Origin: a virus
Direction: 5' to 3' (one strand)
DNA: 47,004 nt
Virus record (IMG/VR): IMGVR_UViG_3300031539_000063
Span: 1 to 47,004 of that record
Shown: piece after piece, positions 1-47,004 of the stretch
Layout of the letters: each line of letters opens with the position of its first letter
Position numbering within the stretch: position 1 is the first letter of the stretch
Made by a program: the position numbers and the translations under genes
Notes under the pieces: generated by a model
Database searches by the model: none
Seen by the model: the letters and a program-made list of their open reading frames with translations, nothing else
Told to the model about the DNA's origin: nothing

Positions 1-76
1 GGATTTCAAGGCCCAGTGCGGTGAGTTCCTCATCCGAGAGGGACTTCAAGTCCTCGGGGACGGTGATGCGATCCAT
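1..76 (-). CDS. Small protein, N-terminal part only
   Basis: The reading frame starts at ATG 76 and runs off the window edge. The visible residues begin MDRITVPEDLKSLSDEEL, an acidic helical stretch that I cannot assign to a family. AGGAG lies 9 nt before the ATG, which makes this start convincing. Only 25 residues are visible, so no function is proposed. Confidence 0.6.
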   Translation of the reverse strand, partial: MDRITVPEDLKSLSDEELTALGLEI

Positions 77-219
77 CGTGATTCGCTCCTGCTTTGGGGT
101 GTATGGGGGTGGGTGTTGTTTTCCCGTGGCCCCGGTTACACCGAGTTCCACTGGGCCGCGAACCACGTTCTAGGCCGTGAGTGCATCATATACAGTGATC
201 TGCTACGTCGAAGTGGATA

Positions 220-246
220 CCCTCAACCACAGGTAGAGGTTGAGGG
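220..246 (-). terminator. 9-bp stem-loop after a small gene
   Basis: CCCTCAACC (220-228) and GGTTGAGGG (238-246) form a perfect 9-bp stem with a 9-nt loop, 15 nt beyond the stop codon of the 261-449 gene. There is no clear T-run, so it could be a terminator or an mRNA-stability stem. Confidence 0.4.
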
Positions 247-260
247 TTGCGAGTGGCGTG

Positions 261-449
261 TCACGCGACGTAGGAGAGTCGACGACGGGACTTCACGAAG
301 TGCGCGATGGCGGCGCTCACGGTGTCTCGCCACCCTTCGGGACCGGCAGCGCGCAGAGCGCGACTGACGTGATCGGCGCATTCCGATCCGTAGACCGTCC
401 TGATCTGATCCAACTCGACTGCGATCTCGATGGCTTCGTTCACCTGCAT
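261..449 (-). CDS. Hypothetical 62-aa protein
   Basis: Begins MQVNEAIEIAVELDQI. GGAGG lies 8 nt before ATG 449, so this start is preferred over the in-frame GTG at 458, which would overlap the ribosome binding site. It is helical and mixed-charge, without recognisable motifs. It is the last gene of a minus-strand run and is followed by a stem-loop. Confidence 0.6.
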   Translation of the reverse strand: MQVNEAIEIAVELDQIRTVYGSECADHVSRALRAAGPEGWRDTVSAAIAHFVKSRRRLSYVA

Positions 450-535
450 GTCGATCACCTCCGGCCACTGGGGGGAGAGTAAAGATTGGCCTTGTAGCCA
501 GTCTACCTACATAGCCGGTGTGTAGACGAACACCC

Positions 536-691
536 TCACTCTCGACGCTCAACGTCGGGTCGAGGGTTGGGGTCATCGTGGCATTCGCAGTCGCAGTCAC
601 CGACGTGGAGACGGGCGATGTGACACGCCCCCGCGCAGTTCTCGTGTCGTCGAGCGATGCACTCGTCGAACGTGAACCGCGGCGGGGTCAT
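536..691 (-). CDS. Cys-rich small protein, probable metal binder
   Basis: 51 residues with a dense Cys/His core (HENCAGACH, then HVGDCDCECH), the kind of spacing seen in small zinc-binding phage proteins. The start ATG overlaps the stop of the upstream phosphatase gene (ATGA at 688-691), so translation is probably coupled. No family name can be given; zinc binding is inferred from the cysteine pattern. Confidence 0.6.
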   Translation of the reverse strand: MTPPRFTFDECIARRHENCAGACHIARLHVGDCDCECHDDPNPRPDVERRE

Positions 692-1176
692 GCCTGCCGG
701 GCGATCGGAGGCAGGATGCCGGGGTCTTGCACTGCGATGACGTGCAAGCCGATGTCTCGCCACATCGCCACCACTGCGGGACGATCATCCACGACGAACT
801 GCACGTCGAAGCGGGGAGCGATGATCTGATCGAACATGGCTCGTTTCACGATGTCGTCGGAGCGCATGTCTCCGGCGGGTCGCATTATCAACAGGTCGAT
901 CGGCAAGTCGTGTTTCGCGATCCAGTCGCGCATCTGGAACAGACGGCGACGGTCGCCCACGTGGTCACCTTGCGACCGGCCGCTCGTCATTATCCGCGTA
1001 ACGCCTGCGGGCACCGCACGCAGCATGTCGACTACAGCGGGCACCGGTGCGTCGAACGGCATGGCGACGTTGAAGTCTCGCCACTGCGACGGGTCGCGCA
1101 GGTCCGTGGGTGCGACGTGCGCGACGGAAGCCAGCGTGCCGTCTCTGTCGAAGATCACTGCGGGCTGTCGGTCCAT
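688..1176 (-). CDS. HAD-family phosphatase, polynucleotide 3'-phosphatase-like
   Basis: 162 aa. The N-terminus carries the HAD nucleophile motif FDRDGTL (about residues 9-15); MTSGRS and the DDRPAVVAMWR segment fit motifs II-IV. The set MRPAGDMRSDDIVK resembles the phosphatase domain of T4 Pnkp, which removes 3'-phosphates from nucleic acid. No kinase P-loop is present, so this is a phosphatase-only form. A type A promoter ends 7 nt before ATG 1176, so the mRNA is probably leaderless. Known of the family: end repair of DNA or RNA. The actual substrate here is not shown. Confidence 0.75.
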   Translation of the reverse strand: MDRQPAVIFDRDGTLASVAHVAPTDLRDPSQWRDFNVAMPFDAPVPAVVDMLRAVPAGVTRIMTSGRSQGDHVGDRRRLFQMRDWIAKHDLPIDLLIMRPAGDMRSDDIVKRAMFDQIIAPRFDVQFVVDDRPAVVAMWRDIGLHVIAVQDPGILPPIARQA

Positions 1177-1212
1177 AGACCACACTGTAGCGCGTGAGTC
1201 GACAGTGTGCAA
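1177..1212 (-). promoter_or_regulatory. Type A promoter, leaderless
   Basis: TTGCAC (1207-1212), 17-bp spacer, TACAGT (1184-1189), then 7 nt to ATG 1176. Confidence 0.7.
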
Positions 1213-1217
1213 GTGGG

Positions 1218-1811
1218 TTAGTCGTCGTCCACCGGCTCCTCAGCGAACACCCGACCATCGGCCTTGATCTCGCCCATCACCCGCTCATGCTCCGCCTCGT
1301 CCACCACCAACGTGTCCATCTGCGCCATGTCCTCCGGCGACACCTCCACCACGGCACCCAGCCGGGCGATCTCGTCGGCGTTCGGAACCACCCGCTTCGT
1401 CGCGCCCTCCGGCGCGTCCGGGCGACGGATCGTCTGCGGCTTACGAACAGCCATCCCCTGATACGTGTCGATCGGATACTTCTCCGCAAGGGTCTGGTTC
1501 AACTCCCGCGGGTTCTGACCAGTCAACGTAGCGAACGTCACCAACGCCCCACCGGTCCAGTTGCGGCGCGCCTCGTTCGTGTCCTTGTCGTCGCCGTTCT
1601 GCACGCCCTCGATGTACCGGCGTTGTGCGTCCTCTATCGCTTCCCACGCCTTCCCCTCGGCCACCACGTCACCAACCGCGATCTTCCTCACAGCGGGGAG
1701 ACTGACCGGCTCCGGCGAACCTTCAACATCAGGCTCGACAGCGGCGATGGGCTGGGCAGCGGGCGGCGTGGGTGTGGGGTTCGTCCCCCACTCGATCAGC
1801 AGTCGACCCAT
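1218..1811 (-). CDS. Hypothetical 197-aa protein
   Basis: Low-complexity, Pro/Ala-rich N-terminus (about residues 8-30), then a helical middle (AEGKAWEAIEDAQRRYIEG) and an acidic C-terminus ending EEPVDDD. No family recognised. The start at ATG 1811 overlaps the upstream stop as TGATG; an in-frame ATG at 1820 is possible. It belongs to the run that includes the SPFH lipoprotein gene, which suggests a shared transcript but not a function. Confidence 0.6.
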   Translation of the reverse strand: MGRLLIEWGTNPTPTPPAAQPIAAVEPDVEGSPEPVSLPAVRKIAVGDVVAEGKAWEAIEDAQRRYIEGVQNGDDKDTNEARRNWTGGALVTFATLTGQNPRELNQTLAEKYPIDTYQGMAVRKPQTIRRPDAPEGATKRVVPNADEIARLGAVVEVSPEDMAQMDTLVVDEAEHERVMGEIKADGRVFAEEPVDDD

Positions 1812-2095
1812 CAGGGGCATCCACTCATGTTGACGTACCGAGTCGAGTACGTCTGCGGTGGGACCGCGGCCATCGCGACCCGGCTCGCCTGAACGTACTC
1901 ACGACGGAAATCCGTCAGAGCGTCCGCCGCCTGTTCCGCCGCCTCACCGATCTTGATGAACGAGAACGTCATGTCACCGAACAGTTTGTCGATCCGGTCC
2001 CCGGCCATCTTCGCTATCCGCCGCCTACCGGCAGGCACAAACTTCCGCATCTGCCAATCGTCGAACGACGGACCACCGTGGATCGTGCCAACCAT
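1811..2095 (-). CDS. Hypothetical 94-aa protein
   Basis: Begins MVGTIHGGPSFDDWQMRKF, with basic and helical segments; no motif recognised. Its ATG overlaps the stop of the SPFH lipoprotein gene (ATGA at 2094-2097), indicating translational coupling, and its stop overlaps the next ATG. The longer reading frame upstream is antisense-like sequence over the lipoprotein gene and was not used. Confidence 0.6.
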   Translation of the reverse strand: MVGTIHGGPSFDDWQMRKFVPAGRRRIAKMAGDRIDKLFGDMTFSFIKIGEAAEQAADALTDFRREYVQASRVAMAAVPPQTYSTRYVNMSGCP

Positions 2096-2994
2096 CACTC
2101 GTCGTCTACTCCAACCTCGGGTGCCTGCACGGTCAACTGCCCGCCGTCGATAACCCAAAACTCGACCTGCCCGGAACGTACCGCTTCCAACAGGGCCACG
2201 GCCGAACCGCCCTCGGTGAGAGCATCCTGCAACTCGATGATCGCAAGCGCCTCCTGCTCGGCGGTCAACACCGCCTGCGTAGCCGCGGCCGTCTTCGCGA
2301 CCTCGATCTGCTCGGCCTCGAACGCCGTGATCGCTTCGGGGTTCGTCGGCTCCATGTGAGTCAACGTGATCTCGAACTCCGGGCACTCGTCCTCGCCGTG
2401 GACGAAGCCGGGACCGCAGAAATAGTCGGCCCCCATCGCACGGTTGATCGTGTCCTTCAACCCGGTCGAGATCGCCTGCTCGACCTCGATCAACAGGTCA
2501 GGGTCGGAGTAGAGCGCCCGGCCCTCGTTCCGTCGGATCTGTTCTTGAATCGACCGTTCCAACGGACGGCGGAACGTCTCACGCAGCATGTCGCTCCAAC
2601 CGGGGTCGGTCCACGCCTCGTACTTCCGGCCGATCTGCTCGTGGAACTCGCAGACGATGTTGGTGTTCAACTTGAACCGCACGATGAGTCCGACGCCCAT
2701 ACGGATGTCGTTCGACGACGGAGCGACGATCAGGTCGGCCCGCTGCTCGTCGCCTTCGCCCTCGTTCGGGGACACGTCGTAGGTCCGCTGCGAAGTCGGG
2801 TAGTGGTACGACGAATCGAACAGCCCGATGAACGTGCGGCCCGCGCCGGGGTCGAGTTCTTCCTTCAACTGCGGGGACTCGAACGGCCCGCCGCCGTAGT
2901 TGCACGACACCTCGTCGGACTGCGTGGAGTCGTAGGTGCAGCCTGCGACCAGCATCGCGAGCGCGAGCAACGCGCCAGTGATCTTGCGGTTCAT
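2095..2994 (-). CDS. SPFH/band-7 domain lipoprotein
   Basis: 299 aa. An N-terminal lipobox (LVAGC, Cys about 19) follows a basic start and hydrophobic segment, so export and lipidation are predicted. The middle has the arrangement of SPFH (stomatin/prohibitin) proteins: a beta-rich N-terminal part, then a long helical region rich in Ala/Glu (EAEQIEVAKTAAATQAVLTAE) typical of the oligomerising coiled coil. SPFH proteins form membrane-bound rings. The role in this phage is unknown; membrane remodelling or protection is only inference. GGGAGAG precedes ATG 2994. Two coupled genes follow. Confidence 0.75.
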   Translation of the reverse strand: MNRKITGALLALAMLVAGCTYDSTQSDEVSCNYGGGPFESPQLKEELDPGAGRTFIGLFDSSYHYPTSQRTYDVSPNEGEGDEQRADLIVAPSSNDIRMGVGLIVRFKLNTNIVCEFHEQIGRKYEAWTDPGWSDMLRETFRRPLERSIQEQIRRNEGRALYSDPDLLIEVEQAISTGLKDTINRAMGADYFCGPGFVHGEDECPEFEITLTHMEPTNPEAITAFEAEQIEVAKTAAATQAVLTAEQEALAIIELQDALTEGGSAVALLEAVRSGQVEFWVIDGGQLTVQAPEVGVDDE

Positions 2995-3002
2995 GTCTCT
3001 CC

Positions 3003-3257
3003 CTAGTTGTGGAACTCGTCGACCAGTTCTTGCGCCCGGTCACGGTGCGGCTCGTTCAGATACGGCACCATCTCGTCTTGCACCAACATCGCGTCGAGTA
3101 GCCGGATCGCCTCGCGGTGATTGGCGTCGACCTCGGTTCGTTTGATCTCCGCGGCGGACGCCTTCGACGATCGAAGCATCGCGTTCACGCCCAACAGAGC
3201 GAAGAACACGACCACGACTGTGACGACTACGGCGAGGAATAGTGCGATTCCGAACAT
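3003..3257 (-). CDS. Single-pass small membrane protein
   Basis: 84 aa: one strong hydrophobic helix (about residues 3-26, IALFLAVVVTVVVVFFALLG), then a charged, helical C-terminal region that would be cytoplasmic. A type B promoter ends 8 nt before ATG, so the message is probably leaderless. It lies immediately upstream of the SPFH lipoprotein gene, and the two may act together at the membrane (inference). Confidence 0.65.
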   Translation of the reverse strand: MFGIALFLAVVVTVVVVFFALLGVNAMLRSSKASAAEIKRTEVDANHREAIRLLDAMLVQDEMVPYLNEPHRDRAQELVDEFHN

Positions 3258-3286
3258 CGTGGATGACGGTACTACGGGAGTAGGAC
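3258..3286 (-). promoter_or_regulatory. Type B promoter, leaderless
   Basis: GTCC at 3283-3286, 11 bp, TACCGT (3266-3271), 8 nt to ATG 3257. It lies inside the 3' end of the 3272-3502 gene. Confidence 0.6.
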
Positions 3287-3502
3287 CGTTTGGATTCCGT
3301 GCCAGTCGATCTCGGGCACCGGGAGTGCCTGCGCCAGATTGTCCGGCCGCATGTAGGCCGACAACTTCGCGAACTCATCGACGCAACGGTCGCGTTCCGG
3401 CTCGGCCTCGATCCGCCACAGCAACGGAAGCCAGTCGGACGCCATCCAGATCGTCTCGACCCCCAGCCGTGCAGCGGTGGCGTCAACCCAAGATTGAGTC
3501 AT
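3272..3502 (-). CDS. Hypothetical 76-aa protein
   Basis: Begins MTQSWVDATAARL and contains WMASDWLPLLWRIEAEPERD; helical, Trp-rich, no family recognised. Start chosen at ATG 3502, which lies inside the end of a 37-codon upstream reading frame. The ribosome binding site is weak, so a start further upstream cannot be excluded. Confidence 0.5.
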   Translation of the reverse strand: MTQSWVDATAARLGVETIWMASDWLPLLWRIEAEPERDRCVDEFAKLSAYMRPDNLAQALPVPEIDWHGIQTVLLP

Positions 3503-3596
3503 CGTCCAGCCATTCACGGTCGGCGTCCCTACCATCAGGGAAGCGGTAGTCGACTCGGTGGCGACGGTCGTGCCCACCCGTAGGCGAGAATCGCAT
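3483..3596 (-). CDS. Possible 37-aa protein
   Basis: Frame from ATG 3596 (begins MRFSPTGGHDRRHRVDY), downstream of a type B promoter and overlapping the next gene by 20 nt. A second, leaderless 25-codon frame starts at ATG 3612 in another frame, so which start is used is unclear. No homologous motif seen. Confidence 0.3.
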   Translation of the reverse strand: MRFSPTGGHDRRHRVDYRFPDGRDADREWLDDDSILG

Positions 3597-3612
3597 CTGT
3601 TGATTGTCCCAT

Positions 3613-3640
3613 AACCAAGACAGTACCGGTCGGGTGGGAC
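3613..3640 (-). promoter_or_regulatory. Type B promoter
   Basis: GTCC at 3637-3640, 11 bp, TACTGT (3620-3625), then 7 nt to an ATG at 3612 that opens a 25-codon frame. It probably serves the 3272-3502 gene as well. Confidence 0.6.
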
Positions 3641-3644
3641 GATC

Positions 3645-3971
3645 TCAGAAGGTGGCGTCAGCGTGGTCGGTGTCGCAGTCGTGGCCGTGATGTTCACGGT
3701 CGTGGCGCTTCACCCACCAGCGGATCAGCGGGGTGACCATCAGACCGAAGATCAGGTAGGACGCTGACTCCATGACGACCTCGGACGCGATGTGCGGGGG
3801 GTCGGTGACGACTTCCACGGTTGATTCCCACAGGGATTCGCCGTCGTGATCGTGGGTGTCTGCGGGGACGATGATGAGTCCGTTCTCCGCTAGGTAGGCG
3901 TCGAGTTGTTCTGCGATCTCGGCGTCGAGTTCTGTCTCGGCGTGTTCTTGGTCGGTGTGGTCGTGTTCCAT
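3645..3971 (-). CDS. Small membrane protein with His-rich ends
   Basis: 108 aa. The N-terminus is acidic and His-rich (MEHDHTDQEHAETELD), one hydrophobic helix lies near residues 67-87 (ASYLIFGLMVTPLIRWW), and the tail is His/Asp-rich (HDREHHGHDCDTDHADAT), suggestive of metal binding. Leaderless start at ATG 3971 behind a type B promoter. No family recognised. Confidence 0.65.
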   Translation of the reverse strand: MEHDHTDQEHAETELDAEIAEQLDAYLAENGLIIVPADTHDHDGESLWESTVEVVTDPPHIASEVVMESASYLIFGLMVTPLIRWWVKRHDREHHGHDCDTDHADATF

Positions 3972-3999
3972 GTGGTCGACCCTACCACAGTTGTAGGAC
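3972..3999 (-). promoter_or_regulatory. Type B promoter, leaderless
   Basis: GTCC at 3996-3999, 11 bp, TAGGGT (3979-3984), 7 nt to ATG 3971. Confidence 0.7.
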
Positions 4000-4003
4000 G
4001 ATC

Positions 4004-5485
4004 TCAGAACAGGGTGCCATCAACCGACGGAGCCAAGTCCGCCATCTCACCATCGTCATCATCATCACTGTCAGGGTTCAACGTATCCACGAGAGTCACG
4101 TCCAACGCATCCCGCGGGCGAGTCACAGCGACATACAGCAACCGCCGTTCTTCACCGCCGTCCTCACTGTCAGGGAAGTCGCCTGCCAGTTTCACCGAGT
4201 CCCACTCACGACCCTTCGCCCCATGCGCCGTCGACAGGATCAGCGAAGCCTTCGACTCCGATGCCTGCCCCTTCAACGCCCGCACGATCCCGTCCGGCGT
4301 GAACCGAGTCACCAACCCGACCAGCATCTTCAAGTCGCCGCCCAACTCGTCGTCAGTCGTGTAGTCCACCACGTCATCCCACGAATCGAAGCACACCAGA
4401 TCGGGGTGGCTCGTCCACCCGTCCTCGATCATCGTCTTGGCCCCGAACGCGAACGACACAACATCACGCCCGCCGCCGACCACGTGAGGTTTCCCGCCAC
4501 GGTTCAACTCCTCGAACGCCTCGGTGACCGCCGCTGCATTCGACCGCGACAGCACCACGTCGGGATGGTTCAGACGGCCGACGACACCGGGCTTGCCCTT
4601 GCCGACCAACCGCATGTCCGTCAACGTCGCGAGAACCTCGTTCGCCTGCTCAGCGATCTCCGGCCCGAACCGGAACGACCACGTGAGCGCCGCCCGCCCG
4701 GACACGTCAGCCTTCGCCATCGCGTCGACAGCGCCTCGCCACTGGTAGATCGACTGGTGCGTGTCACCCACGTAGATGACCTGCATGTGGTCCCGCTGCT
4801 GCGACACGATGTCGAGAACACAATCGGACGTGTCCTGCGCCTCGTCGAGCAACAGGTAGTCGCCCTCGATCTTCGGGGAACCCAACTGAAACAGTTTCAG
4901 GTAGGCGTCATGCTCGTACGGCATCTCGCCGCCCGGATCGGACAGGTCCACCCACGCTTGACGGAGAGCGCCGGTGAGCCGCGGCCGGAGCGTACGCCAC
5001 ACCGCCATCAACTCGTCGTCGTCACCCATCGTCGTCGGCATCGGGATGTGCTTCGCGAGCGGCTCCGGGTCAGCGGAAGCGCAGAACCGGCGGATACCAC
5101 GGGTCACCATTCCTGCGAGGAACGATGGCGACAGTTTCTTCGACCCCATCGACGACTCGAACATCATCGGTCCGATACCGAGTTTCGCTGCGATGTCAGC
5201 CGACCGCATCCGGGGCGCGCCCATCCGGTGCCGGAACGGACCCGCGGCGGCTTGGAACGCGACGGAGTGCGTGGTGCGGCAGTCGACGTGATCGGGGAAC
5301 CTCGCGTCGGCCTCGCGCTGCAACGCCTTGTTGAACGTGAGGTACACGCCTTGCGTCGGCTTCTCCTCAGCGATCATCACGCAGGTCGTTGTCTTGCCGG
5401 TACCGGCGAGAGCGTCCACGGCAAGGTGGCCTCCGCCGCGGGCGAGAGTGACTGCCTGATCTTGTTCGGGTGTGGGGGTTGGCAT
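4004..5485 (-). CDS. UvrD/Rep-like superfamily 1 DNA helicase
   Basis: 493 aa. Q-motif-like TPEQDQAV near residue 5, Walker A AGTGKTTT near residue 30, Walker B LLLDEAQD near residue 213, motif III GDTHQSIYQWRGA, motif IV-like SFRF, motif V AHGAKGREWD and motif VI YVAVTRPRDAL. All SF1 helicase motifs are present, so an active ATP-dependent 3'-5' DNA translocase is expected. It is shorter than host UvrD, about the size of phage and FBH1-like forms. The C-terminus is very acidic. A leaderless type B promoter precedes it; tRNA-Lys lies just upstream. Confidence 0.9.
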   Translation of the reverse strand: MPTPTPEQDQAVTLARGGGHLAVDALAGTGKTTTCVMIAEEKPTQGVYLTFNKALQREADARFPDHVDCRTTHSVAFQAAAGPFRHRMGAPRMRSADIAAKLGIGPMMFESSMGSKKLSPSFLAGMVTRGIRRFCASADPEPLAKHIPMPTTMGDDDELMAVWRTLRPRLTGALRQAWVDLSDPGGEMPYEHDAYLKLFQLGSPKIEGDYLLLDEAQDTSDCVLDIVSQQRDHMQVIYVGDTHQSIYQWRGAVDAMAKADVSGRAALTWSFRFGPEIAEQANEVLATLTDMRLVGKGKPGVVGRLNHPDVVLSRSNAAAVTEAFEELNRGGKPHVVGGGRDVVSFAFGAKTMIEDGWTSHPDLVCFDSWDDVVDYTTDDELGGDLKMLVGLVTRFTPDGIVRALKGQASESKASLILSTAHGAKGREWDSVKLAGDFPDSEDGGEERRLLYVAVTRPRDALDVTLVDTLNPDSDDDDDGEMADLAPSVDGTLF

Positions 5486-5513
5486 GTCGACGACCGTACA
5501 ACACGACCGGGAC
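5486..5513 (-). promoter_or_regulatory. Type B promoter, leaderless
   Basis: GTCC at 5510-5513, 11 bp, TACGGT (5493-5498), 7 nt to ATG 5485. The spacer is nearly identical to that of the promoter at 19016-19043. Confidence 0.7.
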
Positions 5514-5521
5514 GGTTTCGT

Positions 5522-5597
5522 TGGTACTCCCGGTGGGACTCGAACCCACGATCATCGGATTAAAAGTCCGCTGCCTTGGCCGCTGGGCTACGGGAGC
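5522..5597 (-). tRNA. tRNA-Lys(TTT)
   Basis: Complete cloverleaf with loop CTTTTAA, T-loop TTCGAGT and encoded CCA. The first acceptor pair is a G-T wobble, shared with tRNA-Glu(CTC). Confidence 0.93.
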
Positions 5598-5598
5598 A

Positions 5599-5674
5599 TG
5601 GTGGACGTGGTGGGACTCGAACCCACGGAGGACCGATTAAGAGTCGGCTGCTCTAGCCGCTGAGCGACACGTCC
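5599..5674 (-). tRNA. tRNA-Lys(CTT), copy 1
   Basis: Acceptor GGACGTG/CACGTCC, anticodon loop CTCTTAA, T-loop TTCGAGT, CCA encoded. One base from the next tRNA. Confidence 0.93.
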
Positions 5675-5678
5675 GCTG

Positions 5679-5750
5679 TGAGGGTGCGCGGAATCGAACC
5701 GCGTTCTGCCGATTAAGAGTCGGCTGCATCGCCACGTATGCTTCACCCCC
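5679..5750 (-). tRNA. tRNA-Lys(CTT), copy 2
   Basis: Same anticodon loop as copy 1 but unrelated acceptor and D-arm; no encoded CCA. D-arm GCAT/ATGC with an 8-nt loop. Confidence 0.88.
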
Positions 5751-5779
5751 GAAAGAGGGGAGGGGCAGCGTGGAAAGGG

Positions 5780-5881
5780 CTATCGCCCGTCGCCACCCCG
5801 GCTGATTACGGACGGCTTTCGTTTCGCTGCGCGATCGACGAAGCCACGTGCCGGGCCTCCGAAGTCGATGTGCTGCGTCAT
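5780..5881 (-). CDS. Possible 33-aa basic peptide
   Basis: Frame begins MTQHIDFGGPARGF and ends RGGDGR. A type B promoter places the transcription start on the ATG, which is the main support. The frame sits in the tRNA array between Lys and Asn genes, so it may instead be the leader of the tRNA transcript. Another small frame upstream of a tRNA array (24579-24665) also ends RGGDGR. Confidence 0.35.
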   Translation of the reverse strand: MTQHIDFGGPARGFVDRAAKRKPSVISRGGDGR

Positions 5882-5909
5882 GGGGAACAACCTATCACTC
5901 GGCCGAGAC
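5882..5909 (-). promoter_or_regulatory. Type B-like promoter with palindrome
   Basis: GTCT at 5906-5909, 11 bp, TAGGTT (5889-5894), 7 nt to ATG 5881. GGCCGAGA/TCTCGGCC (5901-5919) is a palindrome overlapping the upstream element and could be an operator. Confidence 0.5.
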
Positions 5910-5927
5910 GATCTCGGCCCGGTTTCT

Positions 5928-6004
5928 TGGCTGTAGAGGAGAGACTCGAACTCTCAACGTCCGGCTTAACAGGCCGGTTCCAATGCCCGGATGGACTCTC
6001 TACA
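5928..6004 (-). tRNA. tRNA-Asn(GTT), copy 1
   Basis: Acceptor TGTAGAG/CTCTACA, loop CTGTTAA, T-loop TTCGAGT, discriminator G, CCA encoded. Confidence 0.92.
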
Positions 6005-6009
6005 TCGGC

Positions 6010-6079
6010 TGCAAGGCAGGGACTCGAACCCCGAACTTCCGATTAACAATCGGACGCGTTGCCAATTACGCCACCCTGC
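6010..6079 (-). tRNA. tRNA-Asn(GTT), copy 2
   Basis: Loop TTGTTAA on stem TCCGA/TCGGA; acceptor contains two G-T pairs; no encoded CCA. Second Asn tRNA in a row but of different sequence. Confidence 0.85.
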
Positions 6080-6081
6080 AT

Positions 6082-6156
6082 TGGCTGAGGGACCAAGGAT
6101 CGAACTCGGAACTCGTGGACCAAAACCACGCGTGTTGCCAGTTACACCATCCCTCA
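6082..6156 (-). tRNA. tRNA-Gln(TTG)
   Basis: Acceptor TGAGGGA/TCCCTCA, loop TTTTGGT, discriminator G, CCA encoded; T-loop TTCGATC. Confidence 0.92.
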
Positions 6157-6164
6157 AAACCTGT

Positions 6165-6674
6165 TCACGCCGGATTCAGATACGGCTCCCACGACGGCTT
6201 CGGCACCTTGCCGAGAGCAACCCACACATTCCCCTTCGGGATGTGCGGCTCGAAATCGAGCGACCACCCCAGTACCGACAGCGGGATGTCGGCCTTCGTG
6301 TGGTTGCACGGATCGCACGCGGCGACGACGTTCTCCCACCGGTGACGGCCACCCAACGCACGCGGCTTCACGTGGTCGACCGACGTGGCCCGGCCCTTGC
6401 ACGTATGCGGGTTCGATCCCGTGTACGCGCACACGTACTTGTCGCGGAGCAACACGTTCGGGTTCGTCAGCGGGATCGTCGCCCGGAACGGCACCTTGCG
6501 GAACCGCGTCAACCGGACGACATCGGGGACCGGGACGGAGATCGACGGAGAGCGGTACTCCCCCTCTCCGGCTTCGAGAATCTCGGCCTTGTCCGTCACG
6601 ACCATCACGACCGCGTGCCTCGTCGAGATGACCTTCAACGGCTCGAAACTGGCGTTCAGCAACAGGGTACTCAT
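6165..6674 (-). CDS. HNH endonuclease
   Basis: 169 aa starting MSTLLLNASFEPLKVIS, as in the common actinobacterial HNH family. The C-terminal half carries the zinc/HNH core: CAYTGS, SVDHVKPRALGG (catalytic His), WENVVAACDPCNHTKAD. A site-specific or homing-type DNA nuclease is expected. AGGAGG precedes ATG 6674. It sits inside a tRNA array, between tRNA-Gln and tRNA-His, a typical location for a selfish nuclease gene, though no intron is seen. Confidence 0.88.
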   Translation of the reverse strand: MSTLLLNASFEPLKVISTRHAVVMVVTDKAEILEAGEGEYRSPSISVPVPDVVRLTRFRKVPFRATIPLTNPNVLLRDKYVCAYTGSNPHTCKGRATSVDHVKPRALGGRHRWENVVAACDPCNHTKADIPLSVLGWSLDFEPHIPKGNVWVALGKVPKPSWEPYLNPA

Positions 6675-6735
6675 GGGGGCTACCTCCTCTCGATAGGTTC
6701 TCACGCCGGGGCCTCTCCCGACAGGTTGGTTTAGG

Positions 6736-6812
6736 TGGGGTGACCGACCGGACTCGCACCGGCTTTCTCCGGGGTCACAACCCGGCGTTTCGTCTACTTC
6801 TACCTCGGCCAC
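6736..6812 (-). tRNA. tRNA-His(GTG), atypical elbow
   Basis: Loop TTGTGAC, discriminator C (expected for tRNA-His), CCA encoded. The T-loop is TGCGAGT instead of TTCRANT and the D-loop contains AGTAGACGAA with no GG pair. Confidence 0.82.
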
Positions 6813-6837
6813 ATCTTGTAGCGGACTTTCCGCTTCG

Positions 6838-6909
6838 CTGAGATGGAAGGACTCGAACCTCCTACTCGGCGTCCAGAGCGCCGCGTGTTGCCACTTACAC
6901 CACATCTCA
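6838..6909 (-). tRNA. tRNA-Gln(CTG)
   Basis: Acceptor TGAGATG/CATCTCA, loop CTCTGGA on stem CGGCG/CGCCG, T-loop TTCGAGT; no encoded CCA. Confidence 0.9.
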
Positions 6910-6922
6910 TCGGTGTCTTGCG

Positions 6923-6995
6923 TCGGGATGGGGAGACTCGAACTCCCGACCTCACCGCCCCCAGCGGTGCGCGCTACCAACTGCGCCACATCCCG
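6923..6995 (-). tRNA. tRNA-Pro(GGG)
   Basis: Acceptor CGGGATG/CATCCCG, loop CTGGGGG, stem CACCG/CGGTG; discriminator A; no encoded CCA. Confidence 0.92.
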
Positions 6996-7018
6996 TTCAG
7001 TTTTCAATGTGCCTTGCG

Positions 7019-7091
7019 TCGGGTGCCAGAGAGTCGAACTCCGTATCCCCTGCCTCCGAAGCAGGTATGGTCACCGTGCCATGCGCACCCG
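7019..7091 (-). tRNA. tRNA-Pro(CGG), copy 1
   Basis: Acceptor CGGGTGC/GCACCCG, loop TTCGGAG, stem CCTGC/GCAGG. The D-loop is less regular than in copy 2. Confidence 0.85.
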
Positions 7092-7221
7092 GTGAAGATT
7101 CGGGCCACTTCCGATCGGGACATCACCCCGGTCGTCGGCCGCTTCGCCGGATGATGAACCCGACTCCACGACACCTCGCTGCGCTACCGCTCACGCGGCC
7201 CGCTTACGACGCTGGCCTTTG
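7092..7221 (-). other. 130-nt inter-tRNA gap
   Basis: No gene found. A D-arm-like stretch (GTGAGCGGTAGCGCAGCGAG) and a T-loop-like GGGTTCATCATCC occur here but no acceptor stem pairs them, so it may be a tRNA remnant. Confidence 0.3.
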
Positions 7222-7295
7222 TCGGGTAGGCAGGACTTGAACCTGCGACCTCACACTCCCGAAGCGTGCGCGCTACCAAACTGCGCCACTACCCG
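7222..7295 (-). tRNA. tRNA-Pro(CGG), copy 2
   Basis: Closest to the usual bacterial tRNA-Pro: loop TTCGGGA, D-arm with GGTAGCGC, acceptor CGGGTAG/CTACCCG. Confidence 0.92.
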
Positions 7296-7336
7296 TAGAC
7301 CTTGTTAGTTCGCCGCGATTAGGGCGGCTATGTCAG

Positions 7337-7408
7337 TCGGGCACCGGAGGGTCGAACTCCGCGCTTCCTGCTCCCAAAGCAGGCGTCGCACCCCGCGACT
7401 CGTGCCCG
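7337..7408 (-). tRNA. tRNA-Pro(TGG)
   Basis: Acceptor CGGGCAC/GTGCCCG, loop TTTGGGA, stem CCTGC/GCAGG. With the GGG and CGG genes, it completes decoding of all Pro codons. Confidence 0.92.
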
Positions 7409-7520
7409 TAGGCCCGGTCTGTGGGGTGGAGGTTGAGTTCCTCTACGACCGGGTACGCGTCGGCTGATGCGGCTGTTGTGGCCGCTGCCGATTCTGATGC
7501 GTAGGTCGGTGGAACTTCAT

Positions 7521-7548
7521 GGACGCCAACATAGCACGGGGGTAGGAC
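7521..7548 (-). promoter_or_regulatory. Type B promoter of the Pro/Gln/His tRNA array
   Basis: GTCC at 7545-7548, 11 bp, TATGTT (7528-7533). An ATG at 7520 opens a 25-codon frame (MKFHRPTHQN...) ending at 7443; whether it is translated is unknown. The tRNA genes follow downstream. Confidence 0.65.
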
Positions 7549-7645
7549 AGTCTCGTGGCGGATTCCCCGATGGGCTGGGCAAGCCGGTGTCGGACGCGGT
7601 GAACCCCCCGCTCGGTGGCAGGGGGTTCGGGGTTTGCGGTTGGGT

Positions 7646-7918
7646 TCAGTTGACGACTTCGCCGTCGACCAGCACGTCAACGAAGCGGCTTGCGAGGTGT
7701 CCGCCCTGAGCGAAGTCCTCGATCTCTGCGATGATCGCTGCGACGTTGGCGTCGTGTGCGGCCTCGTCGCAGTCGCCGTCGATGAAGGTGACGGTGAGGT
7801 TACCCCACTCGAAGTCGATCTCGTCGACAACCTCGTCGGTGCGGGGGTCGATGCTGAGGCATCGGGCGATGACGGGGAGTTCTTCGGTGGTGATGTCTTG
7901 GGCGGTGGTTGCTTCCAT
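7646..7918 (-). CDS. Acidic hypothetical protein, 90 aa
   Basis: Begins MEATTAQDITTEELPVIARC; alternating strands and helices, strongly acidic, no family recognised. The start at ATG 7918 is fixed by a type A promoter whose -10 box ends 7 nt upstream, which rules out the longer frame from 7969. Confidence 0.7.
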   Translation of the reverse strand: MEATTAQDITTEELPVIARCLSIDPRTDEVVDEIDFEWGNLTVTFIDGDCDEAAHDANVAAIIAEIEDFAQGGHLASRFVDVLVDGEVVN

Positions 7919-7954
7919 GTAGATAACTGTATCAGGTCCGTCTACACCATGCAA
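7919..7954 (-). promoter_or_regulatory. Type A promoter, leaderless
   Basis: TTGCAT (7949-7954), 17-bp spacer, TACAGT (7926-7931), 7 nt to ATG. Confidence 0.75.
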
Positions 7955-7965
7955 GTCATAGCGAC

Positions 7966-8601
7966 TCATCGGACCAGCACCGTCGCCGTACCAGACTCGA
8001 CCTCGGTGAGTCCCGCATCACGGATCACAACCTGCGCCCGCTTCGCGTCCTCATCGAACTCGTCGCCCGACACCTCACGCACCCTGAACGCCGTACCGTC
8101 CGAGTGCAGCCACCGCAACCGTCCACCCGGAGGCAACCGGAGCAGCCACGCACAGAGAGCGTGAGCGACCTGCGCCGCCGTCTTACCCGTCGACATCTCC
8201 ACGTCACCGTTCACGAACAGCGACGGCCCTGCGTTCATCTCCGACCAGTTCCCATCGTGGGGACGGTTGAAGTCAGCGACACGCAACTTGCCGAGAGCCG
8301 GAGGCACCTCGTCGCGGGCCATCGGCAGAAACGCCACAGCCCGCACGATCGACTCCGACAGGTCATCGCCCAACAGTCCCACCCCCGCTGTCGCGTTCGG
8401 GACGATCGACTCGGCCAACGCATCGACCTTCGCGAACGAACCGCGGCGGACCGTCTTGGTGAACCGGCCAGATAGCCACGCCTGCATCTGCGGGTGGTCG
8501 AACTCGGCCAGCAACAACTTCGCGGACGCACGCGCCACGGCACACACAACGTCGGAGTGTGACCCCGAGTTGCTCACCGCAATCTGCTGCACCAGTTCCA
8601 T
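7966..8601 (-). CDS. PTH2-like peptidyl-tRNA hydrolase
   Basis: 211 aa. The C-terminal part (about residues 125-211) matches the Pth2 fold: SLFVNGDVEMSTGKTAAQVAHA (conserved Lys and AQxxHA helix) and the closing VIRDAGLTEVESGTATVLV. Pth2 enzymes recycle peptidyl-tRNA released prematurely. The N-terminal ~120 residues resemble the extra region of actinobacterial Pth2-like proteins. Its location between tRNA arrays supports a translation role. Leaderless type B start at ATG 8601. Activity is inferred from motifs only. Confidence 0.75.
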   Translation of the reverse strand: MELVQQIAVSNSGSHSDVVCAVARASAKLLLAEFDHPQMQAWLSGRFTKTVRRGSFAKVDALAESIVPNATAGVGLLGDDLSESIVRAVAFLPMARDEVPPALGKLRVADFNRPHDGNWSEMNAGPSLFVNGDVEMSTGKTAAQVAHALCAWLLRLPPGGRLRWLHSDGTAFRVREVSGDEFDEDAKRAQVVIRDAGLTEVESGTATVLVR

Positions 8602-8629
8602 GTAGCCGACCGTACCACGCGGTCAGGAC
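8602..8629 (-). promoter_or_regulatory. Type B promoter, leaderless
   Basis: GTCC at 8626-8629, 11 bp, TACGGT (8609-8614), 7 nt to ATG 8601. Confidence 0.7.
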
Positions 8630-8633
8630 AGTC

Positions 8634-8804
8634 TCAGGAAGTCAACCAACCCACCGCGCACACGGCCAACAGGCCCACGCCGCCCAGTAGCAGCAGCGTG
8701 TGGAACCGCGGGTCGACCTCCGCGCCCTCGATCGACCGGACGTGGCCGAAGAACCCCCACGTCAACATCACGCCGATGCCCATACCGATCGCGATGCCGC
8801 CCAT
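8634..8804 (-). CDS. Two-helix membrane protein, 56 aa
   Basis: Hydrophobic segments near residues 3-18 and 35-54 flank a charged loop (HVRSIEGAEVDPRFH). ATG 8804 overlaps the stop of the upstream membrane-protein gene (ATGA), so the two are coupled and may form one complex. A phage membrane role is possible but unproven. Confidence 0.6.
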   Translation of the reverse strand: MGGIAIGMGIGVMLTWGFFGHVRSIEGAEVDPRFHTLLLLGGVGLLAVCAVGWLTS

Positions 8805-8959
8805 CAGCCTTCCGGTTCCTCGTCGTCGCTCATCGACAGTCGGGCGAACACCAGCGCGCCAGCGACAAGCAGCAGAGCGATCGCTACCCAACGGCCAACG
8901 ATGATGCCGACGGTCAACCCTGCGGCCACCCCGACAGCGAACACGGTGATCTTGTTCAT
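8804..8959 (-). CDS. Two-helix membrane protein, 51 aa
   Basis: Begins MNKITVFAVGVAAGLTVGII, a second hydrophobic stretch follows, and it ends in an acidic tail (MSDDEEPEG). Leaderless start behind a type B promoter. It is paired with the next membrane gene through an ATGA overlap. Confidence 0.6.
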   Translation of the reverse strand: MNKITVFAVGVAAGLTVGIIVGRWVAIALLLVAGALVFARLSMSDDEEPEG

Positions 8960-8987
8960 GTCGTCGACACTACGACATAGCCGGGAC
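8960..8987 (-). promoter_or_regulatory. Type B promoter, leaderless
   Basis: GTCC at 8984-8987, 11 bp, TAGTGT (8967-8972), 7 nt to ATG 8959. Confidence 0.65.
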
Positions 8988-9007
8988 GGTTCCGCTTGGG
9001 TGTGAGT

Positions 9008-9095
9008 TGGAGCGCCCGGTGAGATTTGCACTCACGAGGGGCCGAAGCCCGATGGCTTTGCAGGCCATTCCCTTCGTCTACTCGGGCACGGGCGC
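9008..9095 (-). tRNA. Long-variable-arm tRNA with Cys anticodon GCA
   Basis: 88 nt with CCA. Acceptor GCGCCCG/CGGGCGC, loop CTGCAAA on stem ATGGC/GCCAT, discriminator T (U73, a Cys identity element). The variable arm is 16 nt with a GGGC-TTCG-GCCC hairpin, as in Ser/Leu/Tyr tRNAs. The D-loop has no GG, and the T-loop is TGCAAAT. A normal tRNA-Cys(GCA) lies next to it. Confidence 0.75.
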
Positions 9096-9119
9096 TTGCG
9101 GTACAGGATCGTACCGTAG

Positions 9120-9191
9120 AGCGCCGGGCGGGAGTCGAACCCGCGTGGTCAGGGGTTGCAATCCTGTGCTTTGCCTCTCAGCCACCGACGC
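9120..9191 (-). tRNA. tRNA-Cys(GCA)
   Basis: Ordinary short variable loop; loop TTGCAAC, T-loop TTCGACT, discriminator T; one mismatch in the anticodon stem; no encoded CCA. Confidence 0.88.
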
Positions 9192-9204
9192 ATGAAATTG
9201 TGAG

Positions 9205-9287
9205 CGGAGAGCGGAGGACACGATCCCCACACCTTTCGGTGCGAGCCGCCTTCCAAGCGGTCCCCCGCCCTGCTGGGTTCACTCTCC
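9205..9287 (-). tRNA. tRNA-Ser(GGA)
   Basis: Type II tRNA; loop TTGGAAG, long variable arm, acceptor GGAGAGT/GCTCTCC. The T-arm is weak (loop ATCGTGT), so function is less certain. Confidence 0.75.
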
Positions 9288-9435
9288 GTGATTGGATTTC
9301 GCTGTGTTGGCTCCTGCCTGTTCGGGTAACTATTGGATTTCGCTGCCAGCGGAGTGACGCACTTTCCTTGCAGTTCAATGTGCCCATATCGTCACATTCG
9401 GTCCGATGTGAGCGGTTGTGCCCATATCGTCACAT
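9288..9435 (-). repeat. 148-nt gap with two direct repeats
   Basis: ATTGGATTTCGCTG occurs at 9291-9304 and 9332-9345, and a perfect 20-bp repeat occurs at 9379-9398 and 9417-9436, the second copy touching the CCA end of tRNA-Ser(CGA). No gene or complete tRNA is seen; possible remnant of tRNA duplication. Confidence 0.7.
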
Positions 9436-9522
9436 TGGCGGAAGGTGAAGGAGTCGAACCCTCGCCCGTAAAGACGCCCCGGCTTTCGACACCGGTTGCC
9501 AGCCAACCCAGCGGCACCTTCC
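9436..9522 (-). tRNA. tRNA-Ser(CGA)
   Basis: Type II; loop GTCGAAA, stem CCGGT/GCCGG, acceptor GGAAGGT/ACCTTCC, CCA encoded. Confidence 0.9.
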
Positions 9523-9529
9523 ATGATGT

Positions 9530-9565
9530 GTCCACATTTCGGATGATGTCATCCGGTTTGTGGAC
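9530..9565 (-). other. Long inter-tRNA stem-loop
   Basis: GTCCACA/TGTGGAC outer stem, 3x3 internal loop, then CGGATGA/TCATCCG inner stem. It lies between Ser(CGA) and Ser(GCT) and may be a processing stem. Same architecture as the stem-loop at 23547-23586. Confidence 0.7.
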
Positions 9566-9595
9566 TTGTGCGTCGTGCGTAATTACACACAACAG

Positions 9596-9680
9596 CGGAA
9601 GGTTGAGGACTCGAACCCCATGCCCTCGCGGGCACGCACTCCTTAGCAGGGAAGCCCGGAACCTTACCGGTCAACCTTCC
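9596..9680 (-). tRNA. tRNA-Ser(GCT)
   Basis: Type II; loop CTGCTAA, acceptor as in Ser(CGA), variable arm GTGCCCGCGAGGGCAT; no encoded CCA. Confidence 0.88.
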
Positions 9681-9681
9681 G

Positions 9682-9770
9682 TGGTGGGAGCGGTGGGAAT
9701 CGAACCCACTCAGGACGCAGTGCCTCCGGGTTTACAGCCCGGCCCGACTCTCCAACTTCGGCGCACTCCC
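9682..9770 (-). tRNA. tRNA-Tyr(GTA)
   Basis: Type II; loop CTGTAAA on CCGGG/CCCGG, T-loop TTCGATT, CCA encoded. First tRNA after the array promoter. Confidence 0.92.
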
Positions 9771-9784
9771 ATGTGTGGGGTGCA

Positions 9785-9855
9785 GCCGATATGTGGGCGC
9801 GCCCCGGTTCAACGACTCGATGAGTCGCTGCAACAACTACGGGACGAATATCGGC
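9785..9855 (-). ncRNA. Compact three-way-junction RNA (leader of Tyr/Ser/Cys array)
   Basis: GCCGATAT/ATATCGGC closes a 71-nt segment that contains hairpin CGACTC-GAT-GAGTCG (9813-9827) and palindromic GGGCGCGCCC (9795-9804). It begins about 8 nt after the predicted transcription start and ends 14 nt before tRNA-Tyr. It is tRNA-sized but no anticodon loop with T33 was found. Function unknown. Confidence 0.45.
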
Positions 9856-9863
9856 GGGTCACA

Positions 9864-9890
9864 AGAACCACCCTAGCATCCGGGTGGGAC
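9864..9890 (-). promoter_or_regulatory. Type B promoter of Tyr/Ser/Cys tRNA array
   Basis: GTCC at 9887-9890, 11 bp, TAGGGT (9870-9875). No start codon follows; the array is the product. Confidence 0.7.
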
Positions 9891-9909
9891 AGTCCCGGTG
9901 GAGTTTCTG

Positions 9910-10155
9910 TCAGGCTGCCCGGACGACGGGTGCCATCGAGTACGAGCCGAACGGCATCGTCCAATCGCTGCCGTCGGTGCCCTCACGGATCTTGGTGCGG
10001 GTCTGGTCGCCGGTGTCGACATCCACGAGGGTGACGAACTTCGCGGTGCGCTTGACGACCTCGAAGGTCCACACACAGTTGGAGTCGCAGAACGACGTGG
10101 CTTGCACGAGCGTTCCGGGGGTGAACTTGCGGACGATGGTGGGGATGGTGTTCAT
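9910..10155 (-). CDS. Hypothetical 81-aa protein
   Basis: Begins MNTIPTIVRKFTPGTLVQATS and contains two Cys (FCDSNC); the beta-rich composition (FVTLVDVDTGDQTRTKI) suggests a small barrel-like domain. AAGGAACC lies upstream of ATG 10155. Second gene after a type A promoter. No family recognised. Confidence 0.65.
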   Translation of the reverse strand: MNTIPTIVRKFTPGTLVQATSFCDSNCVWTFEVVKRTAKFVTLVDVDTGDQTRTKIREGTDGSDWTMPFGSYSMAPVVRAA

Positions 10156-10174
10156 GGTGGTTGGTTCCTTGTTC

Positions 10175-10345
10175 TCAGCGGCCGAGGTTCTCGGCGGCGG
10201 GGCGGGGGGTGTAAAGGGCGGCAGCATCGAAGTCGGCGGCTGCGGCGGCGATGGTGGCGAGCAGGTCGAAGTCGTCATCGTCGGCGGGAGCGTTGAGGAT
10301 GGCGAGGAGATCGAAGTCATCTGCGGGGGTGGTGGCTGCGTCCAT
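10175..10345 (-). CDS. Ala/Asp-rich 56-aa protein
   Basis: Contains a repeated DDFDLLA motif (about residues 9-16 and 24-31); acidic and helical. Leaderless start set by a type A promoter. No function proposed. Confidence 0.65.
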   Translation of the reverse strand: MDAATTPADDFDLLAILNAPADDDDFDLLATIAAAAADFDAAALYTPRPAAENLGR

Positions 10346-10381
10346 GAACACAACTGTAGCAGGGTGGTCTACACCGTGCAA
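10346..10381 (-). promoter_or_regulatory. Type A promoter, leaderless
   Basis: TTGCAC (10376-10381), 17-bp spacer, TACAGT (10353-10358), 7 nt to ATG 10345. Confidence 0.75.
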
Positions 10382-10412
10382 GTCATTCGGGCAGATTCCC
10401 CAAGAAATCTTC

Positions 10413-11012
10413 TCAGACCCGATACAGGAAATGCTCTTGGACGTACCGCTCGACCGTCGGCGGCACCGCATACCGCAACGTCTTGCCGTGCTTGATCCCA
10501 TTCCGCAACGACGACGACGACAGCCCAGTCACCTGCGACGGGAACACCTTGACCCGACCCCGGAACTCCGCCGGGATCTCCACCGGCTCCCCCTCACGCT
10601 CGCCCATCACGAACGTCGCCATGTCCAACACACGGTCGATATCGCGCCAACCATTCAACCCGTCGATGTTGTCCGACCCGCAGATGAAGAAGAACTCAGT
10701 GTCCACCTCACCGGCAACCAGATCAGTCAACGTGTCAACCGTGTACGTCGGCCCCGCCCGCTCAGCGTCGACATACGACACACGGAAGTTCGGGTTGTCC
10801 GCCACCGCCAACTCGGTCATCGCCAACCGATGCCGCACCGGAGTCGCGCCCCGCTTGTAGTCCGGCTCGCCCGTCACCACGAAGTAGACCGCCGACAAGC
10901 CCAGTGCGTAGCGGGCGTCCTCCGCGAGCAGCAGGTGTCCGAGATGCGGCGGATCGAACGTGCCGCCCAACAGTCCGACCTTCCGGCCCGTCGATAGGTG
11001 ATGTTGCTTCAT
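10413..11012 (-). CDS. nadD: Nicotinate-nucleotide adenylyltransferase
   Basis: 199 aa. The nucleotidyltransferase signature GGTFDPPHLGH lies at about residues 15-25, GSDNIDGLNGW follows in the middle, and the second ATP-binding motif GLSSSSLR (ISSTxxR type) lies near residue 165. NadD joins nicotinate mononucleotide and ATP to give deamido-NAD. Length is normal for bacterial NadD. ATG 11012 overlaps the nadE stop (ATGA), so it is the last, coupled gene of the NAD operon. Confidence 0.93.
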   Translation of the reverse strand: MKQHHLSTGRKVGLLGGTFDPPHLGHLLLAEDARYALGLSAVYFVVTGEPDYKRGATPVRHRLAMTELAVADNPNFRVSYVDAERAGPTYTVDTLTDLVAGEVDTEFFFICGSDNIDGLNGWRDIDRVLDMATFVMGEREGEPVEIPAEFRGRVKVFPSQVTGLSSSSLRNGIKHGKTLRYAVPPTVERYVQEHFLYRV

Positions 11013-12652
11013 GGCTTCCACCCGTTCGTGATGGGGAGCCGTCGTTCCCGGCCGAACGCTCGGGTCGTGATCTTCACGCCCGGTGCCGACTGACGGCGCT
11101 TGTATTCGTTCCGATCCACCAGCCCGACGACACGCCGAACCGTGTCCTCCGCTCCGACCCCGCTCTCGATGATCTCGTCGACCGGCGTGTGATCCTCGAT
11201 GTACGCCGCGAGGATCGCGTCGAGCATCGGGTACGGCGGGAGGCTGTCCGAGTCGACCTGATCGGGAGCGAGTTCCGCCGATGGGGGTTTGCTGATCGTC
11301 GCCCACGGGATGCGTTCCTCGTGCCGGTTGACAAACTCTGCCAACTCGTACACGACCGTCTTGGGGACATCCTTCAACACGGCGAACCCTCCGGCCATGT
11401 CCCCATAGAGGGTGCAGTAGCCGACGGCCATCTCCGACTTGTTTCCGGTCGCCAACACGATCCCGCCGTGCTTGTTCGTGACGGCCATCAGGATCAGGCC
11501 ACGGAGCCGGGCTTGCAGGTTCTCCTCCGCGACGTTCGGTTCGGTCCCGTCGAACAGCGGTTCGAGCGCGCCCACCGCAGCGGCGTACATCGGTTTGATC
11601 GACACGTCATCGCAGTCGATCTCCAACCCGGCGGCGAGAGCGAACGAGTCCAACACCGATCCGCCTGACGACCACGGACCCGGCATCGTGATGCCCCGCA
11701 CCCGGCGCGGTCCGAGAGCGTCCACCGCTATCGCCGCGGTCAACGCACTGTCGATCCCACCGGACAGGCCGATCGCTACCGACGGAAACCCGTTCTTGTC
11801 CACGTAGTCGCGCAACCCGATCGTGAGTGCCCGGTACGTTTCCTCGATCCGGCCGATGGGTCGGGGGAACACGTGCTGCACCGGATCGTCGGTGTCGACG
11901 AACGCGACGTACTCCTCGAACTGCGACATCTCGGCCAGAACGTGCCCACGGTTGTCGACATACAGTGACCCGCCGTCGAACACGATCTCGTCCTGCCCAC
12001 CCACGAGGTTCACGTAGGCGACCGCACAGCCGGTCCTCAGAGCCGTCTCTTGGACGAGAATGCGTCGGGCCTCCACTTTCCCGTGGTGGAACGGTGAAGC
12101 GTTCAGAACGACGAGCAGCGCCGCGCCTTGTTCCGCAAGGTGGTCGGCCAACTCGGGTCGCCACAAGTCCTCACAGATCAGCACACCGACCTTCGTGTCG
12201 GCCACGTCGAACAGATCACCGGACCATCCGTCGGGGGAGAACTTGCCGGGAGCGAAGTAGCGGGCCTCGTCGAACACCCCGTAGTTGGGGAGCAGTTGCT
12301 TCGCGTAGTGGTGCCGGGCCTTCCCATCGCGGACAGCGACCGCGGCGTTCAGGACCGTGCGCCCCTCGGCATCGTGCGTCATGGGAGCGCCCAACGTCGG
12401 TGCGGCGTAGCCGATCACGGTGGTCACTGTCTCGGCTTCGGCGGCGATCCGTTGCGCTGCCTGCATCGACTGGATGACGAACTCGTGGCGGAGCAGCAGA
12501 TCCTCCGGCGGGTAGCCGGTGACGGCCAACTCGGGGGTGATGAGCAGATCGCACCCGGCTAGTTCGGCGTCGGCCATCGTCGCGACGATCTTCGCCGTGT
12601 TGCCGTCGATGTCTCCGACAGTGAGGTTGAGTTGAGCAAGTCCGATCTTCAC
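11009..12652 (-). CDS. nadE: Glutamine-dependent NAD+ synthetase
   Basis: 547 aa, two domains. N-terminal nitrilase/glutaminase domain (1-250) with the triad Glu in ITPELAVTGYPPEDLL, Lys in HHYAKQLLPNYG and Cys in GVLICEDLW. C-terminal ATP-pyrophosphatase domain with P-loop GLSGGIDSAL (about 280). It converts deamido-NAD to NAD+ using glutamine. All catalytic residues are present and length is that of the short bacterial form. GTG start at 12652 overlaps the upstream stop (GTGA); the homologous sequence MKIGLAQLNLTVGDIDGN begins exactly there. Confidence 0.95.
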   Translation of the reverse strand: MKIGLAQLNLTVGDIDGNTAKIVATMADAELAGCDLLITPELAVTGYPPEDLLLRHEFVIQSMQAAQRIAAEAETVTTVIGYAAPTLGAPMTHDAEGRTVLNAAVAVRDGKARHHYAKQLLPNYGVFDEARYFAPGKFSPDGWSGDLFDVADTKVGVLICEDLWRPELADHLAEQGAALLVVLNASPFHHGKVEARRILVQETALRTGCAVAYVNLVGGQDEIVFDGGSLYVDNRGHVLAEMSQFEEYVAFVDTDDPVQHVFPRPIGRIEETYRALTIGLRDYVDKNGFPSVAIGLSGGIDSALTAAIAVDALGPRRVRGITMPGPWSSGGSVLDSFALAAGLEIDCDDVSIKPMYAAAVGALEPLFDGTEPNVAEENLQARLRGLILMAVTNKHGGIVLATGNKSEMAVGYCTLYGDMAGGFAVLKDVPKTVVYELAEFVNRHEERIPWATISKPPSAELAPDQVDSDSLPPYPMLDAILAAYIEDHTPVDEIIESGVGAEDTVRRVVGLVDRNEYKRRQSAPGVKITTRAFGRERRLPITNGWKP

Positions 12653-13365
12653 TGTGTCGTCTCTCGGTAGAAGGGCGGGTAGAGGTTCTCTGTCAGAGCG
12701 GGGAGCGCGTAGAGCCGTCCAAGCCCAAGCGATCCTCCGGCTTCTTCCAGCCGGAATGTCGACAGGACTTTGCGGCGGAAGTTCGCCGGTTCGATGTCGA
12801 CACCCCACACCGTTTCGTAGACCCGTCGGAGTTGACCGATCGTGAACTCGTACGGCAGGAACGCGGTCGCGTGGGTCGTGTATTCGAGTTTCGCCCGTGC
12901 CCGTTCGATGGCGTCGTCGATGATCGTGCCGTGGTCGAAGGCGAGCATGTCGCGGTCGATCATGTCGACCGGCCAGTACCTTGCCTCCGCCGCGTCCGAT
13001 CCGGCGATGGGGTTGCCCGGCTCGGGGAAGAACGCGACGTACGCGATCGACACGATGCGGAACCGTGGGTCGCGGGACGGTTTGCCGTAGGCCCCCAACT
13101 GTTCGATGTGGCCGGAGAACAACTCGGTGCCTGTCTCCTCCTGCAACTCGCGGAGAGCGGCGTCGTCGAGTCCCTCGTCGTGTTCGACGAACCCGCCGGG
13201 GATCGCCCACTTGCCCTTGTACGGGTGCCCTGCGCGTTTCACGAGCAGGACTGACAGGTTGCCGTCGATGATGGTGAGCAGTACGAGATCGACGGTGATG
13301 CCGGTCGGCGGGTAGGCCGTCGGGTCGTAGGTGGCGAGGAACTCGGCTTCGGTCTGGTCGCTCAT
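12649..13365 (-). CDS. Nudix protein with NrtR-type winged helix
   Basis: 238 aa. Nudix box GGFVEHDEGLDDAALRELQEE (Gx5Ex7REUxEE) is complete, so hydrolase activity on ADP-ribose or a related compound is plausible. The C-terminal region (about 165-225, FLPYEFTIGQLRRVYETVWG...NFRRKVLS) matches the winged-helix domain of NrtR-like repressors, which bind DNA and sense ADP-ribose or NAD intermediates. Located inside the NAD operon with ATGA overlaps on both sides. It may be regulator, ADP-ribose pyrophosphatase, or both; the intact Nudix box slightly favours a retained enzyme. Confidence 0.85.
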   Translation of the reverse strand: MSDQTEAEFLATYDPTAYPPTGITVDLVLLTIIDGNLSVLLVKRAGHPYKGKWAIPGGFVEHDEGLDDAALRELQEETGTELFSGHIEQLGAYGKPSRDPRFRIVSIAYVAFFPEPGNPIAGSDAAEARYWPVDMIDRDMLAFDHGTIIDDAIERARAKLEYTTHATAFLPYEFTIGQLRRVYETVWGVDIEPANFRRKVLSTFRLEEAGGSLGLGRLYALPALTENLYPPFYRETTQ

Positions 13366-13991
13366 CGGATCAACGCTGGATCGTTGATGAACACCCCGGC
13401 ATCGGCCATCTCGGTGATCGCAGCGGCGATCATGTCGGCGTCGAGTCCGACGCAGAACTCGGTGAGCAGCGTCGTGTGGAACCCGTGGGCCACACCGTCG
13501 AGCGCGGTGGCCTTGTCGCAGAACTCGGTAGCGATTCCGCACACGTCGATCGACGTGATGCCGTAGCCCCGCAGCAACGTCGCGAGGGGGACACCGAGAT
13601 CGGTGGTGCCCTCGAAGCCGCTAAACGCCGGAGCGAACTGGCCCTTGCTGATGACGGCCGTAGGGGTTCCGGCGATCCCATTGAACGGGATGTTGCCCAA
13701 CTTGTCGTGGAACTCGGCGTCGCGAGTACCGGCAACCCCGTGGACGGGGAAGGTGGTCACGAAGTCCGGTTCCTCTCCGGGTGCGGCGAAGTGGTCGCCG
13801 GGGTCGATGTGCCAGTCGCGGGTGAACACGATCAGGTCGTAGAGCGGGGTCGGTCCGGGGCCGTGGGTCACGGCGTCGATGTAGTGCCGGATGCGTTCGG
13901 CTACGTCGTTCCCTCCGGGGACGGCGAGCAAGCCGCCCTCGCAGAACGTCTTGTTCACATCGACGACGATGAGTGCGGTGTTGGTGGTCAT
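13362..13991 (-). CDS. pncA: Nicotinamidase
   Basis: 209 aa isochorismatase-like hydrolase. Catalytic Asp in VVDVNKTFCEGG, metal site DWHIDPGDHF (D, H, H), Lys in SKGQFAP, and nucleophile Cys in VCGIATEFCDKAT. It deamidates nicotinamide to nicotinate, first step of the Preiss-Handler salvage route. AGGAGA precedes ATG 13991, 10 nt after the pncB stop; the gene's own stop overlaps the Nudix start. Confidence 0.93.
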   Translation of the reverse strand: MTTNTALIVVDVNKTFCEGGLLAVPGGNDVAERIRHYIDAVTHGPGPTPLYDLIVFTRDWHIDPGDHFAAPGEEPDFVTTFPVHGVAGTRDAEFHDKLGNIPFNGIAGTPTAVISKGQFAPAFSGFEGTTDLGVPLATLLRGYGITSIDVCGIATEFCDKATALDGVAHGFHTTLLTEFCVGLDADMIAAAITEMADAGVFINDPALIR

Positions 13992-14001
13992 GGGGCTTCT
14001 C

Positions 14002-15333
14002 CTAGTTCGGGGCCGCGCTGAGTGCGGGCCGTCCGGCTTCGATTCCTCGGTGCATCGGCCGAAGTTCAGCCATCGCTCCGTGGTGTGTCTGGCGGGCATG
14101 GACGAGCGTGCCGATATGGGGATTCACTCGCTTTCCGTCGCGGACCATCGGGTGCTGCAACGCACGGGCCAGCGGTGTCGACTGCGGATCGTCGTCGGTG
14201 AACCGAACCACGACCTGTTCCTCTACCGCGTGGCCTTCGGTTTCGAGAACGCGGAAGGCGTGCTTGCGGCCACCGACCGACGCTTTCCCGCTCGACCGTT
14301 TCTCGACAGGCCGGTAGGTGCCGTCGCCGTTTCCGATCGCGACCAACTTGTAGACCATCTCTGCGGTCGGGTGACCTGAGCCGGTGACCAACTTGGTGCC
14401 GACAAGGAACCCGTCGATGGGTGCGTCAGCCTTGACCAGTTTGTCGATCAGGTATTCGTCGAGATCGCCTGAGACGGTGATCTTCGTGACCGCTGCGTCG
14501 AGACTGTCGAGCAGCACACGGGCCTTCTTCGCTTCGGCGGCAAGATCGCCGGAGTCGATACGGATGTTCGCGGGGAACCTGCCGGTCACTTCACGACAGA
14601 CTTCGACGGCGTTCTTGATCCCCGTGGGGATGTCGTAGGTGTCGACGAGGAACGTGGTGTCGTGGCCGTACCGTTCGGCCTGCGCCCGGAACGCTGCACG
14701 CTCATCGGTGTGAAGCAGCGTCCATGCGTGGGCTGCGGTGCCGCCGGTCGGGACTCCGTAGAGGAACCCGGCTGCGAGGTTCGACGTGGCGTCGAATCCG
14801 CCGATGTAGGCGGCTCGTGCGCAAGCGGTAGCAGCGTCGGGGTCGGTACGTCGTCCCCCGCCTTCCAGCAGCGTCGCGAGTCCTGCCGCGGTTCGCATCC
14901 GGCTTGCGGCCGATGCGATTGCGCTGTCGTGGTTGAGGGTTGAGAGGATCAGCGTTTCGAGTACCACGCATTCTGCGAAGGTGCCTCGGACGGTGAAGAT
15001 CGGTGAGTAGGGGAAGTAGAGATCCCCTTCGGCGTAGCCGTCGATCTGTCCGGTGAACCGGTAGTCGCGGAGGTAGTCGAGTGTCTGTTCGCTGAGGAAG
15101 CCTCGTTCGCGGAGGTAGATCAGTTCGGCAAGGCTGCCGTCGGCGTCGCTGAATCGGAAGTTGTCGATGGCGTCGAGCAGTCTGCCGGTGCCCCCGACGA
15201 CACCGTAGCGGCGTCCTTCGGGGAGTCGTCTGGCGAACGCCTCGAACACGACGGGGGTGTCAGCGGTGCCTTCCGCGAGTGCGGCGTCGGCCATCGTGAG
15301 TTCGTAGTGGTCGGTTTGTAGGGCGGTGGTCAT
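14002..15333 (-). CDS. pncB: Nicotinate phosphoribosyltransferase
   Basis: 443 aa. The N-terminal LQTDHYELTMADA motif and the central GFDATSNLAAG, VDTYDIPTGIKNAVEV, RIDSGDLAAEAKKARVLLD and GTKLVTGSGHPTAEMVYKLV blocks are those of bacterial PncB. It makes nicotinate mononucleotide from nicotinate and PRPP. GAGGAG lies before ATG 15333. First gene of the NAD operon, downstream of a type B promoter and two palindromes. Confidence 0.95.
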   Translation of the reverse strand: MTTALQTDHYELTMADAALAEGTADTPVVFEAFARRLPEGRRYGVVGGTGRLLDAIDNFRFSDADGSLAELIYLRERGFLSEQTLDYLRDYRFTGQIDGYAEGDLYFPYSPIFTVRGTFAECVVLETLILSTLNHDSAIASAASRMRTAAGLATLLEGGGRRTDPDAATACARAAYIGGFDATSNLAAGFLYGVPTGGTAAHAWTLLHTDERAAFRAQAERYGHDTTFLVDTYDIPTGIKNAVEVCREVTGRFPANIRIDSGDLAAEAKKARVLLDSLDAAVTKITVSGDLDEYLIDKLVKADAPIDGFLVGTKLVTGSGHPTAEMVYKLVAIGNGDGTYRPVEKRSSGKASVGGRKHAFRVLETEGHAVEEQVVVRFTDDDPQSTPLARALQHPMVRDGKRVNPHIGTLVHARQTHHGAMAELRPMHRGIEAGRPALSAAPN

Positions 15334-15363
15334 GGGTGACTCCTCGATTCCAGTCTGTGTCAT

Positions 15364-15394
15364 CTTGACTCTATCTGTCAAGTCATTCTGACTT
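15364..15394 (-). promoter_or_regulatory. Two palindromes: candidate operator of the NAD operon
   Basis: AAGTCA-3-TGACTT (15380-15394) and CTTGAC-7-GTCAAG (15364-15382) overlap each other and lie just downstream of the -10 box, where a repressor would block transcription. The operon encodes an NrtR-like protein, the obvious candidate ligand-responsive binder (inference). Confidence 0.6.
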
Positions 15395-15396
15395 AT

Positions 15397-15423
15397 ACCG
15401 GGAACCTATCACCCACACAGGAC
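15397..15423 (-). promoter_or_regulatory. Type B promoter of the NAD operon
   Basis: GTCC at 15420-15423, 11 bp, TAGGTT (15403-15408). Leader of about 60 nt to pncB, unlike the leaderless genes. Confidence 0.7.
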
Positions 15424-15427
15424 CATC

Positions 15428-15895
15428 TCACCCCGAAGGCTTCACCCCGATCTCAACCGGCACCGGCTCACGCCCAACATCCCGATTGAAGTCACACGCC
15501 GGAGGCAACGCAGCCCGACCATCCGGCTCACCCCCATACCACGGGTACTCCCGACACACATCCGGCCGCGTCTCATACCGCGTACACCGCCGCCCAGCCT
15601 TGTCATACGAAGCACACTCATAGAACCCCGCCGGAGCCTCGATCACCCGATCACCCACCACGATCCGCACCATCGGGATCTTGTCCGGCGGCAACCAATC
15701 CGGCTTCGCCACCGGCGTCAACTCCGTCCTGATCCACTCCAACGTCACCGGGTCCAACGTCGCCGCGGCCTCCGGGTACCGATCCAACTTGTCCGGCCCG
15801 ATCGCCAACGTCACCGGATCACAGCACTGCCCGCAATCGTTACACGCCGTCGGCTTCGGACGCAGCGGAGGCTTCTTCCCCTTCACCCGCCCCAT
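15428..15895 (-). CDS. YkgJ-family cysteine-cluster protein
   Basis: 155 aa. The N-terminal CNDCGQCCDPV cluster and later CASYDKAGRRCTRYETRPDVCREYPW match the YkgJ family of zinc/iron-chelating proteins, whose members carry Cys-cluster sites. Known members are poorly characterised. ATG 15895 overlaps the stop of the 52-aa gene upstream. The NAD operon promoter starts just after its stop. Confidence 0.8.
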   Translation of the reverse strand: MGRVKGKKPPLRPKPTACNDCGQCCDPVTLAIGPDKLDRYPEAAATLDPVTLEWIRTELTPVAKPDWLPPDKIPMVRIVVGDRVIEAPAGFYECASYDKAGRRCTRYETRPDVCREYPWYGGEPDGRAALPPACDFNRDVGREPVPVEIGVKPSG

Positions 15896-16053
15896 CAGCC
15901 CCAACCCGCTTCGCCGTAGTTCGGCTCGTCGTCCATGATCCGCGTATGAACCTCGACCAGCAGTTCGTCCGCTACCCGGTCGATCGTCTCCCGGTTCCCG
16001 GTAGCGAGAGCCTCGTTCCACCGGGCGCGTTCTGCGTCGCGTCTGTCGTCCAT
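15895..16053 (-). CDS. Hypothetical 52-aa protein
   Basis: Begins MDDRRDAERARWNEALATGN; helical and charged. Leaderless start behind a type B promoter; its stop overlaps the next ATG. No family recognised. Confidence 0.6.
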   Translation of the reverse strand: MDDRRDAERARWNEALATGNRETIDRVADELLVEVHTRIMDDEPNYGEAGWG

Positions 16054-16080
16054 GACCGCACCCTACGATCCGGCCGAGAC
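16054..16080 (-). promoter_or_regulatory. Type B promoter, leaderless
   Basis: GTCT at 16077-16080, 11 bp, TAGGGT (16060-16065), 6 nt to ATG 16053. Confidence 0.6.
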
Positions 16081-16089
16081 AATCCTGAG

Positions 16090-16161
16090 CGCCCCACCGG
16101 GGAGTCGAACCCACGCAACGCTGCGATTAGAAGTCGCTGCTGGGCATCCGGCCCGCAAGGC
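16090..16161 (-). tRNA. tRNA-Arg(TCT)
   Basis: Loop CTTCTAA; acceptor GCCTTGC/GTGGGGC with three G-T pairs; T-loop TTCGACT; one mismatch in the anticodon stem; no encoded CCA. Confidence 0.82.
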
Positions 16162-16162
16162 A

Positions 16163-16234
16163 TGGTGCCCACGGGGAGAGTCGAACTCCCTCACCGAGTT
16201 TCGGAAACTCAGGTCCGCATCCCGCGGCGTAGGC
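16163..16234 (-). tRNA. tRNA-Arg(CCG)
   Basis: Loop TTCCGAA, acceptor GCCTACG/CGTGGGC, CCA encoded, one base from the next gene. Confidence 0.9.
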
Positions 16235-16238
16235 ATGA

Positions 16239-16261
16239 ATCTTCACTGCCACAGTGAAGAT
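16239..16261 (-). other. 10-bp inter-tRNA hairpin
   Basis: ATCTTCACTG/CAGTGAAGAT with a 3-nt loop between Arg(CCG) and Arg(ACG); possible RNA processing or stability element. Confidence 0.6.
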
Positions 16262-16283
16262 AGGGGTTTCAGTGAAGTATCAG

Positions 16284-16353
16284 CGCCCCGGTCGAGAGTC
16301 GAACTCAACCTCCGAGATTCGTAGTCTCAGGTCCCGATCCAGCGGGCCGGGGC
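16284..16353 (-). tRNA. tRNA-Arg(ACG)
   Basis: Loop CTACGAA; acceptor GCCCCGG/CCGGGGC; A34 would normally need deamination to inosine to read CGU/CGC/CGA. Confidence 0.9.
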
Positions 16354-16354
16354 A

Positions 16355-16441
16355 TGGTGCCGGTGGCGGGAGTCGAACCCGCATGGGAGTTACCCCGTCT
16401 GCGTTTGAGGCAGATGCGTATACCAGTTCCACCACACCGGC
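16355..16441 (-). tRNA. tRNA-Leu(CAA)
   Basis: Type II; loop CTCAAAC, variable arm GGGGTAACTCCC, CCA encoded. Confidence 0.92.
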
Positions 16442-16453
16442 AAGATGTGATCG

Positions 16454-16527
16454 TGCCCTTGCAGGGAGTCGAACCCTGAACATCCCGGTCCTGAACCGAG
16501 CGCCTCTGCCAGTTGGGCCACAAGGGC
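16454..16527 (-). tRNA. tRNA with Leu anticodon CAG but short variable loop
   Basis: Acceptor GCCCTTG/CAAGGGC, loop TTCAGGA on CTCGG/CCGGG, variable loop only 5 nt, T-loop TTCGACT, discriminator A, no CCA. Bacterial Leu tRNAs have a long variable arm; a normal type II Leu(CAG) lies directly upstream, so this is a second CAG tRNA with non-Leu architecture. Confidence 0.8.
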
Positions 16528-16533
16528 ATTTCG

Positions 16534-16619
16534 TGTGGTCGGGGAGAGTCGAACTCCCACAGGGTGCAATCCCTACCGGAGCCTGAATCCGGCGCGTCTA
16601 CCAGTTCCGCCACGACCAC
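16534..16619 (-). tRNA. tRNA-Leu(CAG)
   Basis: Type II; loop TTCAGGC on CCGGA/TCCGG, variable arm GGGATTGCACCC; no encoded CCA. Confidence 0.92.
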
Positions 16620-16620
16620 G

Positions 16621-16707
16621 TGGTGCGGACGGAGGGAGTCGAACCCTCACGGAGTTTCCTCCGGCACGCACTCAACGTGCTGCGTCTACCAGTTCCACCA
16701 CGTCCGC
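16621..16707 (-). tRNA. tRNA-Leu(GAG)
   Basis: Type II; loop TTGAGTG on GCACG/CGTGC, variable arm GGAGGAAACTCC, CCA encoded. First tRNA after the promoter of this array. Confidence 0.92.
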
Positions 16708-16738
16708 ATGAGTACGGAGGGTGCCCGGTGAGGAAAGG

Positions 16739-16810
16739 GATTGCTACGCCGGACGGGTCAGGCCCGTCGGAGTCTCCCGGCCACACCGGGCCGTCGAAGT
16801 CGTAGCAATC
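16739..16810 (-). ncRNA. Compact three-way-junction RNA (leader of Leu/Arg array)
   Basis: A perfect 10-bp stem GATTGCTACG/CGTAGCAATC encloses hairpins GACGGG/CCCGTC (16752-16768) and CCCGG/CCGGG (16776-16790); GACGG can also pair with an alternative CCGTC, so two conformations are possible. It begins about 8 nt after the predicted transcription start, as in the 9785-9855 case. Function unknown. Confidence 0.5.
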
Positions 16811-16817
16811 GTCTCAT

Positions 16818-16845
16818 GGGGAACACAGTAGCACGAGGGTAGGAC
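16818..16845 (-). promoter_or_regulatory. Type B promoter of Leu/Arg tRNA array
   Basis: GTCC at 16842-16845, 11 bp, TACTGT (16825-16830). An ATG at 16817 opens only 19 codons. Confidence 0.65.
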
Positions 16846-16868
16846 AAGAACGAGGGGGATTGCCGAGA

Positions 16869-17174
16869 CTAGGCGTTCGCACCGATCGGCTCGACACCCA
16901 TACCGCCGACCGAACTGCACACGCAGGTATACGGCGGCTGACTCACCACCTCACCCGTACGGCTCCGCTCCGGCTCATGTTCGGCGCAGGCCAGCACCCA
17001 CACGCCCAACCCCCACGGCTCCCTACAGCGATCGTCCGCACACAGGTAGTAGATGTCGTCGGCCCAACCCACGACGCCGATGCGGGCATCCTCGCCGCGT
17101 TGAACGAGATGGCAGTGGTGGCACCAGCCGATCAGCCCGTCCGGGGGAAGGTTCGTGGATTCGTAGAGAGGCAT
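16869..17174 (-). CDS. Cys-rich hypothetical protein, 101 aa
   Basis: WCHHCH near residue 17, then CADDRC, CAEHEP and CVC; this CxxC-type spacing suggests one or two zinc sites. Leaderless start at ATG 17174 behind a type B promoter. Located between two tRNA arrays; no family recognised. Confidence 0.65.
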   Translation of the reverse strand: MPLYESTNLPPDGLIGWCHHCHLVQRGEDARIGVVGWADDIYYLCADDRCREPWGLGVWVLACAEHEPERSRTGEVVSQPPYTCVCSSVGGMGVEPIGANA

Positions 17175-17202
17175 GTCCCGCACCCTACGACGCGAGCAGG
17201 AC
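17175..17202 (-). promoter_or_regulatory. Type B promoter, leaderless
   Basis: GTCC at 17199-17202, 11 bp, TAGGGT (17182-17187), 7 nt to ATG 17174. Confidence 0.7.
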
Positions 17203-17224
17203 GGAACCGGATCGTGGGACGACC

Positions 17225-17518
17225 TCAGAGGCTACGGGCCAACATCCCGTCGGCCGACAGACGCACGAACTCGGCCACCCGCACCTCGCAGCCCAGTTCA
17301 CCAGCGACACGCGCCACCATTCCAGTCAACGTCTCCGACGACCGGACATGCTCATCGTCGAGCGACGGGTTTTCGGTCCCCGCGACGTGCAGCGCCAACT
17401 CGTCCGCCAACGCGTGCCCCATCTCGGTGCGCGCCGCCAGAGGGTCCTCGAACTCGACACGCACCAACGCCCCCAGTCCCCGGTTGTGATGCTTGTAGGT
17501 GCCGACGATGGTGGACAT
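17225..17518 (-). CDS. EF-Ts-like protein (dimerisation-domain fragment)
   Basis: 97 aa. The stretch IVGTYKHHNRGLGALVRVEF (residues 4-23) and the following LAARTEMGHALADELALHVAG follow the EF-Ts core pattern GxVxxYIHhxxrxGvLVEvnceTDFvArtdeFkxLahdlAlqia. EF-Ts recycles EF-Tu and is a host factor for some phage replicases. The N-terminal UBA domain and second subdomain of full-length EF-Ts are missing, so EF-Tu exchange may be altered; binding or decoy roles are possible. Lies downstream of tRNA-Trp without a clear ribosome binding site. Confidence 0.6.
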   Translation of the reverse strand: MSTIVGTYKHHNRGLGALVRVEFEDPLAARTEMGHALADELALHVAGTENPSLDDEHVRSSETLTGMVARVAGELGCEVRVAEFVRLSADGMLARSL

Positions 17519-17564
17519 TGGAAACTCTGCTTTCAGTTACGGGCCTCTATGGAAACTCTGCTTT
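17519..17564 (-). repeat. Direct repeat before the EF-Ts-like start codon
   Basis: AAAGCAGAGTTTCC occurs twice within 46 nt: next to tRNA-Trp and immediately before ATG 17518. Function unknown; may be a duplicated processing or initiation element. Confidence 0.6.
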
Positions 17565-17565
17565 G

Positions 17566-17633
17566 CAGGGCACCGGGGGATCGAACCCCGCAAGGTCGGA
17601 TTTGGAGTCCAACCCGCGCCCAGCGCGTGCCCT
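17566..17633 (-). tRNA. tRNA-Trp(CCA)
   Basis: Loop CTCCAAA on TTGGA/TCCGA, acceptor AGGGCAC/GTGCCCT, discriminator G; short D-arm; no encoded CCA. Confidence 0.88.
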
Positions 17634-17641
17634 ATGGGTTG

Positions 17642-17715
17642 TGGTCCCCCCGCCGGGTGTCGATCCCGGTATTCCGACTTGAAAGGCCGACGTGTTTCCG
17701 TTACACCACGGGGGG
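17642..17715 (-). tRNA. tRNA-Glu(TTC)
   Basis: Acceptor CCCCCCG/CGGGGGG, loop CTTTCAA, T-loop ATCGACA (A54), CCA encoded. Confidence 0.87.
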
Positions 17716-17717
17716 CT

Positions 17718-17794
17718 TGGCGGTTCGTACGGGACTCGAACCCGTGTTTCTGGCTTGACAAGCCAACGTCCTAGACCGACTAGACGAACGAACC
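17718..17794 (-). tRNA. tRNA-Asp(GTC)
   Basis: Acceptor GGTTCGT/ACGAACC, loop TTGTCAA, discriminator G, CCA encoded; two bases from tRNA-Glu(TTC). Confidence 0.92.
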
Positions 17795-17795
17795 G

Positions 17796-17869
17796 TGGTA
17801 CTCCGTAGGGGAGTTGAACCCCTGACTCGACATTGAGAATGTCGCGTGTTACCGCTACACCAACGGAGC
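17796..17869 (-). tRNA. tRNA-Glu(CTC)
   Basis: Loop TTCTCAA on CGACA/TGTCG, G-T first acceptor pair, CCA encoded. Confidence 0.9.
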
Positions 17870-17887
17870 AAGGTTGGAGTTTCGGAC

Positions 17888-17983
17888 GGAGCCGCGAGCG
17901 GAACGCTCTGCGACTACACGCCCTAGCAATCTCGGGGTTCGAGTGCGCAGGCGCGAGTCGCGGGGAGCCATCGTTGCGGCTCC
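17888..17983 (-). ncRNA. Structured segment upstream of Glu/Asp/Trp array
   Basis: GGAGCCGC/GCGGCTCC (8 bp) encloses stem GCGACT/AGTCGC (17910-17961) and hairpin GAGCG-GAA-CGCTC (17896-17908). Overlaps a possible 30-aa frame, so it is either a leader RNA or a structured coding region. Confidence 0.35.
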
Positions 17984-18015
17984 ACCCGCTCTCGGAAGTT
18001 CGTCACCTGCGTCAT
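17923..18015 (-). CDS. Possible 30-aa peptide
   Basis: Begins MTQVTNFRERVEPQRW. A type B promoter puts the transcription start at this ATG, the only support. It lies upstream of the Glu/Asp/Trp tRNAs and could be the translated leader of that transcript. Confidence 0.35.
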   Translation of the reverse strand: MTQVTNFRERVEPQRWLPATRACALEPRDC

Positions 18016-18043
18016 ACCGACCACCATAGCATCAGGGTCGGAC
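18016..18043 (-). promoter_or_regulatory. Type B promoter of Glu/Asp/Trp array
   Basis: GTCC at 18040-18043, 11 bp, TATGGT (18023-18028), 7 nt to ATG 18015. Confidence 0.65.
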
Positions 18044-18058
18044 AGTCTCGACAAGGTT

Positions 18059-19015
18059 TCAGACAGCGACCGGCTTCGTCCCGATCTCGACCGGCGTGTG
18101 GACCTCCGGCAGACCATGACCGACCGACGGGTGCGCCCGCTCAGGGTTGCGGCGCATCCACTCCTGAACGAACCACAGTTGGCCGCATCCACCCCCGATG
18201 TCGTCCTGACCGGCAGGGTCGAACATCCGAGTCGAGTAGCCGACCGACAGCATCTTGTCCATGAAGTCGACCACCAACTGCCGCTGCCTCGCGTTCGCCG
18301 CCGCAACCGACTCCTCACGCTCACACACGACGGAGAGAGTCGCCTGCCAGATGTACGGGTCGAACAGATGGATCAGCCGATCCACGTCGGCCATCGTGTC
18401 GTTCTCCGGGTGGACGCAGTAGTTGAAGTACGGTTGCCGCCCCGTCGCATCGAACCATGCCTCACCCTCGCGGGCGATGTCGGCCAACGACAGTTTCCGC
18501 TTGAACGGGATCAACTTGTCGCGCGCCTCATCGGTCGACTCATGCACCGAGAACTGCAACCCGATCGTCGGCACGTCGATCGACAGTCGACGGAACGGCT
18601 CATAGTTCACCGCCGGGCCGGATGTGGACACCAGCAGCGCGGCGTTCGGGAACCGGTCGTGAAGTTCACGGATCGCAGGGTCGAGATGCCGCATGTTCAA
18701 CAGCGGCTCACCCATCGACATGAACATGATCTGCAACCGGTCGATCTCGTCCGGGTCGACCCCTTTCGAGCCGAGCAGATGCACCGGCTGAGACACGATC
18801 TCGTCCGCGGTCAGCGCCCGCACGTAGTAGTCCCCGGCCCCGCAGAACCGGCACCCCACCGGACACCCGGACATCGTGGAGCAACAGATGACCGTCCGCT
18901 CCTCGTACGTCGGGTAGGCGTACAGCACCGACTCGGCCACAGCGTCGTCGCGCTCGAACACGAACTTACTGACCGCGGTGTCGGCCGACTGGATCTCTCT
19001 GATGGTGTCCCACAT
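18059..19015 (-). CDS. RlmN/Cfr-like radical SAM RNA methyltransferase
   Basis: 318 aa. The radical SAM cluster motif CPVGCRFCGAG (CxxxCxxC, about residue 51), the SAM motif FMSMGEPLLN (GEP type) and the C-terminal DIGGGCGQL with the Cys that forms the covalent methyl intermediate in RlmN (DIDAACGQL in host enzymes) are present. RlmN methylates C2 of A2503 in 23S rRNA and A37 of some tRNAs. Shorter than typical RlmN. Here the likely targets are rRNA or phage tRNAs (inference). Leaderless start at ATG 19015. Confidence 0.85.
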   Translation of the reverse strand: MWDTIREIQSADTAVSKFVFERDDAVAESVLYAYPTYEERTVICCSTMSGCPVGCRFCGAGDYYVRALTADEIVSQPVHLLGSKGVDPDEIDRLQIMFMSMGEPLLNMRHLDPAIRELHDRFPNAALLVSTSGPAVNYEPFRRLSIDVPTIGLQFSVHESTDEARDKLIPFKRKLSLADIAREGEAWFDATGRQPYFNYCVHPENDTMADVDRLIHLFDPYIWQATLSVVCEREESVAAANARQRQLVVDFMDKMLSVGYSTRMFDPAGQDDIGGGCGQLWFVQEWMRRNPERAHPSVGHGLPEVHTPVEIGTKPVAV

Positions 19016-19043
19016 GCCACCGACCGTACAACGCGACCGGGAC
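19016..19043 (-). promoter_or_regulatory. Type B promoter, leaderless
   Basis: GTCC at 19040-19043, 11 bp, TACGGT (19023-19028), 7 nt to ATG 19015. Confidence 0.7.
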
Positions 19044-19051
19044 GAAACGGA

Positions 19052-19285
19052 TCAGACCGGTTCAGGCACCGTGATGTAGCGCGACCCCGCGTTCGTCCAA
19101 CAGGAGGCGGTCACCGAAGCCGTGGAAGAACCTTCACGGAACTCCCACTCGGCTTCGGTGAGCCAACTCTCCCCTTCGACGAACTTCGCAACCTGACCGA
19201 CAAGACGCCCCAGCCAGTAGGCGGGGTCGCGGCGGAACTTCGCCAGCGACACGCTCGTGGTGACTTCCTTGCGTCCTCTTGCCAT
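19052..19285 (-). CDS. Hypothetical 77-aa protein after tmRNA
   Basis: Begins MARGRKEVTTSVSLAKFRRD and ends YITVPEPV; basic N-terminus, Trp-rich middle. ATG lies 2 nt after the predicted mature 3' end of the tmRNA, so maturation of that RNA would release an almost leaderless message. No family recognised. Confidence 0.6.
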   Translation of the reverse strand: MARGRKEVTTSVSLAKFRRDPAYWLGRLVGQVAKFVEGESWLTEAEWEFREGSSTASVTASCWTNAGSRYITVPEPV

Positions 19286-19287
19286 CG

Positions 19288-19680
19288 TGGAGTAGGTGGG
19301 AATCGAACCCACGTCCGCTGAGTGGTTACGTCGACTGATCTACGACCGTTCCTCGTCTTTCCGAGGCGTCCGGGCCGACCGGTAAAGGTCCGCATCCACC
19401 AGCGAGTCTCTCCTCGCAGTCCCCCCGTCTTTCCGGGGATGCCATCCCGTCTCTCCGGGCTGTCCGACCTGTTTGGTTTGCAGGGTCAGGTCGTACCCCG
19501 CCAACTCGTCTTTATCAGACGAGAACGCCCTCGCGGGCATCGAACTCTGCCCATAGGGCATCGCTCTCGGTATCGGCGCTGAAATCGGCGTCGTTTGGTT
19601 TGTTGCCCTGTTTTACGAGTCTGAGCAACTCGGGTCGCAGTCGGCGCTTCCAGATCCCAACGTCGAAACCTGTCTACCCC
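19288..19680 (-). ncRNA. ssrA: Transfer-messenger RNA (tmRNA)
   Basis: 5' GGGGTAG pairs with 3' CTACTCC; T-arm GGTTCGATTCCCACC; 5' region starts GGGGTAGACAGGTTTCGACG as in bacterial tmRNA. Aligning with mycobacterial ssrA puts the resume codon at GCC in GACGCCGATTTC; the tag would begin ADFSADTESD, be 24 residues long and end EGVLV before TGA. It resembles the acidic, -LV-ending tag of mycobacteriophage Bxz1-type tmRNA. CCA is not encoded. Confidence 0.88.
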
Positions 19681-19685
19681 TTGCG

Positions 19686-19712
19686 AGAGCAACCGTACCA
19701 CGAGGGTAGGAC
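19686..19712 (-). promoter_or_regulatory. Type B promoter of tmRNA
   Basis: GTCC at 19709-19712, 11 bp, TACGGT (19692-19697), about 11 nt to the tmRNA 5' end. Confidence 0.7.
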
Positions 19713-19781
19713 AGTCCGGGGCGTGGCCCCAGTGGAAGCGGAGCCGCGGGCACCCCACCGGCAGGACGATCCCCGGACTGT
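19711..19781 (-). repeat. 11-bp inverted repeat next to tmRNA promoter
   Basis: ACAGTCCGGGG (19711-19721) and CCCCGGACTGT (19771-19781) are perfect complements 49 nt apart; one arm overlaps the promoter GTCC element. Confidence 0.7.
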
Positions 19782-19831
19782 CTGCGAGTCACACTACCGG
19801 CAGGGGTGACAGGCCGGTCAGGACTTGGGGG

Positions 19832-20005
19832 TCAAGTCGTAGCCACTCGCCGGGCGTTGCCCTGATCGGTGTGAACGGACGCGTGCCAGTCGCAGGCATC
19901 AGATTCTTCACCGTCGAGCGTCTGAATCCGCTCGGTAGCATCGCTCTGGCAACGTCGATCGAAGGTACCGTCAATGAGGTAAAACCGGGTTTCGCATTGA
20001 GTCAT
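19832..20005 (-). CDS. Cys-containing hypothetical protein, 57 aa
   Basis: Begins MTQCETRFYLIDGTFDRRC and contains CDWHASVH; C-C-C-H-H arrangement suggests one zinc site. Leaderless start from a type B promoter. The long frame that runs upstream of it is not used. Confidence 0.6.
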   Translation of the reverse strand: MTQCETRFYLIDGTFDRRCQSDATERIQTLDGEESDACDWHASVHTDQGNARRVATT

Positions 20006-20033
20006 TCGCCGGACCCTACCAGCAGCGACGGAC
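20006..20033 (-). promoter_or_regulatory. Type B promoter, leaderless
   Basis: GTCC at 20030-20033, 11 bp, TAGGGT (20013-20018), 7 nt to ATG 20005. Confidence 0.65.
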
Positions 20034-20037
20034 GATC

Positions 20038-20304
20038 TCAGCCCTTGGGGGTGAAGCCGGGAGCGTCGGCGGGGAGGAAGCGGGGGCCACCTCCGTCGAA
20101 CTGGCCGTGGGTGCCATCGAAGATGCGGCCGTCGGGCATGACATTCCACGTGTGACAGATGCCGCCGTAGGTGCCTTCGACAAGCGGAATGCCGTAGATG
20201 TCTCGGATGTTCCACGAGCAGGTGTAGCACTTGCCTGCGGGATCGCCTCCGGCGCAGTCGATGTAGTCCTCTGCGAAGTCGAGCAGCGCCCGGTCGTCGG
20301 TCAC
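20038..20304 (-). CDS. Cys-containing hypothetical protein, 88 aa
   Basis: GTG start at 20304 overlaps the upstream stop (GTGA) with GGAGAG upstream. Contains CAGGDPAGKCYTCSWN and CHTWN, a possible metal or disulfide cluster, then a Gly-rich tail. No family recognised. Confidence 0.6.
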   Translation of the reverse strand: MTDDRALLDFAEDYIDCAGGDPAGKCYTCSWNIRDIYGIPLVEGTYGGICHTWNVMPDGRIFDGTHGQFDGGGPRFLPADAPGFTPKG

Positions 20305-20669
20305 GCCACCTTCTCTCCCTGAGCGTTGACGCCCAACGTGGGATGGACCCATTCTTGCTGCGGGCCTTCGTTGGCTTCGATCCAAGCGAAAGCCTCGGCA
20401 GCCTCGGGGCTGTCGTTGCGCTCGCTCCACGTGCCGTCGCCCCGCAACTTGCCGAGCGTGATGGTGTTCTTCGAGGGAACGACCGGGCGGAACTCGACGA
20501 TGGCCCACGAGGAACCGCAGGTGTGAGCGTTGCGGAACTTGGCCGGGGTGTTACGCCGGGCGTTGGTCCGAACCGACAGGATGATGTCGGCAAGGCTCTC
20601 GTGGCTCGAACGGTGGTTGGTTCCGTTGATCGAGGTGATGAGGAACGGGGTGTTGGTGTTGATCTCCAT
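20301..20669 (-). CDS. Hypothetical 122-aa protein
   Basis: Begins MEINTNTPFLITSINGTNHR; mixed alpha/beta, two Trp-rich segments (SWAIVEFRPVVPSKN, QQEWVHPTLG). Leaderless start from a type A promoter; coupled to the next gene. No family recognised. Confidence 0.65.
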   Translation of the reverse strand: MEINTNTPFLITSINGTNHRSSHESLADIILSVRTNARRNTPAKFRNAHTCGSSWAIVEFRPVVPSKNTITLGKLRGDGTWSERNDSPEAAEAFAWIEANEGPQQEWVHPTLGVNAQGEKVA

Positions 20670-20704
20670 AACCACACCGTAGCCGCATCGTCCACACAAT
20701 GCAA
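20670..20704 (-). promoter_or_regulatory. Type A promoter, leaderless
   Basis: TTGCAT (20699-20704), 17-bp spacer, TACGGT (20676-20681), 6 nt to ATG 20669. Confidence 0.75.
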
Positions 20705-20711
20705 GTCGGGA

Positions 20712-21354
20712 TCAGAACTTTCCCTTCGCCCACTCCTGCACCCGCCACGACCGACCCCGCTCGTGATCCACCACGATCCCCCGCTGATGGTTGTGCGTGA
20801 ACCCCTTGGCCGGACGCTCCCCACCCGCAATCTGCGAAACGCGATTCGCGTTACGCGATTCCCGTTTCGCCCGATCCCGAGCAGACCCCACCCGACGCTC
20901 CAACTCACGAAACGCCGTCTGCCGGTTCTGCCACTGGGACCGCCCCTCGATGTGGACCCGCGTGCCCGTCGCGGTGTGAACCAACGTCACCGCAGAGTCC
21001 GTCGTGTTCTGATGCTGACCGCCCTTCCCCGATCCACGATCGAACGTCTCCTCGACCTCGGACCAGTCGAGCGACATATCGGATCGTCTATGGGCCTCGA
21101 CGACAGCGACCGTCGCTGTCGACGTGTGCCGTGCCGCCGCGCCTTTCGGGATGCGTTGAATCCGATGGACCCCGGCGTATGTCTCGGCCCACGAGCCGTC
21201 GTCGAGTTCGAGGATCAGTGTGCGGCCGTCGGACGGGACGACCTTTGCCGGGTCCGACCGGCGGCGCGCTGCACGCTTGAACGAGTCAAAGTAACTCCTT
21301 GCCGAAGCGTGCTGCGTCGTCGCCACCCTCGCCGGGTCGAACCTCGATCAACAT
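20712..21354 (-). CDS. Peptide chain release factor with programmed +1 frameshift
   Basis: Two frames make one protein of about 213 aa. Frame 0 from ATG 21354 (GAGGAAAGG upstream) gives 22 residues including EVRPGEGGDDA, the start of RF domain 2, and ends at TGA 21286-21288. The stop context is AAGGAG-TTA-CTT-TGA-C, the same layout as the prfB frameshift (SD-like hexamer, 3 nt, CTT TGA C). Skipping one T continues as DSFKRAARRR, then GVHRIQRIP, RHTSTATVAV and the catalytic GSGKGGQHQN (GGQ). Domain 1 is missing. The RF1 P-x-T tripeptide region reads PKG with a two-residue deletion, so stop-codon preference is unclear. Role: peptide release or ribosome rescue. Confidence 0.85.
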
Positions 21355-21372
21355 GGGTTTGCCTTTCCTCGT

Positions 21373-21388
21373 GTAGCCGTCCGGCTAC
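21373..21388 (-). other. Hairpin upstream of the release factor
   Basis: GTAGCC-GTCC-GGCTAC lies 19 nt before the release-factor ATG; may be a terminator remnant or affect ribosome access. Confidence 0.45.
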
Positions 21389-21438
21389 GGGATGTCACGG
21401 TAGTCGTTCAGCGACAACCGAAGATCACCACGAGTTCT

Positions 21439-22533
21439 TCATTCCCACTCGGGAACCAACATGCCCTGTCGAAGCATCTCGGCTTCCAAACTCTTGATCC
21501 GGCCCCGCAGTTTCGTGACACGCCGTTCGACATCCTCACGCTTCGCTACCGCTTTCTCCCGCCGATCCACATGCCCCGACTCAAAGATGCGCCACTCGGC
21601 CAACCGGAGATAGTCAGCCGACAACTCGACACCGATCGCCCGACGGTCCAAAGCGCGAGCCACCATCAACGTCGTACCCGTCCCTGCGAACGGATCGACA
21701 ACCAGCCCATCCGGGGGGCACCACGCAGAGATCAGACGCCGCGGCCACTCCGACGGGAACGCAGCGAAATGCTGGACCCTCAAATGCTCAGGCGGTCGAA
21801 TCTGCTCCGACGGAATCGTCCACACCGACCCCGGTATCTTCCCTTTCGGGTTCTGCCGTGCCGGAGTCGGCTCACCGTCCACCAACGCCCGCAACGTCCC
21901 GTGAGCAGACGAGTTCTGCACCACAGCCTCAGTCACCGTCGTCCGGTTCTTCCCTGCCCACTCGTCCGGGGTCGTGGCGTACGGCTCTCGGATGCCGTCA
22001 AGATCCGCGTAGTACGGCGAGTCCTTCGCGAAATGGAACCACTGCTCGTGATTGCGGCGAACCCGATCCGTGACGGATGACGGCAGACCCGTCGGCTTCA
22101 ACCACACAACTTCGGAACGCAACGTCAACCCAAGCCGGTCGATGCAACCGATCGCGTACCGCCACGGCAACCCCAGTAGAGACTTCGCCGGGACTCCCTC
22201 GACACCATCCCCGGCGTAGGAATCGCCAAGATTCACCCACAGCGAGCCGGTAGGTTTCAGCACCCGAGACATCTCGGCCGTGCAGTCGAGCAACGACGAC
22301 AGGTACTCCTCCGGTGTGGATTCTTGACCGATCTGATCGGGGATCGCTCCGCCGTCGTCCTCGTACTCCCGTTTCTTCCAGTAAGGCGGCGACGTGATAA
22401 TCAGGTCTGCCGCGCCGTCCCCGATGGGGAGAGAGCGAGCCGAACCCTGAACCAGTCTTATCCGGTCGTGGTCAGGATGCTCACAGCATCCTTTCGTGGT
22501 CGAGTACCACTTCGGGAGGTGACAGGTTTGCAT
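21439..22533 (-). CDS. DNA N4-cytosine/N6-adenine methyltransferase
   Basis: 364 aa beta-class methyltransferase: catalytic motif TSPPYW at about residue 48 (SPPY is more common in N4-cytosine enzymes), SAM-binding DPFAGTGTT near residue 285, target-recognition region between. The C-terminal 45 residues form a charged helix, probably coiled coil. No cognate restriction gene is nearby, so it is an orphan enzyme that may protect phage DNA. Leaderless-type start at ATG 22533. Confidence 0.9.
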   Translation of the reverse strand: MQTCHLPKWYSTTKGCCEHPDHDRIRLVQGSARSLPIGDGAADLIITSPPYWKKREYEDDGGAIPDQIGQESTPEEYLSSLLDCTAEMSRVLKPTGSLWVNLGDSYAGDGVEGVPAKSLLGLPWRYAIGCIDRLGLTLRSEVVWLKPTGLPSSVTDRVRRNHEQWFHFAKDSPYYADLDGIREPYATTPDEWAGKNRTTVTEAVVQNSSAHGTLRALVDGEPTPARQNPKGKIPGSVWTIPSEQIRPPEHLRVQHFAAFPSEWPRRLISAWCPPDGLVVDPFAGTGTTLMVARALDRRAIGVELSADYLRLAEWRIFESGHVDRREKAVAKREDVERRVTKLRGRIKSLEAEMLRQGMLVPEWE

Positions 22534-22562
22534 GACTTGGGATTTTACACCAGACCCGAGAC
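22534..22562 (-). promoter_or_regulatory. Type B-like promoter
   Basis: GTCT at 22559-22562, 11 bp, TAAAAT (22542-22547), 8 nt to ATG 22533. Confidence 0.55.
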
Positions 22563-22587
22563 GGTCCTGAGAGCGACCCTGTGCCCG

Positions 22588-22845
22588 TCAATCGACCTCG
22601 ATGAAGATACATTCTCCGGGGCACTCCTCAGCCGCTTCGATCGCATCGTCGGCATACTCGGCCGGGACCGTCGCCAACCCCTCCGACATCCGATATACCG
22701 GTTCCGGTGTGCTGTCCGGCCCATAGATCGTCGACCAGTCGGCTTCCTTCACGTACGCCAATCCGTCGTCGTGCATGTCGAACAGGTCAGGGACGATCTC
22801 GGTACACAGTCCGTCGCCGGTACACAGGTCTTGGTCGATCCACAC
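22588..22845 (-). CDS. 3Fe-4S/4Fe-4S-type ferredoxin
   Basis: 85 aa. The Cys pattern DLCTGDGLCTEIVPDLFD ... EECPGECIFIE matches actinobacterial single-cluster ferredoxins that feed P450s and other oxidoreductases. Relatives start M-K/R-V-W-I/V-D-Q; here the codon before KVWIDQ is ATA (22849-22851), with GAGGAG 5 nt upstream, so ATA initiation is possible instead of GTG 22845. Electron partner unknown. Confidence 0.85.
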   Translation of the reverse strand: MWIDQDLCTGDGLCTEIVPDLFDMHDDGLAYVKEADWSTIYGPDSTPEPVYRMSEGLATVPAEYADDAIEAAEECPGECIFIEVD

Positions 22846-22983
22846 CTTTATGGGCGCTCCTCGTCGTCGAGCAGACCCCCTCGCTCCCGACTATATCAGC
22901 CGGGATTTTCGAGCCGCCGTTGAGTGCCGACCTCAACCTACCCACTTACAAGGCGGGTGCCCCAGCCGTGGGCGGCGGCGAAG
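22846..22983 (-). other. Leader upstream of ferredoxin
   Basis: No gene seen. TATAGT near 22893-22898 is a possible -10 box for the ferredoxin gene; the rest shows no clear feature. Confidence 0.4.
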
Positions 22984-23065
22984 CGACAGCAAGAGTCGTA
23001 TGACCGGAGCCGTAGCGAACGTCCTCCGGCACCCCTGCCTCGCGGTGAGGGGCATCTTGCTGTCG
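22984..23065 (-). ncRNA. Three-way-junction RNA at the 3' end of the Thr-Met array
   Basis: Perfect 11-bp closing stem CGACAGCAAGA/TCTTGCTGTCG; inside are CCGGAG/CTCCGG (23004-23029) and CCCCT/AGGGG (23032-23052). It begins 3 nt after the end of tRNA-Thr(CGT), so it would be co-transcribed and released by tRNA processing. Function unknown; could also act as a transcript end structure. Confidence 0.55.
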
Positions 23066-23068
23066 TAG

Positions 23069-23141
23069 AGCCGGTGATGGGAGTCGAACCCACTGAATCT
23101 CGCTTACGAGGCGAGTGCAGGTCCACACCTGCTCCACCGGC
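23069..23141 (-). tRNA. tRNA-Thr(CGT)
   Basis: Loop CTCGTAA on CTCGC/GCGAG, acceptor GCCGGTG/CACCGGC, discriminator T; no encoded CCA. Confidence 0.9.
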
Positions 23142-23143
23142 AT

Positions 23144-23219
23144 TGGAGCCGACTACGGGAGTCGAACCCGTTACCTCTCGCTTACCATGCGAGCGCATCT
23201 CCACAGTTGCTTAGTCGGC
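23144..23219 (-). tRNA. tRNA-Thr(GGT)
   Basis: Loop ATGGTAA on CTCGC/GCGAG, acceptor GCCGACT/AGTCGGC, discriminator T, CCA encoded. Confidence 0.9.
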
Positions 23220-23221
23220 AT

Positions 23222-23295
23222 TGGTAGCGCCGGAGAGAATCGAACTCTCTACCACGCCTTATGAGGGCGCTGCCTCGCCAATCGGCCTCGGCGCA
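23222..23295 (-). tRNA. tRNA-Met(CAT), copy 1
   Basis: Loop CTCATAA; the first acceptor pair is T-T (mismatch), an initiator-like feature, but the anticodon stem GCGCC/GGCGT lacks three G-C pairs. Tile tRNA (lysidine) not excluded. CCA encoded. Confidence 0.82.
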
Positions 23296-23300
23296 TCGAG

Positions 23301-23374
23301 CAGGCACGGCGGGACTCGAACCCGCAACCGCCCGTTTAGGAAACGGGTACCCAATCCTGTTGGGCCTCGTGCCT
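23301..23374 (-). tRNA. tRNA-Arg(CCT)
   Basis: Loop TTCCTAA on CCCGT/ACGGG, acceptor AGGCACG/CGTGCCT, discriminator G; no encoded CCA. Confidence 0.92.
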
Positions 23375-23375
23375 A

Positions 23376-23542
23376 TGGTCGACCCGGCAGGACTCGAACC
23401 TGCGGGCACGTCATGGTTCGGTGCAGGCACGAGGAATCGAACCTCGTCGTCTCCTGTGTGTCATACAGGTGCGTTCCCATCTTGCTCTGCCTGCTTGTAC
23501 CCGTCTCATGGTGCTGCGCTCTACCAACTGAGCCACGGGTCG
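23376..23542 (-). tRNA. tRNA interrupted in its anticodon region by tRNA-Val(GAC)
   Basis: 5' half: CGACCCG acceptor strand and D-arm GCTC-AGTTGGTA-GAGC. 3' half: T-arm GCAGG-TTCGAGT-CCTGC, CGGGTCG, A, encoded CCA. The acceptor strands pair perfectly over 7 bp. Between them, in the anticodon arm, lies a whole tRNA-Val. The break is flanked by direct repeats ACCATGA. The anticodon cannot be read with confidence. Either a split tRNA requiring joining, or a disrupted gene. Confidence 0.7.
23422..23494 (-). tRNA. tRNA-Val(GAC), nested
   Basis: Acceptor GCAGGCA/TGCCTGC, loop ATGACAC on CCTGT/ACAGG, T-loop TTCGATT, no complete CCA. It sits entirely inside another tRNA gene. Confidence 0.88.
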
Positions 23543-23546
23543 TGGT

Positions 23547-23586
23547 GATTACAGAACCCTTCCGGTACCGGAACAATTCTGTAATC
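23547..23586 (-). other. Long inter-tRNA stem-loop
   Basis: GATTACAGAA/TTCTGTAATC outer stem, 3x3 internal loop, TTCCGG-TA-CCGGAA inner stem, between tRNA-Ile and the interrupted tRNA. Confidence 0.75.
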
Positions 23587-23588
23587 GG

Positions 23589-23662
23589 TGGTCGGCATGG
23601 GAGGAGTTGAACCTCCGTCGCCTCCGTATCAGAGAGGTGTTCTTCCGTTGAACTACATGCCG
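23589..23662 (-). tRNA. tRNA-Ile(GAT)
   Basis: Loop CTGATAC on CCTCT/GGAGG, acceptor CGGCATG/CATGCCG, CCA encoded. Confidence 0.9.
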
Positions 23663-23663
23663 G

Positions 23664-23739
23664 TGGTACACGGAGAGGGACTCGAACCCCCGGTTTCCTC
23701 GGTGTGAACGAGGTGCCTTACCAACTTGGCTATCCGTGC
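23664..23739 (-). tRNA. tRNA-Val(CAC)
   Basis: Loop TTCACAC on CCTCG/CGAGG, G-T first acceptor pair, CCA encoded; one base from tRNA-Ile. Confidence 0.9.
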
Positions 23740-23740
23740 A

Positions 23741-23815
23741 TGGTGGGCCACCCCGGACTCGCACCGGGAACTTGAGTGCTTCACGCTCATGTGATTCTGC
23801 TTTCACCAATGACCC
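23741..23815 (-). tRNA. tRNA-Phe(GAA), atypical elbow
   Basis: Loop GTGAAGC (one mismatch in the anticodon stem), T-loop TGCGAGT, D-loop AAGCAGAA without GG, CCA encoded. Confidence 0.78.
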
Positions 23816-23819
23816 TTGG

Positions 23820-23884
23820 TGCGGACGTTCCCTCGTCGAGCGGTACCACTCTCAGCGGGTATCACCTTCACACCCCCGTCCGCA
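23820..23884 (-). ncRNA. Small stem-closed RNA between tRNA-Gly and tRNA-Phe
   Basis: TGCGGACG/CGTCCGCA (8 bp) encloses GGGT/ACCC and GAGTG-GTAC-CGCTC hairpins. tRNA-sized but without T-arm or anticodon; part of a recurring set near the tRNA arrays. Confidence 0.4.
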
Positions 23885-23919
23885 GCAGGGTGACGCACGA
23901 ACCGGAAGGTCCGCCGGGT

Positions 23920-23994
23920 TGGAGCGGCCACGGGGATGTGCGCCCCGCTCTCCTGCTTGGCAAGCAGGAATCTCGCTACCTAGAACTTGGCCGC
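23920..23994 (-). tRNA. tRNA-Gly(GCC)
   Basis: Loop TTGCCAA on CCTGC/GCAGG, discriminator T, CCA encoded; T-loop CGCACAT lacks T54 and T55, D-stem short. Confidence 0.8.
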
Positions 23995-23995
23995 A

Positions 23996-24070
23996 TGGAG
24001 CAGGTACCCGGAATTGAACCGAGTTCTCCGACTTGGAAGGACGGCGCATCGCCAACAATGCTTCACCTGC
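23996..24070 (-). tRNA. tRNA-Gly(TCC)
   Basis: Loop CTTCCAA, one mismatch in the anticodon stem, discriminator T, CCA encoded. Confidence 0.85.
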
Positions 24071-24181
24071 ATGTTGGGGGAACGCAGCGTGCGTGCCACG
24101 CTCCCCCCGTGGGATTTTCAGACCGGCTTCTCCGCTACGCCTTTCGCACAGCGCGCGGGGGTCATCCGGTTCTCCCTACGT
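24071..24181 (-). other. 111-nt gap with stem-loop
   Basis: No gene. GGGGG...CCCCC with inner AGCGT/ACGCT (24075-24107) is a stable stem-loop after tRNA-Ala; a second ACCGG/CCGGT-closed segment lies beside it. Confidence 0.4.
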
Positions 24182-24254
24182 TGGTGGAGTACCCCGGAAT
24201 CGAACCGGGCGGGCCTTCTCTGCCAGAGATGGTCGCGACCCATGCGCGTACCCC
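24182..24254 (-). tRNA. tRNA-Ala(GGC)
   Basis: Loop CTGGCAG on CATCT/AGAAG (one mismatch), acceptor GGGGTAC/GTACTCC, CCA encoded. Confidence 0.82.
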
Positions 24255-24294
24255 AACAATGATGATCTTCGGTTGTCAATGAGCGAATCCAGAG

Positions 24295-24333
24295 CCGTCC
24301 AAACGGACGGGTGGTCACCGTCCAGATGGACGG
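24295..24333 (-). other. Two tandem 6-bp hairpins
   Basis: CCGTCC-AAAC-GGACGG (24295-24310) and CCGTCC-AGAT-GGACGG (24318-24333) between the two Ala tRNAs. Confidence 0.65.
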
Positions 24334-24337
24334 ATAG

Positions 24338-24409
24338 TGGAGGTGAGCGGAATCGAACCGCCCCACGATCCGTGCGAGGGATCGTCGCCAGCCTTGGACA
24401 TGCACCCCC
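24338..24409 (-). tRNA. tRNA-Ala(CGC)
   Basis: Loop CTCGCAC on GATCC/GGATC (extendable to 7 bp), acceptor GGGGGTG/CACCTCC, T-loop TTCGATT. Confidence 0.87.
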
Positions 24410-24484
24410 ATCGGAATGCCCGCCCCTGCGGGGAGTCGCCGGTCCGGGGAGTGGACTCGACGCTCCCGACAGGGTGCGGGACGA

Positions 24485-24560
24485 TGGTGGCGGGAGTAGG
24501 AATCGAACCTACGAAGCACGGGCTTATGAGGCCCGGCGGGCTACCAACAGCCTTCCCGCG
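24485..24560 (-). tRNA. tRNA-Met(CAT), copy 2, initiator-like
   Basis: Loop CTCATAA on CGGGC/GCCCG; C-C mismatch at the first acceptor position as in initiators (C1 unpaired); CCA encoded. First tRNA of its array. Confidence 0.82.
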
Positions 24561-24575
24561 ACGAAAGGTGTCAGG

Positions 24576-24643
24576 CTGCTATCGGCCGTCCCCACCGCGG
24601 CCACCGATTGTGGTGCCCGTCCCGATGGCGGTCGCGATAGCAG
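24576..24643 (-). ncRNA. Stem-closed leader segment of Met-Thr array
   Basis: CTGCTATCG/CGATAGCAG (9 bp) encloses hairpin CACC-ACAATC-GGTG and G/C-rich pairs. A 28-codon frame (24579-24665, begins MTRRFAVTAIATAIG, ends RGGDGR) overlaps it, so a translated leader is also possible. Confidence 0.4.
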
Positions 24644-24728
24644 TGACGGCGAATCGCCTCGTCATTGTTGCTCGTGATACTCGCACTGTCGGGCCTCCCC
24701 TCAACGGGGGTCGGTAGGTTTGTCGTGA

Positions 24729-24755
24729 GATCCCACCGTAGCACCACAGTGGGAC
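24729..24755 (-). promoter_or_regulatory. Type B promoter of Met-Thr tRNA array
   Basis: GTCC at 24752-24755, 11 bp, TACGGT (24735-24740). Confidence 0.7.
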
Positions 24756-24818
24756 AGTCTCGTGGTGAGTTTCTCGATCGGCTACTGGGCAGGGCGTCGG
24801 GGTCGCCCCCGGTCCCGT

Positions 24819-25076
24819 TCAGCGTCGGGCTTCACGCTTGCGTTCGTGGCAGCGGTCGTCGTCGCACGACCGGTCCTCACCGACGCACCACGAGTTGCGG
24901 GCCTGTGGCGGCATCAGGTTGTCCTCGGGGAAGAACGAGTAGCCGTGCGGGCAGACTCGCATCGGGATGTCGTAGGGATGGCCCCACGGTCGGCTGCCGT
25001 TGTAGGGCTGAAACGGGGTCCATGAGATCCGCCACTCGGTGAACGGCGGGATGGTGTCGACCTCGGTGGTGGTCAC
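24819..25076 (-). CDS. Cys-containing hypothetical protein, 85 aa
   Basis: GTG start at 25076 overlaps the upstream stop (GTGA). Pro/Trp-rich first half, then MRVCPHGYSFF, WCVGEDRSCDDDRCHERK: a possible zinc-knuckle tail. No family recognised. Confidence 0.6.
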   Translation of the reverse strand: MTTTEVDTIPPFTEWRISWTPFQPYNGSRPWGHPYDIPMRVCPHGYSFFPEDNLMPPQARNSWCVGEDRSCDDDRCHERKREARR

Positions 25077-25384
25077 GACTTGGCCTTCACGAACCGGTTG
25101 CCGCAGACGACCCATGCGGCTCCGTCGACCTCGGCGCGGTCGGAGTACCGGTCGTCGGCGTCGTCGGTCGGGCACTGCCAGATCGTCACCTTGTCGGCCC
25201 CGGTGATGGGGACGATGCGCCAGATGCCGTCGTCGCTGAACCGGATGCCCAACACGACACCGTTGGAGAACGTGAGCAGGTCGGACTCGCCGTCGTCGTG
25301 TCCTGCGGCCGGGTTGAACTCCTCGTAGATGTCGCCTGCGACCTCGATGAGATCGTCGGACGCTCCGTACACGGTGGTTGTCAT
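25073..25384 (-). CDS. Hypothetical 103-aa protein
   Basis: Begins MTTTVYGASDDLIEVAGDIY; beta-rich middle (VVLGIRFSDDGIWRIVPI), Cys at WQCPTD and WVVCGN. AAGGAACC before ATG 25384. Second of three coupled genes. No family recognised. Confidence 0.65.
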   Translation of the reverse strand: MTTTVYGASDDLIEVAGDIYEEFNPAAGHDDGESDLLTFSNGVVLGIRFSDDGIWRIVPITGADKVTIWQCPTDDADDRYSDRAEVDGAAWVVCGNRFVKAKS

Positions 25385-25395
25385 GGGTGGTTCCT

Positions 25396-25563
25396 TTAGT
25401 TGGTGGTGTCTCGGTATTCGCCGCTGATCTTCCACCCGTGGGAGCGCAGGTCACGAATGACCTCGGCTGCGATCTCCGCGGTGTGGGGAGCGGCGAAACC
25501 GAGTCGGGTGAGGGTCGCGGCGACGGTCGTTTCGGGCTTGGTCGGGAAGTGGGACTCGTCCAT
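25396..25563 (-). CDS. Hypothetical 55-aa protein
   Basis: Begins MDESHFPTKPETTVAATL and ends GEYRDTTN; helical with a central AAPHTAEIAAEVIRD. Leaderless start at ATG 25563, 7 nt after a type B -10 box. First gene of a three-gene unit divergent from 25652-25921. Confidence 0.65.
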   Translation of the reverse strand: MDESHFPTKPETTVAATLTRLGFAAPHTAEIAAEVIRDLRSHGWKISGEYRDTTN

Positions 25564-25591
25564 GTGGTGCAGACTACGGGTCGGGTAGGAC
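25564..25591 (-). promoter_or_regulatory. Type B promoter, leaderless
   Basis: GTCC at 25588-25591, 11 bp, TAGTCT (25571-25576), 7 nt to ATG 25563. Divergent from the promoter at 25614. Confidence 0.65.
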
Positions 25592-25613
25592 CAAACGAAT
25601 CTGTCGACCGAAG

Positions 25614-25651
25614 TTGCACACCACCCCGGAAAGTGTGTTACACTCGTCTAC
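25614..25651 (+). promoter_or_regulatory. Type A promoter, leaderless
   Basis: TTGCAC (25614-25619), 19-bp spacer, TACACT (25639-25644), 7 nt to ATG 25652. Confidence 0.6.
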
Positions 25652-25921
25652 ATGCAGAACACAGAGAACCTCCCCGCCTACATGATCCAAGAGGGCGACG
25701 TTGCCGTCCTCCCCGGCATCGACAAGCCCAAGACGATCTACCGAGTCGAAGATGCCGGTGTCCGCTACGAGCGAGATCAGTACGGCAACCACCACATCCC
25801 GCAAATCCGCTTCCACGTGAACGCTCCCGAGCGCAACGGCGGCTTCGGCACCGTCACCCTCGACTTCGAGCATGTCGTCGAAGTCCGCCTCTCCCCCGAG
25901 TCCACCTACTACAACGCCTGA
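25652..25921 (+). CDS. Hypothetical 89-aa protein
   Basis: Begins MQNTENLPAYMIQEGDVAVLP; strand-rich with VAVLPGIDKPKTIYRV and DFEHVVEVRLS, possibly a small beta-barrel. Leaderless start. One of the few plus-strand genes here. No family recognised. Confidence 0.65.
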   Translation: MQNTENLPAYMIQEGDVAVLPGIDKPKTIYRVEDAGVRYERDQYGNHHIPQIRFHVNAPERNGGFGTVTLDFEHVVEVRLSPESTYYNA

Positions 25922-25941
25922 TCCGGCGACCCTGCCACCCT

Positions 25942-25962
25942 GTCCTAGACGTGTGGTAGGAT
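25942..25962 (+). promoter_or_regulatory. Type B promoter with leader
   Basis: GTCC at 25942-25945, 11 bp, TAGGAT (25957-25962); about 30-nt leader containing AAGGAAC before ATG 25999. Confidence 0.65.
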
Positions 25963-25998
25963 CGTAGACACAGACCTAGAGCAAGGAACCCCAACCAC

Positions 25999-26448
25999 AT
26001 GAGCATCACCTTCACCATCGGAACCCTCGGCAGCGACAACGTGTACCGTTCCGCCTGCAACGACAACCACCGCTGCACCGTCGAAGGCTGTGAGGACCAC
26101 GACCTCTACTTCTACTGCGACCACATGGACGACGCGCAAGCCGCGTGCCCCATCTGCTCCCGGTCCGTCAACGTGTCCAACACCAACGCGTCGGCCATCC
26201 TTGAACGCCTCGGCGTCGAGTTCGACTACTGCGGCTCCATCGACGCCGCCGACATGCTCGGCCGTGCCCTCGTCGGCAACATCGGACGCGACGACTCCGG
26301 CGTCGACTCCACCGAAGATGCCCGGCTCGGCTGCGCGACCATGATCGACTGCGGCCTCCGGCCCGGATACTTCGACGACCGCCTCGGCCAGATCGCAGAC
26401 CTCGCGGACTACGCCGCCCGACACGGACACCTCATCCTGTGGAGTTGA
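25999..26448 (+). CDS. Cys-rich hypothetical protein, 149 aa
   Basis: CNDNHRCTVEGCEDHDLYFYCDHMDDAQAACPICS carries several CxnC/H pairs, consistent with two zinc sites in the first 55 residues; the rest is helical with further Cys. Ribosome binding site AAGGAAC. No family recognised; nucleic-acid or protein binding is only possible. Confidence 0.65.
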   Translation: MSITFTIGTLGSDNVYRSACNDNHRCTVEGCEDHDLYFYCDHMDDAQAACPICSRSVNVSNTNASAILERLGVEFDYCGSIDAADMLGRALVGNIGRDDSGVDSTEDARLGCATMIDCGLRPGYFDDRLGQIADLADYAARHGHLILWS

Positions 26449-26526
26449 GATCGTCCCACCCGACGACCTGATCCACAACTCATAGGTAGACGAACTCCGA
26501 CGAAACGACAACCCATAGGTTGCCAG

Positions 26527-27825
26527 TCAGGTCGGCGCGGGCGGGTCGAACTGGATCACATCCAGACCACCCCACCCATTCGGCAACCGGTCCCCCACAA
26601 GAAACGACACCTGCCCCGCCGCCGACCTGCCCCCACCCACATTCGCAAACCACGTCGACCCGCCATCAAGACTCGGGCACTGCACATGGACCTTCGGGCC
26701 GTGGTCGATCACCGACAGATGGTGGTAATGGCCCGTCACCAACACGTGAGCGTCACCGATCCGATGTTCCTGATGGCCCATGTCGCGCCACCAGTTGTCA
26801 ATTTTCTGCTGAACCGTCGAACCCTTCCGGGCAAGATGCCCGTGATTGAACCCCACAACCGTCCCGAAGATGTCCAACACGATCGTCAACGACTCGTCAG
26901 GGATCACCCAGTGGACGTGACCGAACGCGTCGTCGTTCATCGCGAGCGACTCCGCGACCATCTCGAACACCGCCACGTCGTCGTTGTCGCCCGGCGTCGT
27001 GAACGCCTGAGCCTTCCCGCCCGACGACATCCGGTTCTCTCCGTGGTTACCGCCCACGCCGCCGCTCACCAACCGCGGGACATGCCGGGACCACTCGATC
27101 ACAGCGTCACGCACCAGACGCCGCGTCAACCTGACCTGCTCGCGCCGATTCAGTTGCGTAGTGAACTGCTGCGACGGATAGTTCCCGAAGCACTGCTCGA
27201 CAAGATCACCCATCCCGATCGGGTACAGGCATCCGATCTCCCACCCCTGACGGCGCACCTCAACGATCCGATCGACGATCCGGTGGATCGCAGTCACAAT
27301 CCGGTCCACGGTCCCCTCAACGCCGTCTCCGTCGCCCTTGCCGATCTGCCAGTCCGACAGCGGCACAACCATCCCGATCGGATGATCCGGCAACACAAGG
27401 TCCGGCCGTCGGAACGAATCGAGTCCCGCCATCAGATCGTCGATGTCCAACCCGTACCAGCGGGCACGCAGACGGATGTTCGCCTTGTAGTAGAAGAACC
27501 GTTGGACGCACGCCTCGCCCGTGTCCGGGTCGCGGCCCAAGTTCGCGTCCCACGCACGGAACTGCGGGGAATAGTTCGGGTCGATCTCGAACGTCTCGGG
27601 GTCCAGATCCCACACGGCCAACAGGTCACGCCACTCATCACCCGACGGTTCACCCGGTACCGGCCGCGGCCCCGTCGAGATCACACCCGCCTCACCGTCG
27701 AACTCGACGCCCGGCTCCCACCCCTTCAAGTGCTGGGGCTGTTGCTTCTCCGCCTCCGCTGCGCGGCGCTTGTCGTCCTCCACGGTAGCGAACCGGTTGA
27801 TGCGGTCTGCCATCTCGTCAGGCAT
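26527..27825 (-). CDS. Calcineurin-like metallophosphoesterase
   Basis: 432 aa. Metal-binding signatures lie in order: VPLSDWQIGKGDGDG (Asp-x-His-like first motif, His replaced by Gln), MGDLVEQ (GD), GGVGGNHGEN (GNH), VVGFNHGH and VTGHYHHLS (GHxH). Such enzymes cleave phosphodiesters or phosphomonoesters; phage members are often nuclease-like. The N-terminal 90 residues are an extra region. It begins 8 nt inside the preceding gene and lies next to the head genes, so a packaging or DNA-processing role is possible. Confidence 0.8.
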   Translation of the reverse strand: MPDEMADRINRFATVEDDKRRAAEAEKQQPQHLKGWEPGVEFDGEAGVISTGPRPVPGEPSGDEWRDLLAVWDLDPETFEIDPNYSPQFRAWDANLGRDPDTGEACVQRFFYYKANIRLRARWYGLDIDDLMAGLDSFRRPDLVLPDHPIGMVVPLSDWQIGKGDGDGVEGTVDRIVTAIHRIVDRIVEVRRQGWEIGCLYPIGMGDLVEQCFGNYPSQQFTTQLNRREQVRLTRRLVRDAVIEWSRHVPRLVSGGVGGNHGENRMSSGGKAQAFTTPGDNDDVAVFEMVAESLAMNDDAFGHVHWVIPDESLTIVLDIFGTVVGFNHGHLARKGSTVQQKIDNWWRDMGHQEHRIGDAHVLVTGHYHHLSVIDHGPKVHVQCPSLDGGSTWFANVGGGRSAAGQVSFLVGDRLPNGWGGLDVIQFDPPAPT

Positions 27826-28108
27826 TCGTACACCCGCACGATCCGCGGCGGTGCCGTTGCAGCGCGTCGGACTTCACCCGCACGATCGCACCGTGCAGAT
27901 TCCGGTCATCGACATGACCCGCGGCCATGTCGCCCTGAACGAACCGGGCGATGTCCGTCGAATAGATACGGGTCGTAAGCAGCCGCGAGAACGCTTCGGA
28001 CTCCGACTCGGGTAGAGCCGCGATCAGTTCACCAACCGAACACGACGGCCCTTGACTTGGACGCCACTCAGTTGCGAACTGCTCGATACGGTCAGTCAGG
28101 TCACCCAT
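27818..28108 (-). CDS. Hypothetical 96-aa protein
   Basis: Begins MGDLTDRIEQFATEW, helical, ends GSCGCTNA. GGAGG lies 5 nt before ATG 28108. Located between the protease fusion and the metallophosphoesterase. A small terminase or head-tail protein cannot be excluded; no signature seen. Confidence 0.6.
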   Translation of the reverse strand: MGDLTDRIEQFATEWRPSQGPSCSVGELIAALPESESEAFSRLLTTRIYSTDIARFVQGDMAAGHVDDRNLHGAIVRVKSDALQRHRRGSCGCTNA

Positions 28109-28109
28109 A

Positions 28110-28126
28110 CTCAACCTCCGGTTGAG
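28110..28126 (-). other. Hairpin covering a ribosome binding site
   Basis: CTCAACC-TCC-GGTTGAG contains the GGAGGT of the 27818-28108 gene, so folding would hide it from ribosomes. Confidence 0.5.
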
Positions 28127-28161
28127 GGTTAGGGTGCCTCCCTTATGGGAGTGTCAGCGCC

Positions 28162-31100
28162 TCAGACGGCGCAGGCACACTCTCCGGTATCTCCGCATTC
28201 GCAGTCATGCTCCTCGATGGCAGCCTCGGCGGATTCCTCCACGTCGACTGTCACCTCGTCACCCTCTGCGAACTCGGCCTCCGGCTCCCCCTCGGGCACG
28301 GTGTCGATCTCGTCCTCGATCTCAGTGGACGGCTCCTCGGCAGCAGCGAGAACCTCGGTGCCTCCGATCAGCCGCAACTCGCCCAACTTGGCGAGAGTGC
28401 GCTCGGCCCGGAACGGACGCATCGCTGCACGAAGTTCAGCGACCTCGGCACGCAGAGCCTCAACCTCGGTGGCCGACGGCCCCGTGTTGTGCTTCACCAT
28501 GCCCAGTCCGACAACCGATTCGGCTTCGCCCGACACAGTGTCGAACACGCCCATCGGTTCATGCACCTCGATTGCCTCGCCGCCGGAAGCGACCAGACCT
28601 TCGACGATGAAGCCCGACACGTTCACGGCCAGCAGACCCACAACGGTCAACTTGCCGTTGATCTTCCGCCAGTCCGGGGAGATGTCCGAACCCCGAAGGG
28701 CACGAGCCATCTCCGGGGTCACATCGGACCGGAGCGAACCGGAAGCGACAATGCCCCACTCGTTCTCGTAGAGCGCCACGTCAGCCACAGCGCAGCCGGT
28801 GTGAGCGTAGAACGCCTGAGCGTCCGAAGCCTTCTTCCGAAGATCCGGGTGAACAGCGTCGATGTAGACCGGGCCGGTAGCGACGAGCGTGCCCTCCTCG
28901 GTCAACACGTGACCGGTGCGGAACGAAGCGAACGGAGCGCCGCCCTTCGGGACAGTCACACACCGCTTCGAGAAACCGATGTGGCACGAACCCCACTGGG
29001 CAACCAGACCGAAGATGCGGCCGTCAGCGTCGACCCGAACCGGGTGCGGTTCCTCCATGTCCTGCAAACCGAACCACCCGACCGGCGGGGCGCACGGCAC
29101 CTCGACCAGCGTGGCCGCGGCAGCCGAAGCCACCAACGCCTGCGGGTCGGACCCTGCACCATGACCTTCCGAGTAGGTGGTGAACTCGCCGGACACGAGC
29201 GGGCGGCTCACCGTCCACACGTCGCCCATCACCCCGGCAGCGACCAGCGCCGTCGATTCCTGCACGTCGGCAGAGTCGATGACAGCGATGTGTGCCTCTT
29301 GGAATGCGGGGAACGGCGTGATCGTCGCACCCATGATGCGACCCTCGATCAGAACCTCGATCGCTTCGGCTTCACCGAAGATCACGTCCTCGAAATCGAC
29401 CGCGTCGCCTTCGGGGGAACGGAACTCCACGACCACAGAGTCGATGTCAGCCGACACGCCTCGCATGGTGCCTTCGGAGATCAGACGTTGGGCTTCCTGC
29501 CCGTTGTCGCCCGAATCGAAGTAGCCGCGTCCGATGATGTCGAACACGCCTTCGGTGTTCGTCGGTGCCCGGTCGATCTCGTGAATCGAACCGGCGATCA
29601 CAGCGCCGTCGTGACCCATCGCGTTCACCGTCTGCAACATCAGCGGGATCGGCAGTTCACGGTGGGTCAGAGCCTCACTCGCGATCATCCGACCGTCACC
29701 CGACGGCAAACCCTCAACGATCAGGACGCCTTCCCAGTGAAACGGACCCTTGCCGCCTTCGGGGTGGACGAACGCCTCGGCTTCGCCGCCCATGTCGTCG
29801 TCCTCGTCGTGGGCAGCGGCCTCGACCGGCTCCTCCTCGACGATCTCCGCTGCGTCAGCGGTCACCGACTCGTCGGTGTCCTCATCGGCAGCCTCGGCCT
29901 CAGCGGGAACAGCGGCGACGATCTTGTCGGCCTCCGTCTCGGCCCAACGGCGAGCGATCTCGGCCACCAGCAAATCGGTGTCGATGTCGGCAAGGTCCGT
30001 GGACTCGTCGTCCTGCACGTCGGCCTCGAACTCGACTTCGACCGGGAACTCCTCGGCGTCACCGTCAGCGGCTTCCACCTCGGAACCCTCAACCTCAACC
30101 TCAGTGGCGGCAGCGAGAGCGGCCAGCACCGAATCGGGGTCGGTCAGGTCCACGACCGTTCCGGCTTCGACCTGCGAAGCGACCAGCGATGCGTCCTCGT
30201 CGGACAGCAACTCGGGAGCGTCCATCTCGGCGTCAGCAAGATGCGCCGCCAGATGGTCATAGACGCCCTGCCGGTCATCACCGGGGATCGTCGTTCCGCC
30301 ACGAGCGCCGTTCAGAACAGCGATACCCGTGATCGCAGCGACCACGTTCGCAGCGCCGGGGTTCCCGTCGGCATCGACCTCGTGGTGGATGAACCGGTAC
30401 GCGGCCTTCACATCGAGATCGGCTTCGTCGTCACGCCACGCGTACACCCGGTCGAAGTAGTCCGGGTCGTTCGGGGACACGACATTGACTTCGATCGCAG
30501 CGGCATCCCACGGCTCGTCGATCGTCGGCGTGTCATGTGCCGCGATTGCACCGAACTCAGTGGTCTGGTCGACGAACTCGGTGGTGTCGTCGTCCTCGGC
30601 CGCGAGTTCGCCCGTCTCTCCGACCGGCACCTCGATGCCTTCCTTCTCGATCCCGTCCGCAGGGGCTTCGATGACCTGAACGTCGTCGGCCAGTTCGGCC
30701 GGACCTTCGATCACGATGGGGGTCACGGAGTCGCCGTCGGCAGCGGCCGTGAGCGCGTCACTCACACCAAGCCGGGCAGCGAGACGGTCGACAACCGAGT
30801 TGACGAGAGCGTCAGCGATCCGGTCGGCCACACCATCTTCCATGACGGGCACAACATGAACCTGAACTTCGGCGCGGCCGACGTTCAACGCGGCACGCGC
30901 CGCGGTCAGGTCCGGCAACGGACCCTCGGTTTCAGTCGCAGCAGCGACGATCGGGATGGCTTCCCCTTCGGGGGCAACCTCAGCATCGGGCATGTCGGGC
31001 ATATCGACCTCCTCGTCGACCACGATCTCACCGCCGTCGTTCAGTTCGTCAGCAGCAACTTGCGCTTCTTCGACCGTCGCCCAGCAGCCGACGACCTCAT

Positions 31101-32679
31101 CCATCTCGATGTCCACAACCGCGTGAGACATCTCACCGTCGGTAGCGTCCATGCACTCGGGCGAGTTCTCCACGACCTCGAACATGCGGGGTTCGCCGCC
31201 GTTCATGTCATCGGCAACGGCCTGCGCTTCTTCCACGGTCGCGTGGCAGCCGCCTTCAACCTCGCCCGTCAGCGCGTTGACGACAGCGTTGGGAAGTTCG
31301 CCGCCCGACGATTCGACACACTCGGGGTTGTCGGGAGCGACGACGAACATCGGCATCTCCTCGGCGTCCTCGATCTCGTCCTCGATCCCCTCGGCGTCCT
31401 CGATCGCTTCGTTCAACGCCTCAGCGCGCATCGCGGCTTCTTCGAGCGTCGCGAAACAACCGTCGCGCTCCTCCGTCTCCCAGTTCCACACAGCGTGGGG
31501 CATCTCGCCGCCACTTTCATCCATGCAGTCGGGGTTGTTCGCAACCACGATCCAAGCCATGTTCGTTGAATCCTCCTGTTCCGCCTCATCCGGTGCCTCG
31601 ACGAACGCAACGTCGATAACACGCAGACCCCAGCGGAGAGTCATGTCATTGAATGTCAATGGTAGACCGACAACCTCGGTGTCTCCGGGGATGGGATCAC
31701 GAGCGAGCGTGATATGTGGGGTCCATCCTCGGTCCTCGGGGACGTGAACCCCGCGGCCTTCGAGAGCGTCGATCAGGTCTGCGCGAAGGTCGAACAGTCC
31801 CGGCACATCGACGAGAGCGATGAGGAGATCGTCCTCACTCTCCCCGAACGTGCCGAGTCCTGCAATCTTCCCTTCGAGCGGTACATTGGTTCCCGTCACC
31901 TCCAACAGCGCGGACACAATCGCCTCGCGGTCAAGGTGAGGATCGCCCTTGTGTCCGAGCCACAGCATCGTCAGATGCAGCATCTCGGCCGGTACGCCAC
32001 CCGGCAGAGCGATAGCGAGCCGTTCAGCGTCAAGCGGTTCGACAGTGATGATGACCCCATCGGGGCCTGCGCCGAACTCGGCCTTGTCCAACCGGATCGG
32101 GTGAGGGACCGTCTCGTCACCAAGATCGGTGTCGTCGTCGGTAGCGAGCGGTTCGGTCACCGGCTCGATGTCCGGGGTCACTTCCGGCACTTCTTCGATC
32201 GGCGGGGGCATCAACAGGTCAATCACGCCACGGGCAGGAACCACATCGGCCGGGGGAAGGATCACGCCGGAGATCGGCTCGGCCCGCTGCGAGTAGAAGG
32301 TGCAGACATCGTTCGCGTCGATCGCGCCCTGCACGACCACGCACGTCCCCTGCTCGCCCAGTAGCGGGGGTTGGTTGAAGAACCGGCAGTTGCCGCAGTA
32401 GTTCTCGCTACCGTCGTCGGCTTCGCGCAGGTTCGCGTCGCCCGGCGATTGGTCCGGCAACCCGTCATGGGGGTTGAGCAGCGACATCGCCGCCTGCGTA
32501 TCTCCGTCGAGCGCCATCGGCTTCGCCATGTGAGCCAACAGTTCCACGACCAGATCGTCGTCCATATCGGCAACCGGCGTGGCCGGAGCGTCGGCCAAAG
32601 CGATGAGTGCTTCGAGCGCGGGAGCGAACTGCTCGATCAGAGCAGGGGTCAATCGGTGGCGTGGCTCGCGATGCGACAT
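28162..32679 (-). CDS. Giant capsid-maturation-protease fusion with 2H phosphoesterase domain
   Basis: 1505 aa; GGAG precedes ATG 32679. Order: helical start; Cys motif YCGNCRFF...CTFYSQR (about 92-130); a 2H phosphoesterase domain (2'-5' RNA ligase family, about 205-385) with LHLTMLWLG and PHITLA (HxT motifs); three ~50-residue repeats, each with PxCM/V-xx-GGE-(M/L)xxAV and a (C)xATxEEA tail (about 390-560); acidic linkers; a conserved VYAWRDDEAD...GVYDHLAAHL domain (about 740-820); the prohead protease domain FHWEGVLIVEG...MGHDGAVIAGSIHE (about 990-1150); coat-like and coiled-coil C-terminus ending in CECGDTGECACAV. It lies beside MuF and portal genes. Probably head maturation/scaffold; the role of the 2H domain is open. 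Confidence 0.85.
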   Translation of the reverse strand: MSHREPRHRLTPALIEQFAPALEALIALADAPATPVADMDDDLVVELLAHMAKPMALDGDTQAAMSLLNPHDGLPDQSPGDANLREADDGSENYCGNCRFFNQPPLLGEQGTCVVVQGAIDANDVCTFYSQRAEPISGVILPPADVVPARGVIDLLMPPPIEEVPEVTPDIEPVTEPLATDDDTDLGDETVPHPIRLDKAEFGAGPDGVIITVEPLDAERLAIALPGGVPAEMLHLTMLWLGHKGDPHLDREAIVSALLEVTGTNVPLEGKIAGLGTFGESEDDLLIALVDVPGLFDLRADLIDALEGRGVHVPEDRGWTPHITLARDPIPGDTEVVGLPLTFNDMTLRWGLRVIDVAFVEAPDEAEQEDSTNMAWIVVANNPDCMDESGGEMPHAVWNWETEERDGCFATLEEAAMRAEALNEAIEDAEGIEDEIEDAEEMPMFVVAPDNPECVESSGGELPNAVVNALTGEVEGGCHATVEEAQAVADDMNGGEPRMFEVVENSPECMDATDGEMSHAVVDIEMDEVVGCWATVEEAQVAADELNDGGEIVVDEEVDMPDMPDAEVAPEGEAIPIVAAATETEGPLPDLTAARAALNVGRAEVQVHVVPVMEDGVADRIADALVNSVVDRLAARLGVSDALTAAADGDSVTPIVIEGPAELADDVQVIEAPADGIEKEGIEVPVGETGELAAEDDDTTEFVDQTTEFGAIAAHDTPTIDEPWDAAAIEVNVVSPNDPDYFDRVYAWRDDEADLDVKAAYRFIHHEVDADGNPGAANVVAAITGIAVLNGARGGTTIPGDDRQGVYDHLAAHLADAEMDAPELLSDEDASLVASQVEAGTVVDLTDPDSVLAALAAATEVEVEGSEVEAADGDAEEFPVEVEFEADVQDDESTDLADIDTDLLVAEIARRWAETEADKIVAAVPAEAEAADEDTDESVTADAAEIVEEEPVEAAAHDEDDDMGGEAEAFVHPEGGKGPFHWEGVLIVEGLPSGDGRMIASEALTHRELPIPLMLQTVNAMGHDGAVIAGSIHEIDRAPTNTEGVFDIIGRGYFDSGDNGQEAQRLISEGTMRGVSADIDSVVVEFRSPEGDAVDFEDVIFGEAEAIEVLIEGRIMGATITPFPAFQEAHIAVIDSADVQESTALVAAGVMGDVWTVSRPLVSGEFTTYSEGHGAGSDPQALVASAAAATLVEVPCAPPVGWFGLQDMEEPHPVRVDADGRIFGLVAQWGSCHIGFSKRCVTVPKGGAPFASFRTGHVLTEEGTLVATGPVYIDAVHPDLRKKASDAQAFYAHTGCAVADVALYENEWGIVASGSLRSDVTPEMARALRGSDISPDWRKINGKLTVVGLLAVNVSGFIVEGLVASGGEAIEVHEPMGVFDTVSGEAESVVGLGMVKHNTGPSATEVEALRAEVAELRAAMRPFRAERTLAKLGELRLIGGTEVLAAAEEPSTEIEDEIDTVPEGEPEAEFAEGDEVTVDVEESAEAAIEEHDCECGDTGECACAV

Positions 32680-32707
32680 AGATACTCCGTGGGGGCGGAC
32701 ACCACGA

Positions 32708-33010
32708 TCATACGTCACGGACACCCCGGCGGACGTGGAGTGCCGCTGTCAACGCGTTTCTTGCCGCCGTGGTCAACTGCGCCACGTCAGACTCCCCGGT
32801 CCCGTCAGCGGCATCCTCGTCGGACTCACGGGCTTCCACCACCGCTTGTATCGCCGCTTCACCGACGAACTCCAAATCCCCCGTCAACTCGCCATCGAAC
32901 AACGCGAGGATGAACCGGGCCTCGTCCTCCGGCACCGAGAACGTCAACATGATCGACTCGACCTGCCGGTCCTCATCCATGTCATCCCACTCAACAACTT
33001 CAACTGCCAT
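32708..33010 (-). CDS. Hypothetical 100-aa protein
   Basis: Begins MAVEVVEWDDMDEDRQVESI; acidic, helical. ATG overlaps the MuF-zincin stop (ATGA). Between head genes, so possibly a small head-associated or chaperone protein (inference). Confidence 0.6.
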   Translation of the reverse strand: MAVEVVEWDDMDEDRQVESIMLTFSVPEDEARFILALFDGELTGDLEFVGEAAIQAVVEARESDEDAADGTGESDVAQLTTAARNALTAALHVRRGVRDV

Positions 33011-34749
33011 CAGGGCACCACTTCCAAAAGTCCGGCGTCACCGAAAATCTTACGGAACGCCTCACGGATCGGAGCGAAATCTGCCTCCGACCACTGGGTT
33101 GCCGTCGGGTTGAACGACACCCCGGCCTTCAACGTGCCGATCTCGGTTTGTGCCGCGCCCCGCAGAATGTCGAGTTCACCCAACATGATCTTGTCGCCGG
33201 ACTCCTCCGCGATCCACTGAGCGTAACTGCGGGCGAACAACTCTTTCTCGTCGAGCAGATACCTCGCATGGGTCTTGCCGATCGACCCGACCGGGACTCG
33301 GCCGAGTGTGCCGTCCGAGAACGCTACGACCACATCGTCGACCTTGCTGTCGAACAACCCGATCAGTTCGTCGTACGACTGTGACTGGCGGACAGCGATC
33401 CGCCACTCGGTGAGAGGGTCGACGGCACGGTCGAAGAACTCGCCGTGGATCTTGCCGGAGAGCCTACGGGGGTTATCGGATTGGGTTAGGTCATTCATCC
33501 AAGCCCGGTTGGGAAGCCCGTCGATGTCGGTACCCACCGTCGTCCAACGTCCGGCGATGCCGTTGATGTCGTCGAAGTCGAAGTAGTGGCCGTATTCGTG
33601 GGCCATCGTCATGTTCGGGGTAGCGCCTTTCGTCGACAAGGTGATGTCGTAGGCGGTACCGGGGTCCTCCCACGCATCTTTCCTCAACCGGCCCGATCGG
33701 AACGCGCCTTTCCCGCGAGTCGCGTTCTCCGCCACAGGGATTTTCTGCATCCCGGCGGGAGACGAATGGGTGCCGTTGATCGCTTCACGCACTCGCGTCA
33801 ACGCCTTGTTCAGTTTCGTGCCCTTCCCGCCCTTCTTCTCCATCAGCAACGGCTCGGTAGGCTTCCCTTCACGAACCGCTTTCGTGATCGCCCGACGACC
33901 ATCCGGGGCTTTCTTCCTGATCCCGTCAATCACCGAATCCATACCGGGCCGCAGATCGTCACCCTTCGTCGGCCGGATCGCACGGAACTCGATCGGGTCC
34001 GAAACCGCAGACGCGGCCTCCGGCGACGGTTCCAACACCGTCACGATCGCGTTGCACGCACAGTTGATCCGCTCCCCGGCGGGGAACGACCAGTCACAAG
34101 GCCACTGACCAGCCCCGGTACCCACAAGAAAGTTCTCCTCCACCTGCACCGTCTGACCATGAGCAGCAGCGTGAGTCTCCCTCGTGTTCACGAACGACGC
34201 CTCCCACGTCTTGACCGCCGCCCGACCCGAAGCCATCACCACGTCCATCTGACCGGCCTGAGCAGCAAACTGCCCTTCCGTCTCCCCCATGTTCTCCGCG
34301 ATCGCATCCGACATCTGCCCCGCCGCCGCAACCAAACCCAGCATGTCGGACAGTTTCGCCTTCGACCAGTCCTCCTCGTTTCCCCTCTCCGCCAACTCCA
34401 CAACCCGACGGCCGATCGTCTCCGCGTACCCGTACAGTCCCTCCACCTGAGCGAGCAGCGAAGCACCCGCCAACTGCGCCCACCCCGCAGACTTCAACAC
34501 CGGCACCATGTCGTGTTCCAACGCCGTCGAGATCGCCGCCTCCGTCATCACCTCGCGCAGCACCGGCTCCAACTCGACCTCAACCGCCTGCACCCACCAC
34601 AACGGATCGAACAGTTGCGTCGGATCGTACAGACCACGCGAGTCACGGATAGCGGCCTGCATCCGGCCCTTCACAGAACCGAACGCCGCCTCCGACGCCT
34701 CAGTGACCTGCCGGGTCCACCCCGACCGTTGGCTTTTCGTGAGAGGCAC
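33010..34749 (-). CDS. MuF-like minor head protein fused to a zinc metallopeptidase
   Basis: 579 aa. N-terminal region (1-280) carries the MuF pattern, including NTRETHAAAHGQTV and CDWSFPAGERINCACNA, typical of head morphogenesis proteins packaged with DNA. The C-terminal half has MAHEYGHYFDF (HExxH zinc site) and the later EKELFARSYAQWIAE (third ligand). MuF-toxin/zincin fusions are known in phages; the peptidase may act in the virion or in the host on injection. GTG start at 34749, 3 nt after portal. Confidence 0.82.
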   Translation of the reverse strand: MPLTKSQRSGWTRQVTEASEAAFGSVKGRMQAAIRDSRGLYDPTQLFDPLWWVQAVEVELEPVLREVMTEAAISTALEHDMVPVLKSAGWAQLAGASLLAQVEGLYGYAETIGRRVVELAERGNEEDWSKAKLSDMLGLVAAAGQMSDAIAENMGETEGQFAAQAGQMDVVMASGRAAVKTWEASFVNTRETHAAAHGQTVQVEENFLVGTGAGQWPCDWSFPAGERINCACNAIVTVLEPSPEAASAVSDPIEFRAIRPTKGDDLRPGMDSVIDGIRKKAPDGRRAITKAVREGKPTEPLLMEKKGGKGTKLNKALTRVREAINGTHSSPAGMQKIPVAENATRGKGAFRSGRLRKDAWEDPGTAYDITLSTKGATPNMTMAHEYGHYFDFDDINGIAGRWTTVGTDIDGLPNRAWMNDLTQSDNPRRLSGKIHGEFFDRAVDPLTEWRIAVRQSQSYDELIGLFDSKVDDVVVAFSDGTLGRVPVGSIGKTHARYLLDEKELFARSYAQWIAEESGDKIMLGELDILRGAAQTEIGTLKAGVSFNPTATQWSEADFAPIREAFRKIFGDAGLLEVVP

Positions 34750-34752
34750 CCG

Positions 34753-36804
34753 TCACGCCTTCACGCCGATAGCCCGGTCAGCAGCCGTCAACGCCATCCG
34801 AATCAACTCGTTCGGCACCAACAACCCGTTCTCACCGCGCCCCAGTGGACGGCGCAGCGACGACAGCATGTGGGATTGCAACAGCGGAACCATCTCGGCC
34901 ATCACCGCGTCGGCCTGCTCCTCCGCATACCACTCGGGAGCGCCGTTGGCAGCGATGTGTCGCCGCACCCACATGCGGCCCTTCATCTCGAACGAGTCCC
35001 ACGCGTCACCCGAAATCTCGGACTCGGACAACCCAAGTGTTCCGAACCGGTCGCGGCCGATCGTCGTGAGAACCTGTGTCTTGGGGACCGTCCGAAGTTC
35101 CTCACGGAGCGACCCGTCGATCTTGTTCGTCAACACCCGGTTCGCCGCCCGTTCCAACGCACGCTCCAACGCGGCGTCCGCTGCGACAGTCAGCATGTCG
35201 ATCAGAGCGTCGAGATCGTGCGTTTCGTTGCCCGCCTCTACAGCGTCGCCCGGCTCGTCCATCCCCTCCGACGGGTCGTCATCGACCAACCCCACGTCCG
35301 ACGGGGACGGGATACGACGGCCCGTAGGCGCAGCGTCGATCTCAACCTGCCGCCGTGCAGCGTCCGCAGCGTCGAACAACCCCTCCAACTCGGGATGCAA
35401 GATCGGGAGCAAGGATGGACCCCAGTAGACGGGATCGGATTCCAACACGGCTTCCAGCCACCGCCGCTTCTTCTCCTCCTCGTCCGGCATCGCGTCCTCG
35501 TCCAGACCAAGCGACCGCAGGTAGGTGAGATCGTTGACGACTCGACGGTCCCACGCCCCACGCACCTGACCCGGTTCGGGCTTCGAGATGATCGACGACG
35601 GATCGAACCGGAGAGCGAACCCCTCGGCCTGCTCCTCAGTGAACCCCTCGAACTGCACCAGCATCGGACGGAAATAGGATGTGGTGATGAACTCGGCCAG
35701 CATGTCGCCCAACGGGATGACGTGCTTCGACGCGAACTCGCTGTCGATGTTGTAGCCGGTCCAATGGTTGAGCGACCCCTTGCCCTCCATGATCTCCGGC
35801 GGGATGTCCAGACCGCGGGCGATCCGTTCGAGCGTTTCCTTCCGCAACTCTTGGTACAGAGAATCGAGATCACGGGCAACGTCGATGAGCCGGACCGACT
35901 CGCCCAACTCGGCAGCGCCACGCATGAGCAGCGGAACCAGCGCCGCCGCCGAAGTCCGATCATCGACCGGCGCGGAAAGGTGCTGGATGAGTTCCGACAT
36001 GAACTCGTCGATGTCGTCCGTGTCGTCGCCGGGGTCCTCAGTCTCATCGTCCGGCCCGAACGACATCTCGTCGGGGACGAACAAGATGCCCGCCGCCAAC
36101 CGCGACTTCGCCACAGCGTCCACAACTTGCGACAGGATCACGACCTCACGACAAAGAGGCAGAACCCGTTTCATCGGAGAATCAGCCCGGTCCGACCACT
36201 GGGGGTCCGACCGCCACAACCTCGCGATGTATACGTCCTCGTCCAACCCGCCGTCCGCTGCCTTCGACCCGTAGGACGACTGCTTCGTACCCGACGGGTT
36301 CCGGTTCACGTTCCCGTCCCCGTCGACCTTCACCTCGGAAGTCGACAGAAACTCCCACAGCGTCCCCAACGGCGCTTCATGCTCATCGAAGATGTCGGTC
36401 CCCAACAGCCACGACTCGCCAGCGATCTGCATGTGGAGCGCCGCACGCCGCAGCAACTCCTCGCGCCCTCCGACCGGGCCGACGAACGCGTCCATCACCG
36501 ACTCGGCTCGCGGGTCCGACGACTCGACCCAATCGCCTGACTCGTCACGGCGAACAATCAGCAGGTCAGCCGCGGCAACCGTGTTCGCTGTCACGTTGTT
36601 CACGAACCCGACTTCGGGCACCAACTCGTTGTACGTGAACGCGTCGGTCTGCCAGCCGACATCGTTCGACAGATTCGGCCGAACGTCCTTCACCTTGCGG
36701 AGCGCCGCCGACGACACGTTCGCGGAAGAACGCTTCGGCCGCTTGATCGCGAAAGAACCATCGTTCCGTTGAGTGAACTGGGCGAGCGGACTGCTACGCG
36801 GCAC
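34753..36804 (-). CDS. Portal protein
   Basis: 683 aa. The central region (LHMQIAGESWLLGTDIFDE, VDAVAKSRLAAGILFVPDE, RIARGLDIPPEIMEGKGSLNHWTGYNIDSEF) matches portal proteins of large actinobacteriophages; the C-terminal MKGRMWVRRHIAANG...LRRPLGRGENG and helical tail extend it. It forms the dodecameric DNA entry ring. GTG start with AAGGA 9 nt upstream. Confidence 0.9.
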   Translation of the reverse strand: MPRSSPLAQFTQRNDGSFAIKRPKRSSANVSSAALRKVKDVRPNLSNDVGWQTDAFTYNELVPEVGFVNNVTANTVAAADLLIVRRDESGDWVESSDPRAESVMDAFVGPVGGREELLRRAALHMQIAGESWLLGTDIFDEHEAPLGTLWEFLSTSEVKVDGDGNVNRNPSGTKQSSYGSKAADGGLDEDVYIARLWRSDPQWSDRADSPMKRVLPLCREVVILSQVVDAVAKSRLAAGILFVPDEMSFGPDDETEDPGDDTDDIDEFMSELIQHLSAPVDDRTSAAALVPLLMRGAAELGESVRLIDVARDLDSLYQELRKETLERIARGLDIPPEIMEGKGSLNHWTGYNIDSEFASKHVIPLGDMLAEFITTSYFRPMLVQFEGFTEEQAEGFALRFDPSSIISKPEPGQVRGAWDRRVVNDLTYLRSLGLDEDAMPDEEEKKRRWLEAVLESDPVYWGPSLLPILHPELEGLFDAADAARRQVEIDAAPTGRRIPSPSDVGLVDDDPSEGMDEPGDAVEAGNETHDLDALIDMLTVAADAALERALERAANRVLTNKIDGSLREELRTVPKTQVLTTIGRDRFGTLGLSESEISGDAWDSFEMKGRMWVRRHIAANGAPEWYAEEQADAVMAEMVPLLQSHMLSSLRRPLGRGENGLLVPNELIRMALTAADRAIGVKA

Positions 36805-36930
36805 GAGTTGTGTTCCTTCCGGCGACCTGCACCAGCGTAGTGCAGCCTCCTGATGACAGGTACGGACGGCAGCCGCGACAGAGGGGGAGAGGTGACGCGA
36901 CTACCGCCCGCACCACAAGGTTATGCGACA

Positions 36931-37308
36931 TCACCGTTTCGGGCGGGGTGCCGTGAGCCGGACCCGTATTTCATCGAATGTCGACGGCCGGGCAACGAAC
37001 GTGTCGACCCCGCAGCCGGACAGCAGATCGAGCCAGTGATCTTGCTCCGGGGATGTCTTTCCGAGTTCCTTCTTCACTTCGATGATGACCAACTCCGGGG
37101 GCCTCACCAACACAAGATCGGGCCACCCCTTCGCATCGTCGTCGCCCACAAGGAACGTCTTTCCTCCACGCACGACAGCCTTACGGGAGTCCTTGAAGTG
37201 CCGCCACTCCCACCCGTACATCTCGGCCAGATCGGTAATCTGCCTCTGAAAGTCCTTCTCGCTGATCGCCCGATAGGCGCGTTCCTTATCCGTAAGACGG
37301 CGACCCAT
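36931..37308 (-). CDS. VRR-NUC domain nuclease
   Basis: 125 aa. Begins MGRRLTDKERAYRAISEKDF and contains GWPDLVLVRPPELVIIEVKKELGKTSPEQDHWLDLL: the Asp and the ExK of the PD-(D/E)XK core followed by the QxxWL helix define VRR-NUC. These enzymes are structure-specific nucleases (Holliday-junction or flap-type). Overlaps the upstream gene by 23 nt. Confidence 0.88.
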   Translation of the reverse strand: MGRRLTDKERAYRAISEKDFQRQITDLAEMYGWEWRHFKDSRKAVVRGGKTFLVGDDDAKGWPDLVLVRPPELVIIEVKKELGKTSPEQDHWLDLLSGCGVDTFVARPSTFDEIRVRLTAPRPKR

Positions 37309-37648
37309 TCGGGGTTCTCCTCCTACGCCGGGCGCGCCCCAGCATCTTCTCGGCAGCCTCGGCCACCTTCGGTGAAGCGTTCGTCACCCGCGGCAGCCGC
37401 CGGTCCAATTCGCGCATCACGACCTTCACCGGGTCGTCGTCGAGCAGTTGCGGTGCCCTCTCCGCGAGGAACCGTCCGAGTTCGCCTTGCAGCGACCGGT
37501 CGTAGATCGCGGCCCGTTCAGCGGGCAGCAGTTCGACCGTTACCGGTATCTCGATGACGCCGGGGTCGTCCATCGGGAGCATGTCGCCACAGTTCGGGCA
37601 CTTCATCGACTGGGCGTCGGCGGGCGCTTCGTCAGCCGTGTCGGTCAT
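37286..37648 (-). CDS. Zinc-ribbon hypothetical protein, 120 aa
   Basis: CPNCGD near residue 18 begins a short zinc motif; the rest is helical and ends in a run of Arg (GRARRRRRTPNG), consistent with nucleic-acid binding. Its -10 box TACTGT ends 6 nt before ATG 37648. No family recognised. Confidence 0.6.
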   Translation of the reverse strand: MTDTADEAPADAQSMKCPNCGDMLPMDDPGVIEIPVTVELLPAERAAIYDRSLQGELGRFLAERAPQLLDDDPVKVVMRELDRRLPRVTNASPKVAEAAEKMLGRARRRRRTPNGSPSYG

Positions 37649-37683
37649 CGGCCCACAGTACCCCGGATGGGGTCGGGTGCCTA
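37649..37683 (-). promoter_or_regulatory. Putative promoter, leaderless
   Basis: TACTGT (37655-37660), 17-bp spacer, TAGGCA upstream; does not match type A or B closely. Confidence 0.45.
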
Positions 37684-37687
37684 GTAC

Positions 37688-37906
37688 CTACCCGATGACA
37701 AACATCGCAGGTCCATCGCAGCCACACGCCGGGTAGTCCTCGCAGCGGCCACCGGTCGCACAATCGTACGCCGGGGGAGGTTCGTCGGGGATCGAGTGGT
37801 CGAGATGCCCGCACCGGCAGTAGACCACCCACTGTCGGCCCTCGTCGTCACGGAGCGCCTCGACGCGGTGGCAGCGGGGGCACGGGTCCGGGGTGTGCAT
37901 ACTCAC
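37688..37906 (-). CDS. Zinc-binding small protein, 72 aa
   Basis: CPRCHR, then YCRCGHLDH, CATGGRCEDYPACGC: eight or more Cys/His likely to hold two zincs. Overlaps the upstream stop (GTGA); ATG 37900 is an alternative start. Confidence 0.65.
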   Translation of the reverse strand: MSMHTPDPCPRCHRVEALRDDEGRQWVVYCRCGHLDHSIPDEPPPAYDCATGGRCEDYPACGCDGPAMFVIG

Positions 37907-38205
37907 GCGTCGCTAATGATCGGAGCGATCTTCTCGGGCGGCATCCCGGCGAACTCTGGAAGCGCGGCCGTCAACTGCCGGAGCAGCATGGGGTCGTTCG
38001 ACTGCATCGACTCTACGAAGAACCAGTTGTAGACCACGGCACGCAGGGCGCGGCGGGCCTCACCGAGTCCCGACACCTGCGTCTCGGCCTCCAAACCCGC
38101 CATCGTGCCGTCCACATCAGACGGGCCGTGGCCCCACCCGTAGACCTCGTAGCGGGTATCGAGCAGTCGCCGGGCCTCGACCCTCAGAGCGGATTCGTTC
38201 GGCAT
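37903..38205 (-). CDS. Hypothetical 100-aa protein
   Basis: Begins MPNESALRVEARRLLDTRY; helical, with VVYNWFFVESMQSNDPML. ATGA overlap with the upstream gene. No family recognised. Confidence 0.6.
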   Translation of the reverse strand: MPNESALRVEARRLLDTRYEVYGWGHGPSDVDGTMAGLEAETQVSGLGEARRALRAVVYNWFFVESMQSNDPMLLRQLTAALPEFAGMPPEKIAPIISDA

Positions 38206-38591
38206 CAGTTTTCCTCCATCGCTGCGAGCGCCAACGCTTCTTCCTCACGGATCGCTTTCTCGAAACCGGGGTCGCCCGGCTCCATCCCCATCGGGCCTGC
38301 TTCGATCTCGGGGATCAGCCACAGTTCCTCGTCGGCGTCGTACACGTACCCGTCGTAGGGCTTGTCGCCGTTGATCGACGGGGTTCCCTCAAACCCTTCG
38401 TCCGGGTCGTGGGCGTAGTTGTCGCAGCCGTCGGCCGGACAGACAAGCGCACGGTCATCCACTGTCGTCGCGCCGTACTCGGACTCACCGGGCGCAAGCC
38501 ACCTGTGACCGTTCGGGCAAGCGACCTCGATCTCGATAGCCGTGTAGTGGCCTCCGGCGATGTGGTCGTCAAGGGACATGGGGAGAATCAT
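38205..38591 (-). CDS. Zinc-binding hypothetical protein, 128 aa
   Basis: EVACPNGHRW and VCPADGCDNYAH form a plausible zinc site near the N-terminus; acidic C-terminus ending in a helical REEEALALAAMEEN. TGATG overlap with the upstream gene. Confidence 0.6.
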   Translation of the reverse strand: MILPMSLDDHIAGGHYTAIEIEVACPNGHRWLAPGESEYGATTVDDRALVCPADGCDNYAHDPDEGFEGTPSINGDKPYDGYVYDADEELWLIPEIEAGPMGMEPGDPGFEKAIREEEALALAAMEEN

Positions 38592-38740
38592 CAGGTGAAC
38601 CTCACGAGGGTCACGAGAGCGCCGCGGACTATCTGCACTTCCATCACGTCGGTGACGTTCTGCGGAAGCCACCCGTGTCGCTTATGCAGATACCACGTCA
38701 GTTGTTCAAGGAAGGTGGCGAAGGTTGGGAATAAGAACAT
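38591..38740 (-). CDS. Hypothetical 49-aa protein
   Basis: Begins MFLFPTFATFLEQLTWYL; amphipathic and aromatic N-terminus. AGGAGG lies 6 nt before ATG 38740, inside the end of the preceding gene. Confidence 0.6.
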   Translation of the reverse strand: MFLFPTFATFLEQLTWYLHKRHGWLPQNVTDVMEVQIVRGALVTLVRFT

Positions 38741-38741
38741 C

Positions 38742-39188
38742 TCAGACCTCCTCGGTCGGGGCGATGTGAGCGAATGCGTCGAACCCGTCGAATGCCTCGG
38801 TGATGATCTCCACGACCTTGCCGGTCGCCTTCTCGTACAGAGCGAGTGAGCCGGACGCCAACGTGCGGCACTCCAACCCACGGGCCTCACGGACGGCTTC
38901 GGTGAGAGCCTCCATCGCTGCCTCGCGCTCAGCGGCCTCGTCCTCGGCCTGCCGTTCGGTGTAGTAGGCGTCCTCGGCCTCGGCCAAGCAGTACGGGCAC
39001 AGACCTTCCGACTCGATCCAACGGCGGTCGGAGTCGTTCAAGCGGTGCTTCTTCGAGCGGCAGATGTAGCCGTACTTCGGGTCGGTCAGCATGACCGCCC
39101 ATTCTTCCTCGGTGAACCGGACTTCGGTTTCGCCGTTGTCGTACTCGGTGACGAACTCATCTTCGTAGACGACTCGTGCGTTGTTCAT
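38742..39188 (-). CDS. Cys-containing hypothetical protein, 148 aa
   Basis: EEEWAVMLTDPKYGYICRSKKHRL and CPYCLAE suggest a zinc finger; a long charged helix (ERQAEDEAAEREAAMEALTE) follows, probably coiled coil. AAAGGAACC before ATG 39188. No family recognised. Confidence 0.65.
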   Translation of the reverse strand: MNNARVVYEDEFVTEYDNGETEVRFTEEEWAVMLTDPKYGYICRSKKHRLNDSDRRWIESEGLCPYCLAEAEDAYYTERQAEDEAAEREAAMEALTEAVREARGLECRTLASGSLALYEKATGKVVEIITEAFDGFDAFAHIAPTEEV

Positions 39189-39210
39189 TGTGGTTGGTTC
39201 CTTTCGGTCC

Positions 39211-39471
39211 TCAGACCGTCTTGACGTGGTGATGGTTGCGGCTCGGCATCCGGCCCTCGCGGAGAGGGATGCGTCCGGGCTGTTCCCCGCCGAAGTCAGC
39301 GAGGATGAAGTCGATCTCGGCGTCGGCGTGCGGGTCGTAGGCACGCTCGACTCCAACGACCACGCCGTCGGCGGAGTGGCGTTCCTCACGAATCTGGATC
39401 AGGTCGCCGTCGATGACGTTCGTGACCTCTGCGCCGAGTTGGCTTCGGTAGCGGGGTTCGGTGGTTGGCAT
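39211..39471 (-). CDS. Hypothetical 86-aa protein
   Basis: Begins MPTTEPRYRSQLGAEVTN; strand-rich, ends NHHHVKTV. AGAGGAA before ATG; about 30-nt leader after a type B promoter. No family recognised. Confidence 0.65.
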   Translation of the reverse strand: MPTTEPRYRSQLGAEVTNVIDGDLIQIREERHSADGVVVGVERAYDPHADAEIDFILADFGGEQPGRIPLREGRMPSRNHHHVKTV

Positions 39472-39503
39472 GTGGTTGATTCCTCTTTCTCGTTCTGTCG
39501 ATC

Positions 39504-39524
39504 AGGTTACTACGGGACCGGGAC
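39504..39524 (-). promoter_or_regulatory. Type B promoter with leader
   Basis: GTCC at 39521-39524, 11 bp, TAACCT (39504-39509). Confidence 0.6.
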
Positions 39525-39528
39525 GATC

Positions 39529-39699
39529 TCAGTAGCGGTCGCGGCGCAGGTCATCGAAGCGGGGATCGTCGATGAAGTCGTCGCGGATCGCGTCGTACAG
39601 GTCATCGGTGTCGTCGTCGAAGTCGTAGTAGCGACCGTCGGTGGCCCGAGCCGTGGTGTGGTTGGGGCGGGTGTTGCGGGGGCGGTTGCGGTAGGTCAT
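39529..39699 (-). CDS. Asp/Arg-rich 56-aa protein
   Basis: Arg-rich start (MTYRNRPRNTRPN) and acidic middle (YYDFDDDTDDLYDAIRDDF). Leaderless start fixed by a type A promoter. Confidence 0.6.
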   Translation of the reverse strand: MTYRNRPRNTRPNHTTARATDGRYYDFDDDTDDLYDAIRDDFIDDPRFDDLRRDRY

Positions 39700-39735
39700 G
39701 GAAAGAACTGTATACCCCCCGACGACAGCGTGCAA
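39700..39735 (-). promoter_or_regulatory. Type A promoter, leaderless
   Basis: TTGCAC (39730-39735), 17-bp spacer, TACAGT (39707-39712), 7 nt to ATG 39699. Confidence 0.75.
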
Positions 39736-39768
39736 CTCGATCGGATGTGAACCCTGTCACACCATCGT

Positions 39769-40119
39769 CTACAGCCGCTTCGTCAACACCATCGCATTCG
39801 GGAACCGCATACACGCCGCCAACAGATCCACCACCCCATCCAAATCAGACCCCGACAACCGAACGCACTCATCCAACGCCATCGGCATCAGATCAGACGC
39901 CCGACAACCATGAGCCGCCCGCAACGAAAACCCGTCCGGGTCATCGACCTTCCCGGCCCACACCACCCCATCGCCATGCCGAGCCAAGTCCAACGCGAGC
40001 AACTTCTCCCGAGCCTCCGGGGGCAGTTCAATCGCCCGCTCCTGACGGATACGGTCAAAGGCCGCAGGGGCCTGACCAACCATCAGCGTCACGTGGTACC
40101 GGTTCAACTTGGGGGACAC
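39769..40119 (-). CDS. Hypothetical 116-aa protein, leaderless GTG start
   Basis: Begins at GTG 40119 (MSPKLNRYHVTLMVGQ), 6 nt after a type B -10 box. Helical, with LALDLARHGDGVVWAG and a C-terminal MRFPNAMVLTKRL. No family recognised. Confidence 0.6.
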   Translation of the reverse strand: MSPKLNRYHVTLMVGQAPAAFDRIRQERAIELPPEAREKLLALDLARHGDGVVWAGKVDDPDGFSLRAAHGCRASDLMPMALDECVRLSGSDLDGVVDLLAACMRFPNAMVLTKRL

Positions 40120-40146
40120 CGTGGGATCGTACGCCCCAACCGGGAC
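40120..40146 (-). promoter_or_regulatory. Type B promoter, leaderless GTG
   Basis: GTCC at 40143-40146, 11 bp, TACGAT (40126-40131), 6 nt to GTG 40119. Confidence 0.6.
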
Positions 40147-40153
40147 CGATCCG

Positions 40154-40591
40154 TCAGGTTCCGAGCAACAACTCCATCTCCGCAGCGCACCCGAGACACA
40201 CCACCTCACCCACGACACCCAGCCCATCGTCGGTGTAGCCGAAGAAATCGTCGTCCTCCCACTCATCACCCGACGACGTGCGCATGATGACCGACGTGTA
40301 CGGGTCACCCGGCATGAACTCGACCCGGCACTCACAGCAACCGAACCCGAACGGCCACAAGTCCTCGATCGTCGTCACGAACACGCCCGTCGTCAACGGA
40401 CACGACATCGAATGCTCCGGCTCGAACTCATAGTCGTCGTGGCGGAACTCGACGCCGCACCACAAGCAGTGATCCCAGCACGGGTCGGCCCCGCACACGC
40501 CACACATGCGGGAACCTGACGTGGGACGAACTACGTCCACCAACCGGGCAAGCCAACGGGCAAGACGTAGCCGGAGCATGTTGAGGCTCAC
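40154..40591 (-). CDS. Multi-zinc-site hypothetical protein, 145 aa
   Basis: CGVCGADPCWDHCLWC, CCECRVE and CLGCAAE give at least five CxxC-like pairs; basic N-terminus, acidic centre. Possible leaderless GTG start at 40591 (TAGCAT 6 nt upstream). No family recognised. Confidence 0.65.
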   Translation of the reverse strand: MSLNMLRLRLARWLARLVDVVRPTSGSRMCGVCGADPCWDHCLWCGVEFRHDDYEFEPEHSMSCPLTTGVFVTTIEDLWPFGFGCCECRVEFMPGDPYTSVIMRTSSGDEWEDDDFFGYTDDGLGVVGEVVCLGCAAEMELLLGT

Positions 40592-40632
40592 AGTTCCATG
40601 CTACGCGACCGCCGTGCCGTCAGGCTTCACTC

Positions 40633-41145
40633 TCACCCGTCAAGCAGCGTCCACTCGACCTTCGGCACCCACGGTTCGAGATCAGGCGCGTACTCGCACG
40701 GGTCGCACTCTCCATAGGTCGCCTCGATACGCCGCCACTCCTCCGACGGGATGGGGCGCTGAACGAGGAACCACCACCTCGGCCTCGCGTAGTTCTTCTC
40801 CAACGTCCGCTTCCAGCGCGAATGGATACCGTGTTCCTTCGCGAACGGCTCCCACGTCACCACCTCGTCGTCGGGGACTTCGACCATGAACCGGATGACG
40901 GACTTGTCGATCTGAGCGGGCACCGGCATGACCGACACCAGTTTCAGTCCGGCACGCAGCGTGTCGCGGTTGCAGGTCGTCGAGTCCTTGTCGGTCAGCC
41001 ACACCACGTCCGGGCCGTGATGTTCCCCGCAGGGTTCCATGCCCTTGCCTTCCGGCGCGCCGATGTTCGACTCGGTGACTTTCAGGAACCCGTCGCGGCC
41101 GATGGATTCGAGATGCAGCGGGGTCGTGTAGTGGTACAGAATCAT
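40633..41145 (-). CDS. Hypothetical 170-aa protein, possible ADP-ribosyltransferase-like
   Basis: The N-terminus LYHYTTPLHLESIGRDGFLKV has the YHyTs...I...G layout seen in DarT/ART-like small phage proteins, and VVWLTDKDSTTCNRDTL fits a second motif. The match is weak and the catalytic Glu is not identified. ATGA overlap with the upstream gene. Confidence 0.55.
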   Translation of the reverse strand: MILYHYTTPLHLESIGRDGFLKVTESNIGAPEGKGMEPCGEHHGPDVVWLTDKDSTTCNRDTLRAGLKLVSVMPVPAQIDKSVIRFMVEVPDDEVVTWEPFAKEHGIHSRWKRTLEKNYARPRWWFLVQRPIPSEEWRRIEATYGECDPCEYAPDLEPWVPKVEWTLLDG

Positions 41146-41369
41146 TCGTCCTCGTCTCGGTCGCGGTAGTCCACGGCCCACGCGTCGAGCGCGGTCTGCG
41201 CTTCCTCGCGGGACCGGTAGTAGTCGGACTCGCGGGAGTAGGGGCCGCAGTCGCACCACGTCCCGATGTAGTGGCCCGCGGCGCTCATGTGGACCGCTTC
41301 GACGAGCATCACGTTGCAGTCCGGGCAGGCTTCGGCCGCGCCGGTACGGATCGTCTCTCCGGGGATCAT
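41142..41369 (-). CDS. Zinc-binding hypothetical protein, 75 aa
   Basis: CPDCNVMLVEAVHM and WCDCGPYSRESDYY form a CxxC...CxC motif; ends acidic. ATGA overlaps at both ends place it in a three-gene coupled unit. Confidence 0.6.
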   Translation of the reverse strand: MIPGETIRTGAAEACPDCNVMLVEAVHMSAAGHYIGTWCDCGPYSRESDYYRSREEAQTALDAWAVDYRDRDEDE

Positions 41370-41938
41370 GCGTCGACCTTCGGGCGGGCAGGCATGTGGT
41401 CGTAGGTCGCCCATTCCTGAGCGGCTTCGATCTCCTCGTAGGTGATCGGCACGATGTCGACGCTGATCGCGTTCTTCATCGCCCGCCACAGTTCATTGGT
41501 GTACGGGTCGTTCAGCCAAGCCCGCATGACCTCCGGCGGTTCCACCCGGTAGTCCTCGTCGTTCTCGTCGCAGTCGTCGTGGTCGACGGAGCCTCCGAAG
41601 ATGTCGGCCAGCCGCCGGAGCAGCACGACGTTGAACGGCATGGCGTCGGACATGATGCCGATGCTGCCGGGGCCGAACGGCCGGTGCCGAGAGTCGCTGC
41701 CCCACTCGTGGTGGACGAGCAGGTGAGTGCCCCACTCCCACGGGATCACGTCGGAGGGAATCCTGATCTTCGAGAGTACGGAACCTGCGAACGCTTCGGA
41801 AGTGAACTCCGGGCCGATCACGTCGGGGCAGTAGCGGGCTTCGCTGTCGATCTTGCAGCCAAGCAGCGCACCCGTCGCGTCGGCCAGATCGCAGACGCGG
41901 GTGCCGGGCGGGAGGGTGAGTTTGGCGTCGATGCCCAT
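41366..41938 (-). CDS. Hypothetical 190-aa protein
   Basis: Begins MGIDAKLTLPPGTRVCDLADA; mixed alpha/beta with LLVHHEWGSDSRHRP and a helical AWLNDPYTNELWRAMKNAI. AGGAAG lies before ATG 41938, after a type B promoter leader. No family recognised. Confidence 0.65.
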   Translation of the reverse strand: MGIDAKLTLPPGTRVCDLADATGALLGCKIDSEARYCPDVIGPEFTSEAFAGSVLSKIRIPSDVIPWEWGTHLLVHHEWGSDSRHRPFGPGSIGIMSDAMPFNVVLLRRLADIFGGSVDHDDCDENDEDYRVEPPEVMRAWLNDPYTNELWRAMKNAISVDIVPITYEEIEAAQEWATYDHMPARPKVDA

Positions 41939-41982
41939 GAGTCGGTTCTTCCTGTTGGTGGTGGTTGGTTCCGTTGACGAGC

Positions 41983-42003
41983 AATCTACATCACGGGCGG
42001 GAC
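41983..42003 (-). promoter_or_regulatory. Type B promoter with leader
   Basis: GTCC at 42000-42003, 11 bp, TAGATT (41983-41988). Confidence 0.6.
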
Positions 42004-42078
42004 GGATTGAGCGGCCGGGCTGGGGCGAGCGGTGGCTAGGCCCATCGGATCATTTGTGGTCGGGGGGTCCACATTGAC

Positions 42079-42113
42079 TTGCATAGTGTGGACGGAGAGG
42101 CTACGGTTCTTAC
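42079..42113 (+). promoter_or_regulatory. Type A promoter, leaderless
   Basis: TTGCAT (42079-42084), 17-bp spacer, TACGGT (42102-42107), 6 nt to ATG 42114. Confidence 0.75.
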
Positions 42114-42320
42114 ATGACCTCGAACGCAGCCCCCCTCCTCATCGCAGATCGACACGGCCGCAACGCCGCTATGGACAACGGCTCCGTCGCCAACCGCCCC
42201 CTCGGTGGTTCCGGCTCCCGCCGCCGCGGAGCCGCCCGCCGCCGAGCCGGTACCCGCCGAGCCGCCCGCCGCACCGAAACTCAGACCTTCCGCAACGCCG
42301 TTCGTAACGGCGAGTTCTGA
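42114..42320 (+). CDS. Arg-rich 68-aa protein
   Basis: The C-terminal half (SRRRGAARRRAGTRRAARR) is strongly basic, consistent with nucleic-acid binding. Leaderless start. First gene of the plus-strand block to 44064. Confidence 0.65.
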   Translation: MTSNAAPLLIADRHGRNAAMDNGSVANRPLGGSGSRRRGAARRRAGTRRAARRTETQTFRNAVRNGEF

Positions 42321-42354
42321 TCCCCAACCACCCCCACAAAGGAACCACCCCGAC

Positions 42355-42567
42355 ATGACCGCAACCGCCCGTAGCAACGCCCGCTTCATCGACAACATCG
42401 ACAAGACCGTCGCCAACCGCTACGGCGACTCCCTCACCCTCCTCGCCCCCGATGTCGTCACCGCCATCTGGAAAGGCGCAGCCCTCGACCTGCTCGCCGC
42501 ACAAGACGAGGACATCTCCGACGCCCGCATCCGTGAACTCCTCATGGCCGCACAGACCAACCGCTAA
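42355..42567 (+). CDS. Hypothetical 70-aa protein
   Basis: Begins MTATARSNARFIDNIDKTV; helical. AAAGGAACC before ATG. No family recognised. Confidence 0.65.
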   Translation: MTATARSNARFIDNIDKTVANRYGDSLTLLAPDVVTAIWKGAALDLLAAQDEDISDARIRELLMAAQTNR

Positions 42568-42593
42568 CCAACCACAGAGACAAGGAACCCACC

Positions 42594-42827
42594 ATGACCA
42601 CCCCCACCTACGTTCGACAGAACGACCGCTACGGCCTCACCGCCCCCGACCACAACGGCTACCACTACCTCTACCGCCGGGTCACCCCCGACCCGTCGGA
42701 CCCCGAGTTCGTCGACTACGAAGTCGGTGCCGTCGCCAACGCCGAGAACTTCGACTACGCCTGCGACGCGGCCGACGAGGAAGCGGCCGTCCTGCTCGCA
42801 GACGCCCGAGCCGAGTTCGGCTTCTGA
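42594..42827 (+). CDS. Hypothetical 77-aa protein
   Basis: Begins MTTPTYVRQNDRYGLTAPD; a Tyr-rich first half, then acidic helix. AAGGAACC before ATG. No family recognised. Confidence 0.65.
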   Translation: MTTPTYVRQNDRYGLTAPDHNGYHYLYRRVTPDPSDPEFVDYEVGAVANAENFDYACDAADEEAAVLLADARAEFGF

Positions 42828-42831
42828 AACC

Positions 42832-42852
42832 GTCCCACCCCTGTCGTATACT
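42832..42852 (+). promoter_or_regulatory. Type B promoter with leader
   Basis: GTCC at 42832-42835, 11 bp, TATACT (42847-42852); 37-nt leader with AAGGAAC. Confidence 0.65.
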
Positions 42853-42889
42853 CATCCACACAACCACGAACGAAGGAACCTCAACCACC

Positions 42890-43201
42890 ATGACATCCCC
42901 ACTCGCACAAGCCATCCTCAACGGCAACCACGACGCCGACATCGACGCCATCGAACAGGCCATCGCCACCCGACGCGCCGCACTCGGCACCAGCAAGGTG
43001 ACGTTCGAGTCACTCAAAGTCGGTGACCGGGTACGCATCTCCCCGACTGCCAAGCCCACCTACCTCCGTGGCCTCCCCGCGACGATCACGAAGAAGAACC
43101 GCACCCGAGTCGTCATCGACCTCGACGCACCCGCCGGTCGGTTCCACACCAACATCACCGCACCCCCGTCCCTCCTCGATCTCGAAACGGAAGCAGCATG
43201 A
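42890..43201 (+). CDS. Hypothetical 103-aa protein
   Basis: Helical N-terminus (MTSPLAQAILNGNHD) and a strand-rich segment DRVRISPTAKPTYLRGLPATI that resembles small KOW/SH3-like barrels. ATGA overlap with the next gene. No family assigned. Confidence 0.65.
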   Translation: MTSPLAQAILNGNHDADIDAIEQAIATRRAALGTSKVTFESLKVGDRVRISPTAKPTYLRGLPATITKKNRTRVVIDLDAPAGRFHTNITAPPSLLDLETEAA

Positions 43202-43575
43202 GCGTGTTCGTCGATCCCCCACCCCGCACCGACCCGAACGCCCGCAAGAGCGTCGACCCGGTGAACCTGATCGCCAAGATCGAAGCCGACCCCGAACGGT
43301 CGATGCCGGTCCGCGACGACTACTGGTTCCCCGAGGACTTCACCGAACGGGGCTACACCGAGATGGAACTACGGATCGCTCTCGAAGCGGTACGCGACCT
43401 GACCTCGTGGAAGATGCCGGTCGAAGCCAACTTCCCGACGCTCAACGACGACGAGCGCGACCTGATCGGCGTGGCCCTCATCTTCTACTGCGGGTCACAC
43501 ACCGAGTTCATCCACCCACGCTCCGGCGGGATCACGGCTGTCGCAGCCGGGTACTACAACTGCATCGGAGCCTGA
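43198..43575 (+). CDS. Hypothetical 125-aa protein
   Basis: Begins MSVFVDPPPRTDPN; helical with Trp/Phe-rich RDDYWFPEDFTERGYTEM. Coupled to the upstream gene by ATGA; ends 1 nt before the next. No family recognised. Confidence 0.65.
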   Translation: MSVFVDPPPRTDPNARKSVDPVNLIAKIEADPERSMPVRDDYWFPEDFTERGYTEMELRIALEAVRDLTSWKMPVEANFPTLNDDERDLIGVALIFYCGSHTEFIHPRSGGITAVAAGYYNCIGA

Positions 43576-43576
43576 G

Positions 43577-43813
43577 ATGTCCAAGCGCAAGTTGACCGTG
43601 GCCTTCGGGCGGCAACGCGACGACGAAGCCCCCGAGATCGTGTCCGCCTACGACGACGTGATCTTCGAGGCTTGGGGGAGCGTGCCCGACTACTACATCG
43701 AGGAGACGAGCCGGTTCGACGGAGAGACGCGCGAACTCGTCATCACCATCCCCGAGCAGATCGTCCACGACCTGTTCGACGTGCCCGAGATCGAAGGTAC
43801 CGTCGAGCCATGA
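43577..43813 (+). CDS. Hypothetical 78-aa protein
   Basis: Begins MSKRKLTVAFGRQRDD; acidic alternating strands. Coupled to the next gene by ATGA. No family recognised. Confidence 0.6.
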   Translation: MSKRKLTVAFGRQRDDEAPEIVSAYDDVIFEAWGSVPDYYIEETSRFDGETRELVITIPEQIVHDLFDVPEIEGTVEP

Positions 43814-44064
43814 GGGTCACCGCCTACACCTACCACGCCGACATCTACTGCCCCACCTGCGTCATCGAGACGATGCTCGTCAACGGTGAAGCGTCACCCG
43901 CCGCCCGAGACATGGGGGCCGAAGCCGCCCTCGATCAGATCGCCTCAGCCAACGCGATCGACCGGTACGACGAAACGACGTTCGACTCCGACGACTTCCC
44001 GAAGGTCGTGTTCCCCAACATGCTCGACGGCGAACAATGCGGAGGGTGCGGAGAACCGCTCTAG
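43810..44064 (+). CDS. Zinc-binding hypothetical protein, 84 aa
   Basis: YCPTCVIE near residue 14 and CGGCGEPL at the C-terminus make a four-Cys site. Its 3' end overlaps the convergent papain-like gene by 4 nt. Confidence 0.65.
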   Translation: MRVTAYTYHADIYCPTCVIETMLVNGEASPAARDMGAEAALDQIASANAIDRYDETTFDSDDFPKVVFPNMLDGEQCGGCGEPL

Positions 44065-44738
44065 TCGGAACCCCACGCCCGGACCAGCGGGACACACGCC
44101 TCGCCGTCCTCATCCAACAGACGCTCCACGTCACCCCACGAAATCAACGCCTCGCCGCCACTGCCCCAGCCGGAACCCCACGAGTTGTGGATCGTGAACG
44201 TCCGATCAGCGACGTTCACCCCGTTCACCAGATAGCAGTGACCGCCAGCCTGCTCGCCGCCGACATGGATACGGCCACAGTCGCGGACCTCGAACATCTC
44301 CTCGTACCACCACGTCCCGAGAGCAACCGGGCCGACGAACCCGACGGCCAACACCAAGTCGGCCAGCCCGAACGCCCACCGGTACTGATCGACGAACCCG
44401 TCACGTTGCAGGATCTTCACGCCCGCAAGAGTCGACGTGCCGTCGTAGTCCTCGCCGGGCCACGGGTCAATTTTCTGAGCCTGCCGGTAGATCGACATGC
44501 CCCTCGCGTAATCGGCCGGGATCACCTTCGGGCGCGCCGCCATCTCGTGCGCCATCGTGAACCCCACACACGCCCCATCGGAACCCTGATCGAGTTGCGT
44601 GTCGCAACGCCACGTGTAGGACCGGGCCACCCGGTCAGCGACCATCGTGCGCACCGGGAACGAACGGGACCGTTCATCGAACTCACGCAGCCGCCCGAGC
44701 CGTTGGTCCGCCACTTCGCTTCCGTCACGCATCCTCAT
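44061..44738 (-). CDS. Papain-like cysteine peptidase
   Basis: 225 aa. QGSDGACVGF (oxyanion Gln and nucleophile Cys), GGHCYLVNGV (His) and IHNSWGSGWG (Asn) match the C1 papain triad. No signal peptide seen, so it probably acts inside the cell or virion. AGGAG precedes ATG 44738. Substrate unknown. Confidence 0.85.
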   Translation of the reverse strand: MRMRDGSEVADQRLGRLREFDERSRSFPVRTMVADRVARSYTWRCDTQLDQGSDGACVGFTMAHEMAARPKVIPADYARGMSIYRQAQKIDPWPGEDYDGTSTLAGVKILQRDGFVDQYRWAFGLADLVLAVGFVGPVALGTWWYEEMFEVRDCGRIHVGGEQAGGHCYLVNGVNVADRTFTIHNSWGSGWGSGGEALISWGDVERLLDEDGEACVPLVRAWGSD

Positions 44739-44742
44739 CAGA

Positions 44743-45306
44743 TCATCTCCTGTAGTCCTCGACAACTCCCATGATCGCATCCCCAAGCACCTCTACGGTG
44801 GAGTCGTTGCCGATCACGTAGTCGAAGTCGTAGTCGTCGAGCGCCGTTTCACTGGGGTGGTCGTTCGCCGGGCCGACTCCGGGCCGTGTTACCCGCACGG
44901 TGATTCCGCCGCGGGCCTTGATCGCTGCCGCCTCGTTCGGGAACCGCATGTCAGCGATCGCCACGTCACGGTCCGGGTCGAGCAGGTTGAACGTCGCGTC
45001 GACCCACACGTCCCCGCCGATGATGTTGCGGCCGACCTCGGTGCCGAGCCGCTGCAAGGTGCGGCGCAGTTCCGGGTACCGGGCCTTCGCTTCGATGTAG
45101 CCGAGCGTGTCGATCGCATCCGTGTAGCGGACCACGACAACCTCGTTCGACTCGTCGGTGCTGAACCCCACGATCGGGTTGAGCGCCGCGGCGCACGCCC
45201 GAAGCGAGTCAGCGAACGCCGTCTTGACGAACCCGGCCTTGTCGACGAGAACGTCTGCGGCCGAGTCCTTGCCTGCGGTCGCGTATCCTGCGAGTCCTAC
45301 GATCAC
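44743..45306 (-). CDS. Deoxynucleoside monophosphate kinase-like
   Basis: 187 aa. P-loop GYATAGKDSAAD near residue 7; DVWVDATFNLL and DMRFPNEAAAIKARGG (lid/Arg region) match phage dNMP kinases such as T4 gp1 relatives. These phosphorylate dNMPs for phage DNA synthesis. GTG start at 45306 with GGAAGGGGA upstream. Confidence 0.82.
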   Translation of the reverse strand: MIVGLAGYATAGKDSAADVLVDKAGFVKTAFADSLRACAAALNPIVGFSTDESNEVVVVRYTDAIDTLGYIEAKARYPELRRTLQRLGTEVGRNIIGGDVWVDATFNLLDPDRDVAIADMRFPNEAAAIKARGGITVRVTRPGVGPANDHPSETALDDYDFDYVIGNDSTVEVLGDAIMGVVEDYRR

Positions 45307-45362
45307 GATGCTTCCCCTTCCGTGGCGCAGGCGATCGTACTACGGCCATCGGCAGGTTGCCC

Positions 45363-45485
45363 TCAGTCCGACGGGCTGGGGCACGGTGCGCCCTCGCAGC
45401 ACGTGTCCTTCGCGTGGCACTTGGGGCACATCCAGCGGGACGCTTCGGGCTTGTATGGGTGCCCGCAGTTGAAGCACTCGATCAT
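45363..45485 (-). CDS. Tiny zinc-ribbon protein, 40 aa
   Basis: CFNCGHPYKPEASRWMCPKCH is a complete CxxC-x-CxxC ribbon; two more Cys pairs follow. Coupled to the next-upstream tiny ribbon gene by ATGA. Confidence 0.6.
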   Translation of the reverse strand: MIECFNCGHPYKPEASRWMCPKCHAKDTCCEGAPCPSPSD

Positions 45486-45571
45486 CCGGCCACCTGCCCG
45501 CATTCGGGGCACCAACGGTCTGACGAGTCCTCCGGCTTCCACCGGCACCCGCAGCGGACGCATTCGTTCAT
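45482..45571 (-). CDS. Tiny zinc-ribbon protein, 29 aa
   Basis: The protein is essentially only a ribbon: CVRCGCRWKPEDSSDRWCPEC. ATGA overlaps on both sides show it is read in an operon. Similar to its neighbour, so probably a duplicated gene. Confidence 0.55.
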   Translation of the reverse strand: MNECVRCGCRWKPEDSSDRWCPECGQVAG

Positions 45572-45795
45572 CGGCCCTCCCCGAAGATGTGTTCGATCAG
45601 CCAACCGAAAAGGAGCCATAGCAGGAACCGGCCGAACCGGTCGGTGCGGAGCCGCCAAGCGATGTGGGTGAGCGGCGGGATTCGTTCGTCGTCCGCCATG
45701 AGAGCCACGACCTCGTAGGCGCAGCCGACACCGACCAGCATCACCCGCCAGTCTCGCCGCATATCGACGGCGCGTAGGTGGTCGACAAGTCTCAC
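45568..45795 (-). CDS. Membrane-associated hypothetical protein, 75 aa
   Basis: One hydrophobic C-terminal helix (FLLWLLFGWLIEHIF) and a basic N-terminus. The GTG start at 45795 is uncertain because GGGGAG touches it; ATG 45762 is an alternative. Confidence 0.5.
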   Translation of the reverse strand: MRLVDHLRAVDMRRDWRVMLVGVGCAYEVVALMADDERIPPLTHIAWRLRTDRFGRFLLWLLFGWLIEHIFGEGR

Positions 45796-45837
45796 CTCCC
45801 CATTGTCTTTCGGAGAACGGCGGGGTGTGTGGATGCG

Positions 45838-45957
45838 TCAGTCGAACAACGCTTGTGCGGCGCGGTCGCGGGCGCGTTGCTGCCACAGTTCCTTCTCGCG
45901 TTTCACCCGCTCGTCGTCGGAATCGTCAGAGTCGGGTTGTGGCTTCTTCTTCGGCAC
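45838..45957 (-). CDS. Basic/acidic 39-aa protein
   Basis: GTG start; begins MPKKKPQPDSDDSDDERV and ends RAAQALFD; charged helix. Supported by a clean frame and composition; weak ribosome binding site. Confidence 0.45.
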   Translation of the reverse strand: MPKKKPQPDSDDSDDERVKREKELWQQRARDRAAQALFD

Positions 45958-46003
45958 AGCCCCACATCGTTGCAGCCCGCCGGTGCATCTCAGTGGATGA
46001 GCG

Positions 46004-46267
46004 TTAGTTCCAACGCGGGTCGCCGTTGCCGTCGCGCTTCGGGATCAACTCGGATGTCCTGACGGCCAGACCCGAGATCGAGAGCCGCACGACCATCACG
46101 CCGAGGAGACATGCCCAATAGGAGTAGGCGAGATCGACGCCTGCTTCGTGGGAGAACCCGCCGAGTGCGAGCATGACGAGCCATGCCCGGAAGAACAGGA
46201 ACATCCAACTCCCGATGGAGCGGCCGAAAGCGTCGGCTCCGGGGTTGGGCTTCTTCTTCGTAGTCAT
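46004..46267 (-). CDS. Small membrane protein, 87 aa
   Basis: Basic N-terminus (MTTKKKPNPG), hydrophobic segments near residues 20-37 and 49-66. Leaderless start: TACCGT ends 7 nt before ATG 46267. No family recognised. Confidence 0.65.
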   Translation of the reverse strand: MTTKKKPNPGADAFGRSIGSWMFLFFRAWLVMLALGGFSHEAGVDLAYSYWACLLGVMVVRLSISGLAVRTSELIPKRDGNGDPRWN

Positions 46268-46295
46268 GGGGTAGACGGTAGCCGCGTTGATGGGC
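46268..46295 (-). promoter_or_regulatory. Type B-like promoter
   Basis: TACCGT (46275-46280), 11 bp, GCCC in place of GTCC. Confidence 0.45.
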
Positions 46296-46353
46296 CTACG
46301 CCATCTGTTGCACGCCCGTCGACAGAATGATCCGTTCGACCTACAAGTTCGAG

Positions 46354-46382
46354 TTGCAAAGTGTGGACGCAGCGTGTACGGT
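46354..46382 (+). promoter_or_regulatory. Type A promoter of structured RNA
   Basis: TTGCAA (46354-46359), 17-bp spacer, TACGGT (46377-46382). No start codon follows at the leaderless distance. Confidence 0.7.
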
Positions 46383-46388
46383 TACATT

Positions 46389-46910
46389 CATCAAGTCATA
46401 CCCCGCAAGGGAGCGCCACCCGAAAGGGGAGAGCGGCACGGCGGTTTGGGACCGCAGAACAAGACCCAACGAAGTCTCACTTTCTCAGTAGGTTCCCGAG
46501 TGGAACTAACGGACGAGCCGGACACGGCGAGTGATCTCAAGCGGGCTTTGATGCGAGCGACCGGGATGGTCGTACTGCTCTGCTGAACCGAAAGGTTCCA
46601 AGCAACAGGAGGCCAGATGGCCGAGTATCTCATTCAGCGCACAGAGAGCGACCCAACGAGTACGAGCACTGGCACGGGGGCCTACTGAGAAAGTGAGACG
46701 GTTCGATGGCCTACACGACTCACTCGTGAGACGTAGACGCCGACGACCATCCCGTCCGCTCACGCGGTGCGCTACCCGAGGGAACTCGGATGTCACAAGG
46801 GGATGGAGGCTCACCACCACACGGAGTTTGTGCCGAGGTGGCCGAGTACGGTCGGATGCCCTAAACCTGCCCACAGCGGAAACGCTGAGGATGGGGGCAT
46901 AGCAGTCTGC
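46389..46910 (+). ncRNA. Candidate large structured RNA
   Basis: Perfect 19-bp stem: 46474-46492 pairs with 46681-46699. Inside are GTTCC/GGAAC (46492-), GCCG-GACA-CGGC, CGACC-GGGAT-GGTCG, GAACC-GAAA-GGTTC and GGCC-AGAT-GGCC. Outside are GCGGT/ACCGC (46441-46455), CCGAG-GGAA-CTCGG, ATGCCC/GGGCAT (46856-46899) enclosing AGCG-GAAA-CGCT. Several loops are GNRA type. No credible ORF with a start signal. Size and layout resemble large phage ncRNAs such as GOLLD or ROOL, which also occur near tRNA clusters; identity is not established and the 3' end may lie beyond the window. Confidence 0.65.
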
Positions 46911-47004
46911 GCGACGAGGGAGTCATGTAGATCATCGACCCTTTCCACCCCGAGTCAAGATCGCCGGACAGTTGCACGGCATCTCCTTCCCCAGCCGGTC
47001 ACGC

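What the first reader, a model, noticed from the sequence alone, without database searches (positions are those of the whole stretch)
20712..21354. Phage release factor gene keeps a prfB-style +1 frameshift
Seen: frame 0 supplies the EVRPGEGGDDA start of RF domain 2 and stops at TGA in the context AAGGAG-TTA-CTT-TGA-C; the +1 frame continues into a complete GGQ release-factor core. This matches the Shine-Dalgarno-like hexamer, 3-nt spacing and CTT TGA C of bacterial prfB. Known: prfB uses this for RF2 autoregulation. New here: the protein lacks domain 1, looks RF1-like around the codon-recognition loop (no PxT or SPF), and the shift site lies within domain 2. It suggests a phage-borne, autoregulated termination or rescue factor.
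Basis: partly seen in the sequence, partly recalled or inferred. Interest (0 to 1): 0.88.

Follow-up and report, generated by a model that had tools for sequence, protein, structure and literature searches.

The report
Phage release factor with built-in frameshift
A phage gene for a translation-stopping protein can only be read in full if the ribosome slips past a stop signal near its start, and dozens of related phage and bacterial genes carry similar stop-signal switches, so the protein is probably made only when protein-stopping is faltering.

Summary
On the minus strand (21354-20712) the window encodes a 213-aa domain-1-less class-I release factor split between two frames by AAGGAG-TTA-CTT-TGA-C, the prfB +1 frameshift cassette. 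It is not a sequencing error: five relatives at 51-59% protein identity keep AGGA(G/C)-NNN-CTTTGAC at the same codon while their third codon positions vary, and an uninterrupted relative in Virgisporangium ochraceum encodes the fused reading in one frame.

The protein belongs to a supported family, sister to RF1, found in phages up to 735 kb and in some bacteria. Of 93 distinct viral relatives examined, 92 have an early in-frame stop. Some have prfB-like +1 sites, with UGA or UAG, four of them as tandem double shifts. Sixty have an in-frame UGA (one UAG) at a conserved place, usually the position of an RF1 Trp/Phe, with leaky context and an RNA hairpin just downstream, which points to programmed readthrough. 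UAA is never used.

Best explanation: a backup release factor, made when UGA (or UAG) termination is slow. Which codon it reads, and so whether it is truly autoregulated, is not shown. The papers I could search describe bacterial prfB shifting and giant-virus eRF1 recoding, not this.

The parts
20712..21354 (-). whole release-factor gene, 213-aa product after a +1 shift
   Evidence: Pfam RF-1 + PCRF C-half on the fused product
21362..21370 (-). Shine-Dalgarno sequence of the gene (GAGGAAAGG), 7 nt before the ATG
   Evidence: sequence; duplex with anti-SD -5.9 kcal/mol
21286..21354 (-). zero-frame ORF: MLIEVRPGEGGDDAARFGKELL then TGA
21313..21345 (-). start of RF domain 2, EVRPGEGGDDA
   Evidence: PCRF match from residue 2; GG invariant and GEGG shared across the family
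21295..21300 (-). internal SD-like AAGGAG, 3 nt before the slippery codon
   Evidence: AGGA(G/C) kept in all six clade members; anti-SD duplex -6.5 versus -8.3 kcal/mol for prfB's AGGGGG
21285..21291 (-). slippery CTT, in-frame TGA and +4 C (CTT TGA C)
   Evidence: 7 of 7 bases invariant in six relatives
20712..21287 (-). +1-frame coding part: rest of domain 2 and domains 3-4
21120..21155 (-). codon-recognition loop RIPKGAAARHTS: no PxT or SPF, two residues shorter than RF1
   Evidence: alignment A4
21015..21023 (-). catalytic GGQ
   Evidence: fused protein residues 111-113; invariant in 67 sequences
16621..16707 (-). phage tRNA-Leu(GAG), the kind of tRNA that reads CUU; context, not shown to act here
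   Evidence: also present in L051-L054 and L056

Best explanation
The gene makes a domain-1-less class-I release factor related to RF1. Ribosomes start at ATG 21354 and reach CTT with UGA in the A site. SHOWN by sequence and conservation: full-length protein needs a +1 slip of the P-site tRNA-Leu from CUU to UUU, with the upstream AAGGAG placed as in prfB to pair with 16S rRNA, after which translation continues at GAC. INFERRED: when UGA is terminated promptly, only a dead 22-aa peptide is made; when UGA termination is slow (host RF2 limiting, titrated or damaged, as may occur late in infection), the slip wins and the factor is made. The factor then binds the A site and hydrolyses peptidyl-tRNA through GGQ. 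If it reads UGA the loop is negative autoregulation; if not, it is a sensor of host UGA-termination capacity. It would act as a phage-supplied backup termination or rescue factor alongside the phage's tRNAs and Pth2-like protein.
For: Exact prfB cassette, unique in the window, same spacing as E. coli prfB AGGGGG-TAT-CTT-TGA-C. Conserved in five relatives at 51-59% identity with third positions free. The uninterrupted relative L200 (V. ochraceum) reads straight through the equivalent of the junction, 45% identical to the fused protein. Fold of L200 with 47 family rows: pLDDT 93.5; best PDB matches are ribosome-bound RF1 (TM 0.88). Family-wide convergence on early recoded stops: of 93 distinct viral relatives, 32 use +1 shift sites or an upstream in-frame UGA, 60 in-domain readthrough, 1 none. 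The RF1 genes met in the same genome scan are uninterrupted. Truncated RF1 without domain 1 is reported active (PMC1586002). +1 shifting at CUU UAG C of the Mimivirus release factor was shown in E. coli (PMC3521657).
Against: No expression data. Host unknown: the portal protein resembles those of actinobacteriophages, and that phylum lacks prfB shifting (0 of 2,658 genomes) with only 6.6% shifting of a B. subtilis site in M. smegmatis (PMC12421855), so output may be low. The internal SD is weaker than AGGGGG, and AGGAC in L056 weaker still. The shortened recognition loop leaves codon specificity open. In relatives the same PPTESKGR loop goes with UGA (L058, L066) and with UAG (L081), so strict self-sensing is not proven.
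Confidence: 0.8

Rival explanations
1. Pseudogene or assembly error: a one-base indel broke a release-factor gene and the prfB-like look is chance.
For: Metagenome contig; single interruption.
Against: Same site in a contig from another sample (0 of 643 differences) and in five diverged relatives with third positions randomised; 0 of 100 shuffles contain the site; coding pattern on both sides.
Confidence: 0.02
2. Internal initiation: the functional protein starts at GTG 21326 or later in the +1 frame and the upstream ORF is only a leader.
For: A mechanical 204-aa GTG ORF 20712-21326 exists.
Against: It would replace the conserved GEGG motif by an unrelated peptide (VATTQHASARSY); frame 0 is under coding constraint up to the site; L200 has GEGG and the core in one frame.
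Confidence: 0.05
3. The factor is a stop-codon-independent rescue factor (PrfH/ArfB-like in role) whose dose is set by the frameshift, rather than a termination factor.
For: No domain 1 and a shortened recognition loop, as PrfH has a loop gap (PMC1586002); co-encoded Pth2-like protein; near-complete tRNA set.
Against: RF1-like HTSTATVAV and GG tip retained; RF1 models score far above PrfH and ArfB (114.9-123.9 versus 51.6 and 33.3 bits); tree places the family next to RF1.
Confidence: 0.35
4. Feed-forward sensor: the factor does not read UGA; the UGA senses host RF2 and switches on a UAA/UAG or generic factor.
For: RF1-related protein, and RF1 does not read UGA; relatives with the same loop use UGA or UAG.
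Against: UGA is used at nearly all sites, as expected if it is cognate; bacterial prfB sites are always RF2-readable (PMC12421855).
Confidence: 0.35

Closest known systems
Bacterial prfB (RF2) autoregulatory +1 frameshift
   Same: SD-like hexamer, 3-nt spacer, CTT TGA C, +1 entry into a release-factor core (for E. coli; PMC12421855).
   Different: Here the protein is an RF1-sister family member without domain 1 and the site lies inside domain 2; relatives use UAG (0 of 8,164 bacterial prfB sites), tandem double shifts, or in-frame readthrough.
Mimivirus/Megavirus class-I release factor (R726/mg280)
   Same: Virus-borne release factor whose expression needs a CUU-stop-C +1 shift plus a readthrough (PMC3521657).
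   Different: That protein is eukaryotic/archaeal eRF1; this one is bacterial RF1-type, in phages and bacteria, with one or other mechanism per gene.
Release factor H (PrfH/RFH)
   Same: Domain-1-less bacterial class-I RF with a shortened recognition loop (PMC1586002).
   Different: GG not GP at the tip, no SxY, no RtcB in the record, model score 51.6 against a cut-off of 166.65, no recoding known.
RF1 (prfA)
   Same: Closest family by profile score and tree; same fold.
   Different: No domain 1, no PxT; prfA has no programmed frameshift (PMC12421855).
RF1/RF2 genes of huge phages (PMC7162821)
   Same: Records of comparable huge phages (LR745206, LR756501, LR756502, LR756504, LR756511, LR745208) carry this family.
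   Different: A search of that paper's text found release factors mentioned but no frameshift or readthrough.

Membership tests
prfB-type +1 frameshift cassette | purine-rich SD-like hexamer 3 nt before the slippery codon | tested here: met
   AAGGAG-TTA-CTT; AGGA(G/C) conserved
prfB-type +1 frameshift cassette | CTT slippery codon, in-frame stop, C at +4, +1 frame opens into the RF core | tested here: met
prfB-type +1 frameshift cassette | shift occurs in vivo and responds to the level of the encoded factor | not testable with these tools
   needs reporter or mass spectrometry
bacterial class-I release factor | GGQ and RF-1 domain over cut-off | tested here: met
   64.8 bits, cut-off 35
bacterial class-I release factor | domain 2-3-4 fold | tested here: met
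   uninterrupted relative L200: pLDDT 93.5, TM 0.88 to RF1; the window protein itself folded poorly without an alignment
RF1 (prfA equivalog) | NCBIfam cut-off, domain 1, PxT tripeptide | tested here: not met
   114.9 versus 423.25 bits; match starts at profile position 115; loop PKG
RF2 (prfB equivalog) | NCBIfam cut-off and SPF | tested here: not met
   79.3 versus 370 bits; no SPF
PrfH/RFH | lacks domain 1 | tested here: met
   gene starts at domain 2
PrfH/RFH | GP tip, SxY loop, model cut-off, RtcB partner | tested here: not met
   GEGG, PKG; 51.6 versus 166.65 bits; no RtcB in the record, which may be a fragment
ArfB (YaeJ) | GGQ domain only, no domain 2 | tested here: not met
   domain 2 present; 33.3 versus 100 bits

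The most novel reading that the evidence does not exclude
A widespread phage and bacterial family of compact release factors that can terminate at UGA and UAG (all stops) and replace both host factors, each gated by a stop-codon switch that evolution has swapped between +1 slip, tandem double slip (including UAG then UGA in one gene, a possible AND gate) and hairpin-stimulated readthrough. The window carries the simplest form, possibly working in a phylum whose own prfB has lost the device.
Probability: 0.3. Interest if true: 0.93.

Novelty: new variant of a known kind. Interest (0 to 1): 0.83.

Why it matters
RF2 autoregulation by frameshifting is a textbook case. A 2016 review notes that a bacterial RF gene with in-frame UGA readthrough, or the UAG counterpart for RF1, was unknown apart from a giant virus (PMC5009743), and a 2025 survey found no UAG in 8,164 prfB sites and no programmed shift in prfA (PMC12421855). 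This family appears to supply these missing cases, in phages. It also makes testable whether phages sense and repair failing translation termination, gives natural series of the same gene with different recoding devices, and means such genes are likely missed or called broken by annotation.

Tried and rejected
DNA-level search of named phages found nothing near the RF region. Tblastn hits in named isolate-phage records that I checked or suspected look like ordinary bacterial RF1 (L290, uninterrupted with domain 1). PADLOC: no match. Single-sequence folding of the fused protein was poor (pLDDT 47). Genetic recoding as the reason for in-frame stops in relatives was tested and rejected for the contigs examined: code-11 coding density is normal in nearly all and TGA/TAG end neighbouring ORFs; L073 has low density and is less certain. 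Selenocysteine was considered for the UGA relatives: the aligned residues are mostly Trp/Phe/Tyr/Leu, rarely Cys (L200, L202), so it is unlikely but not excluded. RNAalifold gave no consensus hairpin on A6 because hairpin positions differ; a named hairpin did show covariation above controls, and z-scores support structure. No consistent RNA structure follows the window-type shift site.

Full report
WHAT IS THERE. The minus strand at 21354-20712 encodes a release factor in two frames. Frame 0 gives MLIEVRPGEGGDDAARFGKELL and stops at TGA in AAGGAG-TTA-CTT-TGA-C; the +1 frame continues to a stop ending at 20712, for a fused product of 213 aa. The fusion matches Pfam RF-1 (64.8 bits) and the second half of PCRF (37.9 bits), so domain 1 is absent. 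E. coli prfB read the same way shows AGGGGG-TAT-CTT-TGA-C.

NOT CHANCE, NOT AN ERROR. AGGAGNNNCTTTGAC occurs once in the window and in none of 100 shuffles. L050, a contig from another sample, has an identical gene. Five diverged relatives (L051-L054, L056; 51-59% identity) keep CTTTGAC and AGGA(G/C) at the same codon, although third codon positions are invariant at only 1 of 18 codons before and 0 of 16 after the site. Differences by codon position follow frame 0 before the site and the +1 frame after it. L200, from Virgisporangium ochraceum NBRC 16418, is an uninterrupted relative: its single frame runs VVVEIRPGEGGDDAVAFATELTDAVSAHARR through the equivalent of the junction.

THE FAMILY. Viral scans and one genome scan place the protein in a family that forms one supported clade (100/95) sister to RF1, with RF2 outside and PrfH distant; the window groups with L054, L051-L053, L056 and the actinobacterial L199 and L200 (100/100) (L056 is labelled NONE there only because its match begins at the shift site). 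NCBIfam scores rank RF1, RF2, PrfH, ArfB, all below cut-off. An AlphaFold model of L200 with 47 rows has pLDDT 93.5 and matches ribosome-bound RF1 best (TM 0.88).

RECODING IS NEARLY UNIVERSAL IN IT. Of 93 distinct viral relatives examined: (a) 20 have a +1 CTTTGA site inside domain 2, at codon 22 in the window clade, 34 in another and 43 in L128; (b) 11 have the site just upstream of domain 2, with UGA or UAG, and L071 has an in-frame UGA there; (c) 60 have an in-frame stop inside domain 2 with no frame change, 58 once and two (L129, L189) twice; (d) one, L131, is uninterrupted. The 60 are UGA except one UAG (L127); UAA is never used. Four loci (L057, L058, L077, L081) have two successive +1 sites behind a normal SD-ATG; L058 and L077 have no start codon between the sites, while L057 and L081 have TTG codons only. 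Bacterial copies include Minicystis rosea DSM 24000 (CTTTGAC) and Pyxidicoccus fallax DSM 14698 (CTTTAGC). Published huge-phage records also carry single or double in-frame UGA or shift sites.

WHY THE IN-FRAME UGA LOOKS PROGRAMMED. In most of these genes the UGA aligns with Trp/Phe/Tyr of RF1 and with the CTT-encoded Leu of the frameshifting subgroup, so insertion of Trp would restore the ancestral residue. The codon before is Gly in 54 of 62 cases, and the base after is A, C or G, never U; +4U is reported to reduce readthrough (PMC5289835 abstract, seen). Sixty-nt windows starting 6-9 nt after the UGA are unusually structured (mean z -2.2, s.e. 0.2, 59 loci, some closely related), falling to -0.5 at +20; frameshift loci and RF1 controls do not show this. 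A named 9-bp hairpin keeps 67% of cells paired against 28-46% for slid versions, with a covariation score above all 500 shuffles. These contigs are not generally recoded. L128/L073, in a readthrough subclade, has instead a +1 site at the same place, so the devices interchange.

HOW IT PROBABLY WORKS. Shown: full-length protein needs a +1 slip at CUU UGA C. Inferred: slow UGA termination favours the slip, so the factor appears when termination capacity is low. This is negative autoregulation if the factor reads UGA; otherwise it senses host RF2. Its shortened loop (RIPKG--AAARHTS) and the mixed use of UGA and UAG behind identical PPTESKGR loops in relatives (L058, L066 against L081) leave specificity open and allow a factor that reads both. 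Truncated RF1 lacking domain 1 is reported to function (PMC1586002), and a CUU UAG C site in a Mimivirus release factor does shift in E. coli (PMC3521657).

HOST AND SETTING. The record is a 47-kb virus contig, 64% GC, with 36 tRNAs, a Pth2-like protein at 7966-8601 and a DNA methyltransferase just upstream. Its portal protein matches actinobacteriophages in most of 840 records. That phylum lacks the prfB frameshift entirely and M. smegmatis shifts poorly at a B. subtilis site (PMC12421855). If the host is actinobacterial, the phage uses a device its host has lost; efficiency there is unknown.

NOVELTY. The papers searched describe prfB shifting, no shifting in prfA, giant-virus eRF1 recoding, and RF1/RF2 genes in huge phages without mention of recoding. 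None describes this family's recoding. The library lacks most subscription papers, so priority is not proven. I rate it a new variant of a known kind.

Noticed in passing
L132 and other loci, UGA +6 to +45: Conserved in-frame UGA with a downstream hairpin in phage release-factor genes: candidate programmed readthrough (z about -2.2).
   Followed up: partly
L057:9927-9982, L058:9945-9988, L077:9936-9988, L081:9915-9955: Tandem +1 shift sites in one gene; L077 combines UAG then UGA.
   Followed up: partly
L218 and L227 (Minicystis rosea, Pyxidicoccus fallax): Chromosomal copies of the frameshifted release factor in myxobacteria, without RtcB among the few neighbours checked.
   Followed up: partly
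window 11009-15381 (-): NAD synthetase, isochorismatase-type and nicotinamide phosphoribosyltransferase-like genes side by side: a possible NAD salvage cassette.
   Followed up: no
window 28162-32724 (-): 1520-aa ORF with an RNA-ligase-like stretch near its start and portal/protease-like matches near its end.
   Followed up: no
window 21292-21294 (-): TTA, absent among 436 Leu codons of the main ORFs, sits just before the slippery CTT.
   Followed up: no
L063:12313-12384 (-) and L056:17621-17696 (-): ARAGORN calls a tRNA with TCA anticodon (SeC-like) and one with CTA anticodon (Pyl-like) in relatives' contigs; possible suppressor tRNAs or false calls.
   Followed up: no
L071, just upstream of domain 2 (about 18 nt before 10001) and 10652-10654: In-frame UGA upstream of domain 2 and a second near the C-terminus (MKG*FDLIN).
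   Followed up: no
L054:4624-5006: Phage tmRNA gene near the release factor.
   Followed up: no

What the first reader, a model, noticed from the sequence alone, without database searches (positions are those of the whole stretch)
23376..23542. One tRNA gene nested inside another
The 5' and 3' halves of a tRNA (7-bp acceptor pairing, good D- and T-arms, encoded CCA) flank a complete tRNA-Val(GAC), with ACCATGA repeated at both break points in the anticodon region. Excision of tRNA-Val by normal end processing would leave two halves able to pair through the acceptor stem, as in split tRNAs. Alternatively it marks a recombination event that destroyed the outer gene.
Basis: partly seen in the sequence, partly recalled or inferred. 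Interest (0 to 1): 0.78.

Follow-up and report, generated by a model that had tools for sequence, protein, structure and literature searches.

The report
tRNA gene broken by another tRNA
In a tRNA-rich phage, a complete valine tRNA gene sits inside the remains of another tRNA gene; a nearly identical sister virus has a different sequence at one break point, so the outer gene is most likely a recently destroyed pseudogene and not a tRNA pieced together from two halves.

Summary
On the minus strand, 23542-23376, two halves of one tRNA (7/7 Watson-Crick acceptor pairs, canonical D- and T-arms, encoded CCA) flank a complete tRNA-Val(GAC) (23494-23420). Chance alone would give such a pair about once in 100,000.

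The split-tRNA reading is not supported. A sister contig (IMG/VR 3300031565_004970) matches the window over 16 kb with only 2 substitutions outside tRNA genes. It carries the same nest, but has 59 other bases where the window has 3, in the anticodon-side part of the outer 3' half. Neither version lets the halves form an anticodon stem beyond chance. No RNA ligase was detected in these 47 kb, no known intron family matches, and split tRNAs are reported only from archaea. ARAGORN's intron mode also "finds" the outer gene in 97-98% of shuffled controls, so it is no evidence.

Best explanation: a proline-type array tRNA was interrupted in its anticodon arm by a tRNA-Val segment flanked by a short direct repeat. 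The inner tRNA-Val is the working gene; the outer gene is a pseudogene, further eroded in the window. Still open: a distant relative has a 47-nt insert in a tRNA anticodon loop, so a small unknown phage tRNA intron is not excluded.

The parts
23518..23542 (-). outer tRNA 5' half: acceptor 5' strand CGACCCG, U8 G9, D-arm
   Evidence: sequence; 7/7 pairing with 23386-23380; weak truncated RF00005 match, 11.2 bits
23495..23517 (-). 5' break region GCAGC + ACCATGA + GACGGGTACAA: remains of the outer anticodon arm and spacer before tRNA-Val; first copy of the repeat at 23512-23506
   Evidence: sequence; repeat statistics
23420..23494 (-). inner complete tRNA-Val(GAC)
   Evidence: ARAGORN, Rfam 44.3 bits
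23404..23419 (-). 3' break region GA + ACCATGA + CGTGCCC; second repeat copy at 23417-23411. Window bases 23408-23406 replace 59 bases of the sister contig L014 (8661-8719)
   Evidence: alignment and BLAST of window against L014/L002
23376..23403 (-). outer tRNA 3' half: T-arm, acceptor 3' strand CGGGTCG, encoded ACCA
   Evidence: sequence; orphan T-half scans
23547..23586 (.). 40-nt near-perfect palindrome between tRNA-Ile and the outer gene (possible processing hairpin; not a T-run terminator)
   Evidence: the repeat finder I2, two 20-nt arms, 85% complementary

Best explanation
The outer gene is a dead tRNA gene. It was an ordinary member of the phage's tRNA array, most like tRNA-Pro. It was interrupted in its anticodon arm when a segment carrying a complete tRNA-Val(GAC) was inserted by recombination or template switching, leaving imperfect direct repeats beginning ACCATGA on both sides. 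The tRNA-Val is the functional product, released by the host's normal tRNA end processing (inferred). The flanking halves are discarded spacer RNA. The sister contig keeps a longer, probably earlier state; the window lineage has lost about 56 bases more, including everything that could have been the 3' strand of the outer anticodon stem. Shown: the nest, the pairing of the halves, the difference between sisters, the absence of an anticodon stem beyond chance. Inferred: the order of events, the proline identity, the lack of a joined product.
For: Both halves belong to one former gene (7/7 acceptor). The sister contig is identical over 16 kb apart from 2 substitutions outside tRNA genes, yet has a 59-versus-3-base replacement at the outer 3' half, as expected if that part is under no constraint. 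No anticodon stem beyond chance in either form (best 3 pairs in the window, 4 in the sister; 30% of shuffles reach 4 or more). In the sister the repeat extends to about 19 nt (ACCATGA-GACGGGTAC-AA / ACCATGACGA--GGTACGAA; p 0.0005-0.003 for the stretch chosen, 0.015-0.024 for the whole segment), suggesting it is nearer the original insertion. Closest array relative of the halves is tRNA-Pro(CGG) at 7221; most of the best annotated phage hits are tRNA-Pro. Four other proline tRNAs are still present in the array, so losing one is tolerable.
Against: Both halves are free of visible decay (acceptor, D- and T-stems all fully paired), which a very recent event explains but selection would explain too. 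Only two genomes with the nest are known, so constraint on the halves could not be measured. The state before insertion was not found: pattern scans for an uninterrupted copy gave only unrelated tRNAs or nothing. A distant relative (L008) has a tRNA with an anticodon-loop insert that still scores 51.8 bits, so interruption of anticodon loops may not be pure accident in this group.
Confidence: 0.76

Rival explanations
1. Functional interrupted tRNA: host RNase P and 3' processing cut out tRNA-Val, the two outer halves stay paired through the acceptor stem, are trimmed and ligated into a working tRNA.
For: Perfect acceptor, D- and T-arms with encoded CCA. In the sister contig an anticodon loop ATG^ACAC with a CACC/GGTG stem can be drawn (valine GAC).
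Against: ARAGORN in intron mode calls the outer gene in 486-491 of 500 shuffles, so that drawing is no evidence. The window has lost even that stem. No bulge-helix-bulge geometry in the fold, no group I match, no RtcB or PF09414 ligase in the 47 kb held. Split tRNAs are listed only in archaea (PMC4033280).
Confidence: 0.05
2. Anticodon-loop intron-like element: the outer tRNA carried a small insert of an unknown kind, as in the relative L008 (tRNA with a 47-nt insert), and tRNA-Val was later captured inside a partly duplicated insert.
For: L008:2637-2756 is a tRNA with a 47-nt anticodon-loop insert, Rfam 51.8 bits, E 3e-8. If cut at one point its loop reads C-U33-GGG-G37-A, canonical for tRNA-Pro(GGG). 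Both inserts begin ACCAT five bases after the D-stem (sequence).
Against: The two inserts are not convincingly alike (p 0.03-0.14 depending on scoring). No third member was found in the tRNA arrays of the other phage records surveyed. The L008 record is a metagenomic fragment.
Confidence: 0.1
3. The outer shell works as a structural scaffold or decoy: the transcript folds as a tRNA whose anticodon arm carries tRNA-Val, protecting the transcript or distracting anticodon nucleases.
For: In the window the minimum-energy fold closes the outer acceptor, D- and T-arms around the inner tRNA, with an 8-bp arm GCAC-CAUG/CAUG-AC-GUGC.
Against: Fold energy is unremarkable (z -1.5; sister z -0.6); flank pairing p about 0.08; the 8-bp arm is absent from the fold of the sister.
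Confidence: 0.05
4. Assembly artefact joining two tRNA genes wrongly.
For: tRNA arrays are repetitive, and the two contigs differ at this very place.
Against: The nest with the same 5' junction and both halves is in two contigs, and the second difference between the contigs (tRNA-Met) shows compensatory changes that errors would not give.
Confidence: 0.04

Closest known systems
tRNA pseudogenes in phage tRNA arrays (for example those counted in T4-like phages, PMC1524935)
   Same: Recognisable but broken tRNA gene inside an array of working ones
   Different: Here the break is caused by a complete second tRNA gene, and both halves are still perfect apart from the lost anticodon arm
Split tRNAs of archaea (Nanoarchaeum equitans, Caldivirga; PMC4033280)
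   Same: 5' and 3' halves separated in the anticodon region
   Different: No bulge-helix-bulge, no complementary leaders beyond the acceptor, halves in one array around another tRNA, bacterial virus
Group I introns in bacterial tRNA anticodon loops
   Same: Insert lies in the anticodon arm of a tRNA gene
   Different: Insert is about 100-145 nt, mostly a tRNA; no group I match in Rfam
tmRNA
   Same: tRNA-like ends closing around a large insert at the anticodon position
   Different: Canonical D-arm present; insert is a tRNA; the phage has a separate ordinary tmRNA at 19285-19680

Membership tests
tRNA pseudogene (insertionally disrupted) | two parts of one tRNA gene, separated by unrelated sequence | tested here: met
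   7/7 acceptor and D/T arms around a complete tRNA-Val
tRNA pseudogene (insertionally disrupted) | no complete cloverleaf with anticodon arm can be formed | tested here: met
   no anticodon stem beyond chance in window or sister; fusion at the repeat not called at default threshold
tRNA pseudogene (insertionally disrupted) | no functional product | not testable with these tools
   needs RNA from infected cells
split / trans-spliced tRNA | bulge-helix-bulge at the exon boundaries | tested here: not met
   fold of the region shows no paired 3-nt bulges around a 4-bp helix
split / trans-spliced tRNA | halves together give a full anticodon arm | tested here: not met
   at most 3 (window) or 4 (sister) of 5 pairs, within chance
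split / trans-spliced tRNA | splicing endonuclease / ligase available | tested here: inconclusive
   no PF01139 or PF09414 in the 47 kb fragment; the PF09511 search had no positive control; rest of genome and host unknown
group I intron in tRNA | match to group I covariance model | tested here: not met
   no intron family even at E up to 5
tRNA-Val (inner gene) | complete cloverleaf, anticodon GAC, U33 | tested here: met
   ARAGORN, RF00005 44.3 bits
tRNA-Pro (former identity of outer gene) | C1-G72 and A73, similarity to proline tRNAs | tested here: inconclusive
   closest array gene is Pro-CGG, annotated phage hits mostly tRNA-Pro; anticodon lost

The most novel reading that the evidence does not exclude
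Phages of this group carry tRNA genes with small, non-group-I inserts in the anticodon loop that are removed in the infected cell, possibly as protection against anticodon nucleases; in the window's outer gene such an insert has captured a whole tRNA-Val, giving two tRNAs from one nested locus.
Probability: 0.05. Interest if true: 0.85.

Novelty: new variant of a known kind. Interest (0 to 1): 0.36.

Why it matters
It shows a tRNA array changing on a short time scale: between two almost identical phages nearly all differences in 16 kb fall in two tRNA genes about 130 bases apart. It also gives a clean caution that a tRNA finder run in intron mode calls a spliced tRNA between almost any two matching halves. 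If the rival intron reading were true, bacterial viruses would have an unknown kind of tRNA maturation.

Tried and rejected
ARAGORN intron calls of the outer gene (valine GAC in the sister, glycine in the window): rejected because 97-98% of shuffles give a call. Fusing the halves at the ACCATGA repeat: not called at default threshold. Long arm in the window fold as a designed scaffold: p about 0.08. Homology of the sister's 59-nt segment with the L008 insert: looked striking by eye (ACCAT..., CAGACGG...GTAGCG-AAT) but p 0.03-0.14. Uninterrupted outer gene in viral and bacterial contigs: only unrelated tRNAs, nothing with a free acceptor. Known phages: no nucleotide match to the region. Known RNA families: none of note besides tRNA. 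ACCATGA as a formal target-site duplication: possible, not provable.

Full report
What is there. The window is a 47,004-base IMG/VR virus contig, about 64% G+C, from an unclassified tailed phage whose portal and Mre11-like proteins are distantly (about 30%) like those of actinobacterial phages. It carries at least 37 tRNA genes and a tmRNA. The acceptor strands CGACCCG and CGGGTCG pair 7 of 7.

Is it more than chance? A scan of both strands for orphan T-halves with a fully complementary acceptor and a D-arm 90-500 nt upstream finds this one alone in the window. From the background of D-arm look-alikes and the probability of a 7/7 match the chance expectation is about 1e-5. The repeat ACCATGA at the two break points is real but by itself only marginal (p 0.06-0.08).

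The decisive comparison. A second contig, IMGVR_UViG_3300031565_004970, covers 16 kb of the same region. Outside tRNA genes it differs from the window by two substitutions. It contains the same nest with the same 5' junction, but where the window has three bases (23408-23406) it has 59 (L014 8661-8719). These bases lie where the 3' strand of the outer anticodon arm should be. A part whose sequence must be kept for a joined tRNA would not be expected to be replaced while everything around it stays identical.

Can the halves make a tRNA? With the D-stem and T-stem fixed, the best anticodon stem has 3 pairs in the window and 4 in the sister, and about 30% of shuffled inserts reach 4 or more. ARAGORN in intron mode names the sister's outer gene tRNA-Val(GAC) with a 145-nt intron, but it also reports a spliced outer tRNA in 486 to 491 of 500 shuffles, so this is an artefact of the search mode. 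Rfam finds no intron family in either version. RtcB and PF09414 RNA ligases were not found in the 47 kb; the record is a fragment, so this is weak. A published survey lists split tRNAs only in archaea and group I introns as the bacterial tRNA introns (PMC4033280).

How it probably arose. In the sister the repeat extends beyond ACCATGA to about 19 imperfect bases (p 0.0005-0.003 for the stretch chosen, 0.015-0.024 over the whole segment). This suggests that the sister is nearer to the original event and that the window has since lost about 56 bases. The halves are most like tRNA-Pro(CGG) of the same array, and most of the best annotated phage hits of a joined version are tRNA-Pro; C1-G72 with A73 fits proline (established knowledge). 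The outer gene was therefore probably a proline tRNA that lost its anticodon arm when tRNA-Val was inserted. Four other proline tRNAs remain in the window.

A control that raised a question. To learn how unusual this is, tRNA arrays of other phages were scanned. No other convincing nest was found. One distant relative, L008 (methyltransferase 47%, portal 29% identical), has a tRNA with a 47-nt insert in the anticodon loop that scores 51.8 bits, E 3e-8. Its loop would read C-U-GGG-G-A after removal, canonical for proline. By eye its insert resembles the sister's 59-base segment, but the similarity is not convincing (p 0.03-0.14). A T4-like phage has an enlarged, degenerate leucine-like tRNA (L058 1330-1459). 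Interrupted or swollen tRNA genes thus occur sporadically in phage arrays. Most are presumably decaying genes, but a small unknown intron is not excluded, and the L008 gene is the better place to test it.

Verdict. The recombination-pseudogene reading is favoured at about 0.76, a rejoined split tRNA at about 0.05. Interest is moderate: an unusual and instructive nest, but most likely not a new mechanism.

Noticed in passing
23222-23295 (-), against L002 9236-9309: tRNA-Met differs from the nearly identical sister contig by 7 bases in 25, including compensatory flips of two anticodon-stem pairs (sister GGG/CCC, initiator-like, with a 1-72 mismatch; window GCC/GGC). With the nest this makes two tRNA hot spots in an otherwise almost identical 16 kb.
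   Followed up: partly
L008 2637-2756 (+): tRNA gene with a 47-nt insert in the anticodon loop, Rfam 51.8 bits; spliced it would read as tRNA-Pro(GGG).
   Followed up: partly
6739-6812 (-): tRNA found by Rfam and missed by ARAGORN; loop TTGTGAC suggests tRNA-His, so this fragment alone would encode tRNAs for all 20 amino acids.
   Followed up: partly
9593-9680 and 24179-24254 (-): Two more tRNA-like genes missed by ARAGORN: Ser(GCT)-like and an Ala(GGC)-like one with G3-U70 and a very small D-arm.
   Followed up: partly
16163-16234, 16283-16353, 17565-17633 (-): Arg, Arg and Trp tRNAs with shrunken D-arms (D-loops of 4-7 nt in the ARAGORN models).
   Followed up: no
11009-13207 and 14002-15378 (-): NAD synthetase and nicotinate phosphoribosyltransferase genes close together, a possible NAD-restoring pathway against NAD-depleting defences.
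   Followed up: no
L058 1330-1459 (-) (Enterobacter phage EcL8g): Enlarged, degenerate leucine-like tRNA with perfect acceptor pairing and about 40-55 extra bases, not called by ARAGORN.
   Followed up: no
23547-23586: 40-nt near-perfect palindrome inside the tRNA array, between tRNA-Ile and the outer gene.
   Followed up: no

Follow-up and report, generated by a model that had tools for sequence, protein, structure and literature searches.

At the downstream end of the window (the whole stretch of DNA analysed, that is, the 47,004 bases of the linear soil virus fragment IMGVR_UViG_3300031539_000063), a promoter precedes a candidate structured RNA.

46354-46382, plus strand: phage-type promoter TTGCAAAGTGTGGACGCAGCGTGTACGGT, with -35 region TTGCA/TGTGGAC and -10 element TACGGT
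46389-46985, plus strand: candidate structured non-coding RNA of about 600 nt, its 5' end placed by the distance to the ATG at the sister promoters and its 3' end by the fold only

The window has six copies of the motif TTGCANNNTGTNGACN6-8TACNGT, which read as a clear, strongly conserved, phage-specific promoter class, a type that a generic consensus sigma-70 scan does not detect at 46354. Five of the six (at 1212, 7954, 10381 and 20704 on the minus strand and at 42079 on the plus strand) have an ATG 5-7 nt past the -10 element, an arrangement typical of leaderless genes. The remaining copy, at 46354-46382, continues into TACATTCATC / TACATTCATCAAG (CATC) with no ATG, and at least 615 nt of apparently non-coding sequence follow it up to the contig end; the earlier sequence-only reading, which had described a promoter of the leaderless type with no start codon behind it, was therefore accurate on this point.

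Coding potential was scored for ten open reading frames on both strands of 46287-47003, and all ten had negative codon log-odds (-0.14 to -0.71, below background; 16 training genes scored 0.20 to 0.51 and seven smaller candidate genes -0.03 to 0.56). Pfam gave no meaningful match for seven frames of the region and tblastn against phages none for two, in agreement with the initial impression that no frame here looks coding. Frames of 80-122 aa do exist, and one could be a real small protein gene, with the structure described below a chance by-product of GC-rich sequence; we consider this hardly credible, because codon usage is unfavourable in every frame tested, those searched have no homologues, and shuffles of equal composition fail to reproduce the stems.

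Folding of the region is organized by three pairs of complementary segments.

46474-46498, plus strand: 5' strand of long stem H1 (25 pairs, 19 of them in a perfect run)
46675-46699, plus strand: 3' strand of H1, partner of 46474-46498
46703-46744, plus strand: 5' strand of rod H2, with helices of 5-7 bp split by single mismatches or small loops
46851-46938, plus strand: span of the 3' strand segments of H2 (46851-46855 and 46905-46938), with pairing probabilities of 0.85-1.00
46555-46573, plus strand: 5' arm of crossing complement I2, complementary at 17 of 19 positions to 46743-46761
46743-46761, plus strand: 3' arm of I2, partner of 46555-46573

The perfect 19-bp long-range stem reported earlier is exact (core GTCTCACTTTCTCAGTAGG / CCTACTGAGAAAGTGAGAC at 46474-46492 / 46681-46699) and grows to 25 pairs, two G-U pairs included. 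Best ungapped complementarity was 19 for H1, 13 for H2 and 13 for I2, and the maximum among 200 dinucleotide shuffles was 12. When both strands of the 47 kb were scanned in 300-nt windows (n = 470), 46401-46700 on the plus strand had the lowest z of all (-6.25), ahead of the windows with tRNAs or tmRNA. The H1 domain by itself reached z -6.1 with no shuffle equally stable, the H2 domain z -4.8 (0 of 200 shuffles as stable), and the whole fold of 46389-46985 (597 nt) z -4.8 (0 of 60). Hairpins inside H1 (46499-46674), by comparison, did not exceed shuffled sequence in stability (z -0.2), so that the significant structure consists of the long-range stems and not of the small hairpins within H1. 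Of the roughly ten hairpins in the sequence-only reading, several of them with GNRA loops, those inside H1 are at chance level; the GNRA loops are over-represented on the plus strand.

Two of these elements were absent from the earlier description. Rod H2 is about 35 bp long, and a GAAA hairpin arm (46856-46900) branches between its 3' segments. I2 forms a predicted duplex of -31.9 kcal/mol that crosses both H1 and H2 and would have to displace a local hairpin (-9.1) and a helix (-14.1), its competitors. Its possible roles are a pseudoknot that joins the tips of two arms, a switch or alternative fold, or a contact between copies of the RNA. The GNRA loops lie in the following smaller elements.

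46402-46457, plus strand: 5' segment with GNRA hairpins CCC-GCAA-GGG and CCC-GAAA-GGG and a GCGGTTTGGGACCGC hairpin (z -0.46, alone no better than chance)
46585-46598, plus strand: GAAA tetraloop hairpin GAACC-GAAA-GGTTC
46776-46789, plus strand: GNRA hairpin CCGAG-GGAA-CTCGG
46874-46887, plus strand: GNRA hairpin CAGCG-GAAA-CGCTG, with a CCTAAACCT/AGGATGG internal loop beneath

The direct repeats GACCCAACGA and AGRTGGCCGAGTA were also considered and set aside, being at about chance level by a rough estimate.

The minus strand of the region folds as stably as the plus strand, as expected where inverted repeats dominate, and energy alone therefore does not pick the strand. We assign the candidate to the plus strand because of the direction of the promoter and because of the GNRA loops: five on the plus strand against 1.2 expected (P = 0.006), three of which cap stems of at least 5 bp against 0.17 expected (P = 0.002), and one or none on the minus strand, where no stem of at least 5 bp carries such a loop. 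These data also bear on an alternative interpretation in which the inverted repeats act as DNA (a packaging, replication or recombination site, or a mobile-element relic) with the RNA fold a by-product. The presence of three inverted-repeat pairs in 600 nt, the equal folding of both strands and the absence of the locus from the syntenic relative L018 would all suit such a site, but we regard it as highly improbable because the GNRA excess is confined to one strand and matches the promoter direction, H2 is a bulged rod and no clean repeat, and the arms are at least 169 nt apart.

How far the RNA extends is suggested by three further features.

46435-46445, plus strand: 5' strand of possible closing stem P1 (pairing probability 0.73-0.79; short, mismatched and weak)
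46947-46956, plus strand: 3' strand of P1, pairing with 46435-46445
46958-46984, plus strand: 3'-most hairpin, AGAT-C-GCCG...CGGC-ATCT, a possible transcript end with no U tract

P1 and the last hairpin hint that little of the RNA may be missing, for a length of about 600 nt; it may also run past 47004 and be cut by the contig end, as no clear terminator is seen between the promoter and that point. The contig stops 615 nt after a promoter of the type that drives protein genes, and this leaves room for a long structured 5' leader, a regulatory untranslated region of a protein gene starting past 47004. We consider a leader unlikely because the sister promoters serve genes with no leader whatever, because more than 615 nt with two long-range arms of 25-35 bp would be unusual for one, and because the weak closing stem and the 3' hairpin suggest a self-contained RNA.

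Protein matches and weak DNA matches over the rest of the window suggest a large phage of actinobacteria, with no close relative among known phages. Its portal is about 30% identical to the portals of Microbacterium and Arthrobacter phages, and a capsid-maturation-protease region is common to the window and to phages Atuin, Pumpernickel and DSL-LC01. One 1520-aa protein (28162-32724, minus strand) has a MuF/capsid-maturation-protease-like region at about residues 997-1376, and its residues 219-352, near the N-terminal side, match PHROG RNA ligase families. Nudix hydrolase-like and nicotinamide phosphoribosyltransferase-like genes lie close together at 12649-15381 (minus strand; PHROG matches), suggesting a phage NAD salvage module. 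The window carries 35 tRNA genes and one tmRNA, all on the minus strand within 5.5-24.6 kb; near the tmRNA (19285-19680), this 35-tRNA phage encodes an RF-1-domain, peptide chain release factor-like protein (20712-21326, minus strand). After 46401-46700, the 300-nt segment with the strongest fold is 9505-9804 on the minus strand (z -5.2); it holds a tRNA-Tyr (9682-9770) and the edge of a tRNA-Ser and is stronger than other tRNA windows. The candidate RNA lies outside this array, 22-41 kb from the tRNA and tmRNA genes and on the opposite strand. The association with a tRNA cluster proposed earlier therefore stands only in that both occur in the same phage, and it is loose, the nearest tRNA being 22 kb away on the other strand; a neighbourhood of the GOLLD type, which is not decisive in any case since GOLLD is merely often near tRNAs, is not what we find here.

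Covariance searches place the region in no known family. A cmscan of 46270-47004 against Rfam 15 with permissive filters gave only chance-level matches even at an E of 5, and none to HEARO, group I and II introns or RNase P; the Rfam search of the whole window recovered the tRNAs and the tmRNA. Two candidates were dismissed as chance, HgcC (E 0.04, 19.6 bits against a cut-off of 50) and Guanidine-III (E 2.5, far below its cut-off). The ROOL model (RF03087) found nothing in the window at E 10 and scored 130.4 bits (E 1e-29) on its positive control, Lactobacillus salivarius pMP118; the OLE model (RF01071), searched without a positive control, likewise found nothing at E 10. For GOLLD (RF02032) there was no match at E 10 up to 47004, and the control genomes also gave none above the cut-off; the model has 416 positions and, judging by that length, probably represents the conserved 3' part only, so that a GOLLD with its 3' part past 47004 would be missed. 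Membership in GOLLD, ROOL, OLE or HEARO, which the sequence-only reading had proposed for checking against Rfam, thus finds no backing, with this one reservation for GOLLD. Could the candidate belong to a GOLLD RNA as its variable 5' part, with the conserved 3' part located beyond 47004? The restricted model, the 35 tRNAs of this phage and the occurrence of GOLLD in mycobacterial tRNA arrays (PMC6582537) are compatible with this, but complete GOLLDs are described as >800 nt, against which a 5' part of 615 nt with two large domains would be long, no trace of GOLLD appears up to E 10, and the tRNA array is 22 kb off on the other strand; we consider it very unlikely.

Searches for relatives of the candidate RNA, which reach mostly fairly close relatives and could let a diverged family escape, returned none from blastn against phages and plasmids, an exact 22-mer scan of viral contigs, a six-peptide scan in which an open frame, the last 79 codons, stood in for the RNA, or the whole records of the nearest known actinophages (Atuin, Pumpernickel, DSL-LC01, E3 and Pointis). 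When 24 records were searched with a covariance model built from 46732-46911, the model matched only its own sequence, besides one match at E 0.34. Rejected matches were a gapped-motif match in a viral contig (L017) that falls in coding sequence, two chance matches from a structural-motif scan of 84,980 genomes, and 45 nt of similarity to a Streptomyces dengpaensis plasmid (E 3e-4), an isolated match with dissimilar flanks that we put down to chance or hairpin convergence. Two contigs related by their portal (L042 and L043) come from the same phage, 99.98-100% identical, and the parts fetched cover only 24.8-41.6 kb, short of the RNA. The only syntenic relative, L018, keeps synteny through the gene at 46004-46267 and then has protein-like open reading frames in the place of the RNA; because it is syntenic to that point yet lacks the RNA, the candidate looks like an accessory locus. 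The other relatives found through the peptidase gene share that gene alone with the window. This gene (44061-44786, minus strand) is 37-60% identical among many otherwise unrelated viral contigs (L019-L034; up to 372 kb in L021), which suggests that it is often transferred.

Sequence and fold prediction give good support to a large, structured and probably non-coding RNA downstream of a phage promoter. This reading builds on what was computed directly, namely the promoter copy, the lack of coding signal, the long-range complementarity, the plus-strand GNRA bias and the absence from known families; from these we infer its transcription, its 5' and 3' ends and its function. We put a probability of roughly 0.68 on a stand-alone gene for a structured non-coding RNA of about 600 nt that would work like GOLLD or ROOL. 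Weighing against it are the lack of a homologue in the searches above, the chance-level hairpins within H1, the equally stable minus-strand fold, the absence of the RNA from L018 at this place and the lack of a clear terminator. The locus is probably a lineage-specific gene of this sort, GOLLD/ROOL-like in its working at best.

In such a stand-alone gene, transcription would proceed rightward from a promoter that otherwise serves leaderless protein genes, and with no start codon in place here, ribosome loading would not be expected, leaving the RNA itself as the active product. H1 and H2, both long arms, would meet near 46700, with the weak terminal stem possibly closing the RNA, and the GNRA loops and I2 may supply tertiary or intermolecular contacts. 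By analogy, the product would be an abundant, folded and possibly self-assembling RNA made in infection, forming a particle in which ribosomes, tRNAs or another host factor are held or sequestered; self-assembly into a particle is speculation, and we think it rather doubtful. That this is a new class of large, ornate RNA in phages, with no sequence relation to GOLLD or ROOL, looks rather unlikely when framed specifically, with its two long arms bridged by the 19-nt I2 helix within one molecule or in a homo-oligomer; a new class as such may nevertheless be represented here.

GOLLD and ROOL exemplify large phage RNAs that are abundant and form RNA-only cages, and we know of no established function for either. 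If the candidate is indeed an unrelated RNA of the same build, this would suggest that phages evolved RNAs of this sort repeatedly; its promoter can be compared with sisters at protein genes, and it would offer a further example for asking what such RNAs hold.

Comparison with known systems places the candidate by kind. ROOL is likewise large (574 model positions), structured, borne by phages or prophages and often found in genomes with tRNA islands, but its model does not match the candidate, which is not adjacent to tRNAs, and ROOL forms a multimeric RNA nanocage, a feature of the kind that cryo-EM reveals (PMC12286853). GOLLD is also large, ornate and phage borne, and occurs in actinobacterial tRNA arrays (PMC6582537); its model is unmatched in the candidate up to the contig end, beyond which a conserved 3' part could lie. 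It is the folding and self-assembly of GOLLD and ROOL (PMC12286853) on which the analogy is based. OLE has a similar length (616 model positions) and an elaborate fold, but its model is unmatched as well. Comparable in setting are the long non-coding RNAs of phages ICP1 and K, large phage RNAs that also occupy a gap without open reading frames: in ICP1 the most abundant transcript is an unclassified non-coding RNA of about 800 nt (PMC7567579), RNAs of this type diverge strongly between related phages (PMC9040626), and two from phage K have been likened to GOLLD and ROOL (PMC9241854). Those RNAs were seen in RNA-seq, whereas ours was recognized in genomic sequence and compared by BLAST of phage records alone. 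With its own promoter, no open reading frame and an extensive fold, the candidate is by kind a large structured phage non-coding RNA, and documented examples include unclassified and fast-diverging ones.
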